This document shows, piece by piece, positions 1-64,000 of a stretch of DNA of 64,000 nt. Location of the stretch: contig NZ_JAHLKM010000004.1 in the NCBI RefSeq assembly GCF_024449025.1, positions 62,001 through 126,000 on the forward strand. Direction: 5' to 3'. The position numbers and the translations under genes are program-made. Each line of letters opens with the position of its first letter. Positions within the stretch are counted from its first letter, which is position 1. Below the pieces are notes generated by a model. That model saw only the letters and a list, made by a program, of their open reading frames with translations. It searched no databases and was not told the origin of the DNA. Source of the DNA: Natronomonas aquatica (GTDB lineage: Archaea; Halobacteriota; Halobacteria; Halobacteriales; Haloarculaceae).

Positions 1-342
1 GACGCGGGAAAGCGTCGAATCGAGTTCCCGGAGGTGCGAATGGAGCGCGTCGGCCGGCGGGTCCTCGGCCGTCCCGCCCAACTCGGTGACCTGCCGGCAG
101 TGGTCGCGTTCGCTCTCGGCGGCTTCGCGGAAGGCCGCCGCGACGCGCTCGTTCGGCTCGTCGTCGGCCCACCGGTCGAACGTCTCGGCAGCACGGGCCT
201 CGGCGGCGGCGGCCGCGTCCAGAACGTGATCGCGATCCAGGTGTGCGGCCGTTTCCGCCACGAGCGCCTTCTCCGAACCGAGTCGGTCGAGTTCGGTGTT
301 GTTTGCCTCCCGCACCGCATCGAGGAACGTGTTCGCGTCCAT
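1..342 (-). CDS. Rubrerythrin/ferritin-like helical protein, partial (3' end beyond the window)
   Basis: The start codon is ATG at 342 on the minus strand and the frame stays open to base 1, giving at least 114 residues with the C-terminus missing. The visible part is entirely helical and acidic, with repeated Glu/Ala/His heptad-like segments (for example AAEARAAETFDRW and ESERDHCRQ). It resembles what haloarchaeal genomes annotate as rubrerythrin or ferritin-like. A di-iron site of the ExxH type cannot be confirmed from this fragment. The gene is divergent from the rhodanese-MBL gene at 440. The family call is from memory of similar haloarchaeal proteins; a plain helical hypothetical protein is the alternative. 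Confidence 0.6.
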   Translation of the reverse strand, partial: MDANTFLDAVREANNTELDRLGSEKALVAETAAHLDRDHVLDAAAAAEARAAETFDRWADDEPNERVAAAFREAAESERDHCRQVTELGGTAEDPPADALHSHLRELDSTLSRV

Positions 343-439
343 GCCCGGTGTTGGAAACGGGGGTACACAACGTTTTGGTGGTGACGACACGACGCGGCTT
401 CCCGGACCGTTCATGCCGATCGCGTGCGTACCCGACGGT

Positions 440-1585
440 ATGTCCGAACACGACGCCGACCAATCGAGTGCCGTCTCGCCCGAGGAACTGGCGGATGCGG
501 TCGAGTCCGGTGAGTCGATCACGCTTTTGGACGTCCGGAACCGCGAGGAGATCGACGCCTGGCGGATCGAGGGCCCGAACGTCGAGTCGGTCCACGTCCC
601 GTACATGCGGTTCGTGAGCGCGAACGTGACCGGCGACGTCGGATCGCTCGTCGATCCCGAACGATCCTACGTCGTCGTCTGCCCCCGGGGCGAGGAGAGC
701 GCCGAAGTGGTGGGAATGCTCGAAGACGAGGGGATCGACGCCCGGAACCTCTCCGGCGGGATGGCTGGTTGGGCGGACGTCTACCGTCGGCGCGAGATCG
801 GCTCGACGGCGACCGACGCGACGGTGTTTCAGTATCACCGCCCCGCGACCGGCTGTCTCGGCTACACTGTCGTCGACGGCGGGGAGGCGGTCGTCGTCGA
901 TCCGCTCGCAGCCTTCTCGGACCGGTACCTCGAGGACGTCGCCGACCTCGACGCGGAGGTCGTCGCCGTCGTCGATACCCACGTCCACGCCGATCACGTC
1001 AGCGGGCTTCGGGCGGTCGCCGACGCCGCCGGCGTGTCCCCGTCGATCCCGGCCGCCGCCGTCGAACGGGGGATCGACTACGCGGTCGAGGGCCGCGAGG
1101 ACGGCGACGCCATCGAGGTCGGCGGGAGCGAACTCCGGTTCCGGGCGTCGCCGGGACACACGACCGGCTCGGTGTCGCTGCTGCTCGGGGACGTGTTGTT
1201 CTCCGGCGACGCCCTCTTTTTGAACGGTGTCGGACGGCCGGACCTGCAGGGCGGGGACGCCGATCCGTCCAACCTCGCCGGGGAACTGCACGCGACGCTC
1301 ACCGAGCGGTTCGCCGAACTGCCCGACGACACGGTGGTCGCGCCCGGACACGTCCGTCCGGAGACGGCCGCCCCCTACACCGCGGCACTCGGCGCGCTCC
1401 GGGCGCGGCTGTCGGCGTTCTCCGAACCGCGGGCGGCGTTCGTCGACCGGATCGTCGGGTCGGTCGGGGAGCCGCCGGCGAACCACGGCCGGATCGTCGC
1501 GATCAATCTCGGCCGGGAGGTCGTCGACGACGCGGCGGCGTTCGAACTCGAACTCGGGCCGAACAACTGTGCCGTCGCCGATTGA
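440..1585 (+). CDS. Rhodanese - metallo-beta-lactamase fusion (persulfide dioxygenase-like)
   Basis: A 381-residue protein. Residues about 10-110 form a rhodanese domain with a Cys in the active loop (VVCPRGEES, near residue 80). Residues about 125-340 form a metallo-beta-lactamase fold with the metal motif THVHADH (near 179), SPGHTTGS, FSGDALF and APGH. That set matches ETHE1-type persulfide dioxygenases rather than glyoxalase II. The likely role is sulfur handling: oxidation of glutathione- or thiol-bound persulfide, with the rhodanese domain moving sulfane sulfur. The domain order is rhodanese first, opposite to bacterial CstB-type fusions. The ATG at 440 was chosen because the rhodanese domain begins soon after it; earlier in-frame starts add only low-complexity sequence. 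Confidence 0.85.
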   Translation: MSEHDADQSSAVSPEELADAVESGESITLLDVRNREEIDAWRIEGPNVESVHVPYMRFVSANVTGDVGSLVDPERSYVVVCPRGEESAEVVGMLEDEGIDARNLSGGMAGWADVYRRREIGSTATDATVFQYHRPATGCLGYTVVDGGEAVVVDPLAAFSDRYLEDVADLDAEVVAVVDTHVHADHVSGLRAVADAAGVSPSIPAAAVERGIDYAVEGREDGDAIEVGGSELRFRASPGHTTGSVSLLLGDVLFSGDALFLNGVGRPDLQGGDADPSNLAGELHATLTERFAELPDDTVVAPGHVRPETAAPYTAALGALRARLSAFSEPRAAFVDRIVGSVGEPPANHGRIVAINLGREVVDDAAAFELELGPNNCAVAD

Positions 1586-1597
1586 AGCGCCCCGGCC

Positions 1598-4075
1598 TCA
1601 CTTGCTTCCGGGGTAGGGGCTTTCCGTGACTGTCCGGATCCGGTCGGCCGTCACCTCGCCGACGCCCTCGACCGCGAGCAGCGCCTCCTCCTCGGCCGAC
1701 ATGACCGCCTCGACGCTGCCGAAGTGCTCGAGCAGCGCGCGCGCGGTGACCGGGCCGACCTCGGCGACGGATCCGACGACGTACTCCTGCTGTTCGGCGA
1801 GCGTCTTGCCGCCCTTCTCGCCGTGGACCGAGACGGTACGGTCGTCGGTCTCCTGTTCGCGTCTCGCGATGACCTCGAGCAGGTCGGCGGTTTCCTCGGC
1901 GTCTTCCGTCTGCATGACGCTCGCGCCGAAATCGACCGCGAGCGACGCCAGTGCCCCTCTGATCGCGTTCGGGTGGACGTTCCGGGATCCATAGAGGTCC
2001 TCGCCCTCGATCACGACGACGGGGCGGGCGTAGTGACGCGCCGCCGCGCCGACCTGCTCGAACAGCGATCGGTCGCCGCCGACCAGCGTATCGAGGAAGT
2101 CCTCGACCGCCTTCCGCTCGATGACGACCCGATCCGAGAGGACGTAATCGCCGACGGCGAGTGTCTCGAGGCGCGTTTCGACCCCCTCGCGGGTCGAGAG
2201 ATCGCGAGCGATATGCGAGTCGAGTTCGCGCTGGTCGGCGACGATCTCGATCGTCTCGCCGTCGGGGGCGGCCTCGGCGACCGTCGCGTCGTCCTCGGCT
2301 GTCGTATCCGTGTCGGCGTTCGCCTCGCCCGCGAAGTCAGCGAGTCCGGCCTGTCCGGATCTGGCTGTCGTATTCGAGGGACTCTCCGGGGTCTCCTCGC
2401 CGGTATCGGCCGTCGGTTCGGATGTATCTTCCGGGGAGGCTGTCGGTCGATCGTCGCCGTCGCCCTCCCCTATCCGATCCGTTCCCCCGAACGCCTCCAG
2501 ACCGGCCTGTTCGGCGATTTCCGCTTCGATTTCGCCCTCGATGTTCCTCAGTTTCCGGAGTTCATCCTCCATCCGGTCCTCCTCGTGTTTCGACATCCAG
2601 AAGAACGCCTCGTCTCTGGTATCCTCCGCGAGCAACACGACGACGCGCCCGTCGCTGGCGCGGCCGGTCCGGCCCTTCCGCTGGATCGACCGGATCCCCT
2701 TCGGCACCGGCTCATAGAAGAGGACGAGATCGACGTCAGGCACGTCCAGGCCCTCCTCGGCGACGGAGGTCGACACCAGCACCTCGAACTCGCCGGCCCG
2801 GAACGCATCGAGCGTGTCCTTCTGTTCGGTCTGAGTCATGCCGTCCGAGCCCTCCTTGTCGCCCTGCCCGACGAAGCGGCGGGTGTCGAAGTGCCCTCCG
2901 AGGAAGTCGGTCAGCGTCTCGGCGGTGTCGCGGGATTCGGTGAAGACGATGACGCGTTCGCCGTTCTCGATGCCGAGCGTCTGGGCGAGCAGGATCCGCG
3001 CCCGTCGGAACTTCGGGTGGAGATCGTCGAATTCCTCGGCCCGCCGCATCGCCTCCTTGACGCGGGGATCGCTGACGAACCGCTGGCTCGCCTTCGAGGC
3101 CCCCGAAGACTTGGCGTCCTCGCGTTGCCGCTCGAAATACCTGCGGAGCGACTCGACGCTCTGGGTTTCGACCAACTCGACGGCCCGTCGGAGCTTCATG
3201 ATCTCGGCGTGGGCGCTCATCCCCTCGTAACCGTCGGCGTCGTCGTTGTTGATGAGCTCCTGGAGCTTCGCCCGTATCGCGTTCAGCTGCGATTGGGACA
3301 TGCTCGGATCCGTCGAGTTCGTCACGCCGAGCTGTTTCAGTTTCGTCAGCCGCTCTTTGATCACGTCGTTGAGCGCATCGCGGATCTCGATCACCGTCTC
3401 GGGGAGTTCGACGTGCTCCCATTCGACCTCGGTTCGGTAGGTGTGGTCGGCCACGTCGGCGTCGTCTTCGGTCATCACCGCGACCTCCCGGAGTCCGAGG
3501 TTGTCACAGACGGTGAGGATCTCCTCCTTGTCGCCGCCCGGCGAAGCGCTCATCGCGCTGACGAGCGGGTCCCCGGCGTCGGCGTGATACCGGTCGGCGA
3601 TGTAGTTGTACGCGTAGTTGCCCGTCGCGCGGTGGCACTCGTCGAACGTGATGTGTGTCACGTCCGAAAGCGACACGCGGTTGCCGACGAGGTCGTTCTC
3701 GATGACCTGTGGGGTGGCACAGACGACGCGGGCCGACTCCCACAACTCGGCCCGGTCGTCCGGCCGGACGTCGCCGGTGAAGACGACGATCTCCTCGTCG
3801 TCGATCGACAGTGCCTCCCGATAGAAGGCGGCGTGTTGCTGGACGAGCGGCTTCGTCGGCGCGAGAAGCAGTGACATCCCGCCGTGTTCCGCGAGCCGTC
3901 CCGCTGTAACGAGCAAGCTGACTGCCGTCTTTCCGAGCCCCGTCGGCAGACAGACGAGCGTGTGATCCGACCGGGCGGTCTCGGCTAGCCGGAGCTGGTA
4001 GCGCCGCTTTTCGAGCAGGCCGTCGACCAGGAGCGGCCCCTCCACGTACTCCGTCTCGCCGGTGGCTGTCGCCAT
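1598..4075 (-). CDS. hef: Hef-type helicase/nuclease
   Basis: An 825-residue archaeal Hef (FANCM/XPF relative) that acts on stalled forks and branched DNA. The N-terminal superfamily 2 helicase has Walker A PTGLGKT (44-50), DECH (145-148) and motif VI GRTGRAS. A charged linker rich in Glu/Thr/Asp follows (about 515-620). Then comes an XPF-type nuclease domain with the catalytic motif ERKAVEDF (near 653) and a C-terminal tandem helix-hairpin-helix (about 755-820). All parts are intact and the length is typical for haloarchaea. ATG at 4075 follows a TATA box by about 27 bases. It is convergent with the rhodanese-MBL gene. In Haloferax, Hef is linked to fork restart as an alternative to Hjc. Confidence 0.95.
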   Translation of the reverse strand: MATATGETEYVEGPLLVDGLLEKRRYQLRLAETARSDHTLVCLPTGLGKTAVSLLVTAGRLAEHGGMSLLLAPTKPLVQQHAAFYREALSIDDEEIVVFTGDVRPDDRAELWESARVVCATPQVIENDLVGNRVSLSDVTHITFDECHRATGNYAYNYIADRYHADAGDPLVSAMSASPGGDKEEILTVCDNLGLREVAVMTEDDADVADHTYRTEVEWEHVELPETVIEIRDALNDVIKERLTKLKQLGVTNSTDPSMSQSQLNAIRAKLQELINNDDADGYEGMSAHAEIMKLRRAVELVETQSVESLRRYFERQREDAKSSGASKASQRFVSDPRVKEAMRRAEEFDDLHPKFRRARILLAQTLGIENGERVIVFTESRDTAETLTDFLGGHFDTRRFVGQGDKEGSDGMTQTEQKDTLDAFRAGEFEVLVSTSVAEEGLDVPDVDLVLFYEPVPKGIRSIQRKGRTGRASDGRVVVLLAEDTRDEAFFWMSKHEEDRMEDELRKLRNIEGEIEAEIAEQAGLEAFGGTDRIGEGDGDDRPTASPEDTSEPTADTGEETPESPSNTTARSGQAGLADFAGEANADTDTTAEDDATVAEAAPDGETIEIVADQRELDSHIARDLSTREGVETRLETLAVGDYVLSDRVVIERKAVEDFLDTLVGGDRSLFEQVGAAARHYARPVVVIEGEDLYGSRNVHPNAIRGALASLAVDFGASVMQTEDAEETADLLEVIARREQETDDRTVSVHGEKGGKTLAEQQEYVVGSVAEVGPVTARALLEHFGSVEAVMSAEEEALLAVEGVGEVTADRIRTVTESPYPGSK

Positions 4076-4100
4076 CTACCGAAGGATTCGTCGCTTCGCT

Positions 4101-4107
4101 GTATAAG
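4101..4107 (-). promoter_or_regulatory. TATA box for hef
   Basis: On the minus strand CTTATAC lies 26-32 bases before the hef ATG, so the transcript should be leaderless or nearly so. A second strong TATA-like stretch (TTTATATAC, 4150-4158) lies further out with no plus-strand gene at the right distance; it may be an additional hef promoter. Confidence 0.5.
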
Positions 4108-4295
4108 GGTTCGGCCGCCACGGTGAAAGTGAAGGCGCTCGTCCGGTGGTTTATATACGAAACCGGGGCCACTCCCGCCGTGAGCTGAACGATCGCCGGC
4201 AGTCCGCCGGGGCGGGAGCGCGGCGCGAGGACTGCCGGGCGGAAAGCGCCGCCTGTTCGCCATCCGTTCGGAATCCGACGTGCCGCGGTCCGGTT

Positions 4296-5513
4296 TCAAT
4301 CCGCTGTCGCCGCGGACCGGTTGTCGACGACGAACCGCTCGAAGAGTCCCGAATACTGCATAAACGTCGTCCCCAGCACACTCATCACGAGGACGTAACC
4401 GACGGCGACGGCGGGGACGATCTCAGTGAGGACGGCCCCGCCGACGACCGCGTCGGCGGCGATCGCGGCGATGATGAGCGAAAACTCCCCGCGGGTCACC
4501 ATCCCACAGCCGACCCGGACGCTGCGTCTGTCGTCGAGCCCGTAGATGCGACCGCTCAGAAAGCCGGTGAGAAGCTTCGTCGGCGTCGTCACGAGAACTA
4601 ACAGGACGATGATCCCGGCGACAGCCGGAAACACGGACGGATCGGTCCGGAGCCCGATCCAGAAGAAAAAGACCGCCGCAAAGAGGTCCCGAAGCGGGAT
4701 GAGCCGACGTTCCAGGTCGTGAAGGTGATCGGTGCCCGAGAATCCCATCCCGATGAAGAAGGCGGCGACGGCCTCGCTGACGCCGATCGTGAGCGCGAAG
4801 CCGGCCACGAAGACGGTTATCGCCACGGCACGCAGAACGAACATCTCCTCGGAGCCGGTATCGAGGAACCGACCGAAGTATTCCGAGCCGAAGTGAACGG
4901 CGCTTACGAGCACGAAAAGGAACGCTATCGCGACGCCGACATCGACGGCGATCGTTGCCAGTTCGCCGCCTCCGAGGAGGACGGCCGACAGTACGGCCAG
5001 ATAGAACGCGATGAACAGGTCCTCGAAGACGAGCGTCCCGAGCATGGGTCCCGCTTCGTCGTTGGCGATCCAGCCGAGATCGATGAGCGACTTCGTGATG
5101 ACGGCCGACGAGGAGATGTAGACGATACCGCCGAGTACGAACGCTTCGAGCAGGGACCACCCGAGTGCGAGGCCGATGAGGACGCCGGCCGGCAGGTTCA
5201 CGACCAGATCGAGGGCTCCCGACTTCCCGATCTTCTCGCTGGAGTCGAACAACCGATCGAGGCTGAATTCCAGCCCGAGAAAGAAGAGCAGAAAGACGAT
5301 CCCGAGTTCCGCCAAGAGCGTGATGTACGCCTGCAGTTCGATGGCGTAGCCGGAAAGGGGAGCGTACTCGACACGCCCGAGAACGAACGGGTTCATGACC
5401 ATCCCGGAAACGACGTAAAACGGGATCACGGACTGGCCGAGCCAGTGGGCGATCGTCGCCGCGGCGACGAGCGCCACGAGCATCAGTCCTAGCTCGAAGA
5501 GTATCTCCGCCAT
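4296..5513 (-). CDS. Cation:proton antiporter, CPA2 (KefB/KhtU-like) family
   Basis: A 405-residue polytopic membrane protein with about 12 hydrophobic segments and the Na+/H+-exchanger fold. Typical signatures are LGLEFSLDRLF, SSSAVITKSLIDLG, the gating segment ACFFIG-like AAFFIGMGFSGT, and FWIGLRTD. It ends soon after the membrane domain, with no TrkA-N domain of its own. The regulatory subunit is supplied by the gene just upstream (gap of 3 bases). This is the layout of two-component KhtT/KhtU K+ efflux systems. The likely job is K+ (or Na+) efflux in exchange for protons, important for an organism holding molar internal KCl. Ion specificity cannot be read from the sequence. Confidence 0.9.
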   Translation of the reverse strand: MAEILFELGLMLVALVAAATIAHWLGQSVIPFYVVSGMVMNPFVLGRVEYAPLSGYAIELQAYITLLAELGIVFLLFFLGLEFSLDRLFDSSEKIGKSGALDLVVNLPAGVLIGLALGWSLLEAFVLGGIVYISSSAVITKSLIDLGWIANDEAGPMLGTLVFEDLFIAFYLAVLSAVLLGGGELATIAVDVGVAIAFLFVLVSAVHFGSEYFGRFLDTGSEEMFVLRAVAITVFVAGFALTIGVSEAVAAFFIGMGFSGTDHLHDLERRLIPLRDLFAAVFFFWIGLRTDPSVFPAVAGIIVLLVLVTTPTKLLTGFLSGRIYGLDDRRSVRVGCGMVTRGEFSLIIAAIAADAVVGGAVLTEIVPAVAVGYVLVMSVLGTTFMQYSGLFERFVVDNRSAATAD

Positions 5514-5516
5514 GTG

Positions 5517-6035
5517 TCAGGTATCGTCCTCCTCGGCGTCCGCTTCGACGGACATATCGCTGCCGGCGAGCGATTCGACCCGACGGCACGCCTCTCTGGT
5601 CCCGAGAACGATGAGCGTGTCGTCGGCCTCGATGACGGTCTCCGGGCCGGGATTCGATTCGGTCCCCTCGTCCCGCTGGATCGAGACGATCGACGCGCCG
5701 GTCTCGCTGCGGAACTCGAGTTCTCCGAGCGTTCGACCGACGAGTTCCGAACTCTCCGTGACTTTGATCCACTCCAGCAGCGAGTCGTCGTCCAGCATCG
5801 TCTCGGTCGTATCGGTCGCGATCGGCTGGAAGTACGCTCCCTCGAGTATGGTGCCGATCTGTCTAGCCATCCTGTCGGAGAGTTCGAACAGCTTCACCGA
5901 ATCCTCATCTCCCTCCCGGCGGAAGAGTTCCCGCTTGCCCGTGTTGTGGATCACGACGACGAGTGTCGTCTCGTCGTCGAGCTCGATCTCGAACTTCTTG
6001 CCGACGCCCGGCAGATCGGACTCGTAAACCGTCAT
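5517..6035 (-). CDS. TrkA-C domain regulatory subunit of the adjacent antiporter (KhtT-like)
   Basis: A 172-residue soluble protein. The N-terminal part (1-75) begins MTVYESDLPGVGKKFEI, which is characteristic of KhtT-like antiporter regulators. The C-terminal half (about 85-165) is a TrkA-C (RCK-C) domain, with ESSELVGRTLGEL and DTLIVLGTREA as landmarks. TrkA-C domains bind nucleotides or ions and gate the partner transporter. The stop lies 3 bases before the ATG of the antiporter, so the two are surely co-transcribed. No Cys residues are visible. Confidence 0.9.
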   Translation of the reverse strand: MTVYESDLPGVGKKFEIELDDETTLVVVIHNTGKRELFRREGDEDSVKLFELSDRMARQIGTILEGAYFQPIATDTTETMLDDDSLLEWIKVTESSELVGRTLGELEFRSETGASIVSIQRDEGTESNPGPETVIEADDTLIVLGTREACRRVESLAGSDMSVEADAEEDDT

Positions 6036-6107
6036 ACACGCCGGTTCACATCGAACTGAATAAAAGATGCAGGTCGGCGCTGCCGGGATCCCGCGGCGTC
6101 GGCCTGC

Positions 6108-6959
6108 TCAAACCAGTGCCTTGAGCAGATCGACGTCTCGGACGATGCCGACGAGGTCATCCCCCGAGAGCAGCGGTATCTGCTCGACGTCCTTCGACAG
6201 CATCGACTGGGCGGCTTCGCGTGCACTCCGGCGTTTCGGGACGGTCACGAGATCCTCGGTCATGAACTCCGAGACCGGGGCCGACGGGATCTCCACGTTC
6301 AGCGTCGGCATCGACCGGCTCCCGACCGCCTTGATCCCCTCCCACATCCACTCGTCGTCCTGGTTCGCGACGGCGTCGCCGGGGTTGGATTCGCCCTGGA
6401 CGACCCGGGCGACCTCGATGATATCGACTTCGGTGAGCATACCCGTCTGTCTGCCCTCGTCGTCCAGCACGACCGCGTACGGCACGTCCGCATACGAGAG
6501 TCCCCGTTCGGCGACCGGCAGCGGTGTTCCCTGATACACCGTATTGACTTCCCGCGTCGCCAGTCCGCCGACCTCGGCCGATCCGTCCTGTTCGCCCTCG
6601 GCGATGGCCCGAACGATGTCCGTCACGGTGACGATCCCGACGAGCGCCCCGTCCTCGACGACCGGGACGCGTCGTTCGCCGGATTCGAGGACGAGTTCGG
6701 CGAGTTCAGTCAGTGTCCCCGACGGTCCGATCGTCGGCACCTCGCGGACGAGCAACGCGAGCTGGTCTTCGTCCGGCTGTTCGATGAGCGACTCCCGGGT
6801 GACGAGCCCCCGGAACTGTTCGCCGTCGTCGGTAGTCCTGATGACCGGGACCGAAGAGAATCCCAGATCCTGCAGATACTCGAGAACGTCATCTCGCGTC
6901 CCGGGGACCTCGACAGTGATAACTTCCGACCGCGGCGTCATCGCGTCTGCGACGTTCAT
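6108..6959 (-). CDS. Four-CBS-domain protein
   Basis: A 283-residue soluble protein made of four tandem CBS repeats (about 5-60, 70-125, 150-205 and 225-280), which pair into two Bateman modules. Repeats include DLVGIVRDVDLL, TGMLTEVDIIEVA and GIVTVTDIVRAI. CBS modules bind adenine nucleotides or S-adenosyl ligands and act as sensors. With no effector domain attached, the target is unknown. The gene lies upstream of the antiporter pair on the same strand, which hints at ion or energy sensing but does not prove it. The start at 6959 (MNVADAMTPR) was chosen over the ATG at 6995 because AAGGTGGT immediately precedes it and the extra 12 residues are basic and unlike this acidic proteome. Confidence 0.85.
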   Translation of the reverse strand: MNVADAMTPRSEVITVEVPGTRDDVLEYLQDLGFSSVPVIRTTDDGEQFRGLVTRESLIEQPDEDQLALLVREVPTIGPSGTLTELAELVLESGERRVPVVEDGALVGIVTVTDIVRAIAEGEQDGSAEVGGLATREVNTVYQGTPLPVAERGLSYADVPYAVVLDDEGRQTGMLTEVDIIEVARVVQGESNPGDAVANQDDEWMWEGIKAVGSRSMPTLNVEIPSAPVSEFMTEDLVTVPKRRSAREAAQSMLSKDVEQIPLLSGDDLVGIVRDVDLLKALV

Positions 6960-7068
6960 ACCACCTTTCTTTCGTCGCCTCCGTACTAAGTCCACCGACC
7001 TGCCGACGGAGCGAAGCGACTGTAGCGCCCCGAACGGACGCGATCGGCCGCGACCGGATCCCGGGGCG

Positions 7069-7074
7069 TTTAAC
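7069..7074 (+). promoter_or_regulatory. TATA box for the DUF2070 gene
   Basis: GCGTTTAAC is centred 28 bases before the ATG at 7099, the haloarchaeal spacing for a leaderless transcript. Confidence 0.5.
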
Positions 7075-7098
7075 CGGACGGAGCACCCCTCTCCGATA

Positions 7099-8937
7099 AT
7101 GACGGGGACGCGGGGCGATCTGGCGTCGCTGTCGCGGTTCGTCTTCCGCGCACCGGACTGGTCGGCGAGTCTCTTTCTGACTCTCTTTGTCGCCGCGATC
7201 GTCGGCGTCGCCGCCTTCGATTCGCAGTTCCTGCTGGACGACGCCTACCGCGGGATGATCTACGTCGGGTTGCCGACCGTCGTCGCGGCCTTCCTCACGC
7301 CCCCGATCGACCGCGCGCTCGGCGGGAAACTCACCTACAACCGGTCGGCGCTTTTGGCGTTCGTCTGTGAGGTCGTCGTGGTCGTCTTTCTCGTTACCGC
7401 GGCGGCGGTCGTCGCCGCGGCCGGCGCCGGTCAATCGCTCGTCTCGGACGCGCTCGTCGTCGCCCTCGCCTCGATCTTCGCGCTCCGGCTGTTCGTCATC
7501 ACGGCGGTTTCCCGGCGATCGCTGCCGATCGCGGCGATATCGGCGAGTATCCAGACCCTCACCGCGGCGATCCTCGGGTTCGTCTACGGCGGTACCGTCG
7601 GATATCTCCTCGAGGGCGAGCTATCGGTCGGGGGCTCGACCGATCCCGCGGACCTGCTCGTGGTCCGGCCACCGGATTTCGCGCTTTTGGCCGCCCTCTG
7701 TGTCGTCTACGCTGCCGGCGTCTGGGTGTTCCTGCGTGCGATCGATCGTCCCTGGCAGCGGAACCTCGGCGTCTCCGTCCTCGATTTCGTCCGGGGGTTC
7801 ATCGGCCACACCGCGGCGGGGTCGGACGAACTCGAGGCGTTCTTCGGGGACCTCGGCGAGTCGGCGATCGTGCCGGTGACCGTCCTGTCGATCCGCCGGC
7901 CCGGTGGCACGGAGAAGGCCCGGTTCGTCGTCCCGTCGGTCCATCCCGGCCCCATGGGCGAGATCGGCGGCGGCAACCTCCCCGAGCGGATCGCGGCGGC
8001 GACCGAGGGGCTCGCGTTCGTCCCGCATGCGGCCGCCGGCCACGATTTCAATCTGGTCTCCGAACGCGAGGTCGACGCGCTCATCGAGGCCGCCGACCGT
8101 GCCGAAGAACGGATCGAGTACGGACGGGCCGCGACACACGCCGACCGAGAGCGGGAGGGCGACTCGCGGGTGCTCGGACAGGCGATCGGCGACGACGCCC
8201 TGTTGGTCGCGACCCACGCCCCCGAACCGGCCGACGACGTGGCGTTTTCGGTCGGTCTTTCGGTCTCCGCCGAAGCCCGCGCCGCCGGCCTCCGAGAGAT
8301 CGCGTTCGTCGACGCCCACAACTGCAACGACGGGATGGTGGACGGTGCCGGTCGCGTCGGCCCCGGATCGCGCCGGTCGTTCGACCTGATGAGCGCCGCC
8401 GGGCGGGTCGCCGAACGCCTCACGGCTGCCGAACGCGGCCCGCTGTCGGTCGGGATCGCCGACACCGAGACCGACTGGTCCCCCGAGGAAGGGATCGGAC
8501 CCCTCGGCGTCCGGGTCGCCGTCTTCGAGGTCGACGGCCGACGAACCGTCTACGTACTCGTCGACGGCAACAACATGGACTGCGGGCTCAGGGCGGCGAT
8601 CGTCGGGGCCGTCGACGCGGACGAAACCGAGGTCATGACGACCGATACCCACGTCGTCAACACCGTCTCGGCGGCCAATCAGGTGGGGGACGCGATCGAT
8701 CCCGACCGGCTCGTCGATCTGGTCGTCGATCTGGTCGCCGAAGCCGAAGCCGATCTCGAACCCGTCGAGGCAGGGCTCGCGACCGAACGAACGGAGGTAA
8801 CGGTCTTCGGGACCGACCGGACGGAGGCGCTGGCCGCGACGGCGAACGCGATGGTCCAGATCGGCGGCGCGTTACTGTTGATCGTCGTCGCCGCCGCGAC
8901 CGCGGTGAGCGTTCTGATCTTCCTGCTTGCGAGTTAG
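7099..8937 (+). CDS. DUF2070 family membrane protein with a large soluble domain
   Basis: A 612-residue protein. The first 220 residues hold six or seven transmembrane segments. A soluble domain follows (about 230-575), and there is one more hydrophobic helix at the very C-terminus (about 585-610). The family is DUF2070, widespread in Euryarchaeota and without a known function. The soluble domain keeps striking clusters of possible metal ligands: VPSVHPGPMGEIGGG, AAAGHDFN, VDAHNCND and TDTHVVN. That suggests an enzyme (a hydrolase-like fold) tethered to the membrane. ATG at 7099 follows a TATA box by 28 bases. The gene is divergent from the CBS-domain gene and convergent with the prefoldin pair. 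Confidence 0.85.
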   Translation: MTGTRGDLASLSRFVFRAPDWSASLFLTLFVAAIVGVAAFDSQFLLDDAYRGMIYVGLPTVVAAFLTPPIDRALGGKLTYNRSALLAFVCEVVVVVFLVTAAAVVAAAGAGQSLVSDALVVALASIFALRLFVITAVSRRSLPIAAISASIQTLTAAILGFVYGGTVGYLLEGELSVGGSTDPADLLVVRPPDFALLAALCVVYAAGVWVFLRAIDRPWQRNLGVSVLDFVRGFIGHTAAGSDELEAFFGDLGESAIVPVTVLSIRRPGGTEKARFVVPSVHPGPMGEIGGGNLPERIAAATEGLAFVPHAAAGHDFNLVSEREVDALIEAADRAEERIEYGRAATHADREREGDSRVLGQAIGDDALLVATHAPEPADDVAFSVGLSVSAEARAAGLREIAFVDAHNCNDGMVDGAGRVGPGSRRSFDLMSAAGRVAERLTAAERGPLSVGIADTETDWSPEEGIGPLGVRVAVFEVDGRRTVYVLVDGNNMDCGLRAAIVGAVDADETEVMTTDTHVVNTVSAANQVGDAIDPDRLVDLVVDLVAEAEADLEPVEAGLATERTEVTVFGTDRTEALAATANAMVQIGGALLLIVVAAATAVSVLIFLLAS

Positions 8938-8946
8938 TCGCCGGTG

Positions 8947-9207
8947 TTACGTGTCCTCAAAGAGTTCGTCGACGGCCGCCTCGGCCGCCTCGATAGCCGC
9001 CTCGGCGACCGACTCGGGGTCGGGCTCGTCGGGGGCGTTGAGATAGACGTCGACCTCGAGCGTTCCGGACTCGAAACGGACGGTCACGTCCATGTCGGTC
9101 ACGTCGGACTGTTTGTACCGCGAGAGAATGAGTCCCTCCGCGGCGTCGGAGGCGGCCTCGACGACCGCCTCGTCGGTCGGCTCCGCGGAGTCGGCTGGGT
9201 CGGTCAC
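8947..9207 (-). CDS. DUF3194 family protein
   Basis: A small acidic protein (86 residues from the GTG at 9207). It matches the archaeal DUF3194 family, with landmarks TDEAVVEAA, LILSRYKQSDV and DVTVRFE followed by an alanine/glutamate-rich helical tail. The gene follows prefoldin beta directly, a conserved archaeal neighbourhood, so it may work with protein folding or translation, but its function is not known. Another GTG at 9228 would add seven residues and overlap the prefoldin gene by 17 bases. I chose 9207 because the conserved part starts right after it and AAGG lies just upstream. Confidence 0.8.
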   Translation of the reverse strand: MTDPADSAEPTDEAVVEAASDAAEGLILSRYKQSDVTDMDVTVRFESGTLEVDVYLNAPDEPDPESVAEAAIEAAEAAVDELFEDT

Positions 9208-9211
9208 TGCC

Positions 9212-9616
9212 TTACGCGCCGCCGGCACCGGGACCGCCGGGGCCCATCGGGCCGCCGCCAGCGCCGCCGGCGCCGCCCTGCAGCATCTGCTGGAGTTCCT
9301 CCTGGAGGCTTTCGAACTGGTCTTCGACGCGCTCTTCCTGTTTGTTCAGCGTCTCGACGCGGACTTCGAGGCTGTCGACTTTCTCCTCGAGGTCGTCGTA
9401 GGCCTCCTCGTAGTCGGTCTCGATGAGGAGTTCGCCGACCTCGCGGTACATCTGCGCTTCGCCCTCCATCCCGTCGAGGGTCTCCAGCGCCGTGCGTGAC
9501 TCCTGAAGCTGTGTTTCGGCCTGCTGTTTCTGCTGTGCGACCTGCTGTGCGGTTTCCTGGAGGTCCTGAAGTTCTTCGATTTTCTCTTGGGCCTCCGGCG
9601 GAAGGTTACCCTGCAT
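9212..9616 (-). CDS. pfdB: Prefoldin subunit beta
   Basis: A 134-residue prefoldin beta. It has two long coiled-coil helices (about 5-50 and 70-112) flanking the short beta region ([13 protein letters not shown], typical of PfdB). The tail is a Gly/Met/Pro-rich GGAGG run of about 20 residues. The beta subunits form the core of the archaeal alpha2-beta4 prefoldin hexamer that passes unfolded proteins to the thermosome. The partner alpha subunit is not in this window. It is co-transcribed with DUF3194. Confidence 0.95.
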
Positions 9617-9743
9617 ACCATGATCCTCGGTTTCAGTACGGAAAAACCCCCACTTTTCGGTCCGGAGATCGGACCGACGTCGCTCCGATCGAGCCGTCCC
9701 GCGGGCGCCGATCCGGCCGGCGCCGGAGGACGCTACCGATTCC

Positions 9744-9750
9744 CATTTAA
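9744..9750 (+). promoter_or_regulatory. TATA box for ileS
   Basis: CATTTAA is centred 27 bases before the ileS ATG at 9774, implying a leaderless mRNA. Confidence 0.5.
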
Positions 9751-9773
9751 CACCGGCGGCTGATTGTGTCGGT

Positions 9774-12700
9774 ATGAGCAGGTTCGCCGAGGTCGACGAC
9801 CAGTACGAGCCGGACGCGGTCGAGGAGCGCGTCTTCGGGTACTGGGACGAGGTCGACGCCTACGAGCATACCAAACAGCACCGCGCCGACGGCGAGGACT
9901 TCTTTTTCGTCGACGGGCCGCCCTACACCTCGGGGGCGGCACACATGGGGACGACCTGGAACAAGACGCTGAAGGACGCCTACATCCGCTATCTCCGGAT
10001 GTGCGGCCACGATGTCACCGATCGGCCGGGCTACGATATGCATGGACTGCCGATCGAGACGAAAGTCGAAGAGCGGCTCGACTTCGAGAACAAAAAGGAC
10101 ATCGAGGAGTTCGGCGAGCGGAAGTTCATCGAGGAGTGTAAGTCCTTCGCCGAGGAGCAACTCGAGGGGCTCCAGGAGGATTTCAAGTCATTCGGCGTCT
10201 GGATGGACTGGGAGGACCCCTACAAGACGGTCGATCCCGAGTACATGGAGGCCGCCTGGTGGGGGTTTTCGAAGGCCCACGAGCGCGGGCTCGTAGAGCA
10301 GGGCCAGCGTTCGATCAGCCAGTGTCCCCGGTGTGAGACCGCCATCGCGAACAACGAGGTCGAGTACGAACACGTCGAGGACCCCTCCATCTACGTGAAG
10401 TTCGACCTCGTCGATCGGGACGGTTCCCTCGTCATCTGGACGACGACCCCGTGGACGATCCCGGCGAACACCTTCGTCGCCGTCGACGGCGAAGCGACCT
10501 ACCAGGCAGTCGCCGCCGAACGTAACGGCGGGACGGAGACGCTGTACCTCGAGGAATCCTGCGTCGAGGACGTGATCGAGCGCGGCGGCTACGACGGCTA
10601 CGAGGTTCGCGAGGAAGTGTCCGGCGAGGGGATGGTCGGCTGGGCGTACGAACACCCCCTCCGCGAGGAGGTCCCCGACGCCCCCGACTTCGAGGGCGCA
10701 CTGGAGGTCTACACCGCCGACTACGTCGAGGCCGACCGGACGGGGCTTGTCCACTCCGCGCCGGGCCACGGCGAGGTCGACTTCGAGCGCGGCCGCGAAC
10801 TCGGCTTCGAGATCTTCTGTCCCGTCGGGCCGGACGGCGTCTACAGCGACGAGGCCGGCACCTACGCCGGACAGTTCGTCGAGGACGCCGACGGGGCGAT
10901 CATGGACGACCTCGACCGGAAGGGCCTGCTCCTCGAACGGGACAGCCACCACCACGATTACGGCCACTGCTGGCGGTGTGATACGCCGATCATCCAGATG
11001 GTCACCGACCAGTGGTTCATCACCGTCACCGATATCAAAGACGAACTGCTCGCGAACATGGAGGAAAGCGAGTGGTACCCACAGGAAGCCCGCGACAACC
11101 GCTTCCGGGACTTCATCGAGGATTCGCCGGACTGGAACGTCTCCAGACAGCGCTACTGGGGGATCCCGATCCCGATCTGGGTCCCCGAGGAGTGGGACGG
11201 AAGCGTCGACGACGCGATCGTCGTCGCGACGCGCGAGGAACTCCAAGAGCGCGTCGACCAGGAGATCGACCCCGATTCGATCGACCTCCACAAGGGGACC
11301 GTCGACGAACTGACGATCACCGAAGACGGGACGACCTACACCCGCGTGCCGGACGTCTTTGACGTCTGGCTCGATTCCTCCGTCGCCTCGTGGGGAACGA
11401 TCGGCTACCCGAGCGACGAGGAGGCCTTCGAAAAACTGTGGCCCGCCGACCTGATCATGGAGGCCCACGACCAGACCCGCGGGTGGTTCTGGTCCCAACT
11501 CGGGATGGGAAGCGCCGCCCTCGATGAGGTCCCTTACCGGAACGTCCTCATGCACGGGTGGGCGCTGGCCGAGGACGGCCGCAAGATGTCGAAATCCATC
11601 GGCAACATCGTCGCCCCACAGGAGGCGATCGACCGCCACGGGGCCGATCCGATGCGGCTCTTTTTGCTCACGCAGAACCCCCAGGGCGACGATATGCGTT
11701 TCTCGTGGGACGAGATGGAGAACCGCCAGCGGGATCTCAACATCCTCTGGAACGTCTTCCGGTTCCCCTTGCCGTACATGCGGCTCGACGGTTTCGATCC
11801 CGACGAAACCCCAATCGGGGAAGCGGAACTCGAGACGGTCGACGAGTGGCTCCTCTCGCGGCTCCAGTCCGTGACCACGGAGATGACCGAACAGTGGGAC
11901 GCCTACAGACAGGACCGTGCCCTCGATGCGTTACTCGAGTTCATCGTCGAGGACGTCTCCCGGTTCTATATCCAGGTCGTCCGCGAGCGCATGTGGGAGG
12001 AGGCCGATTCGGCGAGCAAGACGGCCGCCTACGCGACGCTGTATCACACCGTCCTGGAGACGACCAAGTTGCTCGCGCCCTTCGCGCCGTTCGTCTCCGA
12101 GGAGATCTACGGGACGTTGACCGGTGAGTCGGGCTATCGGACCGTCCACATGTGCGAGTGGCCGACCGTCGACGACGACCTGCACGATCCGCAACTGGAG
12201 GCCGATATCGAAATCATCGACGCGGTCGAGGAGGCGGGATCGAACGCCCGCCAGCAGGCCGAACGCAAGCTCCGATGGCCCGTCACGCGGGTCGTCGTCG
12301 CCGCCGACGACGAGCGAGCCGCCGCCGCCGTCGATCGGCACCGCGATCTCCTCCGGGACCGGCTCAACGCGCGCGAGATCGAGTTGATCGCCCCCGACGA
12401 CGAATGGGAGGAACTCGCCTACAGCGCCCGCGCGGACATGTCCGTGCTCGGACCGACCTTCGGCGAGACAGCCGGCGAGATCATGAACGCGATCAACGCC
12501 GTCTCGGTCGCCGAACCCGACCACTCGGCGCTCGAGGACGCGGTCGCCCGGGAACTCGGCCGAGAGGTCGAGTTGACCGACGAGATGGTCTCGTTCAACA
12601 CCGAAACCCCCGAGGGGATCGAGGGGACTGCCTTCGATGTCGACGGCGAGGACCGCGGCGTCGTCTACGTCGACACGACGCTCACCGAGGACATCGAAAG

Positions 12701-12959
12701 CGAGGGGTACGCCCGGGAGGTCATCCGGCGGATCCAGGAGATGCGGAAGGAACTTGATCTCGATATCGAGGCGGAGATCCGCGTCGATCTCGACGTTCGT
12801 GACGACCGGATCGCGGCACTCGTCGAGGGGCACCGCGACCTCATCGTCGATGAGGTTCGGGCCGCCGAGCTCGGTGCCATCGAGGACGGCCACGAGCGTG
12901 TGTGGGACGTCGAGTCGGTCGAGATGGCGATCGCGATCGAGCCCGTCGCCGGGGCGTAA
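9774..12959 (+). CDS. ileS: Isoleucyl-tRNA synthetase
   Basis: A full-length 1061-residue class I aminoacyl-tRNA synthetase charging tRNA-Ile. The HIGH-type motif appears as HMGT within [11 protein letters not shown] (near 58) and the second signature as KMSKS (near 603). Between them lies the CP1 editing domain (about 200-400) with [11 protein letters not shown], which hydrolyses mischarged Val-tRNA. The anticodon-binding domain runs from about 690, followed by the archaeal/eukaryal-type C-terminal extension. Length and motifs fit the archaeal form. It is monocistronic from its own TATA box, and its stop codon overlaps the ATG of a broken surface-protein gene. Confidence 0.97.
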
Positions 12960-13232
12960 TGAGTGTCCGGTCGACGGTCCTTCTCGCGTTTCTCGTCGGC
13001 GCTTTGATGCGGGGGGCGGCCGTTCTCACCGCCTCCGCGACGGCGGCGACGGGAACGGTCGAACTCGAACACGGGCTCTCACAGTCGCCGACAGAGATCG
13101 AGCCGAACGAGCCGGTGACGCTGTCGGCGACCGTCGCATCCGCCGCCGATCGTCGACGAGCAACCCGGGTTCGGCCCGCTCGCCGCAATGCTCGCGCTTT
13201 TGCGGCTCGGCCTGCTCGCCGGTCGGGACTGA
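12959..13232 (+). pseudogene. Broken gene for a secreted PGF-CTERM surface protein
   Basis: The first frame starts at ATG 12959, overlapping the ileS stop. It encodes a signal peptide (STVLLAFLVGAL, cleavage near ASATA) and a short mature segment (VELEHGLSQSPTEIEPNEPV). After about 13142 that frame becomes an arginine-rich run. The +1 frame from about 13146 reads PIVDEQPGFGPLAAM, a hydrophobic helix and the end LAGRD, then stops at 13232. That is a PGF-CTERM archaeosortase sorting signal. A one-base shift, or a deletion not divisible by three, has separated the two ends. A normal member would have a much longer ectodomain. The call rests on the two recognisable ends; a sequencing error in a genuinely tiny protein is the alternative. 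Confidence 0.55.
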
Positions 13233-13256
13233 TACAGCGCGGAATCGGGCGGCCGT

Positions 13257-14090
13257 CTACAGTTCGTCGGCGATCGCCGGCGCGGCGCTGACCGACGAGA
13301 CCGCCCGCTCGATCGTGTCGGTGCCGTACACCGCCGCGACCCCGGCGGTTGCGATCTTGGTCCGGGCGTTGGCCGCCAGCATCGGGTGAACGCAGGTGAC
13401 GAACACCTGGTCCGGTGCCGAGAGCTGGGCGATCGCCGTGCTCATCGTCGAGCCGGTCGCGACGATGTCGTCGACCAACACGACGTCCCGGCCCGCGGTG
13501 TCGGCGTCGTTCGGCCGTATCTCGACGTCGGTATCGGAGTGTCTGACCTTCTCGAAGTAGTCCGTCTCGCCCGCTCCGTAGGCGTCCCGGACGGTTTCGG
13601 CCAGCCCGACCGCCCCGGCGTCCGGCGAGAGAAACAGCGGCTCGGCCAGCTCCGGCAGCGGCTCGGCCAGCCGCCCGGCGGCGTCGACGGCGCTACAGGG
13701 TACGTCGAAGAACTCACACACCCGCCTTTCGTGTGGATTGACGGTCACCACGTGGTCGGTCCCCGTCGAGATCGCCCGCGCGATCGCCCGCGCGGAGACG
13801 GGCTGGCCGGCCTCGAAGGCCCGATCCTGCCTGGCGTAGCCCATGTACGGGAGGACGGTGACGACCTCCTCGGCCCGCGATCGGGCGGCGTCCTGTAGCT
13901 GTAGCAACTCGACGTGTGCGGCATCGGAGACCGTCGAGGCGACGACGATCGCCCGCTCGTCGGTCTCGGGGATCCGAACGAGCCGTTCCCCGTCGGCGAA
14001 CCGGTCGTACTCGACGGCCGCGAGCGGTTCGCCGAGCTCGCTCGCGAGCGCCGCCGCGAGTTCCTGTGAGGTGGACCCCGGGATTATCAT
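13257..14090 (-). CDS. prs: Ribose-phosphate diphosphokinase (PRPP synthase)
   Basis: A 277-residue PRPP synthase. It transfers pyrophosphate from ATP to ribose 5-phosphate, feeding purine, pyrimidine, histidine and tryptophan synthesis. Landmarks are YDRFADGE near the N-terminus, PYMGYARQDR with the catalytic-loop neighbourhood, NPHERRVCEFF, and the PRPP loop VVLVDDIVATGSTM (about 205-218). It is a short archaeal form. ATG at 14090 is the first good start. It is convergent with the broken surface-protein gene; the next gene upstream on the same strand is the prenyl synthase. Confidence 0.93.
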   Translation of the reverse strand: MIIPGSTSQELAAALASELGEPLAAVEYDRFADGERLVRIPETDERAIVVASTVSDAAHVELLQLQDAARSRAEEVVTVLPYMGYARQDRAFEAGQPVSARAIARAISTGTDHVVTVNPHERRVCEFFDVPCSAVDAAGRLAEPLPELAEPLFLSPDAGAVGLAETVRDAYGAGETDYFEKVRHSDTDVEIRPNDADTAGRDVVLVDDIVATGSTMSTAIAQLSAPDQVFVTCVHPMLAANARTKIATAGVAAVYGTDTIERAVSSVSAAPAIADEL

Positions 14091-14206
14091 GGAGGGGGCT
14101 CGGTCCCCCGGGGGTAAACCGGTTTCCGTTCCCGTTGCTGTTTTGACCCACGTCCCCGCCCATCACCGCTCGCCGCTCACAACCCTGAGACTCACCGTCG
14201 TTCGTC

Positions 14207-15082
14207 TCACCGCTCGCGGACGACGACGAACTCCGCCAGATCCCGGAGGTACTCGACGGCGGTGCTTTCGCCGGGATCGGCCGCCGAAAGCGACGACAGC
14301 GCGGCGTCCGATTCCGAGCGCGCACGGGAGTTGACCTCCTCGGGAGTCATCTCGGTTATCTGGACGAGCGAGGGACGCTCCATCGCCGCGTCCTGGCCGG
14401 TCGGCTTGCCGAGTTTCTCGGCGTCGGCGGTCGCATCGAGGACGTCGTCGCGGATCTGGAAGGCGATCCCGACGCGCTCGGCGTAGCTTCCGAAGGCTTC
14501 GATGGTGTAGGTGTCGGCGTCGGCGGCGATCGCCCCCAGTTCCGCGGCCGCCCGGAACAGCGCCCCCGTCTTCCGGCGGGCGAGTTCGACGTACTCCGAT
14601 TCGGTCGTCGGCTCCGCGACGAGTTCGGTCGCCTCGCCCTCACCGAGTTCGACCATCGCCTCGGCGACGGCCCGCATCGCCCGGTCGTCGCTGCCGAAGA
14701 GCGAAAACGCCTCCCCGAGCAGCCCGTCGCTGGTCGCGATCGCGGGCCCGTGGCCGAACGCCGCCCAGGTGCTCTCGACGCCGCGGCGGAGTTCGGACTC
14801 GTCGATGATGTCGTCGACCACAAGCGACGCGTTGTGGACGAGTTCGATCCCGACGGCGAAATCGACCGCGTTCGCGGAAGCGGCCGACCCGCAGCCGTCC
14901 TCGCCGACCAACTCGCCGCCGGCCGCCTCGAAGGAAAGCAGCGTGACGGTCGGTCGGACGCGCTTGCCGCCCGAAAGCGAGACGTGCTCGAGCCGCTCTG
15001 TCATCGCGTCCGGCTCTGTCGACTCGAGGACGGCCTCCAGCCGCGACTCGACAAGCGCCCGACGGCGCTCGAGATACTCCAT
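14207..15082 (-). CDS. Polyprenyl (geranylgeranyl/farnesyl) diphosphate synthase
   Basis: A 291-residue trans-isoprenyl diphosphate synthase. The first aspartate-rich motif is DDIIDE (near 88) and the second is DDVLD (near 213). The substrate-binding GGKRVRP occurs near 38-44. It condenses IPP with allylic diphosphates to build the C15-C25 chains of archaeal lipids, quinones or carotenoids. Product length cannot be assigned from the residues near the first motif by eye. It is slightly short compared with the usual 330-350 residue haloarchaeal IdsA, so it may be a paralogue. It is divergent from the ligase-like gene at 15205. Confidence 0.88.
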   Translation of the reverse strand: MEYLERRRALVESRLEAVLESTEPDAMTERLEHVSLSGGKRVRPTVTLLSFEAAGGELVGEDGCGSAASANAVDFAVGIELVHNASLVVDDIIDESELRRGVESTWAAFGHGPAIATSDGLLGEAFSLFGSDDRAMRAVAEAMVELGEGEATELVAEPTTESEYVELARRKTGALFRAAAELGAIAADADTYTIEAFGSYAERVGIAFQIRDDVLDATADAEKLGKPTGQDAAMERPSLVQITEMTPEEVNSRARSESDAALSSLSAADPGESTAVEYLRDLAEFVVVRER

Positions 15083-15170
15083 AATTACGGTAGGGTCGGT
15101 CTCCGGAAGTACGTGACGGATACGACAGCGTGCGAAACCGACCTCGGCGGCCGTGTTCGTCCGCCAACGG

Positions 15171-15179
15171 CGATATATA
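15171..15179 (+). promoter_or_regulatory. TATA box for the gene at 15205
   Basis: GATATATAAAT lies about 28 bases before the ATG at 15205, fitting a leaderless transcript. The same 120-base spacer must also hold the promoter of the divergent prenyl synthase. Confidence 0.45.
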
Positions 15180-15204
15180 AATCAGCCCCGCCCGAACGTC
15201 CGGT

Positions 15205-15900
15205 ATGGACGTCCTCGGCGACGTGATCGCGCGTGACCGGCGCTCCGAGTCGACCGCACTCGCCGTGCCGGCGGTCGAGAGAGGCTACGACTACCGGCGG
15301 TTCTGTACCAGCGCCTGGAAGGCGGGGAACTTCCTCAGACACATCGGCGTCAGGGGCGGTGCCGGGGTCGCTATCGCGGACGACCCGATCCCCGAACCCG
15401 TCCTGACGTTCTACGGGGCGGCCGCCGTCGGCGCCGTCGTCCGCTTCGGTCCGTCCGCCGAGGTCAAAAGCGACGTTCGCGCCCTCGTCGTGCCGGCGGC
15501 GGATATCGACGCCTACGCGTTCGGCCCCGAGACGAAGGGCGTCGTTTACGACGATCCGCCGGCGGACCCGTCGGTCTCCTATTTCGAGCGCGACGTCTGG
15601 AGCGAGAACCCGACGGCGCCGCCGGATCAGGTCGCCCCGGCAGACCCCCTGCTCCGGGCGGACGGGGACACCTACACCCACGGCGAGGTACTCGGGGCGG
15701 CCCGCCGTGTCATCGACCGCGCATCGATCGACGGCGACAGCGTCGTCGCCGTCCGTGGTCCCTTCACGGATCCGACCGTCGTCGTCGCGGGGCTCGTCGC
15801 CCCGATCGTTGCCGGTGCAGAGATCACGATCGGACCGAACGCTGATGGGATCGTCGTCGGCGGTCCGAAGCCCGACGTCGAGACGGTCGAGATCGGATGA
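15205..15900 (+). CDS. Truncated AMP-ligase-like (acyl-CoA synthetase N-terminal-like) haloarchaeal protein
   Basis: A 231-residue acidic protein. The start resembles the N-terminal subdomain of AMP-forming acyl-CoA synthetases: RGYDYRRFCTSAWKAGNFLRH, then RGGAGVAIAD and LTFYGAAAVGAVVRF. The ATP-binding P-loop of that family (a TSGTTG-type segment) and the catalytic C-terminal domain are absent, so catalysis of adenylation is unlikely. Because the frame is intact with its own TATA box, it looks like a stable short family member rather than fresh decay. Function unknown; it could be a binding protein or a domain-loss derivative. Confidence 0.65.
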   Translation: MDVLGDVIARDRRSESTALAVPAVERGYDYRRFCTSAWKAGNFLRHIGVRGGAGVAIADDPIPEPVLTFYGAAAVGAVVRFGPSAEVKSDVRALVVPAADIDAYAFGPETKGVVYDDPPADPSVSYFERDVWSENPTAPPDQVAPADPLLRADGDTYTHGEVLGAARRVIDRASIDGDSVVAVRGPFTDPTVVVAGLVAPIVAGAEITIGPNADGIVVGGPKPDVETVEIG

Positions 15901-16030
15901 CACGGTCGGTCCGATGTAGCACGAAACGTCGGGTGCATCCCACACGCCCACTGCCTTCGTGAACCGAAACGACCGGTCAGATCGACCGCTCGCGACCTCA
16001 TATACCGTTCGGCTGATAAAAAGCGCGGAC

Positions 16031-16044
16031 GCTATTATAATAGC
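16031..16044. promoter_or_regulatory. 14-base perfect palindrome upstream of the Bat-like regulator
   Basis: GCTATTATAATAGC is a perfect palindrome in an otherwise GC-rich spacer (15901-16120), about 77 bases before the regulator ATG. It could be an operator, or a bidirectional TATA-like core element. No experiment is known to me. Confidence 0.35.
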
Positions 16045-16120
16045 TTGCGGTGTCCCTCCCGGGTCAACGGGATCGGATTTATCTCTCCCGGGATCCTTTC
16101 CGAAACTGAGGTCCGATGGT

Positions 16121-17713
16121 ATGACCGAACGACCGGCCGAACTCGCGACCCCGATGGGGGACGGAGAGCCCTTCACCGACGGTCCCGTCGTCGTCTTCAT
16201 CTGGCGGAACGAGTCGGGATGGCCCGTCGAGTACGTCTCGCCGAACGTCGAGCGACTGTTCGGGTACACGCCGGCCGAGCTCTACGATGCCGACCCGCCA
16301 TACGCCGAGTTGGTCCACGACGACGACCTATGGCGGGTGATAGAGGAGGTCGAACGGCACAGCGATCCGACGACCGATCGGTTCCACCACGAGCCCTACC
16401 GGATGGTGACGAAGGGCGGCGCCGTCCGCTGGGTGCTCGATTACACTCGAATTCTCCGCGAAGACGGCGAGATCGTCGGATACACGGGCTATATCGTAGA
16501 CATCACGGAGCGAAAGACACAGCTCGAATACGTAAACGCCCTCAACGCAACGATCCGGTCGCTGCACCGGGTGCTGATCGACGCCGACTCCCGGACGGAG
16601 ATCAACGAGGGCGTCTGTGAGGCGCTCGCCGAGCTGGACGGCTTCGCCGGGGCCTGGATCGGAACCGTCGATTTCCCCTCGGAGGGGATCGTCCCGGCCG
16701 CCCGGTCCGGCATCGAGGCGTCGTATCTCGACACGATCTCGCTTTCACCGGACGCCGACGTCCCTGCCCTGGCCGCCCGGGTCGCGCTCGGCGGTGTCAC
16801 GGACGGCGAACACCGCGTTCCCCACCCCGAGGGCGAGGCGGCCTGGCACTCGGCGGCGCTCTCGCGGGGTTACCGGTCGGTGTTCACCGTCCCGATCCGC
16901 CATCGGGAACTCGTCCACGGCGCGTTGAGCGTCTACGGGACCGAGCCGGACACGTTCGATCCCCGGATCCGTGAGATACTACTCGAACTCGGGACGCTCG
17001 TCGGGTACGCGATCACGGCGGTCGAACGCCGGAACGCGCTGTACGGCGACGGGAGCCGCGAACTCGTCCTCGAGGTGGCGATCGAAGACGACGACCCGCT
17101 CCGGACGCTCGCGCGCCGGCTTTCCTCGCCCGTCGAGGTCAGAAGCGTGAGCCGCCGGAAGGGCGACACCCGTCGGCTCTACTGTCTGATTTCGGATCCG
17201 GATCCCGACACCGCCATCGCCGCCGCCGAACGTGTCCCCGAAATCGAATCGATCGAGGCGCTCTCGGATGGGGCGTCGCCGATCTACGGGCTCGTCACCC
17301 GGGGGACGTGCAACGCCTCGAAGACCACCGTCCTCGGTGCGGGTTTCCGATCGATGACCGTCTCGGAGCGCTCGTGTGAACTCGTCGTCTCCGTCCGCCG
17401 GAGCCGCGATCGGCGGCGGTTCCTCGGGCAGGCGCGGGAGCTCTTCGGCGAGGCAGAACTCAAAGCCGAACGCGACGCGGCGCCGTCCGAGCGGATGCCG
17501 TGGGAGGCGTTGCTCGCGGGGACGCTCACTGACCGCCAGCGGGACGTTCTGAAGGCGGCCTACCACGCCGGATACTTCGACGGGAACCGCAAGCGGACCG
17601 GCGGCGAGATCGCCGATTCGCTGGGGATCGCCCAGCCGACGTTCTCGCGGCACCTGCGTGCCGCCCAGCGGAACCTCCTTTCGGCTATCTGGGACGGGCC
17701 GGACGTCGGTTGA
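16121..17713 (+). CDS. Bat-like regulator: PAS - GAF - bacterioopsin-activator - HTH_10
   Basis: A 530-residue protein. It has an N-terminal PAS domain with PAC extension (about 22-130; landmarks FGYTPAELYD and GYIVDITERK) and a GAF domain (about 150-300). A bacterioopsin-activator-type domain follows (about 315-450). The C-terminal HTH_10 is about 463-525, with LTDRQRDVLKAAYHAGYFD and the recognition region IADSLGIAQPTFSRHLRAAQ. This is the architecture of haloarchaeal Bat and its many paralogues, which sense light, redox or ligands through PAS/GAF and control transcription. No bop or carotenoid gene is nearby, so the target is unknown. ATG at 16121 fits the PAS domain start. Confidence 0.9.
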   Translation: MTERPAELATPMGDGEPFTDGPVVVFIWRNESGWPVEYVSPNVERLFGYTPAELYDADPPYAELVHDDDLWRVIEEVERHSDPTTDRFHHEPYRMVTKGGAVRWVLDYTRILREDGEIVGYTGYIVDITERKTQLEYVNALNATIRSLHRVLIDADSRTEINEGVCEALAELDGFAGAWIGTVDFPSEGIVPAARSGIEASYLDTISLSPDADVPALAARVALGGVTDGEHRVPHPEGEAAWHSAALSRGYRSVFTVPIRHRELVHGALSVYGTEPDTFDPRIREILLELGTLVGYAITAVERRNALYGDGSRELVLEVAIEDDDPLRTLARRLSSPVEVRSVSRRKGDTRRLYCLISDPDPDTAIAAAERVPEIESIEALSDGASPIYGLVTRGTCNASKTTVLGAGFRSMTVSERSCELVVSVRRSRDRRRFLGQARELFGEAELKAERDAAPSERMPWEALLAGTLTDRQRDVLKAAYHAGYFDGNRKRTGGEIADSLGIAQPTFSRHLRAAQRNLLSAIWDGPDVG

Positions 17714-17722
17714 TACCGACCG

Positions 17723-18103
17723 CTATTCGTTTCGCTTCCCGGCTTCCAGCCGGAGCGTCGCGCCGCCCGCGCCGGGATCGAACGCCGAGACGTCGGCGTT
17801 CGCGAAGACGTTCACCGGCGAGGCTGCTTTCGGTTCGTCGCCGGTACTCGCCGGCGTCGGCCCCCAGAACAGACAGACGGCGTTCCCCTGGGGCCAGTAG
17901 GCGAGCGCCCCCGGTTCGACCGTCGCCCGGGGTGACTCGGCCGGAACGTCGATGTCGGTCCCGAAGTACAGCTCCTCGCCCCAGCGGGTGGCCTCGCCCT
18001 CGATCGGGAGCGCGTCCTCGATCGCTCGGCGCGTCTCGGGGCTCCCGTCGTTCCATCCGGCCGACAGTTCGGTTCCGTCGACGAGCACGCGGAGATCGCT
18101 CAT
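17723..18103 (-). CDS. Cyclophilin-like fold protein (TM1367 type)
   Basis: A 126-residue protein resembling the small cyclophilin-like family typified by TM1367. It is a compact beta protein with ETRRAIEDALP, TRWGEELYF, PGALAYWPQGNAVCLFWGPTP and a C-terminal VNVFANADV strand. The family is structurally like peptidyl-prolyl isomerases but has no proven catalysis. The ATG at 18103 starts at the first beta strand; a longer frame to 18271 runs through the promoter of the divergent Rieske gene and was rejected. It is convergent with the Bat-like regulator. Confidence 0.75.
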   Translation of the reverse strand: MSDLRVLVDGTELSAGWNDGSPETRRAIEDALPIEGEATRWGEELYFGTDIDVPAESPRATVEPGALAYWPQGNAVCLFWGPTPASTGDEPKAASPVNVFANADVSAFDPGAGGATLRLEAGKRNE

Positions 18104-18188
18104 GGGACCGGATACGACCGGCCGGGTACATAAAAACCCGGCCGCGGTTTCACAAAGGGTTTGTTTAGCCGGCCGGTACCGAGCGTCG

Positions 18189-18608
18189 ATGGCTTCCCGA
18201 CGTGCCGTCGCTTCGATCGAGGACGTCCCTACCGAAACGACGTATCTGTTCACGCTCCGGGAGACCGACACCGACGAGGAGCGGGAGGCGATCCTCGTCA
18301 GGAACGACGCCGGGATCTATGCGTGGCTGAACTACTGTCAGCACTACACCCACATCAGGATCGACAAGGGCTCCGGTGCGGAGATGCGTGGCGAGGAGTT
18401 CATCTGTGAGAACCACGGCGCGTACTTCGAGTCCGACACCGGGTTCTGTAACTTCGGTCCCTGCGAGGGGGCGTACCTGAACGAGGTGGACGTCGCCGTC
18501 GAGGACGACACCGTGTATCTGACCGACGACGACTACGAGTTCGTCCGGGCGGGCCCGATCGAGAGCGACGCGACGGACCTGGAATCGAAGTCGAACTACA
18601 AGTTCTGA
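18189..18608 (+). CDS. Rieske [2Fe-2S] domain protein
   Basis: A 139-residue soluble protein with both halves of the Rieske cluster motif: CQH in NYCQHYTH (near 56-58) and CENH in EFICENHGAYFE (near 77-80). These supply the two Cys and two His ligands of the 2Fe-2S centre. There is no transmembrane anchor or oxygenase domain, so it is a stand-alone ferredoxin-type electron carrier or small regulatory subunit. It is divergent from the cyclophilin-like gene. Its 3' end overlaps the end of the convergent pabC gene by 13 bases. Confidence 0.88.
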   Translation: MASRRAVASIEDVPTETTYLFTLRETDTDEEREAILVRNDAGIYAWLNYCQHYTHIRIDKGSGAEMRGEEFICENHGAYFESDTGFCNFGPCEGAYLNEVDVAVEDDTVYLTDDDYEFVRAGPIESDATDLESKSNYKF

Positions 18609-19513
18609 CCGTCGCCGTCTCTGCCTTCGTTTCCCGATCCGTCCGTATCCCCGTAACAGCGCCGATCGACAGTCTCGTCGTAGGCTCGCCGTAGCCGATC
18701 TGTCACCGGCCCGCCACCGACGGCGGCCCCGTCGAGGCGGGCGATCGGGCGGATCTCCCAGGTTGTGTTCGTCAGGAAGGCCTCCTCGGCGCGGCGGACG
18801 TCCCCGACGGTGTAGCGGCCGGTCTCGGACGGAACGTCGATCCAGTCGGCCAGCTCCAGCACCGTCCCACGGGTGATACCCGGGAGTATCGACCCTGCTT
18901 CGGGAGTCATCAGTGTCCCGTCGTCGACGAAAAAGAGATTGCTCGTCGCGCCCTCGGCGACGTACCCGTCGAGGTCACACATGAGCGACTCGTCGGCCCC
19001 TCTCTCGCTTTCCCGCAGTTCGAGCCGCGCCAGGATGCCGTTGAGGTAGTTTTGGGTCTTCGCGTCGGCCGGCAGCGCCGAGTCGGGGATCCGGCGCGTC
19101 GCGACGCTTTCGACAGTGGCCGGATCGTCCCAGACCGCCTCGCCGTCGGTCCCGCCGGCAGGGAGCGGTTTCACGTAGACGACGACCGTCGGGTCGACGT
19201 CCTCGTCCGGGGTCAGCTTTCCGGGCTGGACGCCGCGGGTGACCGAGACCCGGACGTACGCCTCCGCGAGGTCGTTCGCGGCGAGCGTCTCGTCGATCCG
19301 CGCCCGGAGGTCCCCGGGTACCGCTTCCCTCATCCCGAGCGTCTCGCAGGTCTGCTCTAACCGTTCTCGGTGTTTTCCCCACAGAAAGACCGTGCCGCCG
19401 TAGGCCCGGCAGGTCTCGAAGGCGCCGTCGCCGTACCGGAACCCCCGGTCGTCGACGCTGACTGTCGCCTCTTTGCGGTCGACCAACTCGCCGTCGACGT
19501 TATAAACTGTCAC
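18596..19513 (-). CDS. pabC: Class IV aminotransferase, probable aminodeoxychorismate lyase
   Basis: A 305-residue fold-type IV PLP enzyme. The start [11 protein letters not shown] is followed by RGFRYGDGAFET. The PLP lysine lies in DAKTQNYLNG (near 175), and the cofactor phosphate loops are VAEGATSNLFF and LPGITRGTVLEL. The position after pabB and pabA points to aminodeoxychorismate lyase, giving p-aminobenzoate for folate; a branched-chain or D-amino-acid aminotransferase role is the sequence-level alternative. The start is a GTG at 19513 that overlaps the pabA stop (GTGA), a sign of translational coupling. A longer frame reading upstream is a shadow of pabA. Confidence 0.85.
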   Translation of the reverse strand: MTVYNVDGELVDRKEATVSVDDRGFRYGDGAFETCRAYGGTVFLWGKHRERLEQTCETLGMREAVPGDLRARIDETLAANDLAEAYVRVSVTRGVQPGKLTPDEDVDPTVVVYVKPLPAGGTDGEAVWDDPATVESVATRRIPDSALPADAKTQNYLNGILARLELRESERGADESLMCDLDGYVAEGATSNLFFVDDGTLMTPEAGSILPGITRGTVLELADWIDVPSETGRYTVGDVRRAEEAFLTNTTWEIRPIARLDGAAVGGGPVTDRLRRAYDETVDRRCYGDTDGSGNEGRDGDGQNL

Positions 19514-20112
19514 ACCCGACCCGCCTCCGATCCGCAGCGCCGACAGAACGTCTCTACCATCCGTTCGCCGGCATCCGTGAGAATACTTTCGGGGTGGAAC
19601 TGGACGCCTGCGTGTGGTTTCTCGCGGTGCCGGACGCCCATGAGAACGCCGTCGTCGTCGGCAGTCCGGGTCGTCCGGGCGGTCTCGACCAGTACGTCGG
19701 GCAACTCTCCGATGGCGGCGAGGGAGTGATATCGGCCGACCTCGAACCGCTCGGGGAGCCCCTCGAAGAGACCGTCCCCGTCGTGGGTGACCGTCGACGG
19801 CTTGCCGTGGACGACCTCGGGCGCGTGATCGACCGACACGCCGTGGGCAGCACACAGCGCCTGGTGGCCGAGACAGACGCCGAGGGTCGGATAGGCGAGT
19901 TCCGCAAAGACCGGAACCGAGACGCCGGCCTCGGCCGGTGTCCCCGGCCCCGGCGAGACGACGATGCCGTCGGGATCGAGCCGTTCGATCCCCGCGAGGT
20001 CGATCGCGTCGTTCCGCCGGACGACGACCTCGGCGTGGACGCCGACGTACTGGACGAGGTTGTAGACGAACGAGTCGTAGTTGTCGACGACGAGCACGGT
20101 CGGCGTACTCAT
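19510..20112 (-). CDS. pabA: Glutamine amidotransferase, component II of aminodeoxychorismate/anthranilate synthase
   Basis: A 200-residue class I glutamine amidotransferase. The nucleophilic Cys is in [10 protein letters not shown] (near 79), with oxyanion strand PGPGTP. The catalytic HPES is near 170. It hydrolyses glutamine and channels ammonia to the component I partner encoded just upstream. ATGA overlap with pabB (20109-20112) and GTGA overlap with pabC indicate one coupled operon. TrpG and PabA are indistinguishable by motif; the pabC neighbour favours PabA. Confidence 0.9.
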
Positions 20113-21596
20113 CGTTCCGGTGTCTCCATCGAGACCGTCGTCGCCGAACGGGCCGCGTCCATGGCCTCGAGGAGCGCCCGGCCCTTCGCCAGCGTCTCGT
20201 CGTACTCGGCGTCCGGATCCGAATCGTGGACGATCCCCGCCCCGACCCGGAGGTAGTACCGGTCGCCGCGGCGGACGAGCGTCCGGATGAGGATGCTGAG
20301 CGTCGCCCGGTCGTCGAAGCCGAACAGGCCGACGCTTCCGGTGTAGGGGCCACGCCGCGTCCGCTCGACGCCGTCGATGATCCCCATCGTCTTCGGTTTG
20401 GGCGCGCCGGTGATCGTCCCGCCCGGAAAGACCGCCCCGACGGCGTCGGCGATCGAACACCCCTCGCGGCGCGTTCCCTCGATCAGACTGACGAGATGCA
20501 TCACCTCGGCGTACCGATCGACGCGGCGGTACTCCCCGACGTCGACGGTTCCGTACTCGCTTACCTTCCCGAGGTCGTTTCGCTCGAGATCGACCAACAT
20601 CGCGTGTTCGGCTCGCTCCTTTTCGTCGGCGCGAAGTTCCGCCTCGAGGTGTTCGTCCTCCTCGGGCGTTTCCCCCCGGGGTCGGGTGCCCGCGATCGGT
20701 TCGGTCGCGAGCCGGTCGCCGTCGACATCGAGGAGTAGTTCGGGGCTCGCGCTCACCAGATCGACGCCGGGGAACTCGACGAGCGCCGAGTACGGCGCGG
20801 GGTTGACCCGACGGAGCGCGGCGTACGCCTCCAGGGGGTGGACGGCCGCCGGCGCCGAGAGACGCTGGGAGACGTTGGCCTGAAACGTCTCGCCGTTCCG
20901 GATCGCGGATTTGACCGTCCGGACGCGCTCGGCGAACTCCGACCGGCCACAGTCGCTTTCGAACGTCATCGGACCGCGCGTCGCCGGGGGGCGACCGGCC
21001 GATCGGTCGCCCGCGACGATTCGGGCGAGCAACTCGCGGGCACGGGCCAGCCCCCCCTCGTAGGCGGCGTCGATCGATCCGTACTCTTCGAGTCGCGGGC
21101 AGGCGGTGACACGGAGGGTGGCTTCGTTCGCGTGCGGTTCCTCCCAGGCGGCGACGCGGTCGTATTTCGCCACCTGGAGCCGCGGTAATCCACGCTCGTC
21201 GACGGTGTCGTCCGGGATCGACTCCAACTCGCGGGCGATGTCGTATGAGAGCCACCCGAACAGCCCGCAGGGGTACGGCGTCTCGCAGCCGCCGCGTTCG
21301 AGCGTTTCGTCGGCCAGCGCCGCGTCGATCGCCTCCATGGAAGGTGCCCCGTCGCCGATCGGGACCGCGTCCGCAGAGACCGTGAGCCGCTCTATCGGAT
21401 CCGTCGCGAAGTAGCCCCATCCCGGCTGGCCGCCGGTCGTCTCCAGGAAGATATCGCCGCCGTCGCCCCGGCGGGCGCGCCGGTACGCCTCGAAGGGATC
21501 GGCGACGCGGAGCCGCAACTCGACCGGCACCCGCGCGCTCTCGGGCGCCGTCCGCGCCGTCTCCCGGAACGCCCGCCGGTCGGTGGAGATCTGCAT
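20109..21596 (-). CDS. pabB: Aminodeoxychorismate synthase component I (chorismate-binding enzyme)
   Basis: A 495-residue chorismate-binding enzyme of the TrpE/PabB family. Landmarks are [49 protein letters not shown] and the C-terminal [17 protein letters not shown]. It aminates chorismate using ammonia from PabA. The family position that is Lys (PIKGT) in many PabB enzymes is Ala here (PIAGT), as in anthranilate synthase. The assignment to the folate branch therefore rests on the pabA-pabC neighbours and not on that residue. It is the first gene of the operon; nearby aroE belongs to the same chorismate pathway. Confidence 0.85.
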
Positions 21597-21641
21597 ACGG
21601 TAGCGAAGAGGCGGCCGAAAATAACCGTTTCGCGGTTTGTC

Positions 21642-22070
21642 TCAGTCCCCGCCGGCGTTCTCCTGCCACCGCCGGATCCGCTTTTCGGAGAGGTCGGTTC
21701 GCCCGGACAGCTCGGCGGCGTCGGCCTCGAGCAGTTCCCCAACGGTTTCGATGTCCGCCTCCGCCAGACGGCCGGCGTAGGCCTGGCCGATCCCGCTGAT
21801 ACTGTCGACCGGATCGTCGGCCACGTCGTCCGCCGACGGGGCGTCCGGTTCGGCGACCGCCTCCGGGTCCTCGCTCGGCGTCTCGGTCATCGAACCCCTC
21901 GAGGCTGTGGCGTCCGTACCTGCGGCGACGGATTCGTCGGTTTCGGCGGTCGTCGGTTCCGATCCGGCTGGCTCGTCGTCGGAACCGGACCCCGCCGACA
22001 CGTCTGTTCGTTGAGTGGTCTCGGAGCTATTCAACCCGAAGACCGCTCGGATCAGATCGAAAACGCCCAT
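21642..22070 (-). CDS. Helix-hairpin-helix domain protein
   Basis: A 142-residue protein. The first 85 residues are low-complexity and acidic (Ser/Thr/Asp/Glu/Ala). The last 50 residues form a helix-hairpin-helix pair: DSISGIGQAYAGRLAEADIETVGELLEAD. Such domains usually bind DNA non-specifically or mediate contacts. Haloarchaea carry many short acidic-linker plus HhH proteins of unknown function. It lies between aroE and pabB on the same strand with about 45-base gaps, so co-transcription is possible. Confidence 0.75.
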   Translation of the reverse strand: MGVFDLIRAVFGLNSSETTQRTDVSAGSGSDDEPAGSEPTTAETDESVAAGTDATASRGSMTETPSEDPEAVAEPDAPSADDVADDPVDSISGIGQAYAGRLAEADIETVGELLEADAAELSGRTDLSEKRIRRWQENAGGD

Positions 22071-22114
22071 ACGCCACAGTACGAGGCGCGATACTTAAAT
22101 ACGACCGCCGGTCG

Positions 22115-22909
22115 TTACAGGGCGTCCCGGAGCGCGCCGTTCATCGTCTCGACCGGTGCCGTCCGGCCGGTCCAGATCTCGAACGCCTCGACCCCCTGAA
22201 ACAGGAGCATCCACGCGCCGTCGACGGTCGTCGCGCCGACCGACTCCGCGTCCCGGAGCAGACGGGTCTCGAGCGGCGTATAGACGGCATCGAGGACGGC
22301 GAGTTCCCCGTGGAGCGCCGACGCGGGGACGGGTGTCTCGTCCGATTCCATCCCGACGCTCGTGGCGTTGACGAGGACGTCGGCCCCCGCGAGCCGCTCT
22401 TCGAGAGCCGAGAGTCCGCCCCAACTCGCGTTCGGTACCTCGTCGGCGAGCGATTCGGCCCGCTCGACCGTCCGGTTCGCGACGTGGACGGCCATCCCCT
22501 CGTCGGCGAGTGCGAAGGCGACCGCCCGCCCGGCGCCACCGGCTCCGACGACGACCGCCGACCCCGACAGTTCGACGCCGTGGTGTTCGAACGCCCGAAC
22601 GAGCCCCGCCGCGTCGGTGTTGTACCCCGTCGGTTCCCCGTCGAAGTCGACGGTGTTCACCGCGCCGATCCGCCCTGCCAGCGAGTCGGTTTCGACGAGT
22701 TCGGCGACGCGCTCTTTGAACGGCAGCGTGACGTTCAGTCCGGCGATCCCGAGCGCTTCGGCCCCGTCTAGCACGGCGGCGACCCGGTCCTCGGCGGGTT
22801 CGAAGGTCACGTAGCGAGCGTCCATCCCCCGTTCCTCGTAGGCCGCCTCGTGCATCGGCGGCGAGACCGAGTGCCCGACCGGGTTTCCGATGAGGCCGAA
22901 AACGTCCAT
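22115..22909 (-). CDS. aroE: Shikimate dehydrogenase
   Basis: A 264-residue NADPH-dependent shikimate dehydrogenase. The substrate motif NPVGHSVSP (near 9-17) is present, and the catalytic Lys lies in NVTLPFKE (near 64). The nucleotide loop is [10 protein letters not shown] with NRT after it, and the C-terminal AVYTPLET and [14 protein letters not shown] close the site. It reduces 3-dehydroshikimate on the way to chorismate. ATG at 22909 ([10 protein letters not shown]) matches the family start; an earlier ATG at 22954 adds 15 residues and was rejected. It is followed by the HhH gene and the pab operon on the same strand. Confidence 0.95.
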
Positions 22910-23119
22910 ACCCGGGCGATTTCCCGCGGGGAGGAAATACTTTCCGAGTATCACGTGTGTTCGTGAGGCAACGCCCTTCGAAGAGAACCGAACTCACCGC
23001 CCTGTTCGATGCATAACTCGGGATGTTTCGGCCCGCATCGTTCCGGATGGCGCCCTCTCGGAACGTGTGTCCTGTTGTGACATACAGGCTTTTGTCGGTG
23101 GACGCCGTCAGACAGGTAT

Positions 23120-23716
23120 ATGAGCGATTCTCGAAGTGACGTGCTCGTCGTCGGCGGGGGCCCCGCCGGCCTGAGCGCGGCTCTTTTCACCCAGAAGAAC
23201 GGCCTCGAGACGACGCTGCTCGATACCGACGGGACCTGGATGCACAAGGCCCACCTCTTCAACTATCTCGGCGTCGGCTCGATCGACGGCTCGGCGTTCA
23301 TCGAGACGGCCCGGGCGCAGGTCGACAGCTTCGGCGTCGACCGGATCCAGGGCGCGGAGGCGACCGACGTTTCCGCGACCGACGAGGGGTTCACGGCCGA
23401 AACCGACGAGGGCGGGTACGCCGCCGACTACCTCGTCTTGGCGACCGGCGCGAACCGCGAGCTGGCCGAGTCGCTCGGCTGTGCGTTCGACGGCGATCTC
23501 GTCGATGTCGACGTCACCATGGAGACGAGCGTCGAGAACGCCTACGCGACGGGCGCGATGGTCCGGGCCGAGGAGTGGCAGGCGATCATCTCCGCGGGCG
23601 ACGGCGCCGCGGCGGCGTTGAACGTCCTCTCGAAGGAGAAGGGTGAACACTTCCATGACTTCGACGTCCCGGCCGACGCCGAGGGCGTCTTCGGCGCGAT
23701 GTCCGACGAGGCGTAG
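23120..23716 (+). CDS. Single-domain thioredoxin-reductase-like FAD protein
   Basis: A 198-residue protein with an FAD-binding GGGPAGLSAALF (near 12-22), the ATG-type motif LATGANRE and a C-terminal FAD motif AYATGAMV. Compared with thioredoxin reductase (about 310 residues) the NADPH domain with its CxxC is missing, so the two FAD halves are joined directly. It cannot be a normal thioredoxin reductase; a ferredoxin- or small-molecule-dependent flavoprotein is possible. It is an intact, typical haloarchaeal short form. It is convergent with a zinc-ribbon gene. Confidence 0.78.
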   Translation: MSDSRSDVLVVGGGPAGLSAALFTQKNGLETTLLDTDGTWMHKAHLFNYLGVGSIDGSAFIETARAQVDSFGVDRIQGAEATDVSATDEGFTAETDEGGYAADYLVLATGANRELAESLGCAFDGDLVDVDVTMETSVENAYATGAMVRAEEWQAIISAGDGAAAALNVLSKEKGEHFHDFDVPADAEGVFGAMSDEA

Positions 23717-23723
23717 GGGCAGA

Positions 23724-23873
23724 CTACCGGATCTCGTAGGCAGCGATGTCGCTTTTTCCGCACTGCGGGCAGTCACCAGCGTCGGAGTCGAGCGTGGTTC
23801 CACAGCGCCGACACTCGTAGATAGGGTCGCCGCCGTCGCCGATGAGCTTTCGGACGCGACTCAGTAGTGCCAT
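23724..23873 (-). CDS. Small zinc-ribbon protein
   Basis: A 49-residue protein starting MALLSRVRKLIG, with two zinc knuckles, CRRCG (near 21-25) and CPQCG (near 35-39), and the short tail KSDIAAYEIR. It is a rubredoxin-like or zinc-ribbon fold of the type annotated as haloarchaeal small CPxCG-related zinc finger proteins, some of which have regulatory phenotypes. It ends 7 bases after the stop of the convergent flavoprotein gene. Confidence 0.75.
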   Translation of the reverse strand: MALLSRVRKLIGDGGDPIYECRRCGTTLDSDAGDCPQCGKSDIAAYEIR

Positions 23874-23963
23874 AGCGTTTGCCTCCGGTCGGAGCGGCCC
23901 CGCAACGCCCCGGCTCTGTCATACCTGTTCGTGACTGGCCCGTATAATTGGATGTGACGTTTC

Positions 23964-24000
23964 AATCGCCCGCCTGCGGCGGGATTAGGCACGTTCGTGC
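23964..24000. other. Two adjacent hairpins in a gene-poor spacer
   Basis: Between the zinc-ribbon gene and the cupin gene (23874-24297) there is no intact gene. This spacer holds a stem CCCGCC/GGCGGG with TGC loop (23969-23983, extended by AATC/GATT with one bulge). A second perfect stem follows, GCACG/CGTGC with TT loop (23989-24000). A TATA-like TATAATT sits at 23943. No U-tract follows, so these are not clear terminators. A gene remnant occupies 24025-24150; I see nothing else in the spacer. Confidence 0.35.
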
Positions 24001-24024
24001 ATACACGTGACCCCGCCCCGACCG

Positions 24025-24150
24025 TCACTCCGACGCCTCGACGGCCGCCCCGTAGACCGCCTCGAGTCGGCCGAGCGTCTGTTCGCGGAGCCGGCGTTCG
24101 GCGGTCCTGGAGAACCGATGTCCTTCGTCCGCGTGCGCTCAGAGATACAC
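24025..24150 (-). pseudogene. Possible C-terminal remnant of an S9 (prolyl oligopeptidase-type) peptidase
   Basis: On the minus strand one frame reads VYL, a TGA stop, then ADEGHRFSRTAERRLREQ and ends VYGAAVEASE with a TGA at 24025. The DEGHxFS segment followed by a helical tail resembles the last 40 residues of S9-family peptidases, where that His is catalytic. There is a stop in the middle of the likeness and nothing recognisable upstream, so if real it is a decayed tail. The resemblance is short and could be chance. Confidence 0.25.
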
Positions 24151-24269
24151 GTCGGTCGACAGCGCCCGGGGGGGCTTCGATGCTGTCGGCTCGGTCGTCG
24201 GTAGCTCTTTTTCACTCGACCGCGGCGGTCGGGCCCGGAGCGTCGGCCCTCCGGTCGGGACACAACCCC

Positions 24270-24275
24270 TATACT
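24270..24275 (+). promoter_or_regulatory. TATA box for the cupin gene
   Basis: CCCTATACT lies about 26 bases before the ATG at 24298, the leaderless spacing. Confidence 0.45.
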
Positions 24276-24297
24276 ACAGCGCACCGGAACATCCGGT

Positions 24298-24684
24298 ATG
24301 GAATACCACCACGTCGTCACCGCCGATCTCGAACAGCACGACGACCGTCCGGCCGACGTCCGCTCGATCAGCGCGGCCGCCGGGCTCGACTACGAGGGCT
24401 CGCCCCTCGGACTCCGGGTGTACGAGGTCGCCCCGGGCCAGCAACCCCCACTGAAATACCACTACCACGACGAACAGACCGAGGTTTTCTACGTGCTCGA
24501 GGGGACCCTGTACGTCGAGACTCCGGAGGAGACGTTCATCCTCGGGGCCGACGAGGCGTTCGTCGCCGAGCCCGAAAGCCCCCACCGTGCGTACAACCCC
24601 GACGACGCGGACTCGTCCGTCCGGGTACTGGCTATCGGGGCCCCGTCGGTCGACGACGTTCACGCCTATGAAGAGGACGACTGA
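24298..24684 (+). CDS. Cupin domain protein
   Basis: A 128-residue single-cupin protein. The metal-binding cupin 1 motif is KYHYHDEQTEVFYVLEG (His, His, Glu; near 58-74). Cupin 2 ends with ESPHRAYN (His near 98). Haloarchaeal members are small metal-binding proteins of unknown substrate, with mannose-6-phosphate isomerase-like or dioxygenase-like relatives. It stands alone with its own TATA box. Confidence 0.85.
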   Translation: MEYHHVVTADLEQHDDRPADVRSISAAAGLDYEGSPLGLRVYEVAPGQQPPLKYHYHDEQTEVFYVLEGTLYVETPEETFILGADEAFVAEPESPHRAYNPDDADSSVRVLAIGAPSVDDVHAYEEDD

Positions 24685-24728
24685 GGGGGTCGGCTCTGCC
24701 GTCGGCAGCGGATCGGCTGGAAAACGAG

Positions 24729-24800
24729 TCCGCCCTCCCCGAGTTGAACACTGTGAGACGTGCTCGCTTCGCTGTGCGCGACTCACAAGCTCAAATCGGG
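24729..24800. repeat. tRNA-Tyr tail copy inside an imperfect inverted repeat
   Basis: Bases 24729-24749 match the last 21 bases of the tRNA-Tyr gene (24860-24880) at 20 of 21 positions, in the same orientation and 131 bases away. The copy is also the left arm of an inverted repeat: CCCGAGTTGA (24738-24747) against TCAAATCGGG (24791-24800, one mismatch), with GTGAG/CTCAC inside. No further tRNA sequence is present. It may be an att-like scar of an element that used the tRNA, or a palindromic repeat that captured the T-arm sequence. Confidence 0.5.
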
Positions 24801-24859
24801 TCGGTAGGATATTCGATTCTGCTGCGGTTCGCCACGCTCACCGGTCAGAATCAGAAGTA

Positions 24860-24933
24860 TCCGCCCTCCCCGATTTGAACGGGGGGCAAGTCGATCTACA
24901 GTCGACTGCTCTACCAGTCTGAGCTAAGGGCGG
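24860..24933 (-). tRNA. tRNA-Tyr (GUA)
   Basis: A 74-base gene on the minus strand. The acceptor stem CCGCCCT pairs with AGGGCGG, followed by discriminator A. The anticodon loop is CTGTAGA with anticodon GTA, the T-arm contains GTTCAAATC, and no intron is seen. CCA is not encoded. The C1-G72 first pair is the archaeal tRNA-Tyr identity element. Confidence 0.93.
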
Positions 24934-25017
24934 TCGTACTCGAAACGAGACGACTGGGTGACTTAACGGTTTTGACCTCTATCGGGGACGCGCCTTCGAG
25001 CACCGTCTGACGGACGG

Positions 25018-25028
25018 CTGTCAGACAG
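25018..25028. promoter_or_regulatory. Palindrome upstream of cdrL
   Basis: CTGTC-A-GACAG lies about 50 bases before the cdrL ATG, roughly 15 bases upstream of a weak TATA-like TGAAATAC. Ribbon-helix-helix proteins bind short inverted repeats, so this is a candidate autoregulatory operator. Confidence 0.3.
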
Positions 25029-25073
25029 CGCGCGAAGATTGAAATACCGTCCCACACAATTGTCGGACGGATA

Positions 25074-25634
25074 ATGAGCAAGATCACCTTCCGGGCGGAC
25101 GATGACCTCGTCCGACAGCTTGAGGCGTTCGACGCCTCGAAGAGCGAGGTCATGCGTGAGGCGCTCCGGGAGTACCTCGACGAACACGCCGGTTCGTCCG
25201 TAAACGCGGCTGAATCGGGCGTAAACGACGAAAACGGCGAACCGGCGTCCGAGGACTCCATCGACGAACTCATCGTCGAGCGCGTCGACGAGCTCATCGC
25301 CGACCGGCTCGACCGGACGTATACACCCGCCGAGCCGCAGGACGTAAACGTAAACATCACGCTTGATGGCGATTCCGGGAACGTGTCACACGAACACGCC
25401 GGGGACCGTAAGACACGGTCCGCCGATCGTGAAAACGAGTCTGACGACGAGGAGCATACGTGTAAACAGTGCGGAGAAACCCTCTCGCCGTCGGCCGTTT
25501 ACTGCCCGAACTGCGGCGAGAAAGCCAGCCACCGCGTCTTCTGTGAGTGTGGCGATGAGCTCCGCTCGGACTGGGGGTTCTGCCCCAGTTGCGGCCGTCG
25601 GACGCCCGCTGCAGACGTACTCAGGGATCCGTAA
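25074..25634 (+). CDS. cdrL: CdrL-like ribbon-helix-helix regulator with zinc ribbons
   Basis: A 186-residue protein. The N-terminal ribbon-helix-helix domain (1-40) reads SKITFRADDDLVRQLEAF then SEVMREALREYL. An acidic spacer with a helical DELIVERVDELIADRL follows. The C-terminal region has zinc knuckles CKQCG and CPNCG (near 129-149) and CECG/CPSCG (near 160-178). Its position just before cdrS-ftsZ2 and the domain layout match CdrL, the long partner described with CdrS in Halobacterium and Haloferax cell-division control. Oddity: the Val-Asn pairs at residues about 43, 50, 91 and 93 are all written GTAAAC, unusual where GTC/GTG dominate. Confidence 0.85.
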   Translation: MSKITFRADDDLVRQLEAFDASKSEVMREALREYLDEHAGSSVNAAESGVNDENGEPASEDSIDELIVERVDELIADRLDRTYTPAEPQDVNVNITLDGDSGNVSHEHAGDRKTRSADRENESDDEEHTCKQCGETLSPSAVYCPNCGEKASHRVFCECGDELRSDWGFCPSCGRRTPAADVLRDP

Positions 25635-25701
25635 ACGCCGAAAACAGTTGTGTTCGGCGTGTATACGCCGAAACTGTGAATTTGTCTTACGTCTGCCCAA
25701 A

Positions 25702-25707
25702 GATTTA
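25702..25707 (+). promoter_or_regulatory. TATA box of the cdrS-ftsZ2 operon
   Basis: CCAAAGATTTAAGTGG has a BRE-like CCAAA before TTTAAG. The expected start is near 25730, giving a leader of about 130 bases before cdrS, longer than usual in haloarchaea. Confidence 0.45.
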
Positions 25708-25735
25708 AGTGGGTCCCTTCTGTCCATACGTTTGC

Positions 25736-25754
25736 GTAAGACGACGCGTCTTAC
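25736..25754. promoter_or_regulatory. Perfect inverted repeat GTAAGACG-ACG-CGTCTTAC
   Basis: Two 8-base arms with a 3-base spacer lie at or just after the predicted transcription start of cdrS. Single arms recur at 25833-25840 (CGTCTTAC) and 26033-26040 (GTAAGACG, directly before the ftsZ2 ATG). Seven-base versions occur at 25684 and 25408. It is a good candidate operator for a ribbon-helix-helix protein such as CdrL or CdrS. Confidence 0.5.
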
Positions 25755-25862
25755 ACTCGACGGATGGCCGACGAAACAACCGATATCGGCCCTCTTGTCG
25801 GTGTAAACGCGGGACGATCGCGTGTGCAACGTCGTCTTACTCACAACCAGAGGGGAAACAAT

Positions 25863-26036
25863 ATGGAGCGTGTGACACTACGAATCCCGAAGCAGCAGAT
25901 CGAAGAGGTCGAACGCATGGTCGATACGGGGCAGTTCCCGAACCGGAGCGAGGCGATTCGCTCCGCCGTGCGTGAGATGATAAACGAACAGGAGACGGAC
26001 GCCGCCGAGAAAACCCGTCCCTGGGCCAAGGTGTAA
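25863..26036 (+). CDS. cdrS: CdrS, short ribbon-helix-helix cell-division regulator
   Basis: A 57-residue ribbon-helix-helix protein: [17 protein letters not shown] forms the beta strand and first helix, and [17 protein letters not shown] the second helix. In Halobacterium and Haloferax, CdrS sits directly before ftsZ2 and controls cell division; here its stop is 4 bases from the ftsZ2 ATG. ATG at 25863 has AGAGGGG just upstream and gives the size of known CdrS. The frame is open back to an ATG at 25764, but that extension is basic and covers the operator region, so I do not use it. Confidence 0.92.
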
Positions 26037-26040
26037 GACG

Positions 26041-27240
26041 ATGCAGGATATCGTCAACTCCGCGCTGGAGAACGCCGAGGCCGAAAAGCGAGAGATGGAC
26101 GCCACGACCGAAGACGACGAGTTCGGCGACCCCCGAATCGTCATCATCGGTGCCGGCGGTGCCGGCAACAACACGGTCAATCGGCTGTACAACATCGGCG
26201 TTGAGGGCGCCGAGACTATCGCCATCAACACCGACAAACAGCACCTGAAGATGATCGAGGCCGACACGAAAATCCTCGTCGGCAAGTCGCTGACCAACGG
26301 GCTCGGTGCCGGTGGCGACCCCTCGATGGGCGAGCGTGCGACTGAGATGGCCCAGGGGACGATCAAGGAAGTCCTCGGCGAGGCCGATCTGGTCTTCGTC
26401 ACGGCCGGGATGGGCGGCGGCACCGGTACCGGGGCCGCACCGGTCGTCTCGAAGATCGCCAAAGAGCAGGGCGCGATCGTCGTCGGGATGGTCTCGACAC
26501 CGTTTAACGTCGAGCGGGCCCGCACTGTGAAAGCCGAGGAGGGACTCGAGAAACTCCGCAACGAGGCGGACTCGATCATCGTCCTCGATAACAACCGCCT
26601 GCTGGACTACGTCCCGAACCTCCCGATCGGCAAGGCGTTCTCGGTGATGGATCAGATCATCGCAGAGACCGTCAAGGGCATCAGCGAGACGATCACCCAG
26701 CCGTCGCTCATCAACCTCGATTACGCCGACATGACGTCGATCATGGATCAGGGCGGCGTCGCGGTCATGCTGGTCGGGGAGACCCAGGACAAAAACAAGA
26801 CGAAAGAGGTCGTCAGCGACGCGATGAACCACCCGCTTCTCGACGTCGACTACCGCGGTGCGTCGGGCGGGCTGGTCCACATCACCGGCGGTCCGGATCT
26901 CACCCTCAAAGAGGCAGAGGGGATCGCACAGAACATCACCGAACGGCTCGAAGCCTCCGCGAACGTCATCTGGGGTGCCCGTATCCAGGAGGAGTACAAG
27001 GGCAAGGTCCGCGTCATGGCGATCATGACCGGCGTCCAGTCGGCACAGATCCTCGGGCCGACGACCCAGAAACAGGCCGACGCCTCCCGGCAGGCTATCG
27101 AGGGCGTCGAGGACGGCGACGAGTTCGGCTCGACGCGTTCGGAGGGGTCGACCGGAACGACCCGGGACTTCGGCGTCGGCGAGACCGACGGCGGTCACTC
27201 GGAAGTCGAACAGAACAACGGTATTGACGTAATCCGATAA
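26041..27240 (+). CDS. ftsZ2: Cell-division protein FtsZ2
   Basis: A 399-residue tubulin-family GTPase. It has [11 protein letters not shown] (near 38-48), the tubulin signature [12 protein letters not shown] (near 123-134), and the T7 loop region [15 protein letters not shown]. The N-terminal extension [21 protein letters not shown] and the cdrS neighbour identify the FtsZ2 paralogue, which drives ring constriction in haloarchaea while FtsZ1 organises assembly. The C-terminal tail (about 345-399) is acidic, with no clear membrane-binding helix. GTAAGACG immediately precedes the start codon. Confidence 0.96.
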
Positions 27241-27280
27241 GTCAAATATATAATATTACTGAATCGGCCTTTGTTCGGTC

Positions 27281-27285
27281 TTTTT
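27281..27285 (+). terminator. T-run terminator after ftsZ2
   Basis: The 116-base spacer 27241-27356 between convergent ftsZ2 and ncsA is very AT-rich. It contains GTCTTTTTG about 40 bases after the ftsZ2 stop, an archaeal U-tract terminator. A GTGTAAACAC near-palindrome occurs at 27322-27331. Confidence 0.5.
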
Positions 27286-27356
27286 GTTGAAAAGTACTCT
27301 ACAAATATTCTTACATATCTGGTGTAAACACGGTGTATGACGGATGACTGACGCCG

Positions 27357-28343
27357 TCAGTCGTCGCCCGGGAGTTCGCCGCCGACGGCGTCGACCAGCT
27401 CGCACTTCCGGCAGACTTCGCTTTTTGTCGGTGCGCCGCACCGGTCGCACTCGTTTTCAGACCCGCCCGTCCCGTCGTCGCGGTAGGTCTCGGCGGCCAG
27501 TTCCGCGAGCTTTTCGTACCCGGACATGATCGAGTGTCTGGTCCCCGGGTGTCCGTCCTCGAGTTCGTGGATGTGTTCTTGGATCTCACCGCGGTAGGCT
27601 TCGCTGGCGTGGGGACACTCGGCCGTGTGCGCCGGGAGGTCCCTGAGGTGCGCATAGAGAGCCACCTCCTTTTCGGGGACGTCCCGGAGCGGCTTCGCCC
27701 GCGGGACGAACGGGTCGTCGTCGATCTCCCGATCGTCGAAGCTTCCCAGCGAGGCGTCGAAGTGCTTGGCGATCTGTCGGACGTCGCCCGACAGCAGGTT
27801 CATCATCGCGGTCTGGGCCTCGTCGTCGAGGTTGTGTCCCGTCAGCAGTTTGTCGGCCCCGTACTCGTCGGCGTATCTCGAGAGCGCGTCCCGCCGGAAG
27901 ACGCCACAGTACGCACAGGGGGCCATCCCAAGCGGGTCCTCCTCGGCGACCGCGTCCATCTCGACGCCGTACTCCTCGTCGTAAGCCACGACTTCGTGTT
28001 CGATAGAGAGGGCGTCGGTGAGTTCCAGACACGCCTGTAGCGAGGCGTCGCGGTATCCCTCGATCCCCTCGTGGATCGTGAGCGCGACGAGTTCGATGCG
28101 GGGGTCGTCCTCGAACGTCTCTTCAAGGACCTGGGTGAGGACGACGCTGTCTTTCCCACCCGAGAGGCCGACGAGCCACGTTTCGGGGTCCTCGGGCGTC
28201 GGCCCGTCGGACAACATTCCGTCCTCGCGGATCCGCCGTCGGATGCGGGTCTCGACGGATCGGCGGAAGTGTCCCTCACACAGGTGAAGCCCGGAGTAGG
28301 CGGCGTGCATGACGGCTGTCTCGCCACACTTGTCGCACTGCAT
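27357..28343 (-). CDS. ncsA: tRNA 2-thiolation protein NcsA (Ncs6/TtuA family)
   Basis: A 328-residue PP-loop ATPase. The N-terminal zinc knuckle is CDKCG with CEGHF. The P-loop SGGKDS is near 80, and the central CAYCGVFRR and GHNLDDEAQT are catalytic landmarks. The C-terminal zinc knuckle is CDRCGAPT with CRKC. It thiolates U34 of Lys/Glu/Gln tRNAs with sulfur delivered by a ubiquitin-like SAMP in haloarchaea. The ATG at 28343 (MQCDKCG) begins the zinc domain and is preceded by GGTG; the earlier frame start at 28388 adds a basic extension. Confidence 0.93.
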   Translation of the reverse strand: MQCDKCGETAVMHAAYSGLHLCEGHFRRSVETRIRRRIREDGMLSDGPTPEDPETWLVGLSGGKDSVVLTQVLEETFEDDPRIELVALTIHEGIEGYRDASLQACLELTDALSIEHEVVAYDEEYGVEMDAVAEEDPLGMAPCAYCGVFRRDALSRYADEYGADKLLTGHNLDDEAQTAMMNLLSGDVRQIAKHFDASLGSFDDREIDDDPFVPRAKPLRDVPEKEVALYAHLRDLPAHTAECPHASEAYRGEIQEHIHELEDGHPGTRHSIMSGYEKLAELAAETYRDDGTGGSENECDRCGAPTKSEVCRKCELVDAVGGELPGDD

Positions 28344-28440
28344 CACCGGTGACTTGCCGGTTCTCGCGGATACGGGTTTCGACTCCACACGCGCCGGACC
28401 TCGGGAAGCAACTGTTTTGCGTGATGCGGTATTACCCTGG

Positions 28441-29106
28441 ATGATGAGCTACAGCCGATCGGAAGCCGTCTCCCGGCTCCGGGACGTCGTCGAGACGATC
28501 GAGACTACCCCGATGCCGGTCCCGGTCCGGGAAGTGTGGGCCTTCGGGGACGTCGTTCTCGGCAAGGACCCGATCGACCGGCTGTGTGTCTATCTCACGA
28601 AAGACCTCCTGTTGAGGGATGCCCCCGACCGCGAAGCCGACTTCGAGGCCGAACTCGGCGTTACCGGCGTCGGCAAGACGGTCTCGGCGGCGTGGGCCGA
28701 CCGGTTCCCGGAGCACGTCCGGGCGAACCGAAACGGCCACGCGGCTCCCGAGAAGTGTCTGGCGGCGCATCTCTTCGAGGACGACGAACCGGTCCACCTC
28801 GAGGTCTGTAACACCGGCTTCGAGAACAACGTCACCCAGCGGCTGAAGGGTGCCCGCGCCCGCGAGGACTACACGCAGTTGCTCGACCCCCGGGCCGCCT
28901 GTCTTTGGGTCGACACCGACGACGGCGGCCGGACGAGCACGGAGGCGTTCCGCAAACTCGAAGCCGGGGCGTTCGTCTTCCCGACGCTTCCGGCCGCCTT
29001 CGAGACGCTCGGGATGGACCCCGACGAAGCGGAGACCGCCGCCGAAACGCTCCGTGCGTCCCGGACCGAAGCCGGCGGTGTCAGCGTTCGGGGCGACGTG
29101 GTCTGA
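28441..29106 (+). CDS. Conserved haloarchaeal protein (DUF7095-like)
   Basis: A 221-residue soluble acidic protein with no domain I can name with a function. Landmarks are PVREVWAFGDVVLGKDPIDRLCVY near the N-terminus, GVTGVGKTVSAAW (resembles but does not match a Walker A), and CLAAHLFEDDEPVHLEVCNTGFENNVTQRL. I recall it as part of a haloarchaea-only family. It is divergent from ncsA and followed 67 bases later by the MinD-like gene. A second ATG at 28444 is equally possible. Confidence 0.7.
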   Translation: MMSYSRSEAVSRLRDVVETIETTPMPVPVREVWAFGDVVLGKDPIDRLCVYLTKDLLLRDAPDREADFEAELGVTGVGKTVSAAWADRFPEHVRANRNGHAAPEKCLAAHLFEDDEPVHLEVCNTGFENNVTQRLKGARAREDYTQLLDPRAACLWVDTDDGGRTSTEAFRKLEAGAFVFPTLPAAFETLGMDPDEAETAAETLRASRTEAGGVSVRGDVV

Positions 29107-29142
29107 TCGATCCGGCCGTCGACCGGCCGCCGACCCGAACCC

Positions 29143-29149
29143 TTATATC
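29143..29149 (+). promoter_or_regulatory. TATA box for the MinD-like gene
   Basis: CCTTATATCC is centred about 28 bases before the ATG at 29174, implying a leaderless two-gene mRNA. Confidence 0.45.
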
Positions 29150-29173
29150 CGAAACCGGTACAACCGAAACCAA

Positions 29174-29938
29174 ATGGTCGAGGCGTTCGCGGTCGCCTCC
29201 GGGAAGGGCGGGACCGGCAAGACGACGAGCACGGTCGCGTTGGGGATGGCGTTGGCCGACCGCTACGACGTGACGGTCGTCGACGCCGACACTGGGATGG
29301 CGAACCTGCTGTTTCACGCCGGTCTCGCCGACGTCGAGACGACGCTGCACGACGTCCTCGTCGAGGGCGGCGTTCCCGTCGCGGAGGCGACCTACGACCG
29401 GTTCGGGATGTCCGTCGTCCCCTGCGGGACGTCGCTTGCGGCCTTCGAGGCCGCCGAACCGGATCGGCTGCGCGAGGTCGTCGCCGAACTGGCCGCAGAC
29501 ACGGACGTCCTCCTGCTCGATTCGCCGGCGACGCTGAACTCCAAAAGCGCCGTCCTCCCGATCGTGCTGGCCGACCGCGTCGTCGTCGTGCTCAACCCGA
29601 CGGTCCCGGCCGTCTCGGACGGGCTGAAGGTCCAGGAGTACGCGCTGTCGTACGGCTCGGATATCGCGGGGACGATCTTCAACCGGGCCCGCGGGGATAT
29701 CGAGGATATCACGGCGAAGGCCGACCGGTACTTCGAGGGGCCGACACTGGCGACGGTGCCCGAAAGCGACGCCGTGCAGGCGGCCAGATCGGAGGGCGTT
29801 CCGCTGTTTGCCCACGCGCCGGACTGTCCCGCCGCAGACGCGTTCCGGACGGCGGCCGAACGGCTGTCGCCGAACGACGGTGACGCCGACGCCGTCGCCG
29901 AGCGGTTCCGCACCGCCGTCATCCCGGACCCGCCATGA
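29174..29938 (+). CDS. MinD/ParA-like ATPase
   Basis: A 254-residue deviant Walker A ATPase. It has KGGTGKTT (near 11-18) with the signature first Lys, the switch DADTGMANL (near 39), and DVLLLDSPATLN with the Walker B aspartate. It lacks the obvious C-terminal amphipathic membrane-targeting helix of MinD. Haloarchaea hold several MinD paralogues acting in positioning of motility and chemosensory arrays, or of unknown role. It overlaps the next gene by ATGA, so the two products probably work together. Confidence 0.87.
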   Translation: MVEAFAVASGKGGTGKTTSTVALGMALADRYDVTVVDADTGMANLLFHAGLADVETTLHDVLVEGGVPVAEATYDRFGMSVVPCGTSLAAFEAAEPDRLREVVAELAADTDVLLLDSPATLNSKSAVLPIVLADRVVVVLNPTVPAVSDGLKVQEYALSYGSDIAGTIFNRARGDIEDITAKADRYFEGPTLATVPESDAVQAARSEGVPLFAHAPDCPAADAFRTAAERLSPNDGDADAVAERFRTAVIPDPP

Positions 29939-30462
29939 TCCCCGAGGGGGAACTGCTCCGCTCGCGGGTGCTCACGGACCTCTCGCCGGCGCTTTCGGAC
30001 GTGCTCGACCGGCGGCTCGACGGGTACGCGCTGCTCGCTTCGCGACACTCTCTGCTCGGGGACGGCGACGAACGCGGCGTCATTACCTTCGAGGCCGGGG
30101 TTCCGGCGCTCGCGTACCACGCCGGGACGGACCGGGGCGGTCCGCCGGCGCTTTCGGATCTCGGCCCCCCGCCGTACCAGTTCGAGTTGTACGCGCTCGA
30201 GGCCGACGCCCTCGAGTTTCCGCATCGGGCCGACGAATTACGTGTTCGACCCGGTGCGGTCGCCGAGCGGCTGGCAGACGATCCGGCGCTGGCCGACCGG
30301 ACGCGCGAGGCGGCCGGCGAGGCCGTCGGGCGAGGACGCGAGGACTCGATCGAGGCGTTCCTGGAAAACGAGGCGGCGATCGAGGACATCAGACAGTCCG
30401 CCCGCGAGGAGGCGCTGGATCGGGCCACAGAGTGGGGCTTCGCCGACGCGGTCGGGGAGTGA
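29935..30462 (+). CDS. Unknown haloarchaeal partner of the MinD-like ATPase (DUF8054-like)
   Basis: A 175-residue protein. The N-terminal half is beta-rich, with LDGYALLASRHSLLGDG, RGVITFEAGVPALAYHAG and PPYQFELYALEAD. The C-terminal half is helical and acidic (about 105-170: ERLADDPALADRTREAAGEAV and EEALDRATEWGF). No catalytic motif is evident. Start ATG 29935 overlaps the MinD-like stop. The strict coupling suggests a cargo or regulator of that ATPase. The family name is from memory and uncertain. Confidence 0.7.
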   Translation: MIPEGELLRSRVLTDLSPALSDVLDRRLDGYALLASRHSLLGDGDERGVITFEAGVPALAYHAGTDRGGPPALSDLGPPPYQFELYALEADALEFPHRADELRVRPGAVAERLADDPALADRTREAAGEAVGRGREDSIEAFLENEAAIEDIRQSAREEALDRATEWGFADAVGE

Positions 30463-30722
30463 TCGCTTCTCGGGGTCGACGCGAGTCATCTCTCCCCACG
30501 ACGTATCGCCCTGGGGGAACCGGACGACCCCTTTCGAGGCGACCGCCGCTTTCCACCGCCGATAGAGGACGTTCTCGACGACGCGGTAAAACAGGATTCC
30601 GGCGATGTCCCGCGGCGGGGTGTATCGGCGGAAGCCGTACGCTTCACAGAACGCACTGAGCCGGGATATGAGCGACCCGAGACCGACGGCGACGGTGACG
30701 AAGAGCGTGAAAACGGGACGTT
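30463..30722 (-). pseudogene. C-terminal remnant of a family-2 membrane glycosyltransferase
   Basis: A minus-strand frame holds a hydrophobic helix (PVFTLFVTVAVGLG) followed by YTPPRDIAGILFYRVVENV, YRRWKAAVA and GDTSWGEMTR. That closely resembles the extreme C-terminus of haloarchaeal polytopic GT2 glycosyltransferases. The catalytic N-terminal domain is absent and no stop ends the frame where the protein should end. It is a decayed tail fused to the PAS remnant next to it. Confidence 0.5.
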
Positions 30723-30739
30723 GAGCGACCCGAGACCGA
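30669..30739. repeat. 18-base direct repeat at the junction of two gene remnants
   Basis: TGAGCGACCCGAGACCGA occurs at 30669-30686 and again at 30722-30739, 35 bases apart. It lies exactly where the PAS-domain remnant gives way to the glycosyltransferase remnant, so it may be the trace of the recombination or slippage that joined them. Confidence 0.7.
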
Positions 30740-30997
30740 AGCGCAGACCAGCCCCCGCTCGAGGAGCTGTTCGAAGGTCTCCCCGAGGAGGGTGTCGCGA
30801 TCGATGTCGAGGAACGTCTCGATCGCCTCGGTGACGAAGACGACCGTCCCGTCCGGATCGAGGACGAACACGCCGTCGGCCAACGACTCGACGATCGATC
30901 CGTAGCGGTCCGAACGATCACCGCTCGTCCCGTCCGCCGGTCCGCCGGCTGTCATCCCTTCGAACCTCTGTTCATACGAATGCAGCGCGTAAACCAA
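30740..30997 (-). pseudogene. N-terminal remnant of a PAS-domain sensor
   Basis: From a start at 30997 the minus strand encodes a short leader and then a PAS domain opening: YGSIVESLADGVFVLDPDG, TVVFVTEAIETFLDIDRDTLLG and FEQLLERG. The likeness stops near residue 85, after which the frame is arginine-rich nonsense. It is the beginning of a haloarchaeal PAS sensor kinase or HTH regulator, with everything downstream lost. Bases 30998-31091 contain no gene. Confidence 0.55.
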
Positions 30998-31091
30998 CGG
31001 GTTTAGCCGTGGGGTAGCTTATCACTGTATTCTACCGAGATCGAATCCCCACTAAGGATTTCCGCTTATATGTCAACTCCGCGGTGGAGAT

Positions 31092-31580
31092 TCAAACCGG
31101 CAGCGAGATCCGGGCCGTGGGCTCGCGGTACGGCCCGGCCCACACCAGCAGCGAATCGACCGTCCAGGTGATCGACCCGCCGGTGGCCGCGCCGGCGAGA
31201 CGGTCCGCGTCGCCGCCGCGGGCGATCGTGACGTGGGGATCGTAGTCGTCGCCCTCGAGTCCCTCGATCGGCTCGGTGACCGAACAGAGTCGCTCGTGGA
31301 GCGCCAACAGCGCCGGCGATTCGATCCGTAGATACGCGACCGGACCGTGGCCGGTCTCGGGCTCTCTGAACAGTTCGACGCCGGCGGTTCTGGCCGCGAA
31401 CGGCGCCGTCCCCTCGAGAGCCCGCCTGATCCGGCGAGCGAGCTTGTCGGGATCGCCTTCCCCCAGTCGTTTGACCACGAGGGTGTGTCGGTCCCGCGGT
31501 GTCGCTTCGAAGCAGTCGGTCGCCAGCCCGCGGGCGAGTCGGGACACCTCGGCGGGGACGGGAACGTTACAGCTGTACAC
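31092..31580 (-). CDS. thpR: RNA 2',3'-cyclic phosphodiesterase (2H family)
   Basis: A 162-residue 2H phosphoesterase. The two signature motifs are HTLVVKRL (near 32) and HVTIARGG (near 120), the HxTx pair that defines the family. It opens 2',3'-cyclic phosphates on RNA and is historically called 2'-5' RNA ligase LigT. The start is GTG at 31580, three bases after the stop of the upstream small membrane-protein gene, so the two form an operon. Confidence 0.9.
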   Translation of the reverse strand: MYSCNVPVPAEVSRLARGLATDCFEATPRDRHTLVVKRLGEGDPDKLARRIRRALEGTAPFAARTAGVELFREPETGHGPVAYLRIESPALLALHERLCSVTEPIEGLEGDDYDPHVTIARGGDADRLAGAATGGSITWTVDSLLVWAGPYREPTARISLPV

Positions 31581-31583
31581 GCT

Positions 31584-31763
31584 TCAGATGTAATCGAGGA
31601 AGTACGCGAGGATAAGGACGACGATCACGACCGCGACGAGCGGGCTGATCGACGCGAGGATGTCGATGAACAGCCCGATGATCTGGAGGGCGAGCAGGAC
31701 GACGACGAGTATCAGGACGAGCTTCAGCAGGTCCTCGACGTCGAGTTTCCCACCGGTGTGCAT
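31584..31763 (-). CDS. Small two-TM membrane protein (DUF7554-like)
   Basis: A 59-residue protein with a short hydrophilic start (MHTGGKLDVEDLLK) and then two transmembrane helices (about 15-38 and 41-58) ending FLDYI. Function unknown; a haloarchaea-restricted small membrane family. The ATG at 31763 is set by the polar N-terminus; a longer frame to 32123 overlaps the divergent secreted-protein gene. It is translated just ahead of thpR. Confidence 0.7.
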   Translation of the reverse strand: MHTGGKLDVEDLLKLVLILVVVLLALQIIGLFIDILASISPLVAVVIVVLILAYFLDYI

Positions 31764-31857
31764 ACCGGTCGCTGGGATCGGAGGACGCAAAAACGCTGTG
31801 GCCACCCCGCCGGGCCCGATCGGTCGGTTTTTGAGGCACCGTCGCAACGTTCCGGTA

Positions 31858-32535
31858 ATGAAGCTTCCCGTTCGGGCTCTGCTGGTTCTCTGTATCGTTG
31901 CCCTCTTTTCGGGGCTTTCGGCCGGAGCGGTCGCCGCGGCCGAGGCGGACGATCGACCCGCCGGTGGCCAACTCGTGATCGAACTCGACACGAACGGCGA
32001 CGCCGACGTCGTCTTCACCGACGAGTTCGATATCACCGACCCACAGCAACGGGCGCTCTTCGAGGAACTCCGCGAGAACGAGGAGTTCAGACGGGCGGCG
32101 GCGGGACAGGTCCGCGGCAGCATGCAGTCGGTCTCCGAGCGGGTCGCCGAGGATCTCGACCGCGAACTGGTGATCGGTGAGGTAACCGCCGAAACGACGG
32201 TCGACGGCGAGACCGGGACGGTCGCCTACGGGTTCCGCTGGGAGAACCTCGCAACGCTCGAAGACGAGCGGATCGTGCTGTCGGAGCCGTTCTCGACGTA
32301 CACCAGTCTGGATCGGGAACTCGTCGTCGTCGCCCCCGACGGGTACGAACTCGCGAGCGTCTCCCCCGAGCCGTCCCGACAGGAAGACGCCGTCGCCAGG
32401 TGGCCGGGGCTGACAGAGTTCGGCGACGGTTTCGAGATCGTCGCCGCTCCCGCCGAGACGCACGGTGACGGGTCGATCGCGATCGGGACCGCGGCGCTGT
32501 TGCTCTCGACGCTTTTTTTCGCCCGGGAGCGGTGA
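31858..32535 (+). CDS. Secreted or anchored protein, DUF7345-like
   Basis: A 225-residue exported protein. The signal peptide is about 1-27 (VRALLVLCIVALFSGLSAGAVAAAE). The mature domain (about 35-195) is a beta-rich acidic region: GQLVIELDTNGDADVVFTDEF, a helix EELRENEEFRRAAAGQV, then ELVIGEVTAETTVDG. A C-terminal transmembrane helix (about 205-222) ends FARER. In haloarchaea this ectodomain precedes a membrane anchor, sometimes with a winged-helix cytoplasmic part that is missing here. It is divergent from the small membrane-protein gene. Function unknown. Confidence 0.75.
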   Translation: MKLPVRALLVLCIVALFSGLSAGAVAAAEADDRPAGGQLVIELDTNGDADVVFTDEFDITDPQQRALFEELRENEEFRRAAAGQVRGSMQSVSERVAEDLDRELVIGEVTAETTVDGETGTVAYGFRWENLATLEDERIVLSEPFSTYTSLDRELVVVAPDGYELASVSPEPSRQEDAVARWPGLTEFGDGFEIVAAPAETHGDGSIAIGTAALLLSTLFFARER

Positions 32536-32611
32536 CCCCCCTATGGGTCGTTTGACCCCCCGCCGGCCGGCGTACGGCACCGTTCCCCACGGAGGCGGCG
32601 TTCCGCAAGCG

Positions 32612-32618
32612 TTTAGTA
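32612..32618 (+). promoter_or_regulatory. TATA box of the argG leader
   Basis: GCGTTTAGTACT is centred about 29 bases before the ATG of the 29-codon leader ORF at 32644. It is the only convincing TATA box in the 279-base spacer ahead of argG, so the argG mRNA would carry a leader of about 175 bases. Confidence 0.5.
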
Positions 32619-32643
32619 CTGTTCTGCGGATAGAGACGAGTAC

Positions 32644-32733
32644 ATGAAAGAGCCTCACCGCGACGCGACCGACGATAGCGGTGGGTTCGTTCTTCTCCCG
32701 CGACCGCGACGACGGGCCGCCAGGCCCGAATAG
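32644..32733 (+). CDS. Candidate arginine-rich leader peptide of argG
   Basis: A 29-codon ORF, MKEPHRDATDDSGGFVLLP then RPRRRAARPE, ending at TAG 32731-32733. Five of eight codons from 32701 to 32724 are Arg (CGA, CGA, CGA, CGG, AGG), an odd composition for this acidic proteome. Its ATG lies at the position where a leaderless transcript from the TATA box at 32612 would begin. It ends 81 bases before argG. Downstream segments can pair in alternative ways (see 32774-32792). I infer a translation-sensing leader peptide like those of bacterial amino-acid operons. It has not been shown to be translated and could be chance. Confidence 0.4.
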   Translation: MKEPHRDATDDSGGFVLLPRPRRRAARPE

Positions 32734-32773
32734 ATCCCCATCCACCGTCGCGCTCGCTCCGATTTCCGACGAT

Positions 32774-32792
32774 GACCGTCCGGCCGACGGTC
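32774..32792 (+). promoter_or_regulatory. Hairpin between leader ORF and argG (possible attenuator)
   Basis: GACCGTC (32774-32780) and GACGGTC (32786-32792) form a perfect 7-base stem with loop CGGCC, followed by GCTTTC. The right arm can instead pair with ACCGTCG at 32744-32750 (7 bases). The segment 32746-32751 can in turn pair with GCGACG inside the Arg codons (32706-32711). The U-tract is weak, so it is at best a partial terminator or a block to ribosome loading. Confidence 0.35.
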
Positions 32793-32814
32793 GCTTTCAG
32801 AACCCAAACCACCA

Positions 32815-34014
32815 ATGTCAGATACCGAACGCGTCGCGCTCGCCTTCTCCGGCGGGCTCGATACGACCGTCTGCGTACCGCTGCTCGAAGAAGAATACGG
32901 CTACGACGAGGTCATCGGCGTCACCGTCGACGTCGGCCAGCCGACCCCGGAGTTCGAGGAGGCCGAGGAGACCGCCGAGACGCTGGATCTCGAACACTAC
33001 GTCGTCGACGCCAAAGCCGAGTTCGCCGAGCTGTGTTTCGACGCCGTCCGCGCGAACGCCTCCTATCAGGGGTACCCGCTGGGGACCGCGCTGGCCCGGC
33101 CGGTCATCGCCGAGGCGATCCTCGAGGTCGCAACGGAGCAGGGCTGTTCCGGGCTCGCTCACGGCTCGACCGGCAAGGGCAACGACCAGCTCCGCTTCGA
33201 GGCCGTCTGGCGCGATTCGGACCTGGAGGTCATCGCGCCCGTCCGGGAACTCGGGTTGACCCGGGAGTTCGAACAGGAGTACGCCAGAGAGCGCGGCCTG
33301 CCGATCGAGGGCGGCGACGAGGGCAAATACAGCATCGATACGAACCTCTGGAGCCGATCGATCGAGGGCTCGGAACTCGAGGAGCCGGGCTACGTGCCGA
33401 GCGAGGACATCTACGAGTGGACCGAGGCACCGACCGCCGAGACCGAAGAGATCGAAGTCGGCTTCGAGGACGGCTACCCGGTTTCGTTGAACGGCGAAGC
33501 GATCGAGCCGGTCGAACTCATCGAAACCCTCAACGAACTGGCCGGCGGGTACGGCGTTGGTCGTTCGGACATCATGGAGGACCGCATGCTCGGGCTGAAA
33601 GTCCGTGAGAACTACGAGCATCCCGCCGCGACGGTTCTTCTGAACGCCCATTCGGCGCTTGAGGACCTCGTGTTGACGAAAGAGGAGCGTGCCTTCAAAA
33701 AGCAAATCGATCACGAGTGGTCCGAGAAGGGCTATCAGGGGCTCGTGAACGCGCCGTTGGTCGACGCACTGGAGGGGTTCATCGAGAAGACCCAAAAGCG
33801 CGTGGCGGGTACCGTGACGATCCGCTTCGAGGGTGGACAGGCCCGCCCGGTCGGCCGCGAGTCGAAATACGCCGTCTACTCCGCGGAGGCGGCCTCGTTC
33901 AACACCGAGGACGTCACCGGCAGCATCGAACAGGACGACGCGACCGGCGTCGCGAAGTACCACGGGTTCCAGGAACGTCTGGCCAACCGCGTTATCGAGA
34001 ACAACGAGGAATAA
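32815..34014 (+). CDS. argG: Argininosuccinate synthase
   Basis: A 399-residue enzyme joining citrulline and aspartate with ATP. The P-loop is AFSGGLDTTV (near 9-18). GSTGKGNDQLRFE binds substrate (near 121), and EGGDEGKYSIDTNLWSRS is the typical central signature. The C-terminal LVLTKEERAFKK and tetramerisation helix are intact. It is the first enzyme gene of the arginine cluster, with argH 3 bases downstream. The long 5' leader may control it. Confidence 0.97.
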   Translation: MSDTERVALAFSGGLDTTVCVPLLEEEYGYDEVIGVTVDVGQPTPEFEEAEETAETLDLEHYVVDAKAEFAELCFDAVRANASYQGYPLGTALARPVIAEAILEVATEQGCSGLAHGSTGKGNDQLRFEAVWRDSDLEVIAPVRELGLTREFEQEYARERGLPIEGGDEGKYSIDTNLWSRSIEGSELEEPGYVPSEDIYEWTEAPTAETEEIEVGFEDGYPVSLNGEAIEPVELIETLNELAGGYGVGRSDIMEDRMLGLKVRENYEHPAATVLLNAHSALEDLVLTKEERAFKKQIDHEWSEKGYQGLVNAPLVDALEGFIEKTQKRVAGTVTIRFEGGQARPVGRESKYAVYSAEAASFNTEDVTGSIEQDDATGVAKYHGFQERLANRVIENNEE

Positions 34015-34017
34015 CCG

Positions 34018-35514
34018 ATGTCGGGCGAGGGCGACGGCGGAACGGACGGTTCGGACGCGGGCGACGAGGCGGGCGACGTCGTCCGCCGCGACCGCTTCAG
34101 TGGCGGGCCGGCCCGCGGCTTTCTCTCGAGTCTAGCGGCCGACGAGCGCATCTTCGCGGCCGATCTCGCCGTCGATCGGGCTCACGTCGTGATGCTCGAC
34201 GAACAGGGGATCCTCGAGCCGGCTGACGCGGCGGCGATCCTCGATGCGCTCGACGACATCGAAGACGCCGGCCACGGCGCACTTTCCGACGGCGAGGACG
34301 TCCACGCGGCGATCGAGACGGCGGTCATCGAGCGGATCGGCGAACGCGGCGGCCGGATGCACACCGCCCGCTCGCGCAACGACGAGGTCGCCGCCTGTAT
34401 CCGCTATCGGCTGCGCGAGGACGCCCTCGACGCGATCGAGGCGACCCTCGAGGCCCGCCGGATGCTCGTCGACGTCGCGGCCGACCACACCGAGACGGTG
34501 ATGCCGGGCTTTACGCACCTCCAGCCAGCCCAGCCGACGACCGTCGCTCACTACCTGTGTTCGTACGCCTCGGCGCTGGCCCGCGACACCGAGCGGCTGT
34601 TCGACGCCTACGACCGGATCAACCGCTCGCCGCTCGGGGCGGCGGCCTTCGCGGGGACGCCGTTCGACATCGATCGTGAGCGGACGGCCGCCCTGCTGGG
34701 CTTCGAGGGGCTGGTGGAGAATTCGATGGACGCCGCCTCCGCGCGGGATTTCCTCGTGGAGACGACCGCCGCCGTCGCGGCGCTTTCGACGACGCTGTCG
34801 GGGCTGGCGGAGGATCTGGTCGTCTACTCGAAGGCCGGCTACGTCGAGTTGGACGACGCCTACGCCTCGACGTCCTCGATCATGCCCCAAAAGAAAAACC
34901 CCGACACGATGGAACTCGTCCGCGGGACTGCGGGCGATGCGGCCGCCGGGCTGGGCGGGCTGTTGTCGATACTGAAGGGGCTCCCCAGAGCCTACAACCG
35001 CGACCTCCAGCGCGCACACACACACGCGTTCGAGGCAATAGACGCGGTAACCGAGGCGACGAGCGTCGCCGCCGGCGCGGTCGCGACGGCCGAGTGGCGG
35101 ACCGACGCCCTCGCGGCCGCCGCCGGGGAGGGCTTCTCGACGGCGACCGGCGTCGCGGATCTGCTCGCAGCCTCGGGGGTTCCGTTCCGGACCGCCCACG
35201 AGGTGGTCGCCTCGGCGGCCGAGCGTGCGGGCGAGACAGTCACGTACGCCGATCTGGATTCGGCGGCCGAGGCGGTGCTCGGCGATGGGCTGGCCGCCTA
35301 CGCCGACCGTGACGCGGTCGCCGACGCCCTCGATCCGGTAGAGAGCGTCCGGTCTCGCGACTCCGTCGGCGGCCCGGCGCCCGAGACGATCGAGGGGAGC
35401 CTCTCGACTCTTCGTGGCGGCATCGAGGCCGACCGGGGGACGCTCTCGACGCGGCGGGACGCCCTCGCGGACGCCAGAGACTCCCTCGAAACGGAGGTTG
35501 CCCGCCGTGTCTGA
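34018..35514 (+). CDS. argH: Argininosuccinate lyase
   Basis: A 498-residue fumarase/aspartase superfamily enzyme that splits argininosuccinate into arginine and fumarate. Landmarks are HTARSRNDEVA (near 117), TVMPGFTHLQPAQPTT (near 160-175) and the superfamily signature SSIMPQKKNPD (near 286). Three bases after argG, it is clearly in the same transcript. The N-terminus has a 20-residue acidic Gly/Asp-rich stretch before the conserved core, so translation could begin slightly later, but no better start is seen. An AT-rich spacer of 161 bases follows. Confidence 0.96.
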   Translation: MSGEGDGGTDGSDAGDEAGDVVRRDRFSGGPARGFLSSLAADERIFAADLAVDRAHVVMLDEQGILEPADAAAILDALDDIEDAGHGALSDGEDVHAAIETAVIERIGERGGRMHTARSRNDEVAACIRYRLREDALDAIEATLEARRMLVDVAADHTETVMPGFTHLQPAQPTTVAHYLCSYASALARDTERLFDAYDRINRSPLGAAAFAGTPFDIDRERTAALLGFEGLVENSMDAASARDFLVETTAAVAALSTTLSGLAEDLVVYSKAGYVELDDAYASTSSIMPQKKNPDTMELVRGTAGDAAAGLGGLLSILKGLPRAYNRDLQRAHTHAFEAIDAVTEATSVAAGAVATAEWRTDALAAAAGEGFSTATGVADLLAASGVPFRTAHEVVASAAERAGETVTYADLDSAAEAVLGDGLAAYADRDAVADALDPVESVRSRDSVGGPAPETIEGSLSTLRGGIEADRGTLSTRRDALADARDSLETEVARRV

Positions 35515-35641
35515 CCGTCGACCGACCCGACAAAGCTAATAACATATATCTGACATACAGCTGAATTTAATCGCTAAAAAGCCCTTTAGGGTCCGCTAGA
35601 CTCCAGTATCGGTTATTAATTTCATTTGATAAGTTCGAAGC

Positions 35642-35648
35642 TTTTAAG
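35642..35648 (+). promoter_or_regulatory. TATA box of the lysW-argXCBDEF operon
   Basis: GCTTTTAAGTGG lies about 30 bases before the lysW ATG (35676), so lysW starts at or near the 5' end of the mRNA. The spacer 35515-35675 is strikingly AT-rich and also carries CCCTTTAGGG, a small palindrome that may help end argH transcription. Confidence 0.5.
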
Positions 35649-35675
35649 TGGGTTCACAACCGAGTATCCGGTACA

Positions 35676-35858
35676 ATGGCAGACGAAACTATCACCGCGG
35701 AAGACCCCATCACGGGCGAGGAGATCGAGATTCCCGGCGACGTCGAGGTCGGCGAAATCATCGACAGCCCCATTACCGGGGCCGAACTCGAGGTCGTCTC
35801 GATCGATCCGATCGCCCTCGAGGAAGCCCCCGAACTCGAAGAGGACTGGGGGGAGTAA
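35676..35858 (+). CDS. lysW: Amino-group carrier protein LysW/ArgW, cysteine-less form
   Basis: A 60-residue carrier. Its C-terminal EDWGE provides the terminal Glu whose side chain is joined to glutamate or aminoadipate, so the intermediates of ornithine/lysine synthesis stay protein-bound. Usual LysW proteins have two CxxC-type zinc knuckles; here the equivalent positions read EDPITG and DSPITG and the protein has no cysteine at all. Landmark LysW sequence DVEVGEI and GAELEVVS is retained. It is first in the operon with argX, argC, argB, argD and argE, which all act on the carrier-bound substrate. Confidence 0.93.
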   Translation: MADETITAEDPITGEEIEIPGDVEVGEIIDSPITGAELEVVSIDPIALEEAPELEEDWGE

Positions 35859-35862
35859 GGCG

Positions 35863-35961
35863 ATGGACGTCGGCACAGCCCGCCGTGTGAACACCGCGTC
35901 CGGGTCCGGGTCCGGGTCCGCGTCGCGGAGCAGCCGCCCGAAGACGGGTGAGTCCGCGTGA
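35863..35961 (+). CDS. Possible 32-residue coupling ORF between lysW and argX
   Basis: ATG 35863 follows the lysW stop by 4 bases with GGGGGGAGTAAGG before it. The ORF runs MDVGTARRVNTASGSGSGSAS to KTGESA. Its TGA overlaps the GTG start of argX (GTGA), the pattern of translational coupling. The middle is a GGGTCC hexamer repeated about three times. The peptide resembles nothing I know; it may exist only to carry ribosomes across to argX. Low confidence. Confidence 0.3.
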   Translation: MDVGTARRVNTASGSGSGSASRSSRPKTGESA

Positions 35962-36821
35962 ACGTCGGCGTCCTCTACTCGCGTATCCGCCGCGACGAGA
36001 AACTGCTGTTGAGCGAACTCCGCGATCGGGGTCACGAGGTCACCAAGATCGACGTCCGGAAAGAGCGGTTCGGCGTCCACGAGCCCCCCCAGGCGTTCGA
36101 CGGGGTCGATATCGTCGTCGATCGCTGTCTCGCCACCAGCCGCTCGCGGTACGTCACCCGGTTCGTCGATGCCTACGATCTGCCGGTGGTCAACGATCCG
36201 GAGACGGCGGCGATCTGTGCCGACAAAGCCCGAAACAGTCTCGTTCTCGCCGAGGCCGGGATTCCGACCCCGGCGACGGAGGTCACCTTCACCAAGGAGT
36301 CGGCGATGGAGTCCATCGAGGAGTTCGGCTACCCCTGCGTGTTGAAACCCGTCATCGGGTCGTGGGGGCGGCTGATGGCGAAGATCGACTCCCGCGATGC
36401 CGCCGAGGCCATCCTCGAACACAAAGAGACCCTCGGTCACTACGAGCACAAGGTCTTCTACATCCAGGAGTTCGTCGAGAAGCCCGGCCGTGACATCCGT
36501 GTGGTCGCCACCGACGGCGAACCGGTCGCGGCGATGGCCCGTTCGTCGGATCACTGGCTGACCAACGCCGCACGCGGTGCCGAGACCGAGGCCATCGAGA
36601 TCACCGACGAGATGGCGGATCTCGTCGAGCGCGCCTCCGAGGCGGTCGGCGGCGGTCTGCTCGGCGTCGATCTGATGGAGACGGGCGATTCCTACACCGT
36701 CCACGAGGTCAACCACACCGTCGAGTTCAAGGCGCTCAACGAGGTCTCGGACGTCGACGTGCCGGCGACGGTCGTCGACTGGCTCGAATCGCGGGTCCGC
36801 GGCGTCGAGGTGACCGCATGA
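35958..36821 (+). CDS. argX: Glutamate--LysW ligase ArgX (LysX family)
   Basis: A 287-residue ATP-grasp ligase that joins the alpha-amino group of glutamate (or aminoadipate) to the C-terminal Glu of LysW. Landmarks are NDPETAAICADKARN, the ATP-grasp core CVLKPVIGSWGRLM (near 131-144), FYIQEFVEKPGRDIRV and HEVNHTVEFK. The start is GTG 35958; an in-frame stop lies 9 bases upstream, so no longer start is possible. It overlaps argC by ATGA. Neighbouring argG/argH/argF favour the arginine (glutamate) role, but these enzymes can also serve lysine synthesis. Confidence 0.93.
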   Translation: MNVGVLYSRIRRDEKLLLSELRDRGHEVTKIDVRKERFGVHEPPQAFDGVDIVVDRCLATSRSRYVTRFVDAYDLPVVNDPETAAICADKARNSLVLAEAGIPTPATEVTFTKESAMESIEEFGYPCVLKPVIGSWGRLMAKIDSRDAAEAILEHKETLGHYEHKVFYIQEFVEKPGRDIRVVATDGEPVAAMARSSDHWLTNAARGAETEAIEITDEMADLVERASEAVGGGLLGVDLMETGDSYTVHEVNHTVEFKALNEVSDVDVPATVVDWLESRVRGVEVTA

Positions 36822-37861
36822 GCGGACCGCACACCGCAAGCGTCGTCGGCGGGAGCGGCTTTACCGGCGGCGAACTGCTGCGTTTGCTTTCGGGCCATCC
36901 GAACTTCGAGGTCGTCCAGGCGACGAGCCGGGGCTACGCGAACAAGACCGTCGGCTCCGTCCACCCCAACCTCCGGGGGCGCGACCTCCGGTTTTCCTCG
37001 CCGGCGGATCTCGAGTCGGTCGACGTCCTCTTTGCGTGTACGCCCCACGGCGTCACGATGGAACGCATCGACGCCTTCCGGGAGGCCGCAGACACCGTGG
37101 TCGATCTGAGCGCGGACTTCCGGCTGGATTCGGAGGCCGAATACGACGAGTGGTACGACGGCCACGACCGCCCAGAACTCCTCGAAGAAGCCGAGTACGC
37201 CCTGCCGGAACTCAACCGCGAGAACCTCCCCGGCGCGGCGCTGATCGCCTCGGGTGGGTGTAACGCCACGGCGGCGATCCTCGGACTCAAACCGCTCTTC
37301 GAGGCCGATCTCCTCGCCGGCGAGGAGCGGATCGTCGTCGACGTGAAGGTCGGCTCCTCGGAGGGCGGGGCGGGCGGCGGCGAGGCCTCCTCGCATCCGG
37401 AGCGTTCGGGCGTCGTCCGGCCCTACGCGCCGACGGGCCACCGCCACGAGGCCGAGATAGAGGCCTTCCTCGGTACGGGGGTCTCCTTTACCGCCCACGC
37501 GGTCGATATGACCCGCGGGGCGTCGGCGACCTGCCACGTCTACCCGGAGGCGCCGGTCTCGACGGCCGATCTCTGGACGGCGTTCAGAGACAGCTACGCC
37601 GAGGAGCCGTTCGTCCGGATCGTCGCGGGCGGGTCCGGCGTCTACCGGTACCCCGAACCGAAGGCCGTCGCCGGCTCGAACTACGCCGAGGTCGGCTTCG
37701 AGGTCGACCCGAAGAACGGCCGCGTCGTCGTCTTCTCGGCGATCGACAACATGATGAAAGGCTCGGCCGGCCAGGCCGTCCACGCGGCCAACGTCGCGTT
37801 GGGCTTCGAGGAGACGGCCGGCCTCGGGTTCGAGGGGCTACACCCGGTGGGTTCGCCATGA
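36818..37861 (+). CDS. argC: [LysW]-N-acyl-gamma-glutamyl phosphate reductase
   Basis: A 347-residue NADPH-dependent semialdehyde dehydrogenase of the ArgC/LysY type. The nucleotide loop is GGSGFTGGELLRLL (near 9-22). The catalytic Cys lies in ASGGCNATA (near 147-150), and GSNYAEVGFE is near the end. It reduces the carrier-bound acyl phosphate made by ArgB. Short overlaps on both sides (ATGA) mark tight translational coupling within the operon. Confidence 0.95.
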   Translation: MSGPHTASVVGGSGFTGGELLRLLSGHPNFEVVQATSRGYANKTVGSVHPNLRGRDLRFSSPADLESVDVLFACTPHGVTMERIDAFREAADTVVDLSADFRLDSEAEYDEWYDGHDRPELLEEAEYALPELNRENLPGAALIASGGCNATAAILGLKPLFEADLLAGEERIVVDVKVGSSEGGAGGGEASSHPERSGVVRPYAPTGHRHEAEIEAFLGTGVSFTAHAVDMTRGASATCHVYPEAPVSTADLWTAFRDSYAEEPFVRIVAGGSGVYRYPEPKAVAGSNYAEVGFEVDPKNGRVVVFSAIDNMMKGSAGQAVHAANVALGFEETAGLGFEGLHPVGSP

Positions 37862-38679
37862 CGGTCGTCGTCAAGATCGGCGGCGCCCGCGCGGTCGACC
37901 CCGAGGGCGCCCTCGCCGATATCGCGGCGCTGATCGACGGGGGGACCGACGTCGCCGTCGTCCACGGCGGTTCGACGGCGGTCGACGACGCCTTAGAACG
38001 GATGGGTATCGAACCCGAATACGTCGAGACGCCATCGGGCGTCGTCGGCCGGTTCACCGACACCGAGACGATGGACGTGTTCAAGATGGCGATGGCCGGG
38101 CGGGTCAACACCGACCTCGTGACCGGACTGCAAAACCAGGGCGTCGACGCGGTCGGCCTCTCGGGCGTCGACGGCGGGCTGTTCACCGGCCCCCGGAAGT
38201 CGGCGGTTCGTGTCCTCGAGGACGGCAAAAGGAAGATCCGCCGCGGCGACCACTCGGGGACGATCGAGGACGTCAACGGCGAGTTGCTGGAGACGCTTCT
38301 GGCGGACGGGTACACGCCCGTGGCCTCCCCGCCGATGCTGGCGGACGACGGCGTCGCGGTGAACACCGACGCCGATCGCGCCTCGGCGGCCGTCGCGGCC
38401 GAACTCGGCGCGGCGCTCGTCTCGCTGACCGACGTTTCGGGCGTCTACCGCGATCCCGACGATCCCGCGACGCGAATCGACCGCGTCGGGACGCCCGAGG
38501 CGTACGAGGAACTGCAGGCGGCCGCCGAGGGCTTCATGAACCGGAAGGTGATGGCGGCGACCGAAGCGCTCGAGGGCGGCGCCAGCGGGGTCGTGATCGC
38601 CGACGCCAACGCGGAAGAACCGATCCGTTCGGCCCTCGATGGCGCCGGAACGCACGTTTTTCCGGACGCGCTCGAATGA
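37858..38679 (+). CDS. argB: [LysW]-glutamate kinase
   Basis: A 273-residue amino-acid kinase family enzyme (ArgB/LysZ). It has VVKIGGARAVD (near 3-12), VHGGSTAVDD for substrate binding and NTDADRASAAVAAELGA (near 163-180) for ATP. It phosphorylates the side chain of the carrier-bound glutamate. The start overlaps the argC stop. There is no N-terminal arginine-sensing helix, so feedback inhibition by arginine of the usual hexameric ArgB kind is unlikely. Confidence 0.94.
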   Translation: MTVVVKIGGARAVDPEGALADIAALIDGGTDVAVVHGGSTAVDDALERMGIEPEYVETPSGVVGRFTDTETMDVFKMAMAGRVNTDLVTGLQNQGVDAVGLSGVDGGLFTGPRKSAVRVLEDGKRKIRRGDHSGTIEDVNGELLETLLADGYTPVASPPMLADDGVAVNTDADRASAAVAAELGAALVSLTDVSGVYRDPDDPATRIDRVGTPEAYEELQAAAEGFMNRKVMAATEALEGGASGVVIADANAEEPIRSALDGAGTHVFPDALE

Positions 38680-38692
38680 CACTGATACAACC

Positions 38693-39820
38693 ATGAGCGG
38701 CTTCGTCTTCTCGGAGAAACCGATCCGCATCGACCGTGGCGAGGGAGTGTATCTCTACGACACGAACGGAACCGAGTACCTCGATTTCGGCGCGAGCTAC
38801 GCCTGTACGCCGGTGGGACACTGCCACCCCGAGGTCGTCGACGCGGCGACGGGCCAACTCGAGGAGCTGTTCTACGTGCAGGCGTCGTACCCCCACGCGG
38901 CTCGAACGGCGCTGTACGAACAGCTGGCGAGGGTCGCGCCGGTCGATATCGACAACGTCTGGCTGTGTAACTCCGGCACCGAGGCCAACGAGGCGGCCCT
39001 GAAGTTCGCCCGCCACGCGACGGGGCGTTCGAAGATCGTCGCGACGACCCAGGCGTTTCACGGCCGGACGATGGGGTCGCTCGCGGCCACCTGGAAGGAC
39101 GAGTACAAGGAAGGGTTCGGCCCGCTGGCCGACGGTGTCGAGTTCGTCGAGTACGGCGACAGCGAGGCGATGGCGGCGGCGGTCGACGACGAGACCGCCG
39201 CGGTCATCATCGAGCCCCTGCAGGGCGAGGGTGGGATCAACCCCGTCTCGAAGAAGTATCTCCAGTCGGTTCGCGTCGAGACGGCGACCGCCGGCGCGGC
39301 GCTGATCCTCGACGAGATCCAGACCGGGCTCGGCCGGACCGGCGAGCTGTGGGCCGCCGACAAGTACGACGTCGTTCCGGATATCCTGACGACGGCGAAG
39401 GGGCTCGCGAGCGGGCTCCCGCTGGGGGCGACGCTGTGTCGCGATTGGATCGCCGAGGACGCCGGCAACCACGGCTCGACGTTCTCCGGCGGTCCTGTCG
39501 TTTCGGCCGCCGCGGGGGCGACGCTCGAGGTGATCGAACGGGAGGGTCTCCCCGCGCACGCGGCCGATGTCGGCGCCTACCTCCGCGAGGAGACCGAGGC
39601 CCGGCTCGGCGACGAGATCCGTGAGGTCCGGGGACACGGTCTCATGATCGGTATCGAGGTCAAGCGCGGCTCGAACCGGCTGTTGCGCGATCTCGCTTTG
39701 GAACACGGGATCCTGGCGCTGCCGGCAGGCCGGACGGTGCTTCGGCTGTTGCCGCCGTTGACCGTCGAGCGCGAGCACGCCGACGAGGTCGTCGACGCTC
39801 TCGAGGCCGTCCTCACATGA
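38693..39820 (+). CDS. argD: [LysW]-glutamate semialdehyde (aminoadipate semialdehyde) aminotransferase
   Basis: A 375-residue class III PLP aminotransferase. Landmarks are LDFGASYACTPVGHCHPEV, CNSGTEANEAALKFAR (PLP phosphate), LILDEIQTGLGRTG, and the PLP Lys in TTAKGLASGLPLG (near 236). It makes carrier-bound ornithine or lysine. The ATG at 38693 is the family start; an upstream frame to 38639 overlaps argB and was rejected. ATGA overlap with argE follows. Confidence 0.94.
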   Translation: MSGFVFSEKPIRIDRGEGVYLYDTNGTEYLDFGASYACTPVGHCHPEVVDAATGQLEELFYVQASYPHAARTALYEQLARVAPVDIDNVWLCNSGTEANEAALKFARHATGRSKIVATTQAFHGRTMGSLAATWKDEYKEGFGPLADGVEFVEYGDSEAMAAAVDDETAAVIIEPLQGEGGINPVSKKYLQSVRVETATAGAALILDEIQTGLGRTGELWAADKYDVVPDILTTAKGLASGLPLGATLCRDWIAEDAGNHGSTFSGGPVVSAAAGATLEVIEREGLPAHAADVGAYLREETEARLGDEIREVRGHGLMIGIEVKRGSNRLLRDLALEHGILALPAGRTVLRLLPPLTVEREHADEVVDALEAVLT

Positions 39821-40911
39821 GCGAGACGGCCCCGACACTTCCGGCTGACACGGAGGCCCGCGAGTTACTCGAGGAACTCGTCTCGACCCCCTCACCGACG
39901 CCCGAGGAGACGGCATGTGCCGAGGTACTCGCCGATTTTTTCGAACGGAACGGCCGGACCGTCTTCGTCGACGAGGTCGGCAACGTCCGGGCGCCGGCCG
40001 ACGACAGCGTCCTCTATACGTCCCACATCGATACGGTCCCCGGCGACATCCCGGTTCGGATCGAGGAGGGAGAGAACGGCCCCGGACTGTGGGGTCGTGG
40101 AGCGGTCGACGCGAAGGGGCCACTCGCCGCGTTGGCTGTCGCCGCCGTCCGGACGGGCGTTTCCTTCGTCGGCGTCGTCGGCGAGGAGGTCGACTCCCGC
40201 GGGGCGCGTCACCTCGTCGACGACCGCGATCCCCCGGAGGCTGTCGTCAACGGCGAACCCTCCGGCTGGGACGGAATCACGCTGGGCTATCGCGGCATCC
40301 TCAGTGGGACCTACATCTGTACCTCCGAGTCGGGTCACACCTCCCGTCCGGAGAACAACGCCATCCAGGAGGCCATCGCGTGGTGGTCTGCCGTCGAGGC
40401 GCGGTTCGGCGGAAGCAGCGTCGCCCGGGACGCCGACACCGACGTATCCGACGCGGCGGACGTCCCGATATTCGAGCGTGTGACCCCCAAGCCCGTCGAG
40501 ATCGAGGGCGGCGTCTCCGAGGACGGGCTGGCCGTCGAGACGACGCTGGACGTACAGCTTCGGGTCCCACCGTCGTACACGACGGAAGACGTCAGAGAGA
40601 TCGCGGACGGCGAGTTGACGGCGGGGACGGTCAACTGGACGGACGCCGTCGAGCCGACGATGCAGAGTCCCCGCACGCCGGTCGCGCGGGCGTTCCGGGT
40701 CGCGATCCGCGAGCAGGAGGGCGACCCCCGGCTCCTACGGAAGACCGGAACGGCCGACATGAACATCTACGCCGAGGCGTGGGACTGTCCGGTGGTGACC
40801 TACGGCCCCGGCGATTCGGACTTCGATCACGCCCCGAACGAACACCTCGAACTGTACGAGTTGGATCGTGCGGTCGCGGTGCTCGAAACGGTTGCGGAGG
40901 AACTGGCATGA
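39817..40911 (+). CDS. argE: [LysW]-ornithine/lysine hydrolase
   Basis: A 364-residue M20-family metallohydrolase (LysK/ArgE type) that releases ornithine from the carrier. Metal ligands appear in SHIDTVPG (His/Asp near 69-71), GRGAVDAKGPLA (Asp near 95), and VVGEEVDSRGA (Glu-Glu near 122). GTADMNIYAEAW is near the C-terminus. Overlaps at both ends (ATGA with argD and with argF) show coupling. The name argE is by role; the family is LysK. Confidence 0.93.
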   Translation: MSETAPTLPADTEARELLEELVSTPSPTPEETACAEVLADFFERNGRTVFVDEVGNVRAPADDSVLYTSHIDTVPGDIPVRIEEGENGPGLWGRGAVDAKGPLAALAVAAVRTGVSFVGVVGEEVDSRGARHLVDDRDPPEAVVNGEPSGWDGITLGYRGILSGTYICTSESGHTSRPENNAIQEAIAWWSAVEARFGGSSVARDADTDVSDAADVPIFERVTPKPVEIEGGVSEDGLAVETTLDVQLRVPPSYTTEDVREIADGELTAGTVNWTDAVEPTMQSPRTPVARAFRVAIREQEGDPRLLRKTGTADMNIYAEAWDCPVVTYGPGDSDFDHAPNEHLELYELDRAVAVLETVAEELA

Positions 40912-41804
40912 ACTTCCTGAACATCGACGACCTGACACGAGAACAGCTCGAAGACGTCCTGACCCGGGCGGTCGATCTCAAAGAGCGGACCGCCCGCGGA
41001 AAGACCGCCGATGCGATGGCGGGTCGGACGCTGGCGATGATCTTCGAGAAGCCCTCGACGCGGACGCGGGTCTCCTTCGAGACCGGCGCGACACAGCTCG
41101 GCGGACACGCGATCTTTCTGGGCCCCGACGACATCCATCTGGGCCACGGCGAGCCGGTCAAAGACACCGCACGCGCCCTGTCGGGCTACGTCGACGTCAT
41201 CATGGCGCGGGTCTACGACCACGAGGACGTCGTCGAACTGGGCGAGTACGCGACGGTTCCGGTCGTCAACGGGCTGACCGACGACGCACACCCCTGTCAG
41301 ACGCTCGCCGACCTGTTGACGATCAGAGAACACTTCGGTGGCTTCGAGGACGCGACGGTCGCGTGGGTCGGCGACGGCAACAACGTCTGTCAGTCGTTCG
41401 TCCTCGGTGCCGCGGTCGTCGGGCTCGATCTCGTCGTCGCTACCCCCGAGGGCTACGGCGTCGACGACGCGATCCTCGATCGGGCCGCCGAACTCGGCAC
41501 TGCCCCGGAAACGACAACCGACCCCGAGGCTGCCGTCGCGGGCACCGACGTCGTCTACACGGACGTGTGGGTCAGTATGGGGGAAGAATCCGAACGGGAA
41601 ACGAAACTGGCGGCCTTCGAAGGGGCGGGCTTTCAGGTGACCGAGGAGCTACTCGGCGACCGGCTCCTGATGCACTGTCTGCCGGCCCACCGCGGCGAAG
41701 AGATCACGGACGCGGCGCTCGAGAGCGACGGTGCCATCGTCTGGGAGCAGGCGGAGAACCGCCTTCACGCACAGAAGGGGCTGTTGACGCATCTGCTGTC
41801 GTAG
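40908..41804 (+). CDS. argF: Ornithine carbamoyltransferase
   Basis: A 298-residue transcarbamylase. The carbamoyl-phosphate motif STRTRVSFE is near 47-55, and the ornithine-side motif HCLPAHRGEE near 256. NGLTDDAHPCQTLADL lies between them. It converts ornithine to citrulline, the substrate of ArgG, and so links the two arginine transcripts. It is last in the operon and overlaps argE. A short run of GGGTTCG repeats follows the stop. Confidence 0.96.
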   Translation: MNFLNIDDLTREQLEDVLTRAVDLKERTARGKTADAMAGRTLAMIFEKPSTRTRVSFETGATQLGGHAIFLGPDDIHLGHGEPVKDTARALSGYVDVIMARVYDHEDVVELGEYATVPVVNGLTDDAHPCQTLADLLTIREHFGGFEDATVAWVGDGNNVCQSFVLGAAVVGLDLVVATPEGYGVDDAILDRAAELGTAPETTTDPEAAVAGTDVVYTDVWVSMGEESERETKLAAFEGAGFQVTEELLGDRLLMHCLPAHRGEEITDAALESDGAIVWEQAENRLHAQKGLLTHLLS

Positions 41805-41851
41805 CCACTGGGGTTCGGGTTCGGGCTCGGGTTCCGCGCTTTCCCGTCCCG

Positions 41852-42118
41852 TCAGGCTCCTGCCTCGCCGAGCGCCGATTCGATGTCGTCGCGCTGGGTG
41901 ACACCGACGAACCGCTCGACGATGCCGTCGTCGTTCTCGATGATGAGCGTCGGCAGCGATCGGACCTGATACTCGTTTGCGACGTCCTGCTGTTGGTCGA
42001 CGTCGACCTTCTCGAACTCCACATCGGGGTACTCCTCCTCGAGCTCCTCGAGGATCGGATCCTGGGTCTTACACGGGCCACACCAGTCTGCGTAGAAATC
42101 TTTCAGCGTGACAGCCAT
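41852..42118 (-). CDS. Thioredoxin-like protein
   Basis: An 88-residue thioredoxin-fold protein with redox motif DWCGPCK (near 10-16) and cis-proline region RSLPTLII. The canonical N-terminal beta-alpha element is very short: the protein starts [16 protein letters not shown]. This compact form recurs in haloarchaea. It is probably a disulfide reductase or electron donor. ATG at 42118 lies within a few bases of the strand that leads into the active site; an earlier GTG/ATG at 42145 only adds a basic extension. Confidence 0.88.
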
Positions 42119-42212
42119 AGCTACGGGTATCCGATCCGACCGCATAAGCGTTTTCCAAGCGGCTGGCGGGTCGTGTCGAAACGCTTACGCCGTCGCGGAC
42201 GAACGGACAGGT

Positions 42213-42374
42213 ATGAGCAGCGGTCAAAACTCCGGCGGGCTGATGTCCAGTGCGGGCCTCGTCCGCTATTTCGACTCCGAGGACAGCAACACGCCGACGA
42301 TGGATCCCCGGACAGTCGTCGCCTTCGGCGTCCTGTTCGGCGTGTTCGTACTGATGTTGAACGCCCTGGCCTGA
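42213..42374 (+). CDS. Protein translocase subunit Sec61 beta (SecG)
   Basis: A 53-residue protein with a polar Ser/Gly N-terminus ([15 protein letters not shown]), the conserved VRYFDSED, and one transmembrane helix (about 33-52, [20 protein letters not shown]). This is the archaeal Sec61 beta, a small tail-anchored partner of SecY and SecE. It is divergent from the thioredoxin-like gene. Confidence 0.88.
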
Positions 42375-42565
42375 CCGGATCGGCCCGGATCGATCGGATC
42401 CGTCGGCGTCGTATCGATCGGAGTTTCCTGATCCCGACAGCCCCTAGCCGTCGTTTTTTGACTCGACTGACGCCTCGGGATTTAATACCCAACCGATACG
42501 TCTGTCCCCGTCCCGGGGTGGCTTCGATCCGTTCTTCACTCGACGCGTCCCCTGCGGGCCGATTG

Positions 42566-42645
42566 CCTATTATAAACCTACCGGCCGGTATTCAGATCCT
42601 GAATCAGCTATTCGCGTTCTGAAACCGCTGGGCCCTTATTATACT
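42566..42645. promoter_or_regulatory. Promoter region of the PadR-like gene with palindromes
   Basis: The 293-base spacer 42375-42667 holds a perfect palindrome TACCGGCCGGTA (42579-42590). It is directly followed by the inverted repeat TTCAG-ATC-CTGAA (42591-42603). A TATA-like CTTATTATACT lies at 42635-42645 and a second TATTATAAA at 42568. A purine-rich GGGGGAGAT precedes the ATG. PadR proteins often bind inverted repeats at their own promoter. Confidence 0.4.
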
Positions 42646-42667
42646 CGTAGGGGGTGTTGGGGGAGAT

Positions 42668-43168
42668 ATGAAGCAGATGAAGTCACCGACCGAGATCGGA
42701 ACCGGGACCGAAAGCGAGTCTATCTCCGTCGAGACGCTCCGTGAAGAACTCCAGGGCATCGACGACTCGCCGGAGCCGGGAACGGCCGTCTCCGAAACCG
42801 TCTCGGAAGTCGAAACCTCGCTTTTCGGCGCCGAACAGTTCTCCTACGACGAAGACCACATCAAATCCTCGCTCGACGAGCTGCTCGTCTCGCTGATCGC
42901 ACTGCGGGATTCCGACACCCACGGCAAGCAACTGCTGGACGATCTCGCCGAGGAGTTCGACACCATGCTCAGCCCCGGTACGGTCTACCCCCGCTTGCAC
43001 GAACTCTGTGAAAGCGGGCTTCTCGACCAGCGCGAACTCGTCAAAACCAAAGAGTACGTCCTTGACGATCCCGAGGACACCCGCTCGAAGGTCGCGGCCG
43101 CGGCCCGCCAGCACCTCGCGCTCGGGATGGTGTTCCGGGCCGCCCTCGAAGAGGGCGACTTCGAGTGA
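42668..43168 (+). CDS. PadR-family transcriptional regulator
   Basis: A 166-residue protein. The first 70 residues are acidic with no fold I recognise. Residues about 72-145 form the PadR winged helix, with LDELLVSLIALRDSDTHGKQLLDDL and SPGTVYPRLHELCESGLL. The C-terminus is helical. PadR regulators usually repress by binding inverted repeats and often control themselves; two such repeats lie just upstream. It may be co-regulated with the sensor gene 125 bases downstream. Confidence 0.85.
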   Translation: MKQMKSPTEIGTGTESESISVETLREELQGIDDSPEPGTAVSETVSEVETSLFGAEQFSYDEDHIKSSLDELLVSLIALRDSDTHGKQLLDDLAEEFDTMLSPGTVYPRLHELCESGLLDQRELVKTKEYVLDDPEDTRSKVAAAARQHLALGMVFRAALEEGDFE

Positions 43169-43293
43169 GCCGACGATGAGACATGCTGGTTCGGCCGCCG
43201 CCCCCCGGCCGGCCGCGACGGCGATGTCACCGATCCCGGAGGCGTGGCCAGTGCGACCGAACGTACCGGTCTACCACCCGAACGCCGCCTGAT

Positions 43294-44502
43294 ATGTCGA
43301 AAAACGAGGAACTCCTCTCGGTCGCGCGGGAACTGTTCGGCACGCGAACGGAGACCGAGGTTTACGACGTCGCGGTCCGGTCGTTGTTCCGTCTCACCGA
43401 CGCTGACGAGTGTGCACTCGCCGTCCCCGAGGACGGCGACCTCGTGAGTCGGGCGAGCGTGACGGCCGGGGTCACCGGCGCTTCGGAGGGCCCTCTCGCC
43501 GACGAGCTCGGCCTCATCGAACGGGCGCACGAAAAAGAGGAGACGCTCGTCGTCGCGGATCCGGTCGAGGGCCCGTGGGGCTGGCAGTTCCACGATCCGG
43601 ATGCCGAATCGCGTTCCGCCTCCCAGCCGACGGTGTCCTACCGATCGCTTCTGTGTACCCCGATCGAACCGACGGGGATACTCGTTGCCACCGCGAACCG
43701 TCCCGGCGCGTTCGACCGCGGGACGCGGCGAACGGCCGAGGGGATCGGCTCGCTCGCGGGGGCTGCCCTAGAGCAGCTTCCCTCCGGCGCGTCGGCGGCG
43801 ACTGCGGACCCGGACCGTCTCGAGACGGCCGCCTCGACGCTCACACACGAGGTAATGGACAAGCTGATGATCGCGAACTGTCGGCTCGAAACCGCACGGG
43901 AGAACCCGGATCCGGAGCATCTCGACCGGGTCGCGGAGGTTCACGACCGTCTGGAGACGTTCGTCGAGGACATGGCTCAGTACCTACGGACCGGCGAGCG
44001 CATCCCCGAACCCGAACGGGTCGACCTCGGCACGGTCGCCGAGCGCGCCTGGCGTCTGGTCGATACACCCGAGATAGCGCTACAGCGTCCCGACGCCCTC
44101 GAGATCGTCGCCGACGAGGGGATGCTCGCGGACCTGCTGGAGAACCTGTTTCGGAACTGTGTGGAACACGGCTTCCCGGGCGGTCGACGCGAGTCCGACG
44201 GCGGGCGGGTCGTCCGTCTCGGACGACTCAAAGCCCGGCGGGGGTTCTACCTTGAGGACAACGGACAGGGAATAGACCCCGAGTACGGCGAGGCAGTCTT
44301 CGAATCGGGCGTCACGACGGCCGCCGACGGGTCCGGTCACGGGCTTTCTATCTGTCGGGACATCGCGACGGCCCATGGGTGGGAGATCGATGCCACCGAC
44401 GGGGAGGACGGCGGGGCCCGATTCGAGATTACCGGCGTCGAGTTCGCCGGCGGCGGGGAACGGTCCGGCGAAGCGGTTCCGTCCTTCGAACTCGGCTCCT
44501 GA
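43294..44502 (+). CDS. GAF-like sensor with histidine-kinase-type ATPase domain
   Basis: A 402-residue soluble protein. Residues about 10-165 form a GAF-like sensory domain. Residues about 185-260 include a dimerisation/phosphoacceptor helix with His in TLTHEVMDKLMI. Residues about 280-385 form a HATPase_c domain: N box ENLFRNCVEHG, G1 EDNGQGIDPEYGEAVFESGVT and G2 GSGHGLSICRDIA. There is no transmembrane segment or receiver domain. It is an orphan haloarchaeal kinase of unknown partner. The ATG at 43294 begins the first helix; the frame upstream is basic and non-conserved. Confidence 0.85.
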   Translation: MSKNEELLSVARELFGTRTETEVYDVAVRSLFRLTDADECALAVPEDGDLVSRASVTAGVTGASEGPLADELGLIERAHEKEETLVVADPVEGPWGWQFHDPDAESRSASQPTVSYRSLLCTPIEPTGILVATANRPGAFDRGTRRTAEGIGSLAGAALEQLPSGASAATADPDRLETAASTLTHEVMDKLMIANCRLETARENPDPEHLDRVAEVHDRLETFVEDMAQYLRTGERIPEPERVDLGTVAERAWRLVDTPEIALQRPDALEIVADEGMLADLLENLFRNCVEHGFPGGRRESDGGRVVRLGRLKARRGFYLEDNGQGIDPEYGEAVFESGVTTAADGSGHGLSICRDIATAHGWEIDATDGEDGGARFEITGVEFAGGGERSGEAVPSFELGS

Positions 44503-44651
44503 TACTGTCGGCTATACTCTTCGGACATCCCCGTGCCCCGGTGACACGATTTATTACGGACGTATCGCCGACAGTGTATGCCCTCCGGGTCACGAGACCT
44601 ATATAGCCGTACGTTTGACTCAATAGCTATCGATCCCGCTTCTCAGCGGTC

Positions 44652-44680
44652 TATACCCCAATTATAACCGGTTATACCCC
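44652..44680. promoter_or_regulatory. Repeated TATACCCC with central palindrome
   Basis: TATACCCC occurs at 44652-44659 and again at 44673-44680, exactly 21 bases (two helical turns) apart. TATAACCGGTTATA, a perfect 14-base palindrome, sits at 44663-44676 and overlaps the second copy. It lies 20-48 bases before the ATG at 44700, where TATA and operator sites are expected. Confidence 0.45.
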
Positions 44681-44699
44681 GCCGCCGGGACGTTAAGAT

Positions 44700-45497
44700 A
44701 TGAACGCGAGTGGTTCGGACGTCTCGGCGGTCTCCGATCGGTTGCACGCGGCCGCGGACGAACTCCGAGGCGAGCGGCGACGGATCGCCGACGAACTCGA
44801 AGCGTTCGAGGCGTTCGAACGACGCGTTCGGTCGATCGATACGGCGACTGGACCGCCGGTCCCGGCGGGACAGCCCCGGACGATCGCTGCCGAAACGTCT
44901 TCGGCCGGTGGCGGCCTCGGTCGCGTCCGGGACGCCTACAAGGCGACAGTAATGAGCGTCCCCCACTACGACGAGGATTACGGCGACACGTACCGTCAGA
45001 GTCTCGCCGAGGAGTTCGCCCCCGACCTCGCCGCCGCGCTGACTGAAGGGACGACCTTCGACGAGCGGCGCAAGCGGGCCGTGCTGTCTGCGATCGCGGA
45101 GTCGAAAGCCTCCCGGACGTCGTTTCTGACGGACATCGACGCCGAACGGGACTCGATCGAGGGAGCCGTCGAAACGCTGTCGACGGTCGCCGTGGAACTC
45201 GAGGATCTGTCTGCGGTCCCGTTCGCGGAACGTTCTTTCGGGGCGCTCGACGCCTACTACAGCCGCCTCGCCGTCCTTGAGGACAAATGTGAGACAGTCT
45301 CCGAGCGACGGCAGGCGACGATCTTCGAGCAGCGGCGGACGCGATGGCTGCCGGCCGAGGTCCCCGACATCGCGGCGTACTTTTATCAGGACCTCGACGT
45401 CGAGTACCCGGTGATGTCGGCGGTCGCCGTCCTCTTCGGTGAACTCGCCGACCTCAGGCTGTCGATCGAACGCGCGATGGCGTGCTGTGACGAATAA
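44700..45497 (+). CDS. Haloarchaeal helical protein (DUF7260-like)
   Basis: A 265-residue protein predicted almost wholly helical and acidic. Landmarks are ELEAFEAFERRVRSID, VRDAYKATVMSVPHYDEDYGDTY and an end ACCDE. I recall similar proteins under DUF7260, found only in haloarchaea and of unknown function, often near regulators. No membrane segment, no catalytic motif. Its promoter carries a tight palindrome and repeat. The next gene begins 43 bases downstream with its own TATA box. Confidence 0.7.
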   Translation: MNASGSDVSAVSDRLHAAADELRGERRRIADELEAFEAFERRVRSIDTATGPPVPAGQPRTIAAETSSAGGGLGRVRDAYKATVMSVPHYDEDYGDTYRQSLAEEFAPDLAAALTEGTTFDERRKRAVLSAIAESKASRTSFLTDIDAERDSIEGAVETLSTVAVELEDLSAVPFAERSFGALDAYYSRLAVLEDKCETVSERRQATIFEQRRTRWLPAEVPDIAAYFYQDLDVEYPVMSAVAVLFGELADLRLSIERAMACCDE

Positions 45498-45511
45498 ACA
45501 CCGCCGAACCC

Positions 45512-45518
45512 TTTTAAT
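45512..45518 (+). promoter_or_regulatory. TATA box for the XPD-like helicase
   Basis: CCCTTTTAATCG is centred 26 bases before the GTG at 45541, which supports GTG as the start of a leaderless mRNA. Confidence 0.5.
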
Positions 45519-45540
45519 CGAAAGCGACCAATCTCCGTCC

Positions 45541-47715
45541 GTGTCGGGGACAGACGGCCACCGGCGGTTCTTCCCCTACGAGGAGCCATACGACCACCAG
45601 GAGGAAGCGATGGGCCGGATCCGCGAGGCGCTCGTCGAAGAGCGCGACGTCCTCTTCGAGGGGGCCTGCGGGACCGGGAAGACGCTCGCCTCCCTGGTGC
45701 CGGCCTTGGAGTACGGGCGGGCGGCCGGCAAGACGGTGCTCATCACGACGAACGTCCACCAACAGACACGCCAGTTCATCGAGGAGGCGAGGGCGATCAC
45801 CGAGCAGGTGCCGATCCGGACGGTCGTCTTCCGGGGGAAGGCGTCGATGTGTCACATCGACGTCGGCTACGAGGAGTGTCAGGCGCTCCGGGACACGACC
45901 CGGGAACTCGTCGAGACCGAAGAAGAGATCGCCGAACTCGAGGCCAAAGAGAGTGAACTGCTGGAGGCGAGCCGCGATGGCGACGGCGCGGCGACGGAGG
46001 CCCGCGGGGCGGTACTCGAGGAACTCGAGGAACTCGAAACGAGCATCGAGGCGCTCGAGGAGGAGCGGAACACCTGTTCGCACTACTACAACAACCTCGC
46101 TGGCGACACCGACGCTTTCTACTCGTGGCTCTACGAGGACGTCCGGACGCCCGACGAGATCTACGAATACGCCGACGCGCACGACCTGTGTGGGTACGAA
46201 CTGCTAAAGGAGGGCATGGAGGGCGTCGATCTGGTCGTCTGCAACTATCATCACTTGCTCGATCCGGCGATCCGCGAGCAGTTCTTCCGGTGGCTCGGCC
46301 GCGACCCCGAGGACGTCATCGCGGTCTTCGACGAGGCCCACAACGTCGCCGACGCCGCCCGGGAGCACGCCACCCGAACCCTCGCCGAGCGGACCCTCGA
46401 TGCCGCTCTCGATGAACTCGAAGACGTCGATGACGCCCGCGCGGGCCCGGCCGCGAACGTCCTCGGCGCGTTCCGCGAGGCGCTGGTCGAGACCTACGAG
46501 TCCTCCTTCGGCTTCGGGGACCGCGAGGCGGTCGACGAGACGTGGTCGGACGTCCCGGTCGACAACGAGACGGGACGGGACGACCTCTCGATTTCGTTTC
46601 TGGAGCACTACACCGGCCAGGGGTTCGAGGCGGATCTGGAGGCCGCGCTCGCCCTCGGCGAGGAACTGGATCGCCGCTACGAACGAGCCTACAAGCAGGG
46701 CGAGGCGACGACCCGCACGGACTGTCAGACGCTGACCGCCGCGGCGTTTCTCGAACGCTGGATGGCCGAGGGAGCTGACGCCGGTACGTATCCGATCGTC
46801 GGCGTCCGGCGGACCGATACCGGCGTCGTTGGCCGGGCGGAGCTGTACACCTGCCTCCCGCGGCAGGTCACCGAACCGCTCTTCGAGGAGCTGCATGCGA
46901 CCGTGCTGATGAGCGCGACGCTCCGTCCCTTCGAGGTTACCGAGGACGTTCTCGGGCTCTCGGAGCCGGTGACGATGGCCTACGGCGAGCAGTTCCCCGA
47001 GTCGCGGCGGCGCACCTACGCCGTCGAGACGCCGGCGCTTTTCGCCAGCCAGCGGGACGACCCGACGATACAGGAGACCGTCGGGGGTGTTCTCGAGGAC
47101 ACGGTCCGGTTCACGCCGGGGAACACGCTCGCGTTCTTCCCGAGCTACGCGGAGGCCGAACGCTACTATCACCGCTTTTCTGGGGGGTCGACGCCGTATC
47201 TCGACGAGCCCGGGACGCGAGCCGAAACGCTCCGCGAGGAGTTCATCGCAAGCGACGACGCCGTCCTCTTCACCTCGCTTTGGGGAACGCTCGCCGAGGG
47301 CGTCAGCTTCGACGACGAGGCCGCCAGAAGCGTCGTCGTCGTCGGCGTCCCGTACCCGCATCTCGACGACCGAATGGAGGCCGTCCAGCGGGCCTACGAG
47401 GGAGCGTTCGGCGACGGCGAAAACGAGGGCGAGGCCGGCTGGCGGTACGCCGTCGAGATCCCGACGGTCCGGAAGACGCGGCAGGCGCTGGGTCGCGTGA
47501 TCCGCTCCCCGGAGGATTTCGGCGCCCGTGTCCTGGTCGACGAACGCTACACCGGCTCGCGCCGGTCGGAACTCAACGAGTACAGCGTCTACCCCAGTTT
47601 CCCACCCGAGGAGCGCGAGGAACACATCGACATCGCGCCGGAGAAACTGAAGTTCGCCATGCTGAACTTCTACTCGGATATGGACGCCTGGGAGGGGTCG
47701 CCGCCGCCGCCCTGA
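45541..47715 (+). CDS. XPD/Rad3-family DNA helicase
   Basis: A 724-residue superfamily 2 5'-3' helicase. Walker A GACGTGKT is near 38-45. The iron-sulfur domain Cys residues appear in SMCHIDVGYEEC, NTCSHYY and HDLCGYELL. Walker B DEAHN is near 264, with CNYHHLLDP before it. The C-terminal motor domain has TPGNTLAFFPSY and motif VI QALGRVIRSPEDFG. It serves nucleotide-excision repair or replication repair in archaea. A long coiled-coil insertion (about 120-175, EETEEEIAELEAKE) lies inside the FeS/arch region. The start was set at GTG 45541 by the TATA spacing; the frame upstream overlaps the previous gene. Confidence 0.9.
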   Translation: MSGTDGHRRFFPYEEPYDHQEEAMGRIREALVEERDVLFEGACGTGKTLASLVPALEYGRAAGKTVLITTNVHQQTRQFIEEARAITEQVPIRTVVFRGKASMCHIDVGYEECQALRDTTRELVETEEEIAELEAKESELLEASRDGDGAATEARGAVLEELEELETSIEALEEERNTCSHYYNNLAGDTDAFYSWLYEDVRTPDEIYEYADAHDLCGYELLKEGMEGVDLVVCNYHHLLDPAIREQFFRWLGRDPEDVIAVFDEAHNVADAAREHATRTLAERTLDAALDELEDVDDARAGPAANVLGAFREALVETYESSFGFGDREAVDETWSDVPVDNETGRDDLSISFLEHYTGQGFEADLEAALALGEELDRRYERAYKQGEATTRTDCQTLTAAAFLERWMAEGADAGTYPIVGVRRTDTGVVGRAELYTCLPRQVTEPLFEELHATVLMSATLRPFEVTEDVLGLSEPVTMAYGEQFPESRRRTYAVETPALFASQRDDPTIQETVGGVLEDTVRFTPGNTLAFFPSYAEAERYYHRFSGGSTPYLDEPGTRAETLREEFIASDDAVLFTSLWGTLAEGVSFDDEAARSVVVVGVPYPHLDDRMEAVQRAYEGAFGDGENEGEAGWRYAVEIPTVRKTRQALGRVIRSPEDFGARVLVDERYTGSRRSELNEYSVYPSFPPEEREEHIDIAPEKLKFAMLNFYSDMDAWEGSPPPP

Positions 47716-47737
47716 CACGCCGGATCCGCGGGGACCG

Positions 47738-48337
47738 CTAGATCGGGTAGTCGGCGTCCGGATCGACGATCCGGTCGGGTTCCGGCGGCATCGTCCAGTC
47801 GGTCGCCAACTCGAGGAACTGCACGAGCATCCGGCCGGTCGCGCCCCAGACGGTGTAGCCGTCGACGCGGAAGTAGTGGATCCGGATGTCGCCATAATAG
47901 GGATGGTCGCGGCGTTCGGATTCGTAGTTCTCGAGGTCGGTGAGTGCAGAAAGCGGGAGTACGGCGATCTCGGCGACTTCGGCCTCGTTCGGGACGTACT
48001 CGCGGTCCGGCACCTTCGCGACGAACGGCCGGACGAGGTAGTTCGTGACCGTCGGAATATCGTCGAGGCGGCCGGCGATCTCGGCGTCCCTGGGATCGAG
48101 GTCGACCTCCTCGAACGCCTCGCGTTTCGCCGTCGCCGCCAGATCTTCGTCTCCGGGCTCGTAGCCCCCGCCGGGGAAGCTCATCTGCCCGGGATGTTCC
48201 CCGAGGTGGTCGGCCCGTTTCGTAAACAGGAGGTGTTCGCCGTCCGGGCGGGTGATGACCGGCACGAGCACTGCCGCTTCCCGATCGCCTTCGACGGCCG
48301 CCGTCGGCTCGTGGGACCGCACCCGCTCCCAGTCCAT
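47738..48337 (-). CDS. NUDIX hydrolase, CoA pyrophosphatase-like
   Basis: A 199-residue NUDIX protein. The Nudix box GGGYEPGDEDLAATAKREAF and EEVDL (near 56-80) is complete, preceded by LLFTKRADHLGEHPGQMSFPGG. That LLxxR...H.GQ.sFPGG pattern is typical of CoA pyrophosphatases (NudL/PCD1 group). It would cleave CoA or acyl-CoA diphosphate bonds. The gene is convergent with the helicase and shares a strand with the DUF7109-like gene 24 bases upstream, likely an operon. Confidence 0.87.
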   Translation of the reverse strand: MDWERVRSHEPTAAVEGDREAAVLVPVITRPDGEHLLFTKRADHLGEHPGQMSFPGGGYEPGDEDLAATAKREAFEEVDLDPRDAEIAGRLDDIPTVTNYLVRPFVAKVPDREYVPNEAEVAEIAVLPLSALTDLENYESERRDHPYYGDIRIHYFRVDGYTVWGATGRMLVQFLELATDWTMPPEPDRIVDPDADYPI

Positions 48338-48361
48338 ACGCCCCGTACGCTCCCGGTGTTT

Positions 48362-48820
48362 TTAGTTCGTGCCATCGGCGATCGGCTCCAGTCGGTCCCG
48401 AACCGCCGAGAGGTCGGTCCCGTTCCACGCCTCGATGTCGTAGCTGACCTCCAGGAGTGCGGCGGCGCGCTCGCCGTCGCCGTCGGCGGTGACCCGATCG
48501 ACCTCCGAGCGGAGCCGTTCGACGGCCGCCCGTTCGATCGCGTCGCGATCGACCGATCGCTTTCCGACATCGAGGATATGCGGCAGATCCTCGCTTCCCG
48601 CCGGAAGTTCCGGGAATGCGGCCGGGCCGGGCGCGAGGAGCCGATCGTCGCCGCTTTCGAACTCCACGAGCGCGAACGCCTCGATCGCCTCGCCGATCGC
48701 CTCGGAGGGAGGATCCTCGCCGCGCCGGTAGGCCAGTTCGGAGAGCGCTTCGACCGCCTCCTCGTGGGTGAGCGCGCCGAAGAGATCGACGATCCCGGCG
48801 ACCTCGTCGTGGGTGAACAT
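48362..48820 (-). CDS. Haloarchaeal protein (DUF7109-like)
   Basis: A 152-residue acidic helical protein: VAGIVDLFGALTHEEAVEALSELAYRRGED, AIEAFALVEFE, then DRDAIERAAVERL. It resembles a haloarchaea-specific family of unknown function often encoded beside the NUDIX gene. No enzymatic motif. The two genes are 24 bases apart and probably co-transcribed. It is divergent from dcd. Confidence 0.7.
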   Translation of the reverse strand: MFTHDEVAGIVDLFGALTHEEAVEALSELAYRRGEDPPSEAIGEAIEAFALVEFESGDDRLLAPGPAAFPELPAGSEDLPHILDVGKRSVDRDAIERAAVERLRSEVDRVTADGDGERAAALLEVSYDIEAWNGTDLSAVRDRLEPIADGTN

Positions 48821-48919
48821 GCGCTGTCCGACTGTCGTCGGCGGTGGTACCTGAACGTTCCGGCGGATCCAGCCCGCGGGATCGTTCGGTTTTAACCTCC
48901 TGCCGTCCCGAGTCGGTGT

Positions 48920-49516
48920 ATGATCCTCTCCGATGCCGACATCCGTCGGCGGCTGACGGACGGCGACCTCATCGTCGAACCGATCGCCGATCCGGAGCTA
49001 CAGATCCAGCCGGCGAGCATCGATCTCCGTCTCGGACGGGAGTTCCTGGAGTTCCAGCGGACCAACATCCCCTGTATCCACCCCAACAGCGAACAGGAGG
49101 TCGACGAGTACGTCGAGGAGACCTACGTCGAGGAGGGCGAGGAGTTCATCCTCCACCCCGGCGATTTCGTTCTCGGAACCACGAAAGAACGGATCGAGGT
49201 TCCGCCGGACCTGCTCGGAACCGTCCAGGGGCGGTCCTCGCTGGGTCGACTCGCGATCGTCATCCACGCGACGGCGGGCATCATCGACCCGGGCTACCGG
49301 GGCCAGATCACGCTCGAGCTTTCGAACCTCGGGACCGCCCCCGTCGCGTTGAGCCCCGATATGCGGATCTCGCAGGTCATCTTCACCGAGCTGAAGACGC
49401 CCGCGGAATCGCCCTACGGGCGCGAGCGCGGATCGAAGTACCAGGACCAGACCGGACCGCAGGCCTCCCGGATCCAGGTCGACGACGAGTTCGGGGGAGG
49501 ACAGCTCGACCGATGA
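48920..49516 (+). CDS. dcd: dCTP deaminase
   Basis: A 198-residue dCTP deaminase/dUTPase-family trimer enzyme. Landmarks are [13 protein letters not shown], the active-site loop [12 protein letters not shown] (near 105-116), [21 protein letters not shown] and MRISQVIF. It converts dCTP to dUTP (or dUMP in the bifunctional archaeal type) for dTTP synthesis. The stop overlaps the thiR start by ATGA, so the two genes are translationally coupled though unrelated in pathway. Confidence 0.95.
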
Positions 49517-50412
49517 GGTTCATCGAGGAGGTCGTCGTCGAGGAGTTCCTCCCGACGTTCCGGACGGTTCTGGCCGGCGAACTGCGCGACCGTGAGCTGA
49601 CCCAAAGCGAGGTCGCCGAGTTGCTCGGGATCAGCCAAAGCGCCGTCTCGAAGTACGCCCACGGCGAGGTCGAGACCAACGCGGAGATCGAACGCGACGA
49701 TCGCTTCCTCGAGTTCGTCGAGGGGCTCGCGGAGGGGTTGACGACCGGCGAGATGAGCCGCGTCCAGGCGCTCGTCGAAACCGAGGTGTTCATCCGCCGG
49801 CTCGAACGCGGCGATCTGCTCGCCCGCCTCCACGAGGCGGCCTATCCGCCGATCGCCGATCACGACGGTCCGCTCGACATCCACGATCCGGAGGGTGAGT
49901 TCCGGATGACCGAACGCGTCCGGTCGTCGGTGCGCCGCGGGGTCCGGACGCTCGAGAACACGAGCGGTTTCGCCGCGCTCGTCCCGGCGGTCGGATCGAA
50001 CCTCGTCGAGGCGCTGCCCGACGCGACGACGATCGACGACGTGGCGGCCGTCCCCGGCCGCATCCTCGACGTCAAGGGCCGGGCGACCGTCCCCGGCGAC
50101 CCCGAATTCGGCGTCTCCGAGCACGTCGCCTCGCTGCTTCTTGCGGCCAGACGCGCCGGCTCGGACGCCCGGGCGGCGCTCAACGTCCGGTACGACGACG
50201 GGATCATCCAGTCGCTCGAAGCCGCGGGTTACGAGACAGTGGAGTTCGACGCCGAGGCCGACCTCGAGGACGCGATCGCCGGGGCGATCGAGGCGACCCC
50301 CGACGCCGACGTGCTGTATCAGACCGGCGGGTTCGGGGTCGAACCGGTCTGTTACGTGCTCGGTTCCGACGCCGCCGCGGTCGTCGAGGCGATCCGCGAG
50401 ATCCGTCGATGA
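49513..50412 (+). CDS. thiR: ThiR: HTH - ThiN thiamine-responsive repressor
   Basis: A 299-residue protein. The N-terminal HTH (about 20-50) reads [28 protein letters not shown] linker follows, and a C-terminal ThiN domain (about 125-295) has [45 protein letters not shown] and [17 protein letters not shown]. In Haloferax the HTH-ThiN protein ThiR represses thiC and thi4 in response to thiamine phosphate bound by ThiN. Here thi4 lies about 2.3 kb away with a repeated element in its promoter. The stop overlaps the methyltransferase start by ATGA. Confidence 0.92.
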
Positions 50413-51086
50413 CGTCCGTCCGGTCGTTTTATAGCCGCTGGGCGGCGCTGTACGACCGGATCGCGACCGCCCCCGGGGTCGGTCGGTGGCGCCGGGCCGC
50501 GGCACGGCGGGTGGCCTCCCCGGGCGCGACGGTCGTCGAGATGGGCTGTGGAACCGGCGCGAACCTCCCGTATCTCCGGGAGGTGGTCGGCGAGGAAGGC
50601 CGCGTCACCGGCGTCGACCTCACCCGGCCGTTGCTCGAGGTGGCCCGCGGGCGGATCGACGGGTACGGAAACGTCGAGGTCGTGGTGGGCGACGCGACGG
50701 ACCCGCCGATACGGGAGGCAGACGCCGTCCTCGCGACGTTCGTCTGTGGGCTCTTTTCGGACCCGGCTGCGGTCGTCGATCTGTGGTGTGATCGTCTCGG
50801 TCCCGGCGGCCGGATCGGGCTGCTCGATGCGACAGCCTCCGAGCGCGCCTGCGGGCGGCCGTTGACCCCGGCCTTCAGGGCCTTCGTCGCGGCCGGATCG
50901 CCGGCCCTCGGGCCCGCCGATGTCCTCCGGGCCCCGTTCGGTGCCGTCGACGACGAACTCTCCCGCCGGATCGATACTGCCCGCTCCGCGCTGGTCGATC
51001 GGACCGTCGATCGGCGATACGAGACGTTCGGACTCGGGTTCGTCGGGCTCTTGACGGGGACAGTTGCCGACGGGTATCACGAATAA
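50409..51086 (+). CDS. SAM-dependent methyltransferase (class I)
   Basis: A 225-residue Rossmann methyltransferase. It starts SVRSFYSRWAALYDRI, as in UbiE/menaquinone-type methyltransferases. Motif I is VVEMGCGTGANLPYL (near 43-57), and the acidic end of strand 2 is VTGVDLTRPLLEVAR. The substrate is unknown; quinone methylation or a generic small-molecule role is plausible. It is the third gene in the dcd-thiR-methyltransferase chain of ATGA overlaps. Confidence 0.85.
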   Translation: MTSVRSFYSRWAALYDRIATAPGVGRWRRAAARRVASPGATVVEMGCGTGANLPYLREVVGEEGRVTGVDLTRPLLEVARGRIDGYGNVEVVVGDATDPPIREADAVLATFVCGLFSDPAAVVDLWCDRLGPGGRIGLLDATASERACGRPLTPAFRAFVAAGSPALGPADVLRAPFGAVDDELSRRIDTARSALVDRTVDRRYETFGLGFVGLLTGTVADGYHE

Positions 51087-51162
51087 CACTCTCTCTGAAG
51101 ACAGTGAAACAGCCGAGCCTATCTCGGAACTGATCGGTGGAGGAAAACTCGACTTCTCGGGC

Positions 51163-51170
51163 TTTATTAA
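51163..51170 (+). promoter_or_regulatory. TATA box for the sugar-acid dehydratase
   Basis: GCTTTATTAAG is centred about 27 bases before the ATG at 51194. Confidence 0.45.
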
Positions 51171-51193
51171 GATAGAACGCGACAGAGTAACGT

Positions 51194-52459
51194 ATGTCAG
51201 ATGAGTCAAAGTATCGCCAGCTGGTAGCGGACATGAAAGGCGGTATCGGGTGGCGCGACCTGCGTGAGACCGATCAGCGTCGCCATCCCGACCGGGACAT
51301 CGAGATCACGGACATCAAGTCTACCGTCGTCGAAGGCAACTTTCCGTGGGTGCTTCTCAAGGTCGAGACCGATGCCGACATATACGGCCTGGGTGAAGCA
51401 TTTCCGGGTCCAGCGGGCGAGCACGCCGAGTTCCTCAAGCCCGGCCTCGTCGGGCAAAACCCGCTGGACATCGACCGACTCGTAGAACACATGACACAAC
51501 TGCTCTCGGGACTGGGGGGTTCGACCGGATACTCCCAGGCAGCGGTGTCCGGGATCGAAATCGCGCTGTGGGACATCGCAGGAAAGGTCACCGGACTTCC
51601 GGTCTATCAGCTGCTCGGGGGGAAGTACCGCGACGAGGTCCAGATCTACGCCGACTGTCACGCGGGTGAGAACCTGGCGGAATCCACGTCGGAAAACCCC
51701 CGCGAGGTGTACTCGCCGGAGTCGTACGCGCAGGCGGCGAGTCAGGTCATCGATGAGGGATTTGACGCACTGAAGTTCGATCTCGACGTAAAGACCGAGG
51801 AAGCCGACACTGCGACACGGCGGCTATCAGGGCCCGCGATCCAACACAAAGTCGACATCGTTCGTGCAGTGCGCGAAGAGATCGGATACGAACCGACTCT
51901 CGGGTTCGATCTTCACTGGAACTTTTCGGTCGAGACCGCAACGAAAATCGCCCGTAACGTCGAGGAATACGACCTCGACTGGATCGAAGATCCAGTGCCG
52001 CCCGAGAGTGCCGAGACCCACGGTAAAGTCTCGGAGAGCACGTCGACGCCCATCTTGGCGGGGGAGAACCTCACTCGAGTCGAGGATTTCGTCCCGTTTT
52101 TCACCCAACAGGCGATCGATGTCGCGGCACCGGATATCCAGAAATGCGGCGGATTGCTCGAGTTCCGGAAGATCGCAACGGTCGCCGACGCGTTCGACGT
52201 GCCTCTCGCCCCGCACAATATCTCGAGTCCCATCGGAACGATGGCCAGCGTCCACGTCTGTGCCACCGTTCCCAACGCGTTTGCGCTGGAGTGGCACGCG
52301 CGAGAAGTACCGTGGTGGGACGGTATGCACACCGAGGCCGAGGATCTCATCCGGGACGGCACGATCCAGGTGCCCGAGGAGCCGGGACTGGGTATCTCGA
52401 TCGATACCGATACCGTCGAAGAGCACGTCGCGCCCGGTGAGGAACTGTTCGAGCTCTAA
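51194..52459 (+). CDS. Enolase-superfamily sugar-acid dehydratase (mandelate racemase group)
   Basis: A 421-residue protein with the capping domain first (about 35-150) and a TIM barrel after. Landmarks are ALKFDLD (near 196), metal ligand Asp in LGFDLHWN (near 238), Glu in WIEDPVPPE (near 264), Glu in LAGENL (near 290) and the catalytic His in LAPHNISS (near 338). These fit acid-sugar dehydratases such as gluconate, galactonate, xylonate or arabinonate dehydratase; the substrate is not readable. No sugar transporter, dehydrogenase or IclR regulator lies nearby, so it is an orphan member. By eye its codons are somewhat less GC-biased than those of its neighbours. Confidence 0.88.
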   Translation: MSDESKYRQLVADMKGGIGWRDLRETDQRRHPDRDIEITDIKSTVVEGNFPWVLLKVETDADIYGLGEAFPGPAGEHAEFLKPGLVGQNPLDIDRLVEHMTQLLSGLGGSTGYSQAAVSGIEIALWDIAGKVTGLPVYQLLGGKYRDEVQIYADCHAGENLAESTSENPREVYSPESYAQAASQVIDEGFDALKFDLDVKTEEADTATRRLSGPAIQHKVDIVRAVREEIGYEPTLGFDLHWNFSVETATKIARNVEEYDLDWIEDPVPPESAETHGKVSESTSTPILAGENLTRVEDFVPFFTQQAIDVAAPDIQKCGGLLEFRKIATVADAFDVPLAPHNISSPIGTMASVHVCATVPNAFALEWHAREVPWWDGMHTEAEDLIRDGTIQVPEEPGLGISIDTDTVEEHVAPGEELFEL

Positions 52460-52549
52460 CTACGATTGCGCCGGATACTGTGCAGTCTGTGGCTCTTTCG
52501 GACTCGCTGACCGTGTCCCCAGTCGGCCGGTTTCTGTCCTGTCGGGGCG

Positions 52550-52554
52550 TTTTT
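52550..52554 (+). terminator. T-run after the sugar-acid dehydratase
   Basis: CGGGGCGTTTTTCTG about 90 bases after the stop; GC-rich sequence followed by five T, a plausible archaeal terminator. Confidence 0.4.
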
Positions 52555-52585
52555 CTGTAGACCGGCGCAACCAAGCGTATTAGTG

Positions 52586-52735
52586 TCCCCGGCCGGACAT
52601 GCTGGACCGGGGATCGGGACGACGAAGTGGCGCCCGTCACGGCAGGCCGCGACGTGCTGGGAGTCGTGTCAGCCCAGGGGGTCTCATCGGAGTAGGCGAG
52701 AGCCCCGAATAAAAATCCCGGTGCAGTGTCGGGTG
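52586..52735. other. Hairpin-rich spacer, possible structured RNA
   Basis: The 288-base spacer between the convergent dehydratase and thi4 genes holds no ORF I trust. It has a stem TCCCCGG (52586-52592) with CCGGGGA (52607-52613). A second stem joins CGTCACGG to CCGCGACG with one mismatch, and a third pairs GGGGGTCTC (52677-52685) with GAGAGCCCC (52698-52706). GTATTAG at 52577 could be a TATA element for a plus-strand RNA. Haloarchaeal GC content makes chance stems common, so this is only a candidate. Confidence 0.2.
52711..52715 (-). terminator. T-run after thi4
   Basis: On the minus strand GATTTTTATTC lies about 32 bases after the thi4 stop, a probable terminator. Confidence 0.4.
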
Positions 52736-52747
52736 CGACCGCTTCGA

Positions 52748-53677
52748 TCAGTCGTCCGCCGGCTCGGGCCGCGTCGTCACGTCCACGGAGGGCGCGTCGA
52801 CACCGAGTTCCTCGATCGCCGCTTGGGCCGCCCGCTTGCCCGAAAGCAGCATCGCACCGAAGGTCGGCCCCATCCGCGGGAGGCCGTAGGTCGTCGCCGT
52901 CGCCATGCCGGCCGCGATGAGGCCGTCGTGGACGACGCCGGTGTGCTCGACGACGGCGTCCTCGCTCTCGCCGACCCACATCGAGTCGTGGCCGGGCGAG
53001 TCGTGGCCGGGGGCGCCGTACTGTCCCTCGTCGGTCTGATCCATCCCGGTGTTGTGCTCGTCGGCGTGTTCGATCCCGGGCGCGGAGAGGACGCCCCGTT
53101 CCTGGAGTTTCGAGACGGCGACCGCGTCGTGGCCCGTCGCGTCGATGACCAGATCGGACTCGACGGCGATCGGATCGACGCAGGTGATCTCCCGCGGCAG
53201 GGCGTGTACCGGCGTCCAGTTCATTACGATCCCGCCGACGCGGTGGTCCTCGCGGATGACGATGTCCGTGAACTCGGTCATGTTCTGCATCTTCGCGCCG
53301 GCGTCACAGGCTGCCTTGATGAGCCCCGAGCAGGCCTCGGGACCGTTGGCGACGTAGAGATCCTCGGTCTCGTCGGATTCGGTGTAGTCGACGTCGAGTT
53401 CGTCGAGGACGCTCTCGGCGGGGTCCCGGACGGTCACCTTGTTCATGAGGAAGCCGCCGAGCCAAAAGCCCCCGCCGAGGTAGTTGTTCTTCTCGACGAC
53501 CATCGTCTTGACGCCGCGTTCGGAGAGCTCCTTCGCGGCCATCAGCCCCGAAGGGCCGCCGCCGACGATGATGACGTCCGATTCCGTGAAGTCCATGAAC
53601 TCCTCGGTCCACTCGGCGCCGATAGCGCGCGTTACTTCCGCTTCGCCGACGTCGCTGAATTCGCTAAACTGGGTCAT
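52748..53677 (-). CDS. thi4: Thiamine thiazole synthase Thi4
   Basis: A 309-residue FAD/NAD-dependent thiazole synthase. The nucleotide loop is [14 protein letters not shown] (near 37-50), with [13 protein letters not shown] (near 68-80) and [15 protein letters not shown] at the C-terminus. It builds the ADP-thiazole precursor of thiamine from NAD and glycine. The position equivalent to the sulfur-donating Cys of yeast Thi4 reads ITCVDP here, not His as in methanococcal enzymes, so a Cys-donor single-turnover mechanism is possible. The acidic N-terminus is haloarchaeal. ATG 53677 follows a TATA box by about 27 bases. Likely repressed by ThiR. Confidence 0.94.
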
Positions 53678-53700
53678 ACAACTGAATAATACCACGGGGA

Positions 53701-53733
53701 AATATAAATTGGTTGTGGTCGAAACCGGTTGTG
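53701..53733 (-). promoter_or_regulatory. thi4 promoter with two GGTTGTG elements
   Basis: The TATA box AATTTATATT (minus strand, 53701-53710) is directly preceded by two copies of the same heptamer. Plus-strand GGTTGTG at 53711-53717 and 53727-53733 are 16 bases apart. The mRNA would be leaderless. The repeats are placed where a TBP/TFB-blocking repressor such as ThiR would bind. Confidence 0.5.
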
Positions 53734-53746
53734 TCGCGAACGACGG

Positions 53747-54229
53747 TTACTGGATCCCGAGTACGAGCGCCTGACAGCCGACGGTGACGGCGCTCCCGAC
53801 GCCGAGAAGCGCCACGTTCGCCCGCGGGTTCGCGGCGGGCGTGACGTCGAACGTGTAATGCCACGCTGAGACGGGGCGAAACGGGCGGATCCCCATCGGC
53901 GTGACGCTGTCGGCGAGCAGATGGGAGGTAAGCGACAGCGCCGCCGCCGTCCCGACCGTCGCTGCGATGGCGACCGGACGGCCGACGGCGGCCCCGAGTG
54001 CCCATCCGACACCGGCCGATAGGAGCGCCGCGCCTGCGATGAACCAGACCGTGTGGGTCGGCCCCCGGTGATCGATCGGGAGGTACTCGTCGGCGTCGGG
54101 AACGGTCGCGAGCGCAACCGCGACGGTGGCCCCCAAAAGCGCCAGTTCCGGGGCTCCTGTCCGGGTCAACACCGCCCCAACGGGCGCATAACAGAACAGC
54201 GCCGCACCCACGTGTCCCCAGCGATACAT
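53747..54229 (-). CDS. Metal-dependent membrane hydrolase-like protein (YdjM/DUF457 family)
   Basis: A 160-residue membrane protein with about four helices: MYRWGHVGAALFCYAPVGAVL and LALLGATVAVALATVPDADEYL, then HRGPTHTVWF and LTSHLLADSVTPMGIRPF. The conserved DADE, HRGxTH and HLLAD motifs are those of the YdjM family (predicted membrane-bound metal-dependent hydrolases). The physiological substrate is unknown. ATG at 54229 begins the first helix; longer upstream frames are shadows. Confidence 0.82.
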   Translation of the reverse strand: MYRWGHVGAALFCYAPVGAVLTRTGAPELALLGATVAVALATVPDADEYLPIDHRGPTHTVWFIAGAALLSAGVGWALGAAVGRPVAIAATVGTAAALSLTSHLLADSVTPMGIRPFRPVSAWHYTFDVTPAANPRANVALLGVGSAVTVGCQALVLGIQ

Positions 54230-54310
54230 ACCCCTCGTTTCGTCTCGAAGCCTATCAAATCCTCCATCCGCTCCGTAAGGGTTAGGATCGGACGCACCGA
54301 AGGCCGCCGT

Positions 54311-54607
54311 ATGACCGACGACGAGGAGAAAAAAGAGGGACCGGCCGTCCCGCTCGGCGACGGGGCTCCCGTCGCTGGCGCCCCGCCCGCACGGGTGGCC
54401 TCGCGGCTCCACTATGCGATCGAGAAAAGCGAGGTCATCGACCGCGAGGGCGGGACGACGATCCGGACGCCCGAGGGTCCCCGTGAACTCGCCGACGTGC
54501 TCGAGGAGAGCGACGAGGTGTACTTCGACACGAGACAGGCCTTCGAGGCCGCTATCCGTGACGTCGTCGGGACCGGTCCCGTCCCGACCGCCGAGGACGA
54601 GGAGTAG
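54311..54607 (+). CDS. Small DUF5789-like protein
   Basis: A 98-residue acidic soluble protein: a flexible start (MTDDEEKKEGPAVPLGDG), ARVASRLHYAIEKSEVIDREG, TIRTPEGPRELADVLEE and YFDTRQAFEAAIRDVVG. It matches a haloarchaeal small-protein family I recall as DUF5789, of unknown function. Divergent from the membrane hydrolase-like gene and followed by the radical SAM gene. Confidence 0.72.
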   Translation: MTDDEEKKEGPAVPLGDGAPVAGAPPARVASRLHYAIEKSEVIDREGGTTIRTPEGPRELADVLEESDEVYFDTRQAFEAAIRDVVGTGPVPTAEDEE

Positions 54608-54744
54608 CCCCGGTTCGTGTCCTTCCGACGCCGGTCTCCGGGTGGGCCCGTCGGGAGCACCAGCGAGGCCGTCGCGTGCTCCCCGGGAGCCGCCGGGCCG
54701 GAACGTGCGACTTTTCAGCCTCGACGGCCAAACAGACACAACGA

Positions 54745-55737
54745 ATGATCTCGAAGGGCTGTGAACAGTGTGCCGTCGGCGGCAAGATGGTGCTTTTCGT
54801 CTACGGCTACTGCGATCAGCGCGACTGTTTTTACTGCCCGCTCGGCGAGAACAGAAAGAACGTCACGCAGGTATACGCCAACGAACGCCCCGTCGAGGAC
54901 GACGGGGACATCATCGAGGAGGCCAGACGGATGGACGCGCTGGGCTCCTCGATCACCGGCGGGGAACCCCAGGAAGTTCTCGAGCGGACCTGTCGGTACA
55001 TCAGCCTCCTGAAAGAGGAGTTCGGGGCCGACCACCACACCCACCTCTATACGGGGATCACCGGGGGCAGAGAGAACATGCGTCGGCTGGCCGAGGCGGG
55101 CCTCGACGAGATCCGCTTTCACCCCCCGCTGGAGCTGTGGGGTGACCTCCACGGTACCGAATGGGAGGAGATTCTCCACGTCGCCCGCGAGGAAGGCATC
55201 ACGCCCGCCTTCGAGATCCCCGGGATCCGCGCGGAACCGGAGTTTCTGCAGTTCCTCGATGAGGGGGCCGCCGACTTCTGCAACATCAACGAGTTCGAGA
55301 TGTCCGACGGCAACTACCGCCGGATGCAGGAGGAGGGCTTCGAACTGAAGGAGGACCACATGTCGGCCGTCGAGGGCTCACACGACATCCTAGAGCGGAT
55401 GGGCGATCACGAGAAGGTCTACTTCTGTACCAGCGTCTTCAAGGACGCCGCCCAGCACCGCTCGCGGCTCAAGCGGATGGCCAGAAACGTCCGCCGGGAG
55501 TTCGACGAGATCACCGACGACGGCACGATCGTCTACGGCAAGACCTGGGAGACCGAAGCGCGACTGGAGGAACTCGGCGTCCCGGAGGAGTTCTACACGG
55601 TCAAACCGGATCACGTCGAGTTGGCGTGGTGGCTCCTCGAGGAAATGATCGAGGACGGCGACCTCGATGAGGGCGAGATCGTCGAGCAGTACCCCACTTA
55701 CGACGGAACGGTCGTCGAACGGACGCCGCTGGCGTAG
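54745..55737 (+). CDS. Radical SAM protein with CX4CX2C cluster motif
   Basis: A 330-residue radical SAM enzyme. Near the N-terminus CEQCAVGGK is followed by the cluster loop GYCDQRDCFYCPLGENRK (about 20-37), where the three Cys are spaced CX4CX2C, not the usual CX3CX2C. SSITGGEP (near 70) is the SAM-binding GGE motif, and a TIM-barrel pattern follows (EIRFHPP, TPAFEIPGIR, FCNINEF). There is no second-cluster domain or RRE. The substrate is unknown and no partner gene is nearby. The ATG at 54745 starts just before the first Cys pair; the upstream frame is not conserved-looking. Confidence 0.85.
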   Translation: MISKGCEQCAVGGKMVLFVYGYCDQRDCFYCPLGENRKNVTQVYANERPVEDDGDIIEEARRMDALGSSITGGEPQEVLERTCRYISLLKEEFGADHHTHLYTGITGGRENMRRLAEAGLDEIRFHPPLELWGDLHGTEWEEILHVAREEGITPAFEIPGIRAEPEFLQFLDEGAADFCNINEFEMSDGNYRRMQEEGFELKEDHMSAVEGSHDILERMGDHEKVYFCTSVFKDAAQHRSRLKRMARNVRREFDEITDDGTIVYGKTWETEARLEELGVPEEFYTVKPDHVELAWWLLEEMIEDGDLDEGEIVEQYPTYDGTVVERTPLA

Positions 55738-55779
55738 GTTTATTTCGCGGCGGTCACGACCGGGGGTATTGCCACCAGT

Positions 55780-55866
55780 GTGGCCGGTTATATCGCCCTT
55801 GGGGGCTTCGGGGCACTCTTTTTCGGGTTCTATAGAAACACGAAAGAAGGAGACGGAAGGCGTTGA
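55780..55866 (+). CDS. Possible 28-residue single-TM peptide
   Basis: From GTG 55780 the frame encodes VAGYIALGGFGALFFGFYRNTKEGDGRR and stops at TGA 55864. One hydrophobic helix is followed by a positive, polar tail, a typical small membrane peptide. A TATA-like TTTATTT lies about 35 bases upstream. The same frame continues back without interruption to the TAG of the radical SAM gene. Translation is unproven. Confidence 0.3.
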   Translation: MAGYIALGGFGALFFGFYRNTKEGDGRR

Positions 55867-55990
55867 TCTACATCCGCGCGAGCGGAGCGGGCGCGGTTCA
55901 CCGGAGGCGACCGAAGCGAGCGTCCGGCCTTTTTTATCGATGTTTTTCAAGGAGTGGTTCGCCTGCGGCGAACCCGACGCGGAAAAAGAT
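55867..55990. repeat. Dispersed-repeat-like intergenic element
   Basis: Purine-rich GCGAGCGGAGCGGGCGCGG and GGCGACCGAAGCGAGCG are followed by CCTTTTTTATCGATGTTTTTC. A perfect 8-base stem comes next, GGTTCGCC (55956-55963) with GGCGAACC (55967-55974) and TGC loop, then GACGCGGAAAAAG. I recall near-identical strings between genes in many haloarchaeal genomes, where they produce spurious ORFs. The T6 run at 55930-55935 can serve as a terminator for the radical SAM transcript. Confidence 0.45.
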
Positions 55991-56034
55991 CGGGACCCGC
56001 AAGCGTTTAATCGACAGCGGCGATACTGGGTGGT

Positions 56035-56520
56035 ATGCCCGACTGCCCACTCGCGGACGATTGCCCCAGTTTTTCCGAACGCATCGAAGGGATGGGCTGT
56101 CAACACTACGGCGACCGCGGCGGTGCCGAGTGGTGTTCCCACTACAATCAGCCGATCAACGATCTCAAGCGACAGCCGGTCAAGATCGGCGAGGAGGTCG
56201 TCGTCGACGTCGAGGACATCCACGAATCGGGGGCGGGCGTCGGCCGCACCGAGGACGGGTTCATCGTGATGGTCGACGGGGTGTTGCCCGAGGCCCGCGC
56301 GCGCGTCGAGATCACCGAGGTCAGGTCGAACCACGCCCGGGCCGACGAGATCGAGCGGCTGCCGATGGAGGACGACGAGGGCGAGGAGGCGGACGAGACG
56401 GCCGAGGCAGACGAGGGCGAGGAGGCGGACGGGACAGCCGAAACGGACGAGCGAAACGACCGCGAGCGGGCACTCGATCGCGAACGGCTGGGGAGCCGCG
56501 AGAACTTCTGGGGCAACTGA
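56035..56520 (+). CDS. TRAM-domain protein with N-terminal cysteine cluster
   Basis: A 161-residue protein. The N-terminus has CPLADDCPSF and GMGCQHYGDRGGAEWCSHY, four Cys that could bind zinc or iron-sulfur. Residues about 48-110 are a TRAM RNA-binding beta barrel (VKIGEEVVVDVEDIHESGAGVGR, GFIVMVDGVLPEARARVEI). The C-terminal 50 residues are a highly acidic repeat (DEGEEADETAEADEGEE). TRAM proteins of archaea act as RNA chaperones or regulators. TATA TTTAAT (56006-56011) lies about 26 bases before the ATG. Confidence 0.85.
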   Translation: MPDCPLADDCPSFSERIEGMGCQHYGDRGGAEWCSHYNQPINDLKRQPVKIGEEVVVDVEDIHESGAGVGRTEDGFIVMVDGVLPEARARVEITEVRSNHARADEIERLPMEDDEGEEADETAEADEGEEADGTAETDERNDRERALDRERLGSRENFWGN

Positions 56521-56561
56521 ACCGCGGTGACTCCCAACCGAACACCGACCGAAAAACACCG

Positions 56562-57017
56562 ATGACAGTTCCAGACGCCGACGAGCTGCTCGAACGGGCC
56601 GGGTTCGACGCCGAAGAGAGCGTGCTGACCCGCCGGCAGGCGGAGGTACTCGTGCTTCGTGAGACGGGCGCCGCGCAGGCCGACATCGCCGAGGAGCTGG
56701 GGACCTCCCGGGCGAACGTCTCGAGCGTCGAGGCCAGCGCCCGCGAGAACGTCGCCAAGGCCAGAGAGACCGTCGCCTTCGCGGAGGTGCTCGCCGCCCC
56801 TGTCCGGTTGACCGTCGAGGGAGGGACCGACCTCTACGACGTCCCGAACATGGTGTATTCGGCCTGTGACGACGCCGACGTGAAAGTCAACTACACGGCG
56901 CCCGAGCTGATGAAACTCGTCGGCGACGCCGCCGGCGACGCGGTCCACGGTCGCGCGGTCCAGCGGGATATCACCGTCACCGTCACCGGCGACGGCGACG
57001 TCAGGGTCCGGACTTAG
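56562..57017 (+). CDS. Tfx-family DNA-binding protein
   Basis: A 151-residue Tfx homologue. The HTH is about 20-65 (LTRRQAEVLVLRETGAAQADIAEELGTSRANVSSVEASARENV). The C-terminal Tfx domain is about 72-145 (APVRLTVEGGTDLYDVPNMVY, VNYTAPELMKLV, HGRAVQRDITVTV). In methanogens Tfx regulates tungsten formylmethanofuran dehydrogenase; haloarchaea lack that enzyme and the target is unknown. It lies 41 bases after the TRAM gene on the same strand. Confidence 0.88.
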   Translation: MTVPDADELLERAGFDAEESVLTRRQAEVLVLRETGAAQADIAEELGTSRANVSSVEASARENVAKARETVAFAEVLAAPVRLTVEGGTDLYDVPNMVYSACDDADVKVNYTAPELMKLVGDAAGDAVHGRAVQRDITVTVTGDGDVRVRT

Positions 57018-57122
57018 ACGACCTGCCGGCCGATCGATCCGACGACGCTCGGTTAGCCCTCCCTATCAGTGCTCGAAACCGACTGTCTGATTTCTCGGCT
57101 CGGTCGTGGGTCGCTCGATCCG

Positions 57123-57413
57123 TTACCAGGTTTCGATCCGATCCTCGCGGATGTCCTCGAGACAGCCCTGGCAGTCCGAGTGATCGGGATCGTAACACGC
57201 CGGGCGCCCCTCGGCGTCGAGCGGGACGGCGCGTTTTTCCGCGTACCGGCGGCAGACGATCTTCGCCTTCCCGTCATCGTCGGTCGGGAGATCCGCGAGC
57301 GTCGCGGATCTGGCGTCGCTGTAGGCGCGTTTTGCCTCCTCGAACTGCCGGCCGACCGCGTTGAGTTTCGTCCGGACGAGCCGCTCGAGGCGACGACGGT
57401 TGCTCACACCCAC
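57123..57413 (-). CDS. Haloarchaeal zinc-finger-like protein (DUF7091-like)
   Basis: A 96-residue protein: a basic helical start (NRRRLERLVRTKLNAVGRQFEEAKRAY), then a C-terminal part with CRRYAEKRAVPLD and the cluster CYDPDHSDCQGCLEDI (Cys and His that could bind zinc). Haloarchaea-specific, function unknown. The GTG at 57413 is supported by a TATA-like CTTTTAG about 23 bases upstream, which gives a leaderless mRNA; a second GTG two codons in (57407) is the alternative. Confidence 0.72.
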   Translation of the reverse strand: MGVSNRRRLERLVRTKLNAVGRQFEEAKRAYSDARSATLADLPTDDDGKAKIVCRRYAEKRAVPLDAEGRPACYDPDHSDCQGCLEDIREDRIETW

Positions 57414-57577
57414 AGTACGGACGGGAGACTAAAAGGCCCGTCGCCGACCTGGAGGCCGTTTTGCGGGCGGTTTCCCCCGCCGGCTTCACTTTCACCCCGC
57501 CACCGACGGTTTTTATACTGTCGCGAACCAACCGGCGTACGTCTCCCACTGAAAACACGCGGAGACGGAAACTCGCT

Positions 57578-58507
57578 ATGACAGACCTGCGACAGCACGC
57601 GGACGAGATACACGAACAGTTCTCCGACACCCTCGATGTCGGTGTCGACGAAATCCACTCCCGCCTCGAGACGCTCGTCTCCGAGTACCGGGTCCCGATC
57701 GATGAGGCCCGACGGAGCGTCGTCTCGACGTACCTCGAGGAGGCCGACATGGACAGAGAGGCCCTCGCCGGCGGAGCGAGCCAGTCGGCGTCGGTGGCCG
57801 ACGTCGACGCCCCCGAGGAGTGGCTCGATCTCACGGTCAAGGTCGTCGACCTCTGGGAGCCGGGCGCCGACTCGATCGCCCAGGTCGGCCTGCTCGGCGA
57901 CGAGACGGGGACGATCAAGTTCACCAAGTGGGCCAAAAGCGACCTTCCCTCGCTCGAGGAAGGTTCGGTCTACCGGCTCGAGAACGTCGTCACCGACAAG
58001 TACGAGGGGCGTTTCTCGGTGAAGCTCAACTCCTCGACGACGATCGAAGCGATCGATACCGACATCGAGGTCGGCGACGACTCGACCGAACTCGAGGGCG
58101 CTCTCGTCGATATCCAGTCCGGCTCCGGGCTGATCAAGCGCTGTCCCGAGGAGGACTGCACCCGCGTCCTCCAGAACGGTCGCTGTTCGGAACACGGCGA
58201 CGTCGAGGGGGAGTTCGACCTCCGGATCAAGGGCGTCCTCGACGACGGAAACGGGATCCACGAGGTCATCTTCGATCAGGAATCCACCGAGGAACTGACC
58301 GGGATCACCCTCGAAGAGGCCCAGGAGATGGCGATGGACGCCCTCGACACCGAGGTCGTCGTCGAGGAGATGCGCGGGCTAGTCCTCGGCCAGTACTACC
58401 GCGTCGCCGGGCCGACGCTCGGCCGATACGTCCTGGCCGACGAGATCGAACGACTCGACGGGCCGACCGAGACCGAAAGCGTGCTGATCAAAGCGAGGTC
58501 GATATAG
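57578..58507 (+). CDS. rpa3: Single-stranded DNA-binding protein RPA (Rpa3-like)
   Basis: A 309-residue replication protein A. There is an N-terminal helical part (1-60) and an OB fold (about 75-170; VGLLGDETGTIKFTKWA, YRLENVVTDKYEGRFSVKL). A zinc finger follows, CPEEDCTRVL with GRCSEHG (near 188-210), then a C-terminal OB-like region. Only one strong OB fold plus the zinc finger, and the adjacent COG3390 partner, match haloarchaeal Rpa3 and not Rpa1 or Rpa2. It protects single-stranded DNA in replication and repair. Confidence 0.92.
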   Translation: MTDLRQHADEIHEQFSDTLDVGVDEIHSRLETLVSEYRVPIDEARRSVVSTYLEEADMDREALAGGASQSASVADVDAPEEWLDLTVKVVDLWEPGADSIAQVGLLGDETGTIKFTKWAKSDLPSLEEGSVYRLENVVTDKYEGRFSVKLNSSTTIEAIDTDIEVGDDSTELEGALVDIQSGSGLIKRCPEEDCTRVLQNGRCSEHGDVEGEFDLRIKGVLDDGNGIHEVIFDQESTEELTGITLEEAQEMAMDALDTEVVVEEMRGLVLGQYYRVAGPTLGRYVLADEIERLDGPTETESVLIKARSI

Positions 58508-59110
58508 ATGAGCGCATCCACATCCGCATCCGTTCCCACCCGCGAGGTCGCCCGGCGCGCCTTCGCGGCAGAGTTCAACGACGCGACGTACACGTTCAAA
58601 GAATCCGACGACGACCGCGCCCCCGTCTACTCGCTTTTGCCGACCGGCGAGCGGGCAAACCGGGTGTTCGTCGTCGGCACGCTGACCGAAACCGAGGACG
58701 TCGGCGACGACTCCGAATACTGGCGCGGTCGGATCGTCGACCCGACCGGTACGTTCTTCGCCTACGCCGGGCAGTACCAGCCCGAAGCCACGTCGGTGCT
58801 CCGCGAGACCGAAACGCCGGCGTACGTCGCGGTCGTCGGCAAGCCCCGCTCCTACGAGACCGACGAGGGCGACATCAACGTCTCGTTGCGCCCCGAATCC
58901 ATCACGGTGGTCGACGAGGCGACCCGGAACCGCTGGGTGGTCGAGACGGCCGACCGGACCCTCGATCGGATCGAGGCCTTCGAGACGGCCGACGAGTACG
59001 CCGCGATGGCGGAAACCCAGTACGATCCGGACCTGTCGATCTACCGCGATCAGGTCATCGCGGCGCTCGAGGACCTCGAGGACGACGCCGAAGTGGCCGC
59101 CGAGGCGTAG
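58508..59110 (+). CDS. rpap3: RPA-associated protein (COG3390, Rpap3-like)
   Basis: A 200-residue protein of the RPA-associated family. Landmarks are TREVARRAFAAEFNDATYTFKE, YSLLPTGERANRVFVVGTLTE, the OB-fold strand EYWRGRIVDPTGTFFAYAGQYQPEA, and AYVAVVGKPRSYE. The start codon directly follows the rpa3 stop, so they are co-expressed; in Haloferax the pair is required together. The C-terminus is an acidic helix. Confidence 0.92.
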   Translation: MSASTSASVPTREVARRAFAAEFNDATYTFKESDDDRAPVYSLLPTGERANRVFVVGTLTETEDVGDDSEYWRGRIVDPTGTFFAYAGQYQPEATSVLRETETPAYVAVVGKPRSYETDEGDINVSLRPESITVVDEATRNRWVVETADRTLDRIEAFETADEYAAMAETQYDPDLSIYRDQVIAALEDLEDDAEVAAEA

Positions 59111-59128
59111 CGGGCGGTCCTCGCTCGG

Positions 59129-60124
59129 CTACGAGAGCCCAAACAGCGAAAGCGCCGCGAACATCGCGTCCCCGTAGGTCAACGCGAGGACGAGACCGAC
59201 GAACATCGGGACGACGAACGGGATCCCCGGCGTGATCCAGATCCGCTTTCGGTCCGGCTCCGAGACCACGGCCAACCCCGCCCGGAGTTCCGGTGGCGGC
59301 GTCCCGTAGGCGCCGTATTCCGACAGGAAGGCCGCCGCACCCCACGGGTCGTCCTCAACCGGCTCCACACCGTCACTCCCCGGCGGGTCCTCCGCCCCGT
59401 CGTCGATCGAGCCGTCCCCAGGATCGTTCGGCTCTACGGGAAGTGACTCCCGGTACCGGTCCGGGTCGGCGCGCAGCTCCGACAGCGTCGCCCCGCGCCA
59501 CTGCAGGTACATCCGGAGTGCGTCGAGATCGAGCCCACGGCGGGTGAATCCCTCGGGTGTTTCGAGCAGTCGGCCGTATTCCTCGGAGAGCGAGTCGACG
59601 CCTGCGGGCCGGCCGATGAACATCGCCGGCGTGATCTCGCCGCGGGGGAGGTTCCGTACCGCGAGTGCGAGCGGATACGCCAACCCCAGAAGGACCGTAT
59701 TCGAGAGGATGGTAAACGAAAGCACGCCGAGCGGCGCGCTGTGGAGCGGGTACGCCGTCCCGAACACCTCATAGACCGGGTAGGTCGGGAAAAGCACGGC
59801 GAGCGTAATGATCGCCTTCGCGTCCGCCCCGCCGAAGCCGCCGATCCGCCAGAAGACGTATCCCAGCGGCGCGACGATGCCGATCGAGAAGGCGACCTGG
59901 ACGGCAAAGAGCCGCCGCTGTAACGCCGTCCCCCCGAGGATGCCGAAAAGGTCCCACGAAAGGGCGACCGCGCCGACGGCGAGAAGCGGCAGCCACGTTC
60001 GGTTCGGTACCCGTCGATCCTTCAGATCGCGGTAGGCGGCCCACGCGAAGGCGGGGACGGCGAGCAGGCGTAGCAGGTCGGGTCCTGTGGCGATTCCGAA
60101 CAGCAGCGACGACACGTCCGACAC
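59129..60124 (-). CDS. Prepilin/prearchaellin peptidase (A24 family, PibD-like)
   Basis: A 331-residue membrane aspartyl protease. The two catalytic Asp lie in [11 protein letters not shown] (near 32-41) and [11 protein letters not shown] (near 99, the GxGD-type motif). About six transmembrane helices are split by a large hydrophilic acidic insert (about 175-285) typical of haloarchaeal PibD. It cleaves class III signal peptides of archaellins and pilins. The start is GTG at 60124. It is convergent with rpap3. No pilin genes are nearby. Confidence 0.92.
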
Positions 60125-60294
60125 TGCGTTCAGGTTCCTTATAAACGCCCGGCATCGCTCACCGGTTGATCGGCCCCGACGGATCGCCTCCGGCGACAGC
60201 GACAGCGGCGATTACGGAAAACGCGAAGAAAATCTCACACGACGGGAAGTGGCTCGCGACGCCGTCCGTTCTGGGGCCGTTTCGGCGCCGTATG

Positions 60295-60684
60295 TTATAT
60301 GACGCGGTTCTGGAGGTAATCCAGGTGTTTGGCGTTGTAGACGATCTGGACCTCTTCGGCGGCCGGGCTGCCGATACAGGTCAGCCGGACCATCTTCTCT
60401 TCGACCTCCTCGTCGGAGAGGATCTGCTGCATGTCCATGTCGATCTCGCCTTCCGTGACGATGGCCGCACAGTTCGCACAGGCGCCGGCCCGACACGAGA
60501 AGGGCCAGTCGTAGCCCTGTGCCTCGGCGGCTTCGAGGATGTACTCGCCCTCCGCGACGTCGAGGGTCCCGTAGTCCTCGTCGCCGAGGCCCTCATCGGC
60601 CGCCTTCTCGAAGAGATCGTCGTCTTCCATCTCCCAGCCGTGATCGTCCAGCACTTCGTAGTTGAGGTATTCTACTGTTGGCAT
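60295..60684 (-). CDS. Halophilic [2Fe-2S] plant-type ferredoxin
   Basis: A 129-residue ferredoxin. Cluster ligands are C-X4-C-X2-C in [10 protein letters not shown] (near 63-71) and Cys in LTCIGSP (near 102). The extra acidic N-terminal domain (about 10-45, [16 protein letters not shown]) is the haloarchaeal insertion. It carries electrons for 2-oxoacid:ferredoxin oxidoreductases and nitrite/sulfite enzymes. ATG at 60684 ([10 protein letters not shown]) was chosen; a GTG lies one codon earlier. Confidence 0.95.
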
Positions 60685-60777
60685 CACTATGTTGATTCAC
60701 GCCCCGGTATGTTGAAGTTTGCTGTTGCTCCCAATTGCTCCGAAGAACATCGGGATCGCCGACGGCCGACAGACATG

Positions 60778-60785
60778 CTTTTTTG
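60778..60785 (+). promoter_or_regulatory. T-rich TATA-like element for hisA
   Basis: GCTTTTTTG is centred about 27 bases before the hisA ATG at 60808. It is a weak TATA match but correctly placed for a leaderless mRNA. Confidence 0.35.
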
Positions 60786-60807
60786 TTCCCGCGATGTCCG
60801 TCCGGAC

Positions 60808-61524
60808 ATGTTCCCGACTTTCGAGGCCATACCTGCCGTCGATATGCAGGACGGACACGTCGTCCAACTGGTCGGCGGTCGGCGCGGGACCGGAACGGAG
60901 TACGGCGATCCGGTCACGGCGGCCCGGCGGTGGGTCGACGCCGGCGCGGAGACGCTCCATCTCGTCGACCTCGACGGTGCCTTCGAGGGCGAACGCGCCA
61001 ACGCCGACGCCGTCGAGGCGATCGTCGAGGCGGTCGACGTCGACGTCCAGCTCGGCGGCGGGATCCGGACCGTCCCGGACGCCACGCGGCTTCTGGAGGC
61101 GGGTATCGACCGCGTCATCCTGGGTACGGCGGCCGTCGAGACCCCCGAGATCGTCGGCGAGATCAGCGAGCGGTTCCCCGACAGCGTGATGGTGAGCCTC
61201 GACGCCAAGGACGGAGAGGTCGTCGTCTCGGGCTGGACCGAGGGGACGGGTCTCGATCCTGCCGAGGCGGCTGCCCGCTATGAATCCGAGGGCGCGGGGG
61301 CGATCCTCTTTACCGACGTCGACGTCGAGGGCCAGCTTTCGGGGATCCGCCGTGAACCCCTCGAAGGTGTCGTCGAAGCCGTCGACATCCCGGTCGTCGC
61401 CAGCGGTGGCGTCGCGACGCTCGAGGACGTCCGGACGCTCGAGGAGGCCGGCGCCGCGGCCGTCGTCATCGGGACCGCCCTCTACGAGGGCCGGTTCACG
61501 CTCGAGGAAGCGATGGCGGTCTGA
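60808..61524 (+). CDS. hisA: ProFAR isomerase HisA
   Basis: A 238-residue TIM-barrel isomerase of histidine biosynthesis. The two half-barrel phosphate loops are LGGGIRT (near 77) and ASGGVAT (near 198). The catalytic Asp pair lies in IPAVDMQDG (near 10) and FTDVDVEG (near 168). Other his genes are not beside it, as usual in haloarchaea. The start was set by the family N-terminus MFPTFEAIPAVD. Confidence 0.95.
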   Translation: MFPTFEAIPAVDMQDGHVVQLVGGRRGTGTEYGDPVTAARRWVDAGAETLHLVDLDGAFEGERANADAVEAIVEAVDVDVQLGGGIRTVPDATRLLEAGIDRVILGTAAVETPEIVGEISERFPDSVMVSLDAKDGEVVVSGWTEGTGLDPAEAAARYESEGAGAILFTDVDVEGQLSGIRREPLEGVVEAVDIPVVASGGVATLEDVRTLEEAGAAAVVIGTALYEGRFTLEEAMAV

Positions 61525-61662
61525 CCCGTTTCGGACCCCGATCCACGGGCGTCACCGTCCTCAACGCCCGAGACGACCGCGATCCCGAGACGCCCGGGAC
61601 GGTAACCGGCCTCCGGATACGGCGACGGTCCCGACCTTACCGTCGGTGTGGGATGGGGCCGT

Positions 61663-62076
61663 TCACCGACGCTCGCGAACGACGCTCACGGCGAATACGG
61701 CCGTGATGATCGCGAACGCCGAAAGCGAGAGGTTCGGGATCGAAAGCATGCCGAACAGCTCGAACTGGACGTTCCCACAGCCGCCGACCGAACAGGACGA
61801 GGCGGGCGTCAACTGGATCACGGAGTGATACGCCGCGACGAGGCCGCCCCCGACCGAGAGCGGGAGGGCGGTCCGCCAGACAGCGAGGCGGTCCTCGTAG
61901 GCGGCGACGGCGAAGACGACCACCAGCGGATACATCGCGATCCGCTGGATCCAGCAGAGATCACAGGGATATAGCCCCATCACTTCGCTGAAATAGAGGC
62001 TTCCGCCGGTCGCGACCGACGCGATGAGCGCACAGACGAGCAGTATCGAACGGGTTTCTGTGAGTGAGTGCTTCAT
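61663..62076 (-). CDS. dsbB: Disulfide bond formation protein DsbB
   Basis: A 137-residue inner-membrane protein with four transmembrane helices. The first redox pair is CDLC (near 38-41, in LYPCDLCWIQR) and the second is the Cys pair in SCSVGGC (near 95-100). It reoxidises a DsbA-like thiol oxidase with quinone. The DsbA partner is not in this window. Intact and of normal archaeal length. It is convergent with hisA and divergent from the thiolase operon. Confidence 0.92.
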   Translation of the reverse strand: MKHSLTETRSILLVCALIASVATGGSLYFSEVMGLYPCDLCWIQRIAMYPLVVVFAVAAYEDRLAVWRTALPLSVGGGLVAAYHSVIQLTPASSCSVGGCGNVQFELFGMLSIPNLSLSAFAIITAVFAVSVVRERR

Positions 62077-62193
62077 GGACGCTCAGGTGGGTTCGGGGGC
62101 ACCGCGGGCTCGTCTCTACACTGTCGGGCAGCCGGATTAACGGTTCGGGAGAGATACGTAGTTTTACCGCCCCCCGTGCCGTACGGTGGGTCG

Positions 62194-63351
62194 ATGAGCG
62201 AGACAGTCGCAGTCATCGGCGGGTCGATGACGAAGTTCGGACAGCGCGAGGCGTGGATCCGCGAGTTACTCGCCGATGCCGGCGAGGCGTGTCTGGACGA
62301 CGCCGGCGTCCCGTCGGACGCCGTCGAGCACCTGTACGTCTCGAACATGGCCAGCGGGGAGTTCGAGGGCCAGACAGGGGTCATGAACGCCCTCGCTCAC
62401 GATCTGGGTCTGCTTCCCGCCTACAGCCAGCGGGTCGACCAGACCAGCGCCAGCGGCGGGGCGGGGATCTACGCCGCCTGGCAGTCGGTCGCCTCCGGCG
62501 CGAGCGAGATGACGCTGCTGGTCGGCGGCGAGAAGATGACGCACCGTTCGACCGCCGAATCGACCGACATCATCGCGTCGATTACCCACCCCGCGGAATA
62601 CAAACACGGGGTGACGCTGCCCTCCTTTGCGGGGCTGACCGCCCGTCTGTACCTCGATCGGTTCGACGCCCCTCGCGAGAGCCTGGCGCGGGTCGCGGTC
62701 AAGAACCACGAGAACGGGACGCGAAACCGGAAGGCCCAGTTCCAAAAGGAGATCACCGTCGAGGAGGCCCTGGAGAGCCCGATCATCGCCGATCCGCTCC
62801 GGCTGTACGACTTCTGTCCGGTCACGGACGGCAGCGCGGCGCTTCTGTTCTGCCCGCTCGAAGTCGCCGAGGAGTACGCCGACGACTACGCGGTCGTGTC
62901 GGGGGTCGGTGGCGCGACCGACACCCACGTCGTCCACGAGCGCGAGGACCCCACGACGATGGGCGGGGTCGTCGACAGCAGCGAGGAAGCCTACGAAATG
63001 GCCGGAATCGGCCCGGACGACGTCGACGTCGCGGAACTGCACGATATGTTCACGATCCTCGAGTTCCTCCAGATGGAGGCGCTCGGGTTCGCCGAGAAGG
63101 GCCACGCGTGGGAACACGCCATGGACGGCCGGACGAAACTCGACGGCGATCGGCCGATCAACCCCTCCGGTGGGCTGAAATCCAAGGGTCACCCCCTCGG
63201 CGCGAGCGGTGTCGCACAGGCCTACGAGATCTACGAACAGTTGGTCGGGGAAGCTGGCGACCGGCAGGTGCCGGCTGAGACCGGCCTGGCCTGCAACGTC
63301 GGCGGGTTCGGCAACTGCGTGACGACGGCGATCTTCGAGGCAAACCGATGA
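62194..63351 (+). CDS. Haloarchaeal beta-ketothiolase, alpha (catalytic) subunit
   Basis: A 385-residue thiolase-fold protein. The nucleophile position that is Cys in bacterial thiolases is Ser here (DQTSASGGAG, near 88-92). The remaining catalytic elements are ELHDMFT (near 284), GGLKSKGHPLGASG (near 328) and CNVGGFGN. Haloferax PhaA/BktB are known to use a Ser-His-His triad and to need a small beta subunit, and the gene directly downstream encodes such an OB-fold protein. It condenses or cleaves acyl-CoA/acetyl-CoA. Whether it serves polyhydroxyalkanoate, isoprenoid or degradation pathways cannot be told here. Confidence 0.9.
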   Translation: MSETVAVIGGSMTKFGQREAWIRELLADAGEACLDDAGVPSDAVEHLYVSNMASGEFEGQTGVMNALAHDLGLLPAYSQRVDQTSASGGAGIYAAWQSVASGASEMTLLVGGEKMTHRSTAESTDIIASITHPAEYKHGVTLPSFAGLTARLYLDRFDAPRESLARVAVKNHENGTRNRKAQFQKEITVEEALESPIIADPLRLYDFCPVTDGSAALLFCPLEVAEEYADDYAVVSGVGGATDTHVVHEREDPTTMGGVVDSSEEAYEMAGIGPDDVDVAELHDMFTILEFLQMEALGFAEKGHAWEHAMDGRTKLDGDRPINPSGGLKSKGHPLGASGVAQAYEIYEQLVGEAGDRQVPAETGLACNVGGFGNCVTTAIFEANR

Positions 63352-63734
63352 CCACGACAAGGACAAGGACAATGACCATGGAAGCCTACCGCTACGAGGA
63401 CGGATCGATCAGCTACCCGGGACACCCACGGGGTCGAAGCGGCGACGAGCCGGTCGAGGCGATCGACCTCAGCGAGTACACCGGCGAGGTAGTGACCTGG
63501 ACGACGAGCACGGCGACGCCGCCCGGAGTCCGGGAGCCGAACACCCTGGCGATCGTCGAGTTCGAAGTCAAGGGGACGGCCGTTCGGGCGCTGGCTCAGA
63601 CCACGACCGACGACGTCGAGATCGGGACGACCGTCACCCCGGTCTACGTCGAAGAACTCCGCGAACCCGGCGTCGGGCTCAAGGACGCCGACGGCCCCCA
63701 GGAGTGGGACGGCTATCGGTTCGAGCCGGTCTGA
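63348..63734 (+). CDS. OB-fold (DUF35-type) beta subunit of the thiolase
   Basis: A 128-residue small protein: AYRYEDGSISYPGHPRG, then an OB-fold region (GEVVTWTTSTATPPGVREPN, LAIVEFEVKG, VEIGTTVTPVYVEEL). DUF35-type proteins often carry a zinc ribbon before the OB fold; it has degenerated here and no Cys is visible. It is coupled to the thiolase by an ATGA overlap. The start at 63348 is followed by a Thr/Arg repeat (TTTRTRT); ATG at 63372 or 63378 (MEAYRYED) may be the true start. Confidence 0.85.
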   Translation: MTTTRTRTMTMEAYRYEDGSISYPGHPRGRSGDEPVEAIDLSEYTGEVVTWTTSTATPPGVREPNTLAIVEFEVKGTAVRALAQTTTDDVEIGTTVTPVYVEELREPGVGLKDADGPQEWDGYRFEPV

Positions 63735-63864
63735 TCCGGTCGCGGTCCCGTCTGCCATCCGGCTTTTCGTGAATCGGCCTGCCGGTCCGCCCCCGACTCG
63801 GTGGTGTGTGGGCGCGTGGCACTTCCACGGGGAGATTATTATCGGCGCCCCCGTCAGACCCCCC

Positions 63865-64000
63865 ATGGACGAAGTCGACTTTCTGGTCATCGGCTCCGGG
63901 TCCGGCCTCGACGTCGCCAACGCCGCCGCAAACCGCGGACAGTCGGTCGCGGTCGTCGAGAAGGGCCCGCTCGGCGGCACGTGTCTCAACCGCGGCTGTA
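63865..64000 (+). CDS. Dihydrolipoamide dehydrogenase-like flavoprotein, partial (5' end)
   Basis: Forty-five residues are visible before the window ends. The FAD-binding loop is VIGSGSGLDVANAA (near 8-21), then VVEKGPLGGTCLNRGC. The redox-active disulfide motif GGTCLNxGC is that of the dihydrolipoyl dehydrogenase/mercuric reductase/glutathione reductase family. The second Gly of the usual GxGxxG loop is kept as GSGSGL, with a hydrophobic residue where many have P or A. Specific function needs the rest of the gene. Confidence 0.8.
   Translation, partial: MDEVDFLVIGSGSGLDVANAAANRGQSVAVVEKGPLGGTCLNRGC

Follow-up and report, generated by a model that had tools for sequence, protein, structure and literature searches.

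Leader-peptide attenuation is already known as a bacterial mechanism, and leaders of the trpL, hisL, leuL, thrL and ilvL type share a run of end-product codons near the stop of a short ORF, a position upstream of biosynthetic genes and an association with RNA hairpins. The leuL leader reportedly prefers rare codons, and we know of no arginine leader-peptide attenuator in E. coli. Free tryptophan is sensed through the nascent peptide in the case of tnaC, and the fungal arginine attenuator peptide is a conserved peptide that senses free arginine. Archaea use FttA/aCPSF1 instead of Rho. Leaderless polycysteine short ORFs have been described in mycobacteria (Canestrari et al. 2020, as cited in PMC9031893), and mycobacterial cys leaders were predicted in PMC1262725. 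A 2021 paper states that no mechanism of transcription attenuation or antitermination is known in archaea (PMC8448881), and the open-access literature that we searched contains no example of archaeal leader-peptide attenuation. Here we present a short ORF upstream of argG for which comparison across genomes makes it probable (about 0.7) that it is a leader-peptide attenuator, leaderless itself, which uses rare CGA codons to sense charged tRNA-Arg and acts in cis on the arginine operon.

The window, that is the whole stretch of 64,000 nucleotides analysed, comes from a haloarchaeal genome, its closest named records being those of Natronomonas. The spacer in front of argG measures 279 bases (32536-32814), and the leader within it sits upstream of an argGH-lysW-argX-argCBDEF cluster:

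32612-32618, + strand: TATA box TTTAGTA of the leader promoter, seen in the window sequence and placed for leaderless transcription
32644-32733, + strand: leader ORF of 29 codons, MKEPHRDATDDSGGFVLLPRPRRRAARPE, with an Arg-rich C-terminus, predicted to be leaderless
32701-32724, + strand: Arg codons CGA, CGA, CGA, CGG and AGG (codons 20, 22, 23, 24 and 27 of the leader)
32815-34014, + strand: argG (argininosuccinate synthase), which opens the arginine cluster
34018-41804, + strand: argH, lysW/argW, argX, argC, argB, argD and argE, together with argF, whose identity was read from the ORF sequence alone

The ORF on the 5' side of the spacer (31660-32535, + strand) carries a signal-like segment in frame and a hydrophobic C-terminus, and has no NCBIfam match. 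An initial annotation of the window had interpreted the spacer as a possible arginine attenuator, in which a leader ORF rich in Arg codons governs a switch between alternative hairpins. The spacer, TATA box, ORF, Arg codons and pairings that it listed are all present where it placed them; the leader ORF with its regulatory Arg codons is upheld by the comparison presented below, and the specific hairpin switch is not.

The TATA box lies at a leaderless distance from the ORF in the window and in its relatives alike, which bears out the claim that the leader has a promoter of its own. Among 98 leaders, a TATA element matching at 6-7 of 7 positions begins 29-35 nt before the leader ATG, with a mode of 31-32. 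Where argG has a TATA box itself, the spacing is similar (30-36 nt). The ORF is thus predicted, from promoter spacing, to start at the 5' end of the transcript.

We drew argG loci from 60 relatives and from 80 public genome contigs. An equivalent leader was found upstream of argG at 91 of 95 loci and, after more genomes had been added, at 109 of 121 non-redundant loci, almost all of them haloarchaeal. The rule applied was strict (a small ORF preceded by a TATA box, with at least four Arg near its end), and the 109 include at least one probably spurious case (L135). To judge from these counts, conservation of the leader is far from chance, and the short ORF ending in Arg codons that the initial annotation had drawn from the window alone is a recurrent, in-frame and CGA-enriched feature. 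A typical haloarchaeal argG leader has 22-35 codons with the Arg run at its C-terminus, as in the Haloferax example MATRSTCATFAPLRAAAVRPRRRAL. Six further loci (L027, L059, L068, L075, L080 and L087) fail the strict rule, yet a leader-like ORF is present in them. Four loci without a leader (L132, L134, L136 and L137) belong to small genomes or carry a distant ArgG. The sole full-size haloarchaeal locus with no trace of leader or stop hairpin (hairpin B, below) is that of Haloarcula amylovorans (L082). It is also one of just two loci at which argH was not found beside argG, the two genes adjoining each other in 108 of 110 loci, and another gene directly precedes its argG; judging from this locus, the leader seems to be tied to the arg cluster. 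L095 has both hairpin B and the Arg run ahead of argG but no recognisable start codon, and about 50 nt further upstream there is another GC hairpin, CGGGCC-TAAC-GGCCCG.

What is conserved in these ORFs is above all the codons. Arginine makes up 40 per cent of the final 11 leader residues, against 14 per cent before them. In 84 diverse leaders, CGA accounts for 242 of the 389 Arg codons (62 per cent) within the last 12 codons, compared with 52 of 237 (22 per cent) earlier in the leader. As a reference for codon usage we took argG and the arg cluster, where CGA is rare: 22 of 1,113 Arg codons in argG (2 per cent) and 4 of 163 in the arg genes of the window. The enrichment is confined to the reading frame: over the final 12 codons CGA was counted 242 times in frame, compared with 2 and 13 times in the two alternative frames. 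It lies mainly between codons -10 and -4 relative to the stop, with a peak at -7 to -4; leaders contain on average 3.0 CGA codons in their last 14. A homopolymeric codon run near the stop, as in poly-codon short-ORF attenuators, is therefore present. Conservation in frame and at the codon level suggests that the leader, with its several Arg codons near the end, is translated, and on the evidence of the codons it is a coding sequence under selection for Arg codons.

Two RNA hairpins within the leader region coevolve across species, and neither figured in the initial annotation:

32654-32661, + strand: 5' arm of hairpin A, CTCACCGC (coevolution, compensatory changes)
32678-32685, + strand: 3' arm of hairpin A, GCGGTGGG (coevolution, compensatory changes)
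32713-32728, + strand: hairpin B, CGGGCC-GCCA-GGCCCG (conservation, compensation, coevolution)

Single-sequence folding-energy z-scores are just mildly negative, and the case for leader structures consequently rests on comparison between species. Hairpin A, in the 5' half of the ORF, gave a species-swap coevolution z of -10.3 over 82 loci, with compensatory change at four of its eight pairs within Natronomonas. Hairpin B is the best-conserved structure of the argG leader region. A hairpin spanning the leader stop occurs in 78 per cent of leaders, against 4.5 per cent with shuffled flanks; all six pairs show compensatory change, and the species-swap z is -9.0. The arms are exchanged between clades, versions including CGGGCC, GGCCC, GGGGC and GACCCC. 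In most relatives the loop holds the leader stop codon; in the clade of the window the stop (32731-32733) follows directly after the hairpin.

The window clade (L003-L008 and L014) has lost the loop stop through a one-base deletion, and its frame ends just after hairpin B. At L009 the loop stop was lost by mutation, and a different deletion restores a stop at the same place after the hairpin.

Arms of the form GGGCC...GGCCC are palindromic and lie about 60-90 bp after the predicted transcription start, so hairpin B might alternatively be a DNA site for a repressor acting downstream of the promoter, the ORF being incidental. We find this scarcely credible: arm identity changes fully between clades, which is unexpected for a DNA-binding site, the loop is asymmetric and contains a stop codon, and the CGA codons follow the reading frame. 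The position of the stop within a stable hairpin, and a leader C-terminus that is often RPGR or RPGL, could also recall the fungal arginine attenuator peptide, with the nascent peptide sensing free arginine in the ribosome tunnel and stalling at the stop. Such sensing is very improbable here. Leader peptides vary outside the Arg run, and their C-terminal end shifts with the hairpin (RPGR, RPGL, RPAL, RRAL); moreover, the strong preference for CGA indicates a tRNA rather than a peptide as the sensed entity. Hairpin B dictates part of the leader peptide sequence, a point that counts against the attenuator reading.

The leader is also specific to its locus. A covariance model built on the hairpin B region gave 45 matches, distributed over 43 of the 60 related genomes, and 43 of the matches lie directly in front of argG. 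Two weak matches lie elsewhere (G014:C53:28451-28516, E 0.001; G011:C91:26348-26413, E 0.01). Across 295 genomes of the phylum, matches were confined to the order of the window, one in each genome. From these searches the leader appears to be essentially a one-copy element per genome, beside argG and restricted to haloarchaea. No Rfam model matched above its gathering score (best E-value 3.1, all far below), and the reading as a known RNA family was rejected on that ground. An ORF with a promoter of its own, next to an argG that often has another, might instead be a stand-alone gene for an Arg-rich, nucleic-acid-binding microprotein that is upstream of argG by chance, and Haloferax does produce many small proteins (PMC4983044). 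We consider this quite unlikely, given that the N-terminal half varies freely with hairpin A, that codons are conserved beyond the residues alone and that the single copy stays constantly beside argG.

Other amino acids do not seem to be served by similar leaders. The leader rule was also applied to the 1.5 kb flanking trpE, hisG, ilvB, trpB and leuA on both sides; of the 24-30 loci covered per gene, 1-3 satisfied it, compared with 24 of 30 for argG. No leaders rich in Trp, His or branched-chain residues were found in that range (24-30 relatives for each gene). A general multi-amino-acid leader system was rejected because of this lack of equivalents; the system would be arginine-only, a further point against the attenuator reading.

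Downstream of the leader, three further features of the spacer were considered:

32734-32746, + strand: G-free, pyrimidine-rich tract on the 3' side of hairpin B (base composition in relatives)
32747-32756, + strand: anti-Arg strand GTCGCGCTCG, which can pair with the Arg codons at 32701-32710 (helix D; 97.5 per cent paired in Natronomonas)
32774-32792, + strand: hairpin C, GACCGTC-CGGCC-GACGGTC (two compensatory pairs within the genus)

It is here that the switch proposed earlier was located. For the toggle between ACCGTCG (32744-32750) and CGACGGT (32785-32791) the species-swap comparison gave z = -0.1 (p = 0.45); coevolution is lacking, and the toggle is not supported. Pairing of GCGACG (32706-32711), inside the Arg codons, with CGTCGC (32746-32751) is nearly always formed in Natronomonas, in almost invariant sequence, and has a weak signal across genera (z = -2.1, p = 0.02). 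The third element, hairpin C, is conserved within the genus (95 per cent paired) and not clearly beyond it, no significant signal being obtained across genera. We detected no coevolving pair that would constitute a mutually exclusive antiterminator, nor any other strong alternative pairing among 168 window pairs.

The tract after hairpin B is C-rich. In the roughly 16 nt that follow the stop hairpin, G mostly amounts to 0-12 per cent in loci of both architectures described below, against 31 per cent upstream of the leader. An intrinsic terminator between leader and argG was rejected on the ground that U-runs are not enriched in architecture 1, TTTTT occurring in none of its 53 spacers. The lack of a U-tract terminator and of a coevolving antiterminator counts against the attenuator reading. 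In architecture 2 there is a mild enrichment of TTTT, 37 where 23.6 would be expected, at 21-89 nt on the 3' side of the stop; the conserved promoter region there may be the cause.

The argG loci fall into two architectures. In the first (53 loci) the leader stop lies 74-115 nt from argG, and argG has no TATA box of its own save in three cases. In the second (56 loci) the distance is 119-199 nt, and an argG TATA box is present in 47. The window belongs to architecture 1, and the leader promoter is the sole recognisable promoter for its cluster. The last 100 nt before argG in architecture 2 (for example L102, L077 and L051) contain a conserved block of about 60 nt, in which GGTTAGCGTCCGCTCTA / CCTATAGGCATCTCT is followed by the AT-rich TTAATTTTC and then by AACGAATTTAAG. 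This block indicates a separate argG promoter, with a probable regulator site, and it occurs in several haloarchaeal families. As far as promoter predictions go, argG could be transcribed without the leader in architecture 2, which counts against the attenuator reading.

The same data bear on another explanation, in which the leader senses arginine alike but acts on translation of argG through refolding or reinitiation in a long 5' region, with no premature termination. In its favour, one transcript would carry both leader and argG in architecture 1, where the spacer is short and a second TATA box occurs in 3 of 53 loci, no terminator-like U-tract was found, and the leaderless polycysteine ORFs of M. 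smegmatis work in this way according to the account cited in PMC9031893. On the other hand, strong coevolution with the start region of argG was not seen for any leader segment (the best z among the 168 window pairs, about -3, is weak), and translational control exerted on the long transcript would bypass most expression where argG has its own promoter, as in architecture 2. We therefore regard purely translational control as rather unlikely. For sequestration of a ribosome-binding site, the signals of pairing with the argG start were at most weak.

Under the attenuator reading, which we prefer, we infer that charged tRNA-Arg is sensed by ribosome stalling. When arginine is ample, the ribosome would run through to the stop codon, which hairpin B contains or adjoins, and then depart; hairpin B would now fold beside the pyrimidine tract, G-poor and left exposed, and the majority of transcripts would end or be silenced there. 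When arginine is scarce, the ribosome would stall on the CGA codons that lie 4-10 codons ahead of the stop, where it would adjoin or mask the 5' arm of hairpin B. The ribosome footprint extends roughly 14 nt ahead, so that with a CGA codon at -7 to -4 in the A site this arm would be touched or covered. Hairpin B would be blocked by the stalled ribosome, and transcription would proceed into argG. Since hairpin B would form just when the ribosome is absent, it is likely to be the OFF structure and stalling the ON signal; ON upon stalling is the direction expected for a biosynthetic operon. Hairpin A might make the polymerase pause so that the ribosome catches up. As no U-tract is present, a stop that depends on a factor of the FttA/aCPSF1 type is likelier than an intrinsic stop, and for the OFF state we favour FttA-type termination, in or after the G-poor tract, over poor translation by about two to one. 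This model accounts for architecture 2, with its second promoter, solely as an extra supply induced by starvation.

The odds seem to us somewhat in favour of a class-wide, arginine-specific attenuator in haloarchaea, in which a leaderless CGA leader would carry its stop codon within the loop of one regulatory hairpin, and a G-poor tract behind that hairpin would serve factor-dependent termination; it would be the first leader-peptide attenuator in Archaea. If this is true, archaeal ribosomes serve as amino-acid sensors in operon control, the regulation of arginine synthesis in haloarchaea is accounted for, and transcription-translation coupling together with FttA-type termination becomes open to a direct test in a genetically tractable group (Haloferax). 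The argG leader also suggests a screen of archaeal 5' regions for leaderless sensory ORFs.

Compared with the classical bacterial attenuators, the argG leader likewise has its regulatory codons near the end of the ORF and lies directly upstream of the operon. It differs in being archaeal and, by prediction, leaderless, in a main hairpin that takes in the 3' end of the ORF and usually has the stop codon in the loop, and in having neither a U-run terminator hairpin nor a coevolving antiterminator pairing. Its presumed working is attenuator-like, yet the classical terminator/antiterminator pair was looked for and not found. With the Rho-dependent attenuation of E. coli tnaC it shares the possibility that a ribosome at the end of the leader controls access to a G-poor, pyrimidine-rich tract. 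The fungal arginine attenuator peptide (arg-2/CPA1 uORF) is likewise encoded 5' of an arginine gene, but the argG leader keeps its codons while its peptide is not conserved. The mycobacterial polycysteine ORFs are leaderless, as the argG leader is predicted to be, and resemble it in having the codon run near the stop, pyrimidine motifs between leader and operon, and no evident terminator hairpin. The argG leader departs from them in being archaeal, in using arginine and not cysteine, in the conserved hairpin around its stop and in giving no strong sign of a hidden ribosome-binding-site pairing. On this comparison, we regard the mycobacterial leaderless polycysteine ORFs as its nearest analogue.

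Follow-up and report, generated by a model that had tools for sequence, protein, structure and literature searches.

A clade-wide one-residue insertion in the cluster motif of a nearly universal, uncharacterised radical SAM family of the Halobacteriota

The CX4CX2C motif of a radical SAM protein encoded in the haloarchaeon Natronomonas aquatica is almost certainly the product of a single-residue insertion, which occurred once on the haloarchaeal stem of a family that otherwise carries CX3CX2C. Because the three cysteines are retained, the cluster is presumably bound as usual, with no new chemistry. The family is nearly universal in the Halobacteriota and uncharacterised; it is probably a two-cluster family and possibly acts on prenyl phosphates. 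The gene lies in a stretch of 64,000 nucleotides that was analysed at its full length and is called the window here, and the features discussed below are collected in Table 1.

Table 1. Features of the window, with positions counted from its first nucleotide.
Feature	Position	Strand	Basis
DUF5789 protein, upstream of the radical SAM gene	54053..54607	+	PF19102
Radical SAM protein P0001, 330 aa	54745..55737	+	ORF, PF04055 32.7 bits, AlphaFold2 model
CEQC, C6-X2-C9, candidate auxiliary cluster ligands	54760..54771	+	invariant in 151/151
Radical SAM motif CDQRDCFYC, C23-X4-C28-X2-C31, haloarchaeal one-residue insertion	54811..54837	+	translation, alignment, tree
GGEP motif, after strand 2	54958..54969	+	near-invariant in 151 sequences
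C228, sixth invariant cysteine	55426..55428	+	end of strand 225-228, model and alignment
TRAM-domain protein, downstream of the radical SAM gene	56035..56520	+	PF01938 43.7 bits
Polyprenyl diphosphate synthase, same cluster as the haloarchaeal neighbour copies	14207..15082	-	86% to L151 copy

The gene runs from an ATG to a stop codon, and its product begins with MISKGCEQCAVGGKMVLFVYGYCDQRDCFYCPLG. The same frame is already open from a GTG at 54676, and the alignment of the homologues begins at the ATG. PF04055 is the sole Pfam family that the window protein matches above the cut-off (29.5 bits), and no NCBIfam model is reached at its own cut-off. Consistent with the initial annotation, which had described a family with unknown substrate, no curated function is attached to the protein. 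PF04055 was found in all 44 family members searched; at E <=0.01 the only other Pfam family in these members was PF13353, and none of them contained a cobalamin-binding domain. The family of the window protein is, we assume, COG2108. Its GGEP sequence, which we take to be a motif with a role in SAM binding, is nearly invariant (G72 and G73 in 151, E74 in 148 and P75 in 150 of the 151 sequences). A three-cysteine motif, TGGEP and, in the model, a partial barrel of alternating strands and helices are the traits of superfamily membership that are present. This membership stands despite the non-canonical spacing, because exceptions to CX3CX2C have already been published. In the relevant passage of a 2011 paper, CX3CX2C or CX4CX2C is given as characteristic of the radical SAM superfamily (PMC3087415), and CX4CX2C has been reported for GenD1 and, according to the wording of the passage in question, for GenK and Sis14 (PMC4340712).

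That the window protein contains CX4CX2C had been stated in the initial annotation, and the translation bears this out. The further claim that the spacing marks a distinct family does not hold, as homologues of 35-50% identity carry CX3CX2C at the same columns. An alignment of 26 diverse members, made first, contained a gap column within the motif outside the haloarchaea. Among 151 distinct homologues, CX4CX2C is present in 62 of the 62 haloarchaeal sequences and CX3CX2C in 89 of the 89 others; the family alignment that had been proposed as a check on the spacing has therefore given invariance within the haloarchaea and the canonical motif everywhere else. CX3CX2C homologues, which would make the insertion an isolated one, had been named as the result that would refute a distinct family. 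Such homologues were found, except that the insertion is clade-wide and not isolated. The haloarchaeal motif itself hardly varies, with CDQRDCFYC in 59 of the 62 sequences and CDHRDCFYC, CERRDCFYC and CPNRGCFYC in one each. In a maximum-likelihood tree of 122 of the 151 sequences, the spacing changes once, on a branch with a support of 100. This tree was built with a quick method and with the motif columns included, and its haloarchaeal branch has a length of 0.75 and is fully supported. In our reading, a minor and purely local alteration took place on a long haloarchaeal stem.

The alternative, that CX4CX2C is the signature of a family apart whose chemistry differs, is highly improbable. The fixation of the spacing in every haloarchaeal sequence would suit such a family; however, 31 residues including six cysteines are common to all 89 CX3CX2C homologues, the gene neighbourhood is partly common (a polyprenyl synthase lies near both CX3 and CX4 genes), and the tree contains only one spacing change. 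The spacing of the cluster motif by itself does not delimit radical SAM families, and the case may serve as a warning. GenD1 (with GenK and Sis14) shares the Cx4Cx2C spacing of the cluster cysteines with the window protein; unlike the window protein, the members of this group are cobalamin-dependent antibiotic methyltransferases. GenD1 and the window family would appear to have acquired their shared spacing independently. A structure prediction of the cluster loop, the second check that had been proposed, identified the loop as the least certain part of the CX4 model (pLDDT of 69 and 75 for its two blocks vs 88 and 91 in a Methanoperedens CX3 homologue), although this low confidence may also be due to the small number of haloarchaeal rows in the alignment used by the model.

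With the window protein as the query, the gene was found in 33 of 40 genomes of close kin and in 170 of 196 Halobacteriota genomes that were at least 90% complete, mostly with a single match per genome. Thirty-nine of the 170 gene-bearing genomes are haloarchaea, i.e., members of the window's order. Identity to the window protein is 81-92% in most of the haloarchaea listed, 68-72% in some deeper lineages (G032, G034 and G085) and 35-50% outside the haloarchaea. To judge from the sequences, the gene is conserved far beyond chance. A profile scan of one genome per bacterial or archaeal species confirmed at least 560 relatives, and the best 80 of the 560 all bear archaeal titles: Methanosarcinales, Methanomicrobiales, Methanoperedens, Methanothrix, Mnemosynella, haloarchaea and unnamed Euryarchaeota. 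The family had been proposed to be archaeal, and this fits every relative seen, both in the Halobacteriota genomes and among the best 80 of the 560 in the wider scan. A scan of viral contigs confirmed no relatives. A radical SAM protein with this distribution, and mostly more than 80% identical among the haloarchaea, is yet without a curated function.

Some haloarchaea depart from this pattern. In one member of the window's family (G055, locus L054), the copy is only 56% identical and sits on a long branch (0.67); its motif is the variant CPNRGCFYC, and the polyprenyl synthase of the neighbour cluster is absent from its fetched 13 kb. Two genomes of the window's order, G033 (98% complete) and G031 (92%), gave no match to the gene.

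The initial annotation had pointed to a CEQC pair ahead of the cluster motif, which is indeed present as C6-X2-C9, and had suggested that it might supply an extra ligand. This now appears likely, the pair being invariant in 151 of 151 sequences together with C228, an invariant cysteine that the annotation did not mention. The 31 residues that are invariant in all 151 sequences include exactly six cysteines (C6, C9, C23, C28, C31 and C228), and C83 (50/62) and C179 (59/62) are frequent in the haloarchaea only. Further invariants include T71, G72, G73, H100, Y102, E122, R124, H126, E157, P159, N182, E185, K233, Q237, R241, R244 and T261; as a group, these residues are polar and in part basic, and the helix after C228 carries K233, D234, Q237, R241 and R244. 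In the model, most of the listed non-cysteine invariants map to the latter half of strands 67-71, 98-103, 122-125, 153-159, 178-182 and 225-228 or directly behind these strands, a location that would correspond to the active-site side of such barrels.

A comparison with NifB suggests what the additional cysteines might do. Residues 1..242 of the model align with residues 13..275 of the Methanothermobacter NifB (7bi7), and a gapless count from the ends of this range places C6 at approximately NifB residue 18 and C228 at approximately 261, both by extrapolation. In NifB, C18, C260 and C263 are K-cluster ligands, as stated in the pertinent part of a review (PMC9692996). Because C6 and C228 fall at about these sites, a second iron-sulphur cluster is likely, and the correspondence, taken as it is from extrapolated range ends, is the best reason for placing a cluster of C6, C9 and C228 over the mouth of the barrel. 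On balance, we consider it probable that these three cysteines would hold a second cluster there with one iron open. The likeness to NifB is incomplete: the window protein has three candidate K-type ligands vs five in NifB, the match stops at approximately residue 242, with approximately 90 extra C-terminal residues in the window protein, and none of the genes that recur beside the radical SAM gene belongs to the nitrogenase system.

That just three extra cysteines are conserved beyond the radical SAM motif counts against a second cluster. Three cysteines instead of four would also be compatible with a different role, in which C6, C9 and C228 are not Fe-S ligands and serve either as functional thiols (one to donate hydrogen, with a dithiol for its reduction) or as a zinc site. 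Radical SAM epimerases and repair enzymes employ such a cysteine, and in the model C228 stands at the end of its strand, on what would be the radical side by topology. We regard this role as rather unlikely, as a CX2C pair and a C-terminal cysteine, invariant throughout the family at about the sites of the NifB K ligands, suit a cluster better.

The AlphaFold2 models of the window protein (mean pLDDT 90.8, pTM 0.86) and of the Methanoperedens CX3 homologue (pLDDT 94.6, pTM 0.88) have the same fold. Among the matches listed in the VIA comparison, viperins were the best for both models (Z 17.4 and 17.1, rmsd 3.1-3.3, approximately 210 aligned residues); the alignment of the window model on viperin (Z 17.4, rmsd 3.1, 210 aligned) covers the range 13..324. 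NifB came second with a Z of 15.0 for both models (for the window model, 7jmb 15.0 and 7bi7 14.3), and pyruvate formate-lyase activase (14.2 for the window model, 15.0 for the homologue) and tetraether synthase (14.0 and 14.8) were also matched. Foldseek ordered the relatives differently, with HydE first for both models and lipoyl synthase, biotin synthase, BlsE and the viperins close after, and its TM-scores were below 0.5 for the models. At identities of 10-18%, these matches between predicted and known structures indicate a common fold and not membership. A search of the PDB by sequence returned no convincing relative, the best match of the profile being MoaA (E 0.0064).

The fold resembles viperin over most of the window protein, and the alignment reaches the C-terminal part. 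A viperin-like enzyme would hold a nucleotide or another triphosphate in the same cavity and abstract a hydrogen from its sugar, and the prenyl-synthase neighbours described below would be old housekeeping company. In support of such an enzyme, viperins fill the top ten VIA rows with either model, and most of these alignments extend into the C-terminal part; 15 of the 44 members weakly match the viperin NCBIfam model (best E 9.6e-5); and basic invariant residues follow strand 7. We nevertheless consider it unlikely. The viperin chains and the models share 10-13% identity, and we know of no viperin with the six-cysteine pattern, i.e., a CX2C before the barrel together with C228. Viperin is outnumbered among the NCBIfam matches of the 44 members by HxsC (38), archaeal MoaA (35), PFL activase (35) and Tes (24), and because of this the sequence signal is best described as superfamily-wide; the window protein itself gave no match to the viperin model NF038283 at E <=1. 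Moreover, a near-universal, mostly single-match gene does not resemble a defence gene.

Tetraether synthase (Tes, GDGT-MAS) offers a comparison of another kind, as it is likewise an archaeal radical SAM protein, a lipid enzyme with an N-terminal auxiliary cluster. The Tes model was matched by members with a best E of 2.2e-7, whereas this model (NF045702) was absent from the matches of the window protein. Tes has approximately 500 residues and includes a rubredoxin domain as well as two domains for auxiliary clusters; the window protein has 330 residues and six conserved cysteines. To our knowledge, haloarchaea are not makers of tetraethers. The N-terminal auxiliary cluster of tetraether synthase is bound by C73, C77, C80 and a histidine, as described in the section concerned (PMC9433317).

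A survey of the genome context, the third check that had been proposed, yielded recurrent partners, namely DUF2551, UppS and a polyprenyl diphosphate synthase, but UppS was next to the gene in none of the 30 haloarchaeal loci. For this survey, the neighbouring ORFs of 121 loci (30 haloarchaeal and 91 non-haloarchaeal, some loci being short) were grouped into clusters with no families specified beforehand. DUF2551, among the commonest partners, lies downstream on the same strand in 57 of the 91 non-haloarchaeal loci, and UppS follows the gene in the same orientation, at a distance of up to 3 kb, in 47 of the 91. When genomes were sampled evenly, a same-strand UppS was located no more than 1.5 kb downstream in 69 of 88 non-haloarchaeal genomes from 11 of 15 families, the 88 being those of the 131 non-haloarchaeal gene-bearing genomes in which both places were among the matches listed; it is not adjacent in the other 19, including 12 of 12 genomes of four families. 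The polyprenyl diphosphate synthase is nearby, always on the same strand, in 14 of the 30 haloarchaeal and 15 of the 91 other loci. All 15 of the latter belong to the Methanoperedens clade of the tree, and there the synthase gene lies upstream, with 38-83 bp between its end and the point where the match to the radical SAM gene begins. In the haloarchaea, it ends 1.2-3.2 kb upstream in 13 loci and lies 3.3 kb downstream in one (L151). Because an opposite-strand DUF373 gene stands between the two in 10 of the 13 upstream cases, these loci are not simple operons. In the genome of the window, the synthase of this cluster is 40 kb from the radical SAM gene, and the best UppS match falls on a different contig.

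From this neighbourhood of prenyl synthases, our leading, if tentative, candidate for the substrate is a lipid-carrier intermediate, a phosphorylated polyprenyl that the trans- and cis-prenyl synthases encoded nearby would supply. The window protein would have the putative activity of cleaving SAM at its first cluster; the resulting 5'-deoxyadenosyl radical would take a hydrogen from the substrate, which might be held by the invariant H100, Y102, R124, H126, E157, N182 and E185 and by the basic C-terminal helix (K233, R241, R244). A point against this candidate is that the conserved residues of the modelled cavity are polar, which would accommodate a phosphate or a sugar better than an isoprenoid chain alone. 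The chain of a stem insertion, a second cluster and a polyprenyl substrate is, as a whole, quite possible, with the substrate step as its weakest link, and its strongest form, in which a polyprenyl-phosphate lipid carrier is modified by an ancient archaeal enzyme that binds its substrate at a second Fe-S cluster, is improbable. A lipid-carrier step, should one be found, would close a gap in the biosynthesis of archaeal dolichol. We know of no earlier radical SAM step in the polyprenyl-carrier pathways, and this one would be the first. In the literature searched, no paper joins COG2108 with radical SAM; COG2108 by itself occurs in one unrelated paper, and DUF2551 in two papers. Of the papers listed that combine radical SAM with isoprenoids, undecaprenyl or dolichol, none concerned the family of the window protein by title or the opening of the abstract. 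The passages of PMC8305020 in question mention radical SAM for AhbD alone. The ties to UppS and to the polyprenyl synthase in separate lineages offer a concrete place to look for the function.

The distribution of the gene was also set against that of the pathway. Of the 196 Halobacteriota genomes, 26 are without the gene; UppS is kept in 24 of these 26 and STT3/AglB also in 24, which speaks against the lipid-carrier substrate. A strict need of the gene for the making of polyprenol or for N-glycosylation was rejected on these counts, and the step would therefore be dispensable or replaceable. The gene, UppS and STT3 are all absent from G046 and G054, and five further genomes without STT3 have the gene.

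Neighbours other than prenyl synthases also recur, which counts against a lipid-carrier substrate. The class I LysRS gene is present in 11 loci and, in six of them (6/91 non-haloarchaeal loci), immediately precedes the radical SAM gene in the same orientation, aRF1 is near the gene in 10 of the 121 loci, and the TRAM-domain protein falls within the fetched stretch of nine of the 30 haloarchaeal loci, in five of them no more than 2.5 kb downstream. These genes, together with the basic helix and the very strong conservation, would be in keeping with an enzyme that modifies a tRNA, an rRNA or a translation factor. Such a function is distinctly unlikely in our estimation, the three neighbours being patchier than UppS, DUF2551 and the polyprenyl synthase.

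Other features of the flanking DNA were noted. A short cysteine-rich stretch (CPLADDC...C...C), which may form a metal-binding knuckle, precedes the TRAM-domain protein of the window. On the upstream side of the radical SAM gene, no conserved link was seen for the DUF5789 gene, and a homologue of the Thi4-type thiazole synthase is encoded on the minus strand at 52748-53695 (PF01946, E 4.6e-61).

Some homologues of the gene are interrupted by an in-frame TAG. In Methanimicrococcus and its kin (L126, L129, L135, L139 and L142) and in Methanofrustulum (L149), one TAG occurs at the same alignment column in six of six homologues, and the frame is conserved on either side of it. The six loci contain 63 open frames with a length of 120 aa or more, and of these the six gene halves before this codon, and no others, end in TAG. 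M. blatticola encodes PylS above the cut-off. Because the column of the TAG is conserved, TAG is otherwise unused as a stop in those 63 frames and PylS is present in M. blatticola, the homologue in the Methanimicrococcus-type loci probably contains pyrrolysine; no paper on pyrrolysine in this radical SAM family was among the matches listed in the literature searched. Another homologue, in the Methanomicrobia archaeon JdFR-19 (L130), has an in-frame TAG at a different codon, at approximately residue 50 of the match. The JdFR-19 genome also encodes PylS above the cut-off, which suggests pyrrolysine at the in-frame TAG of this homologue as well, although one other frame of the locus does end in TAG.
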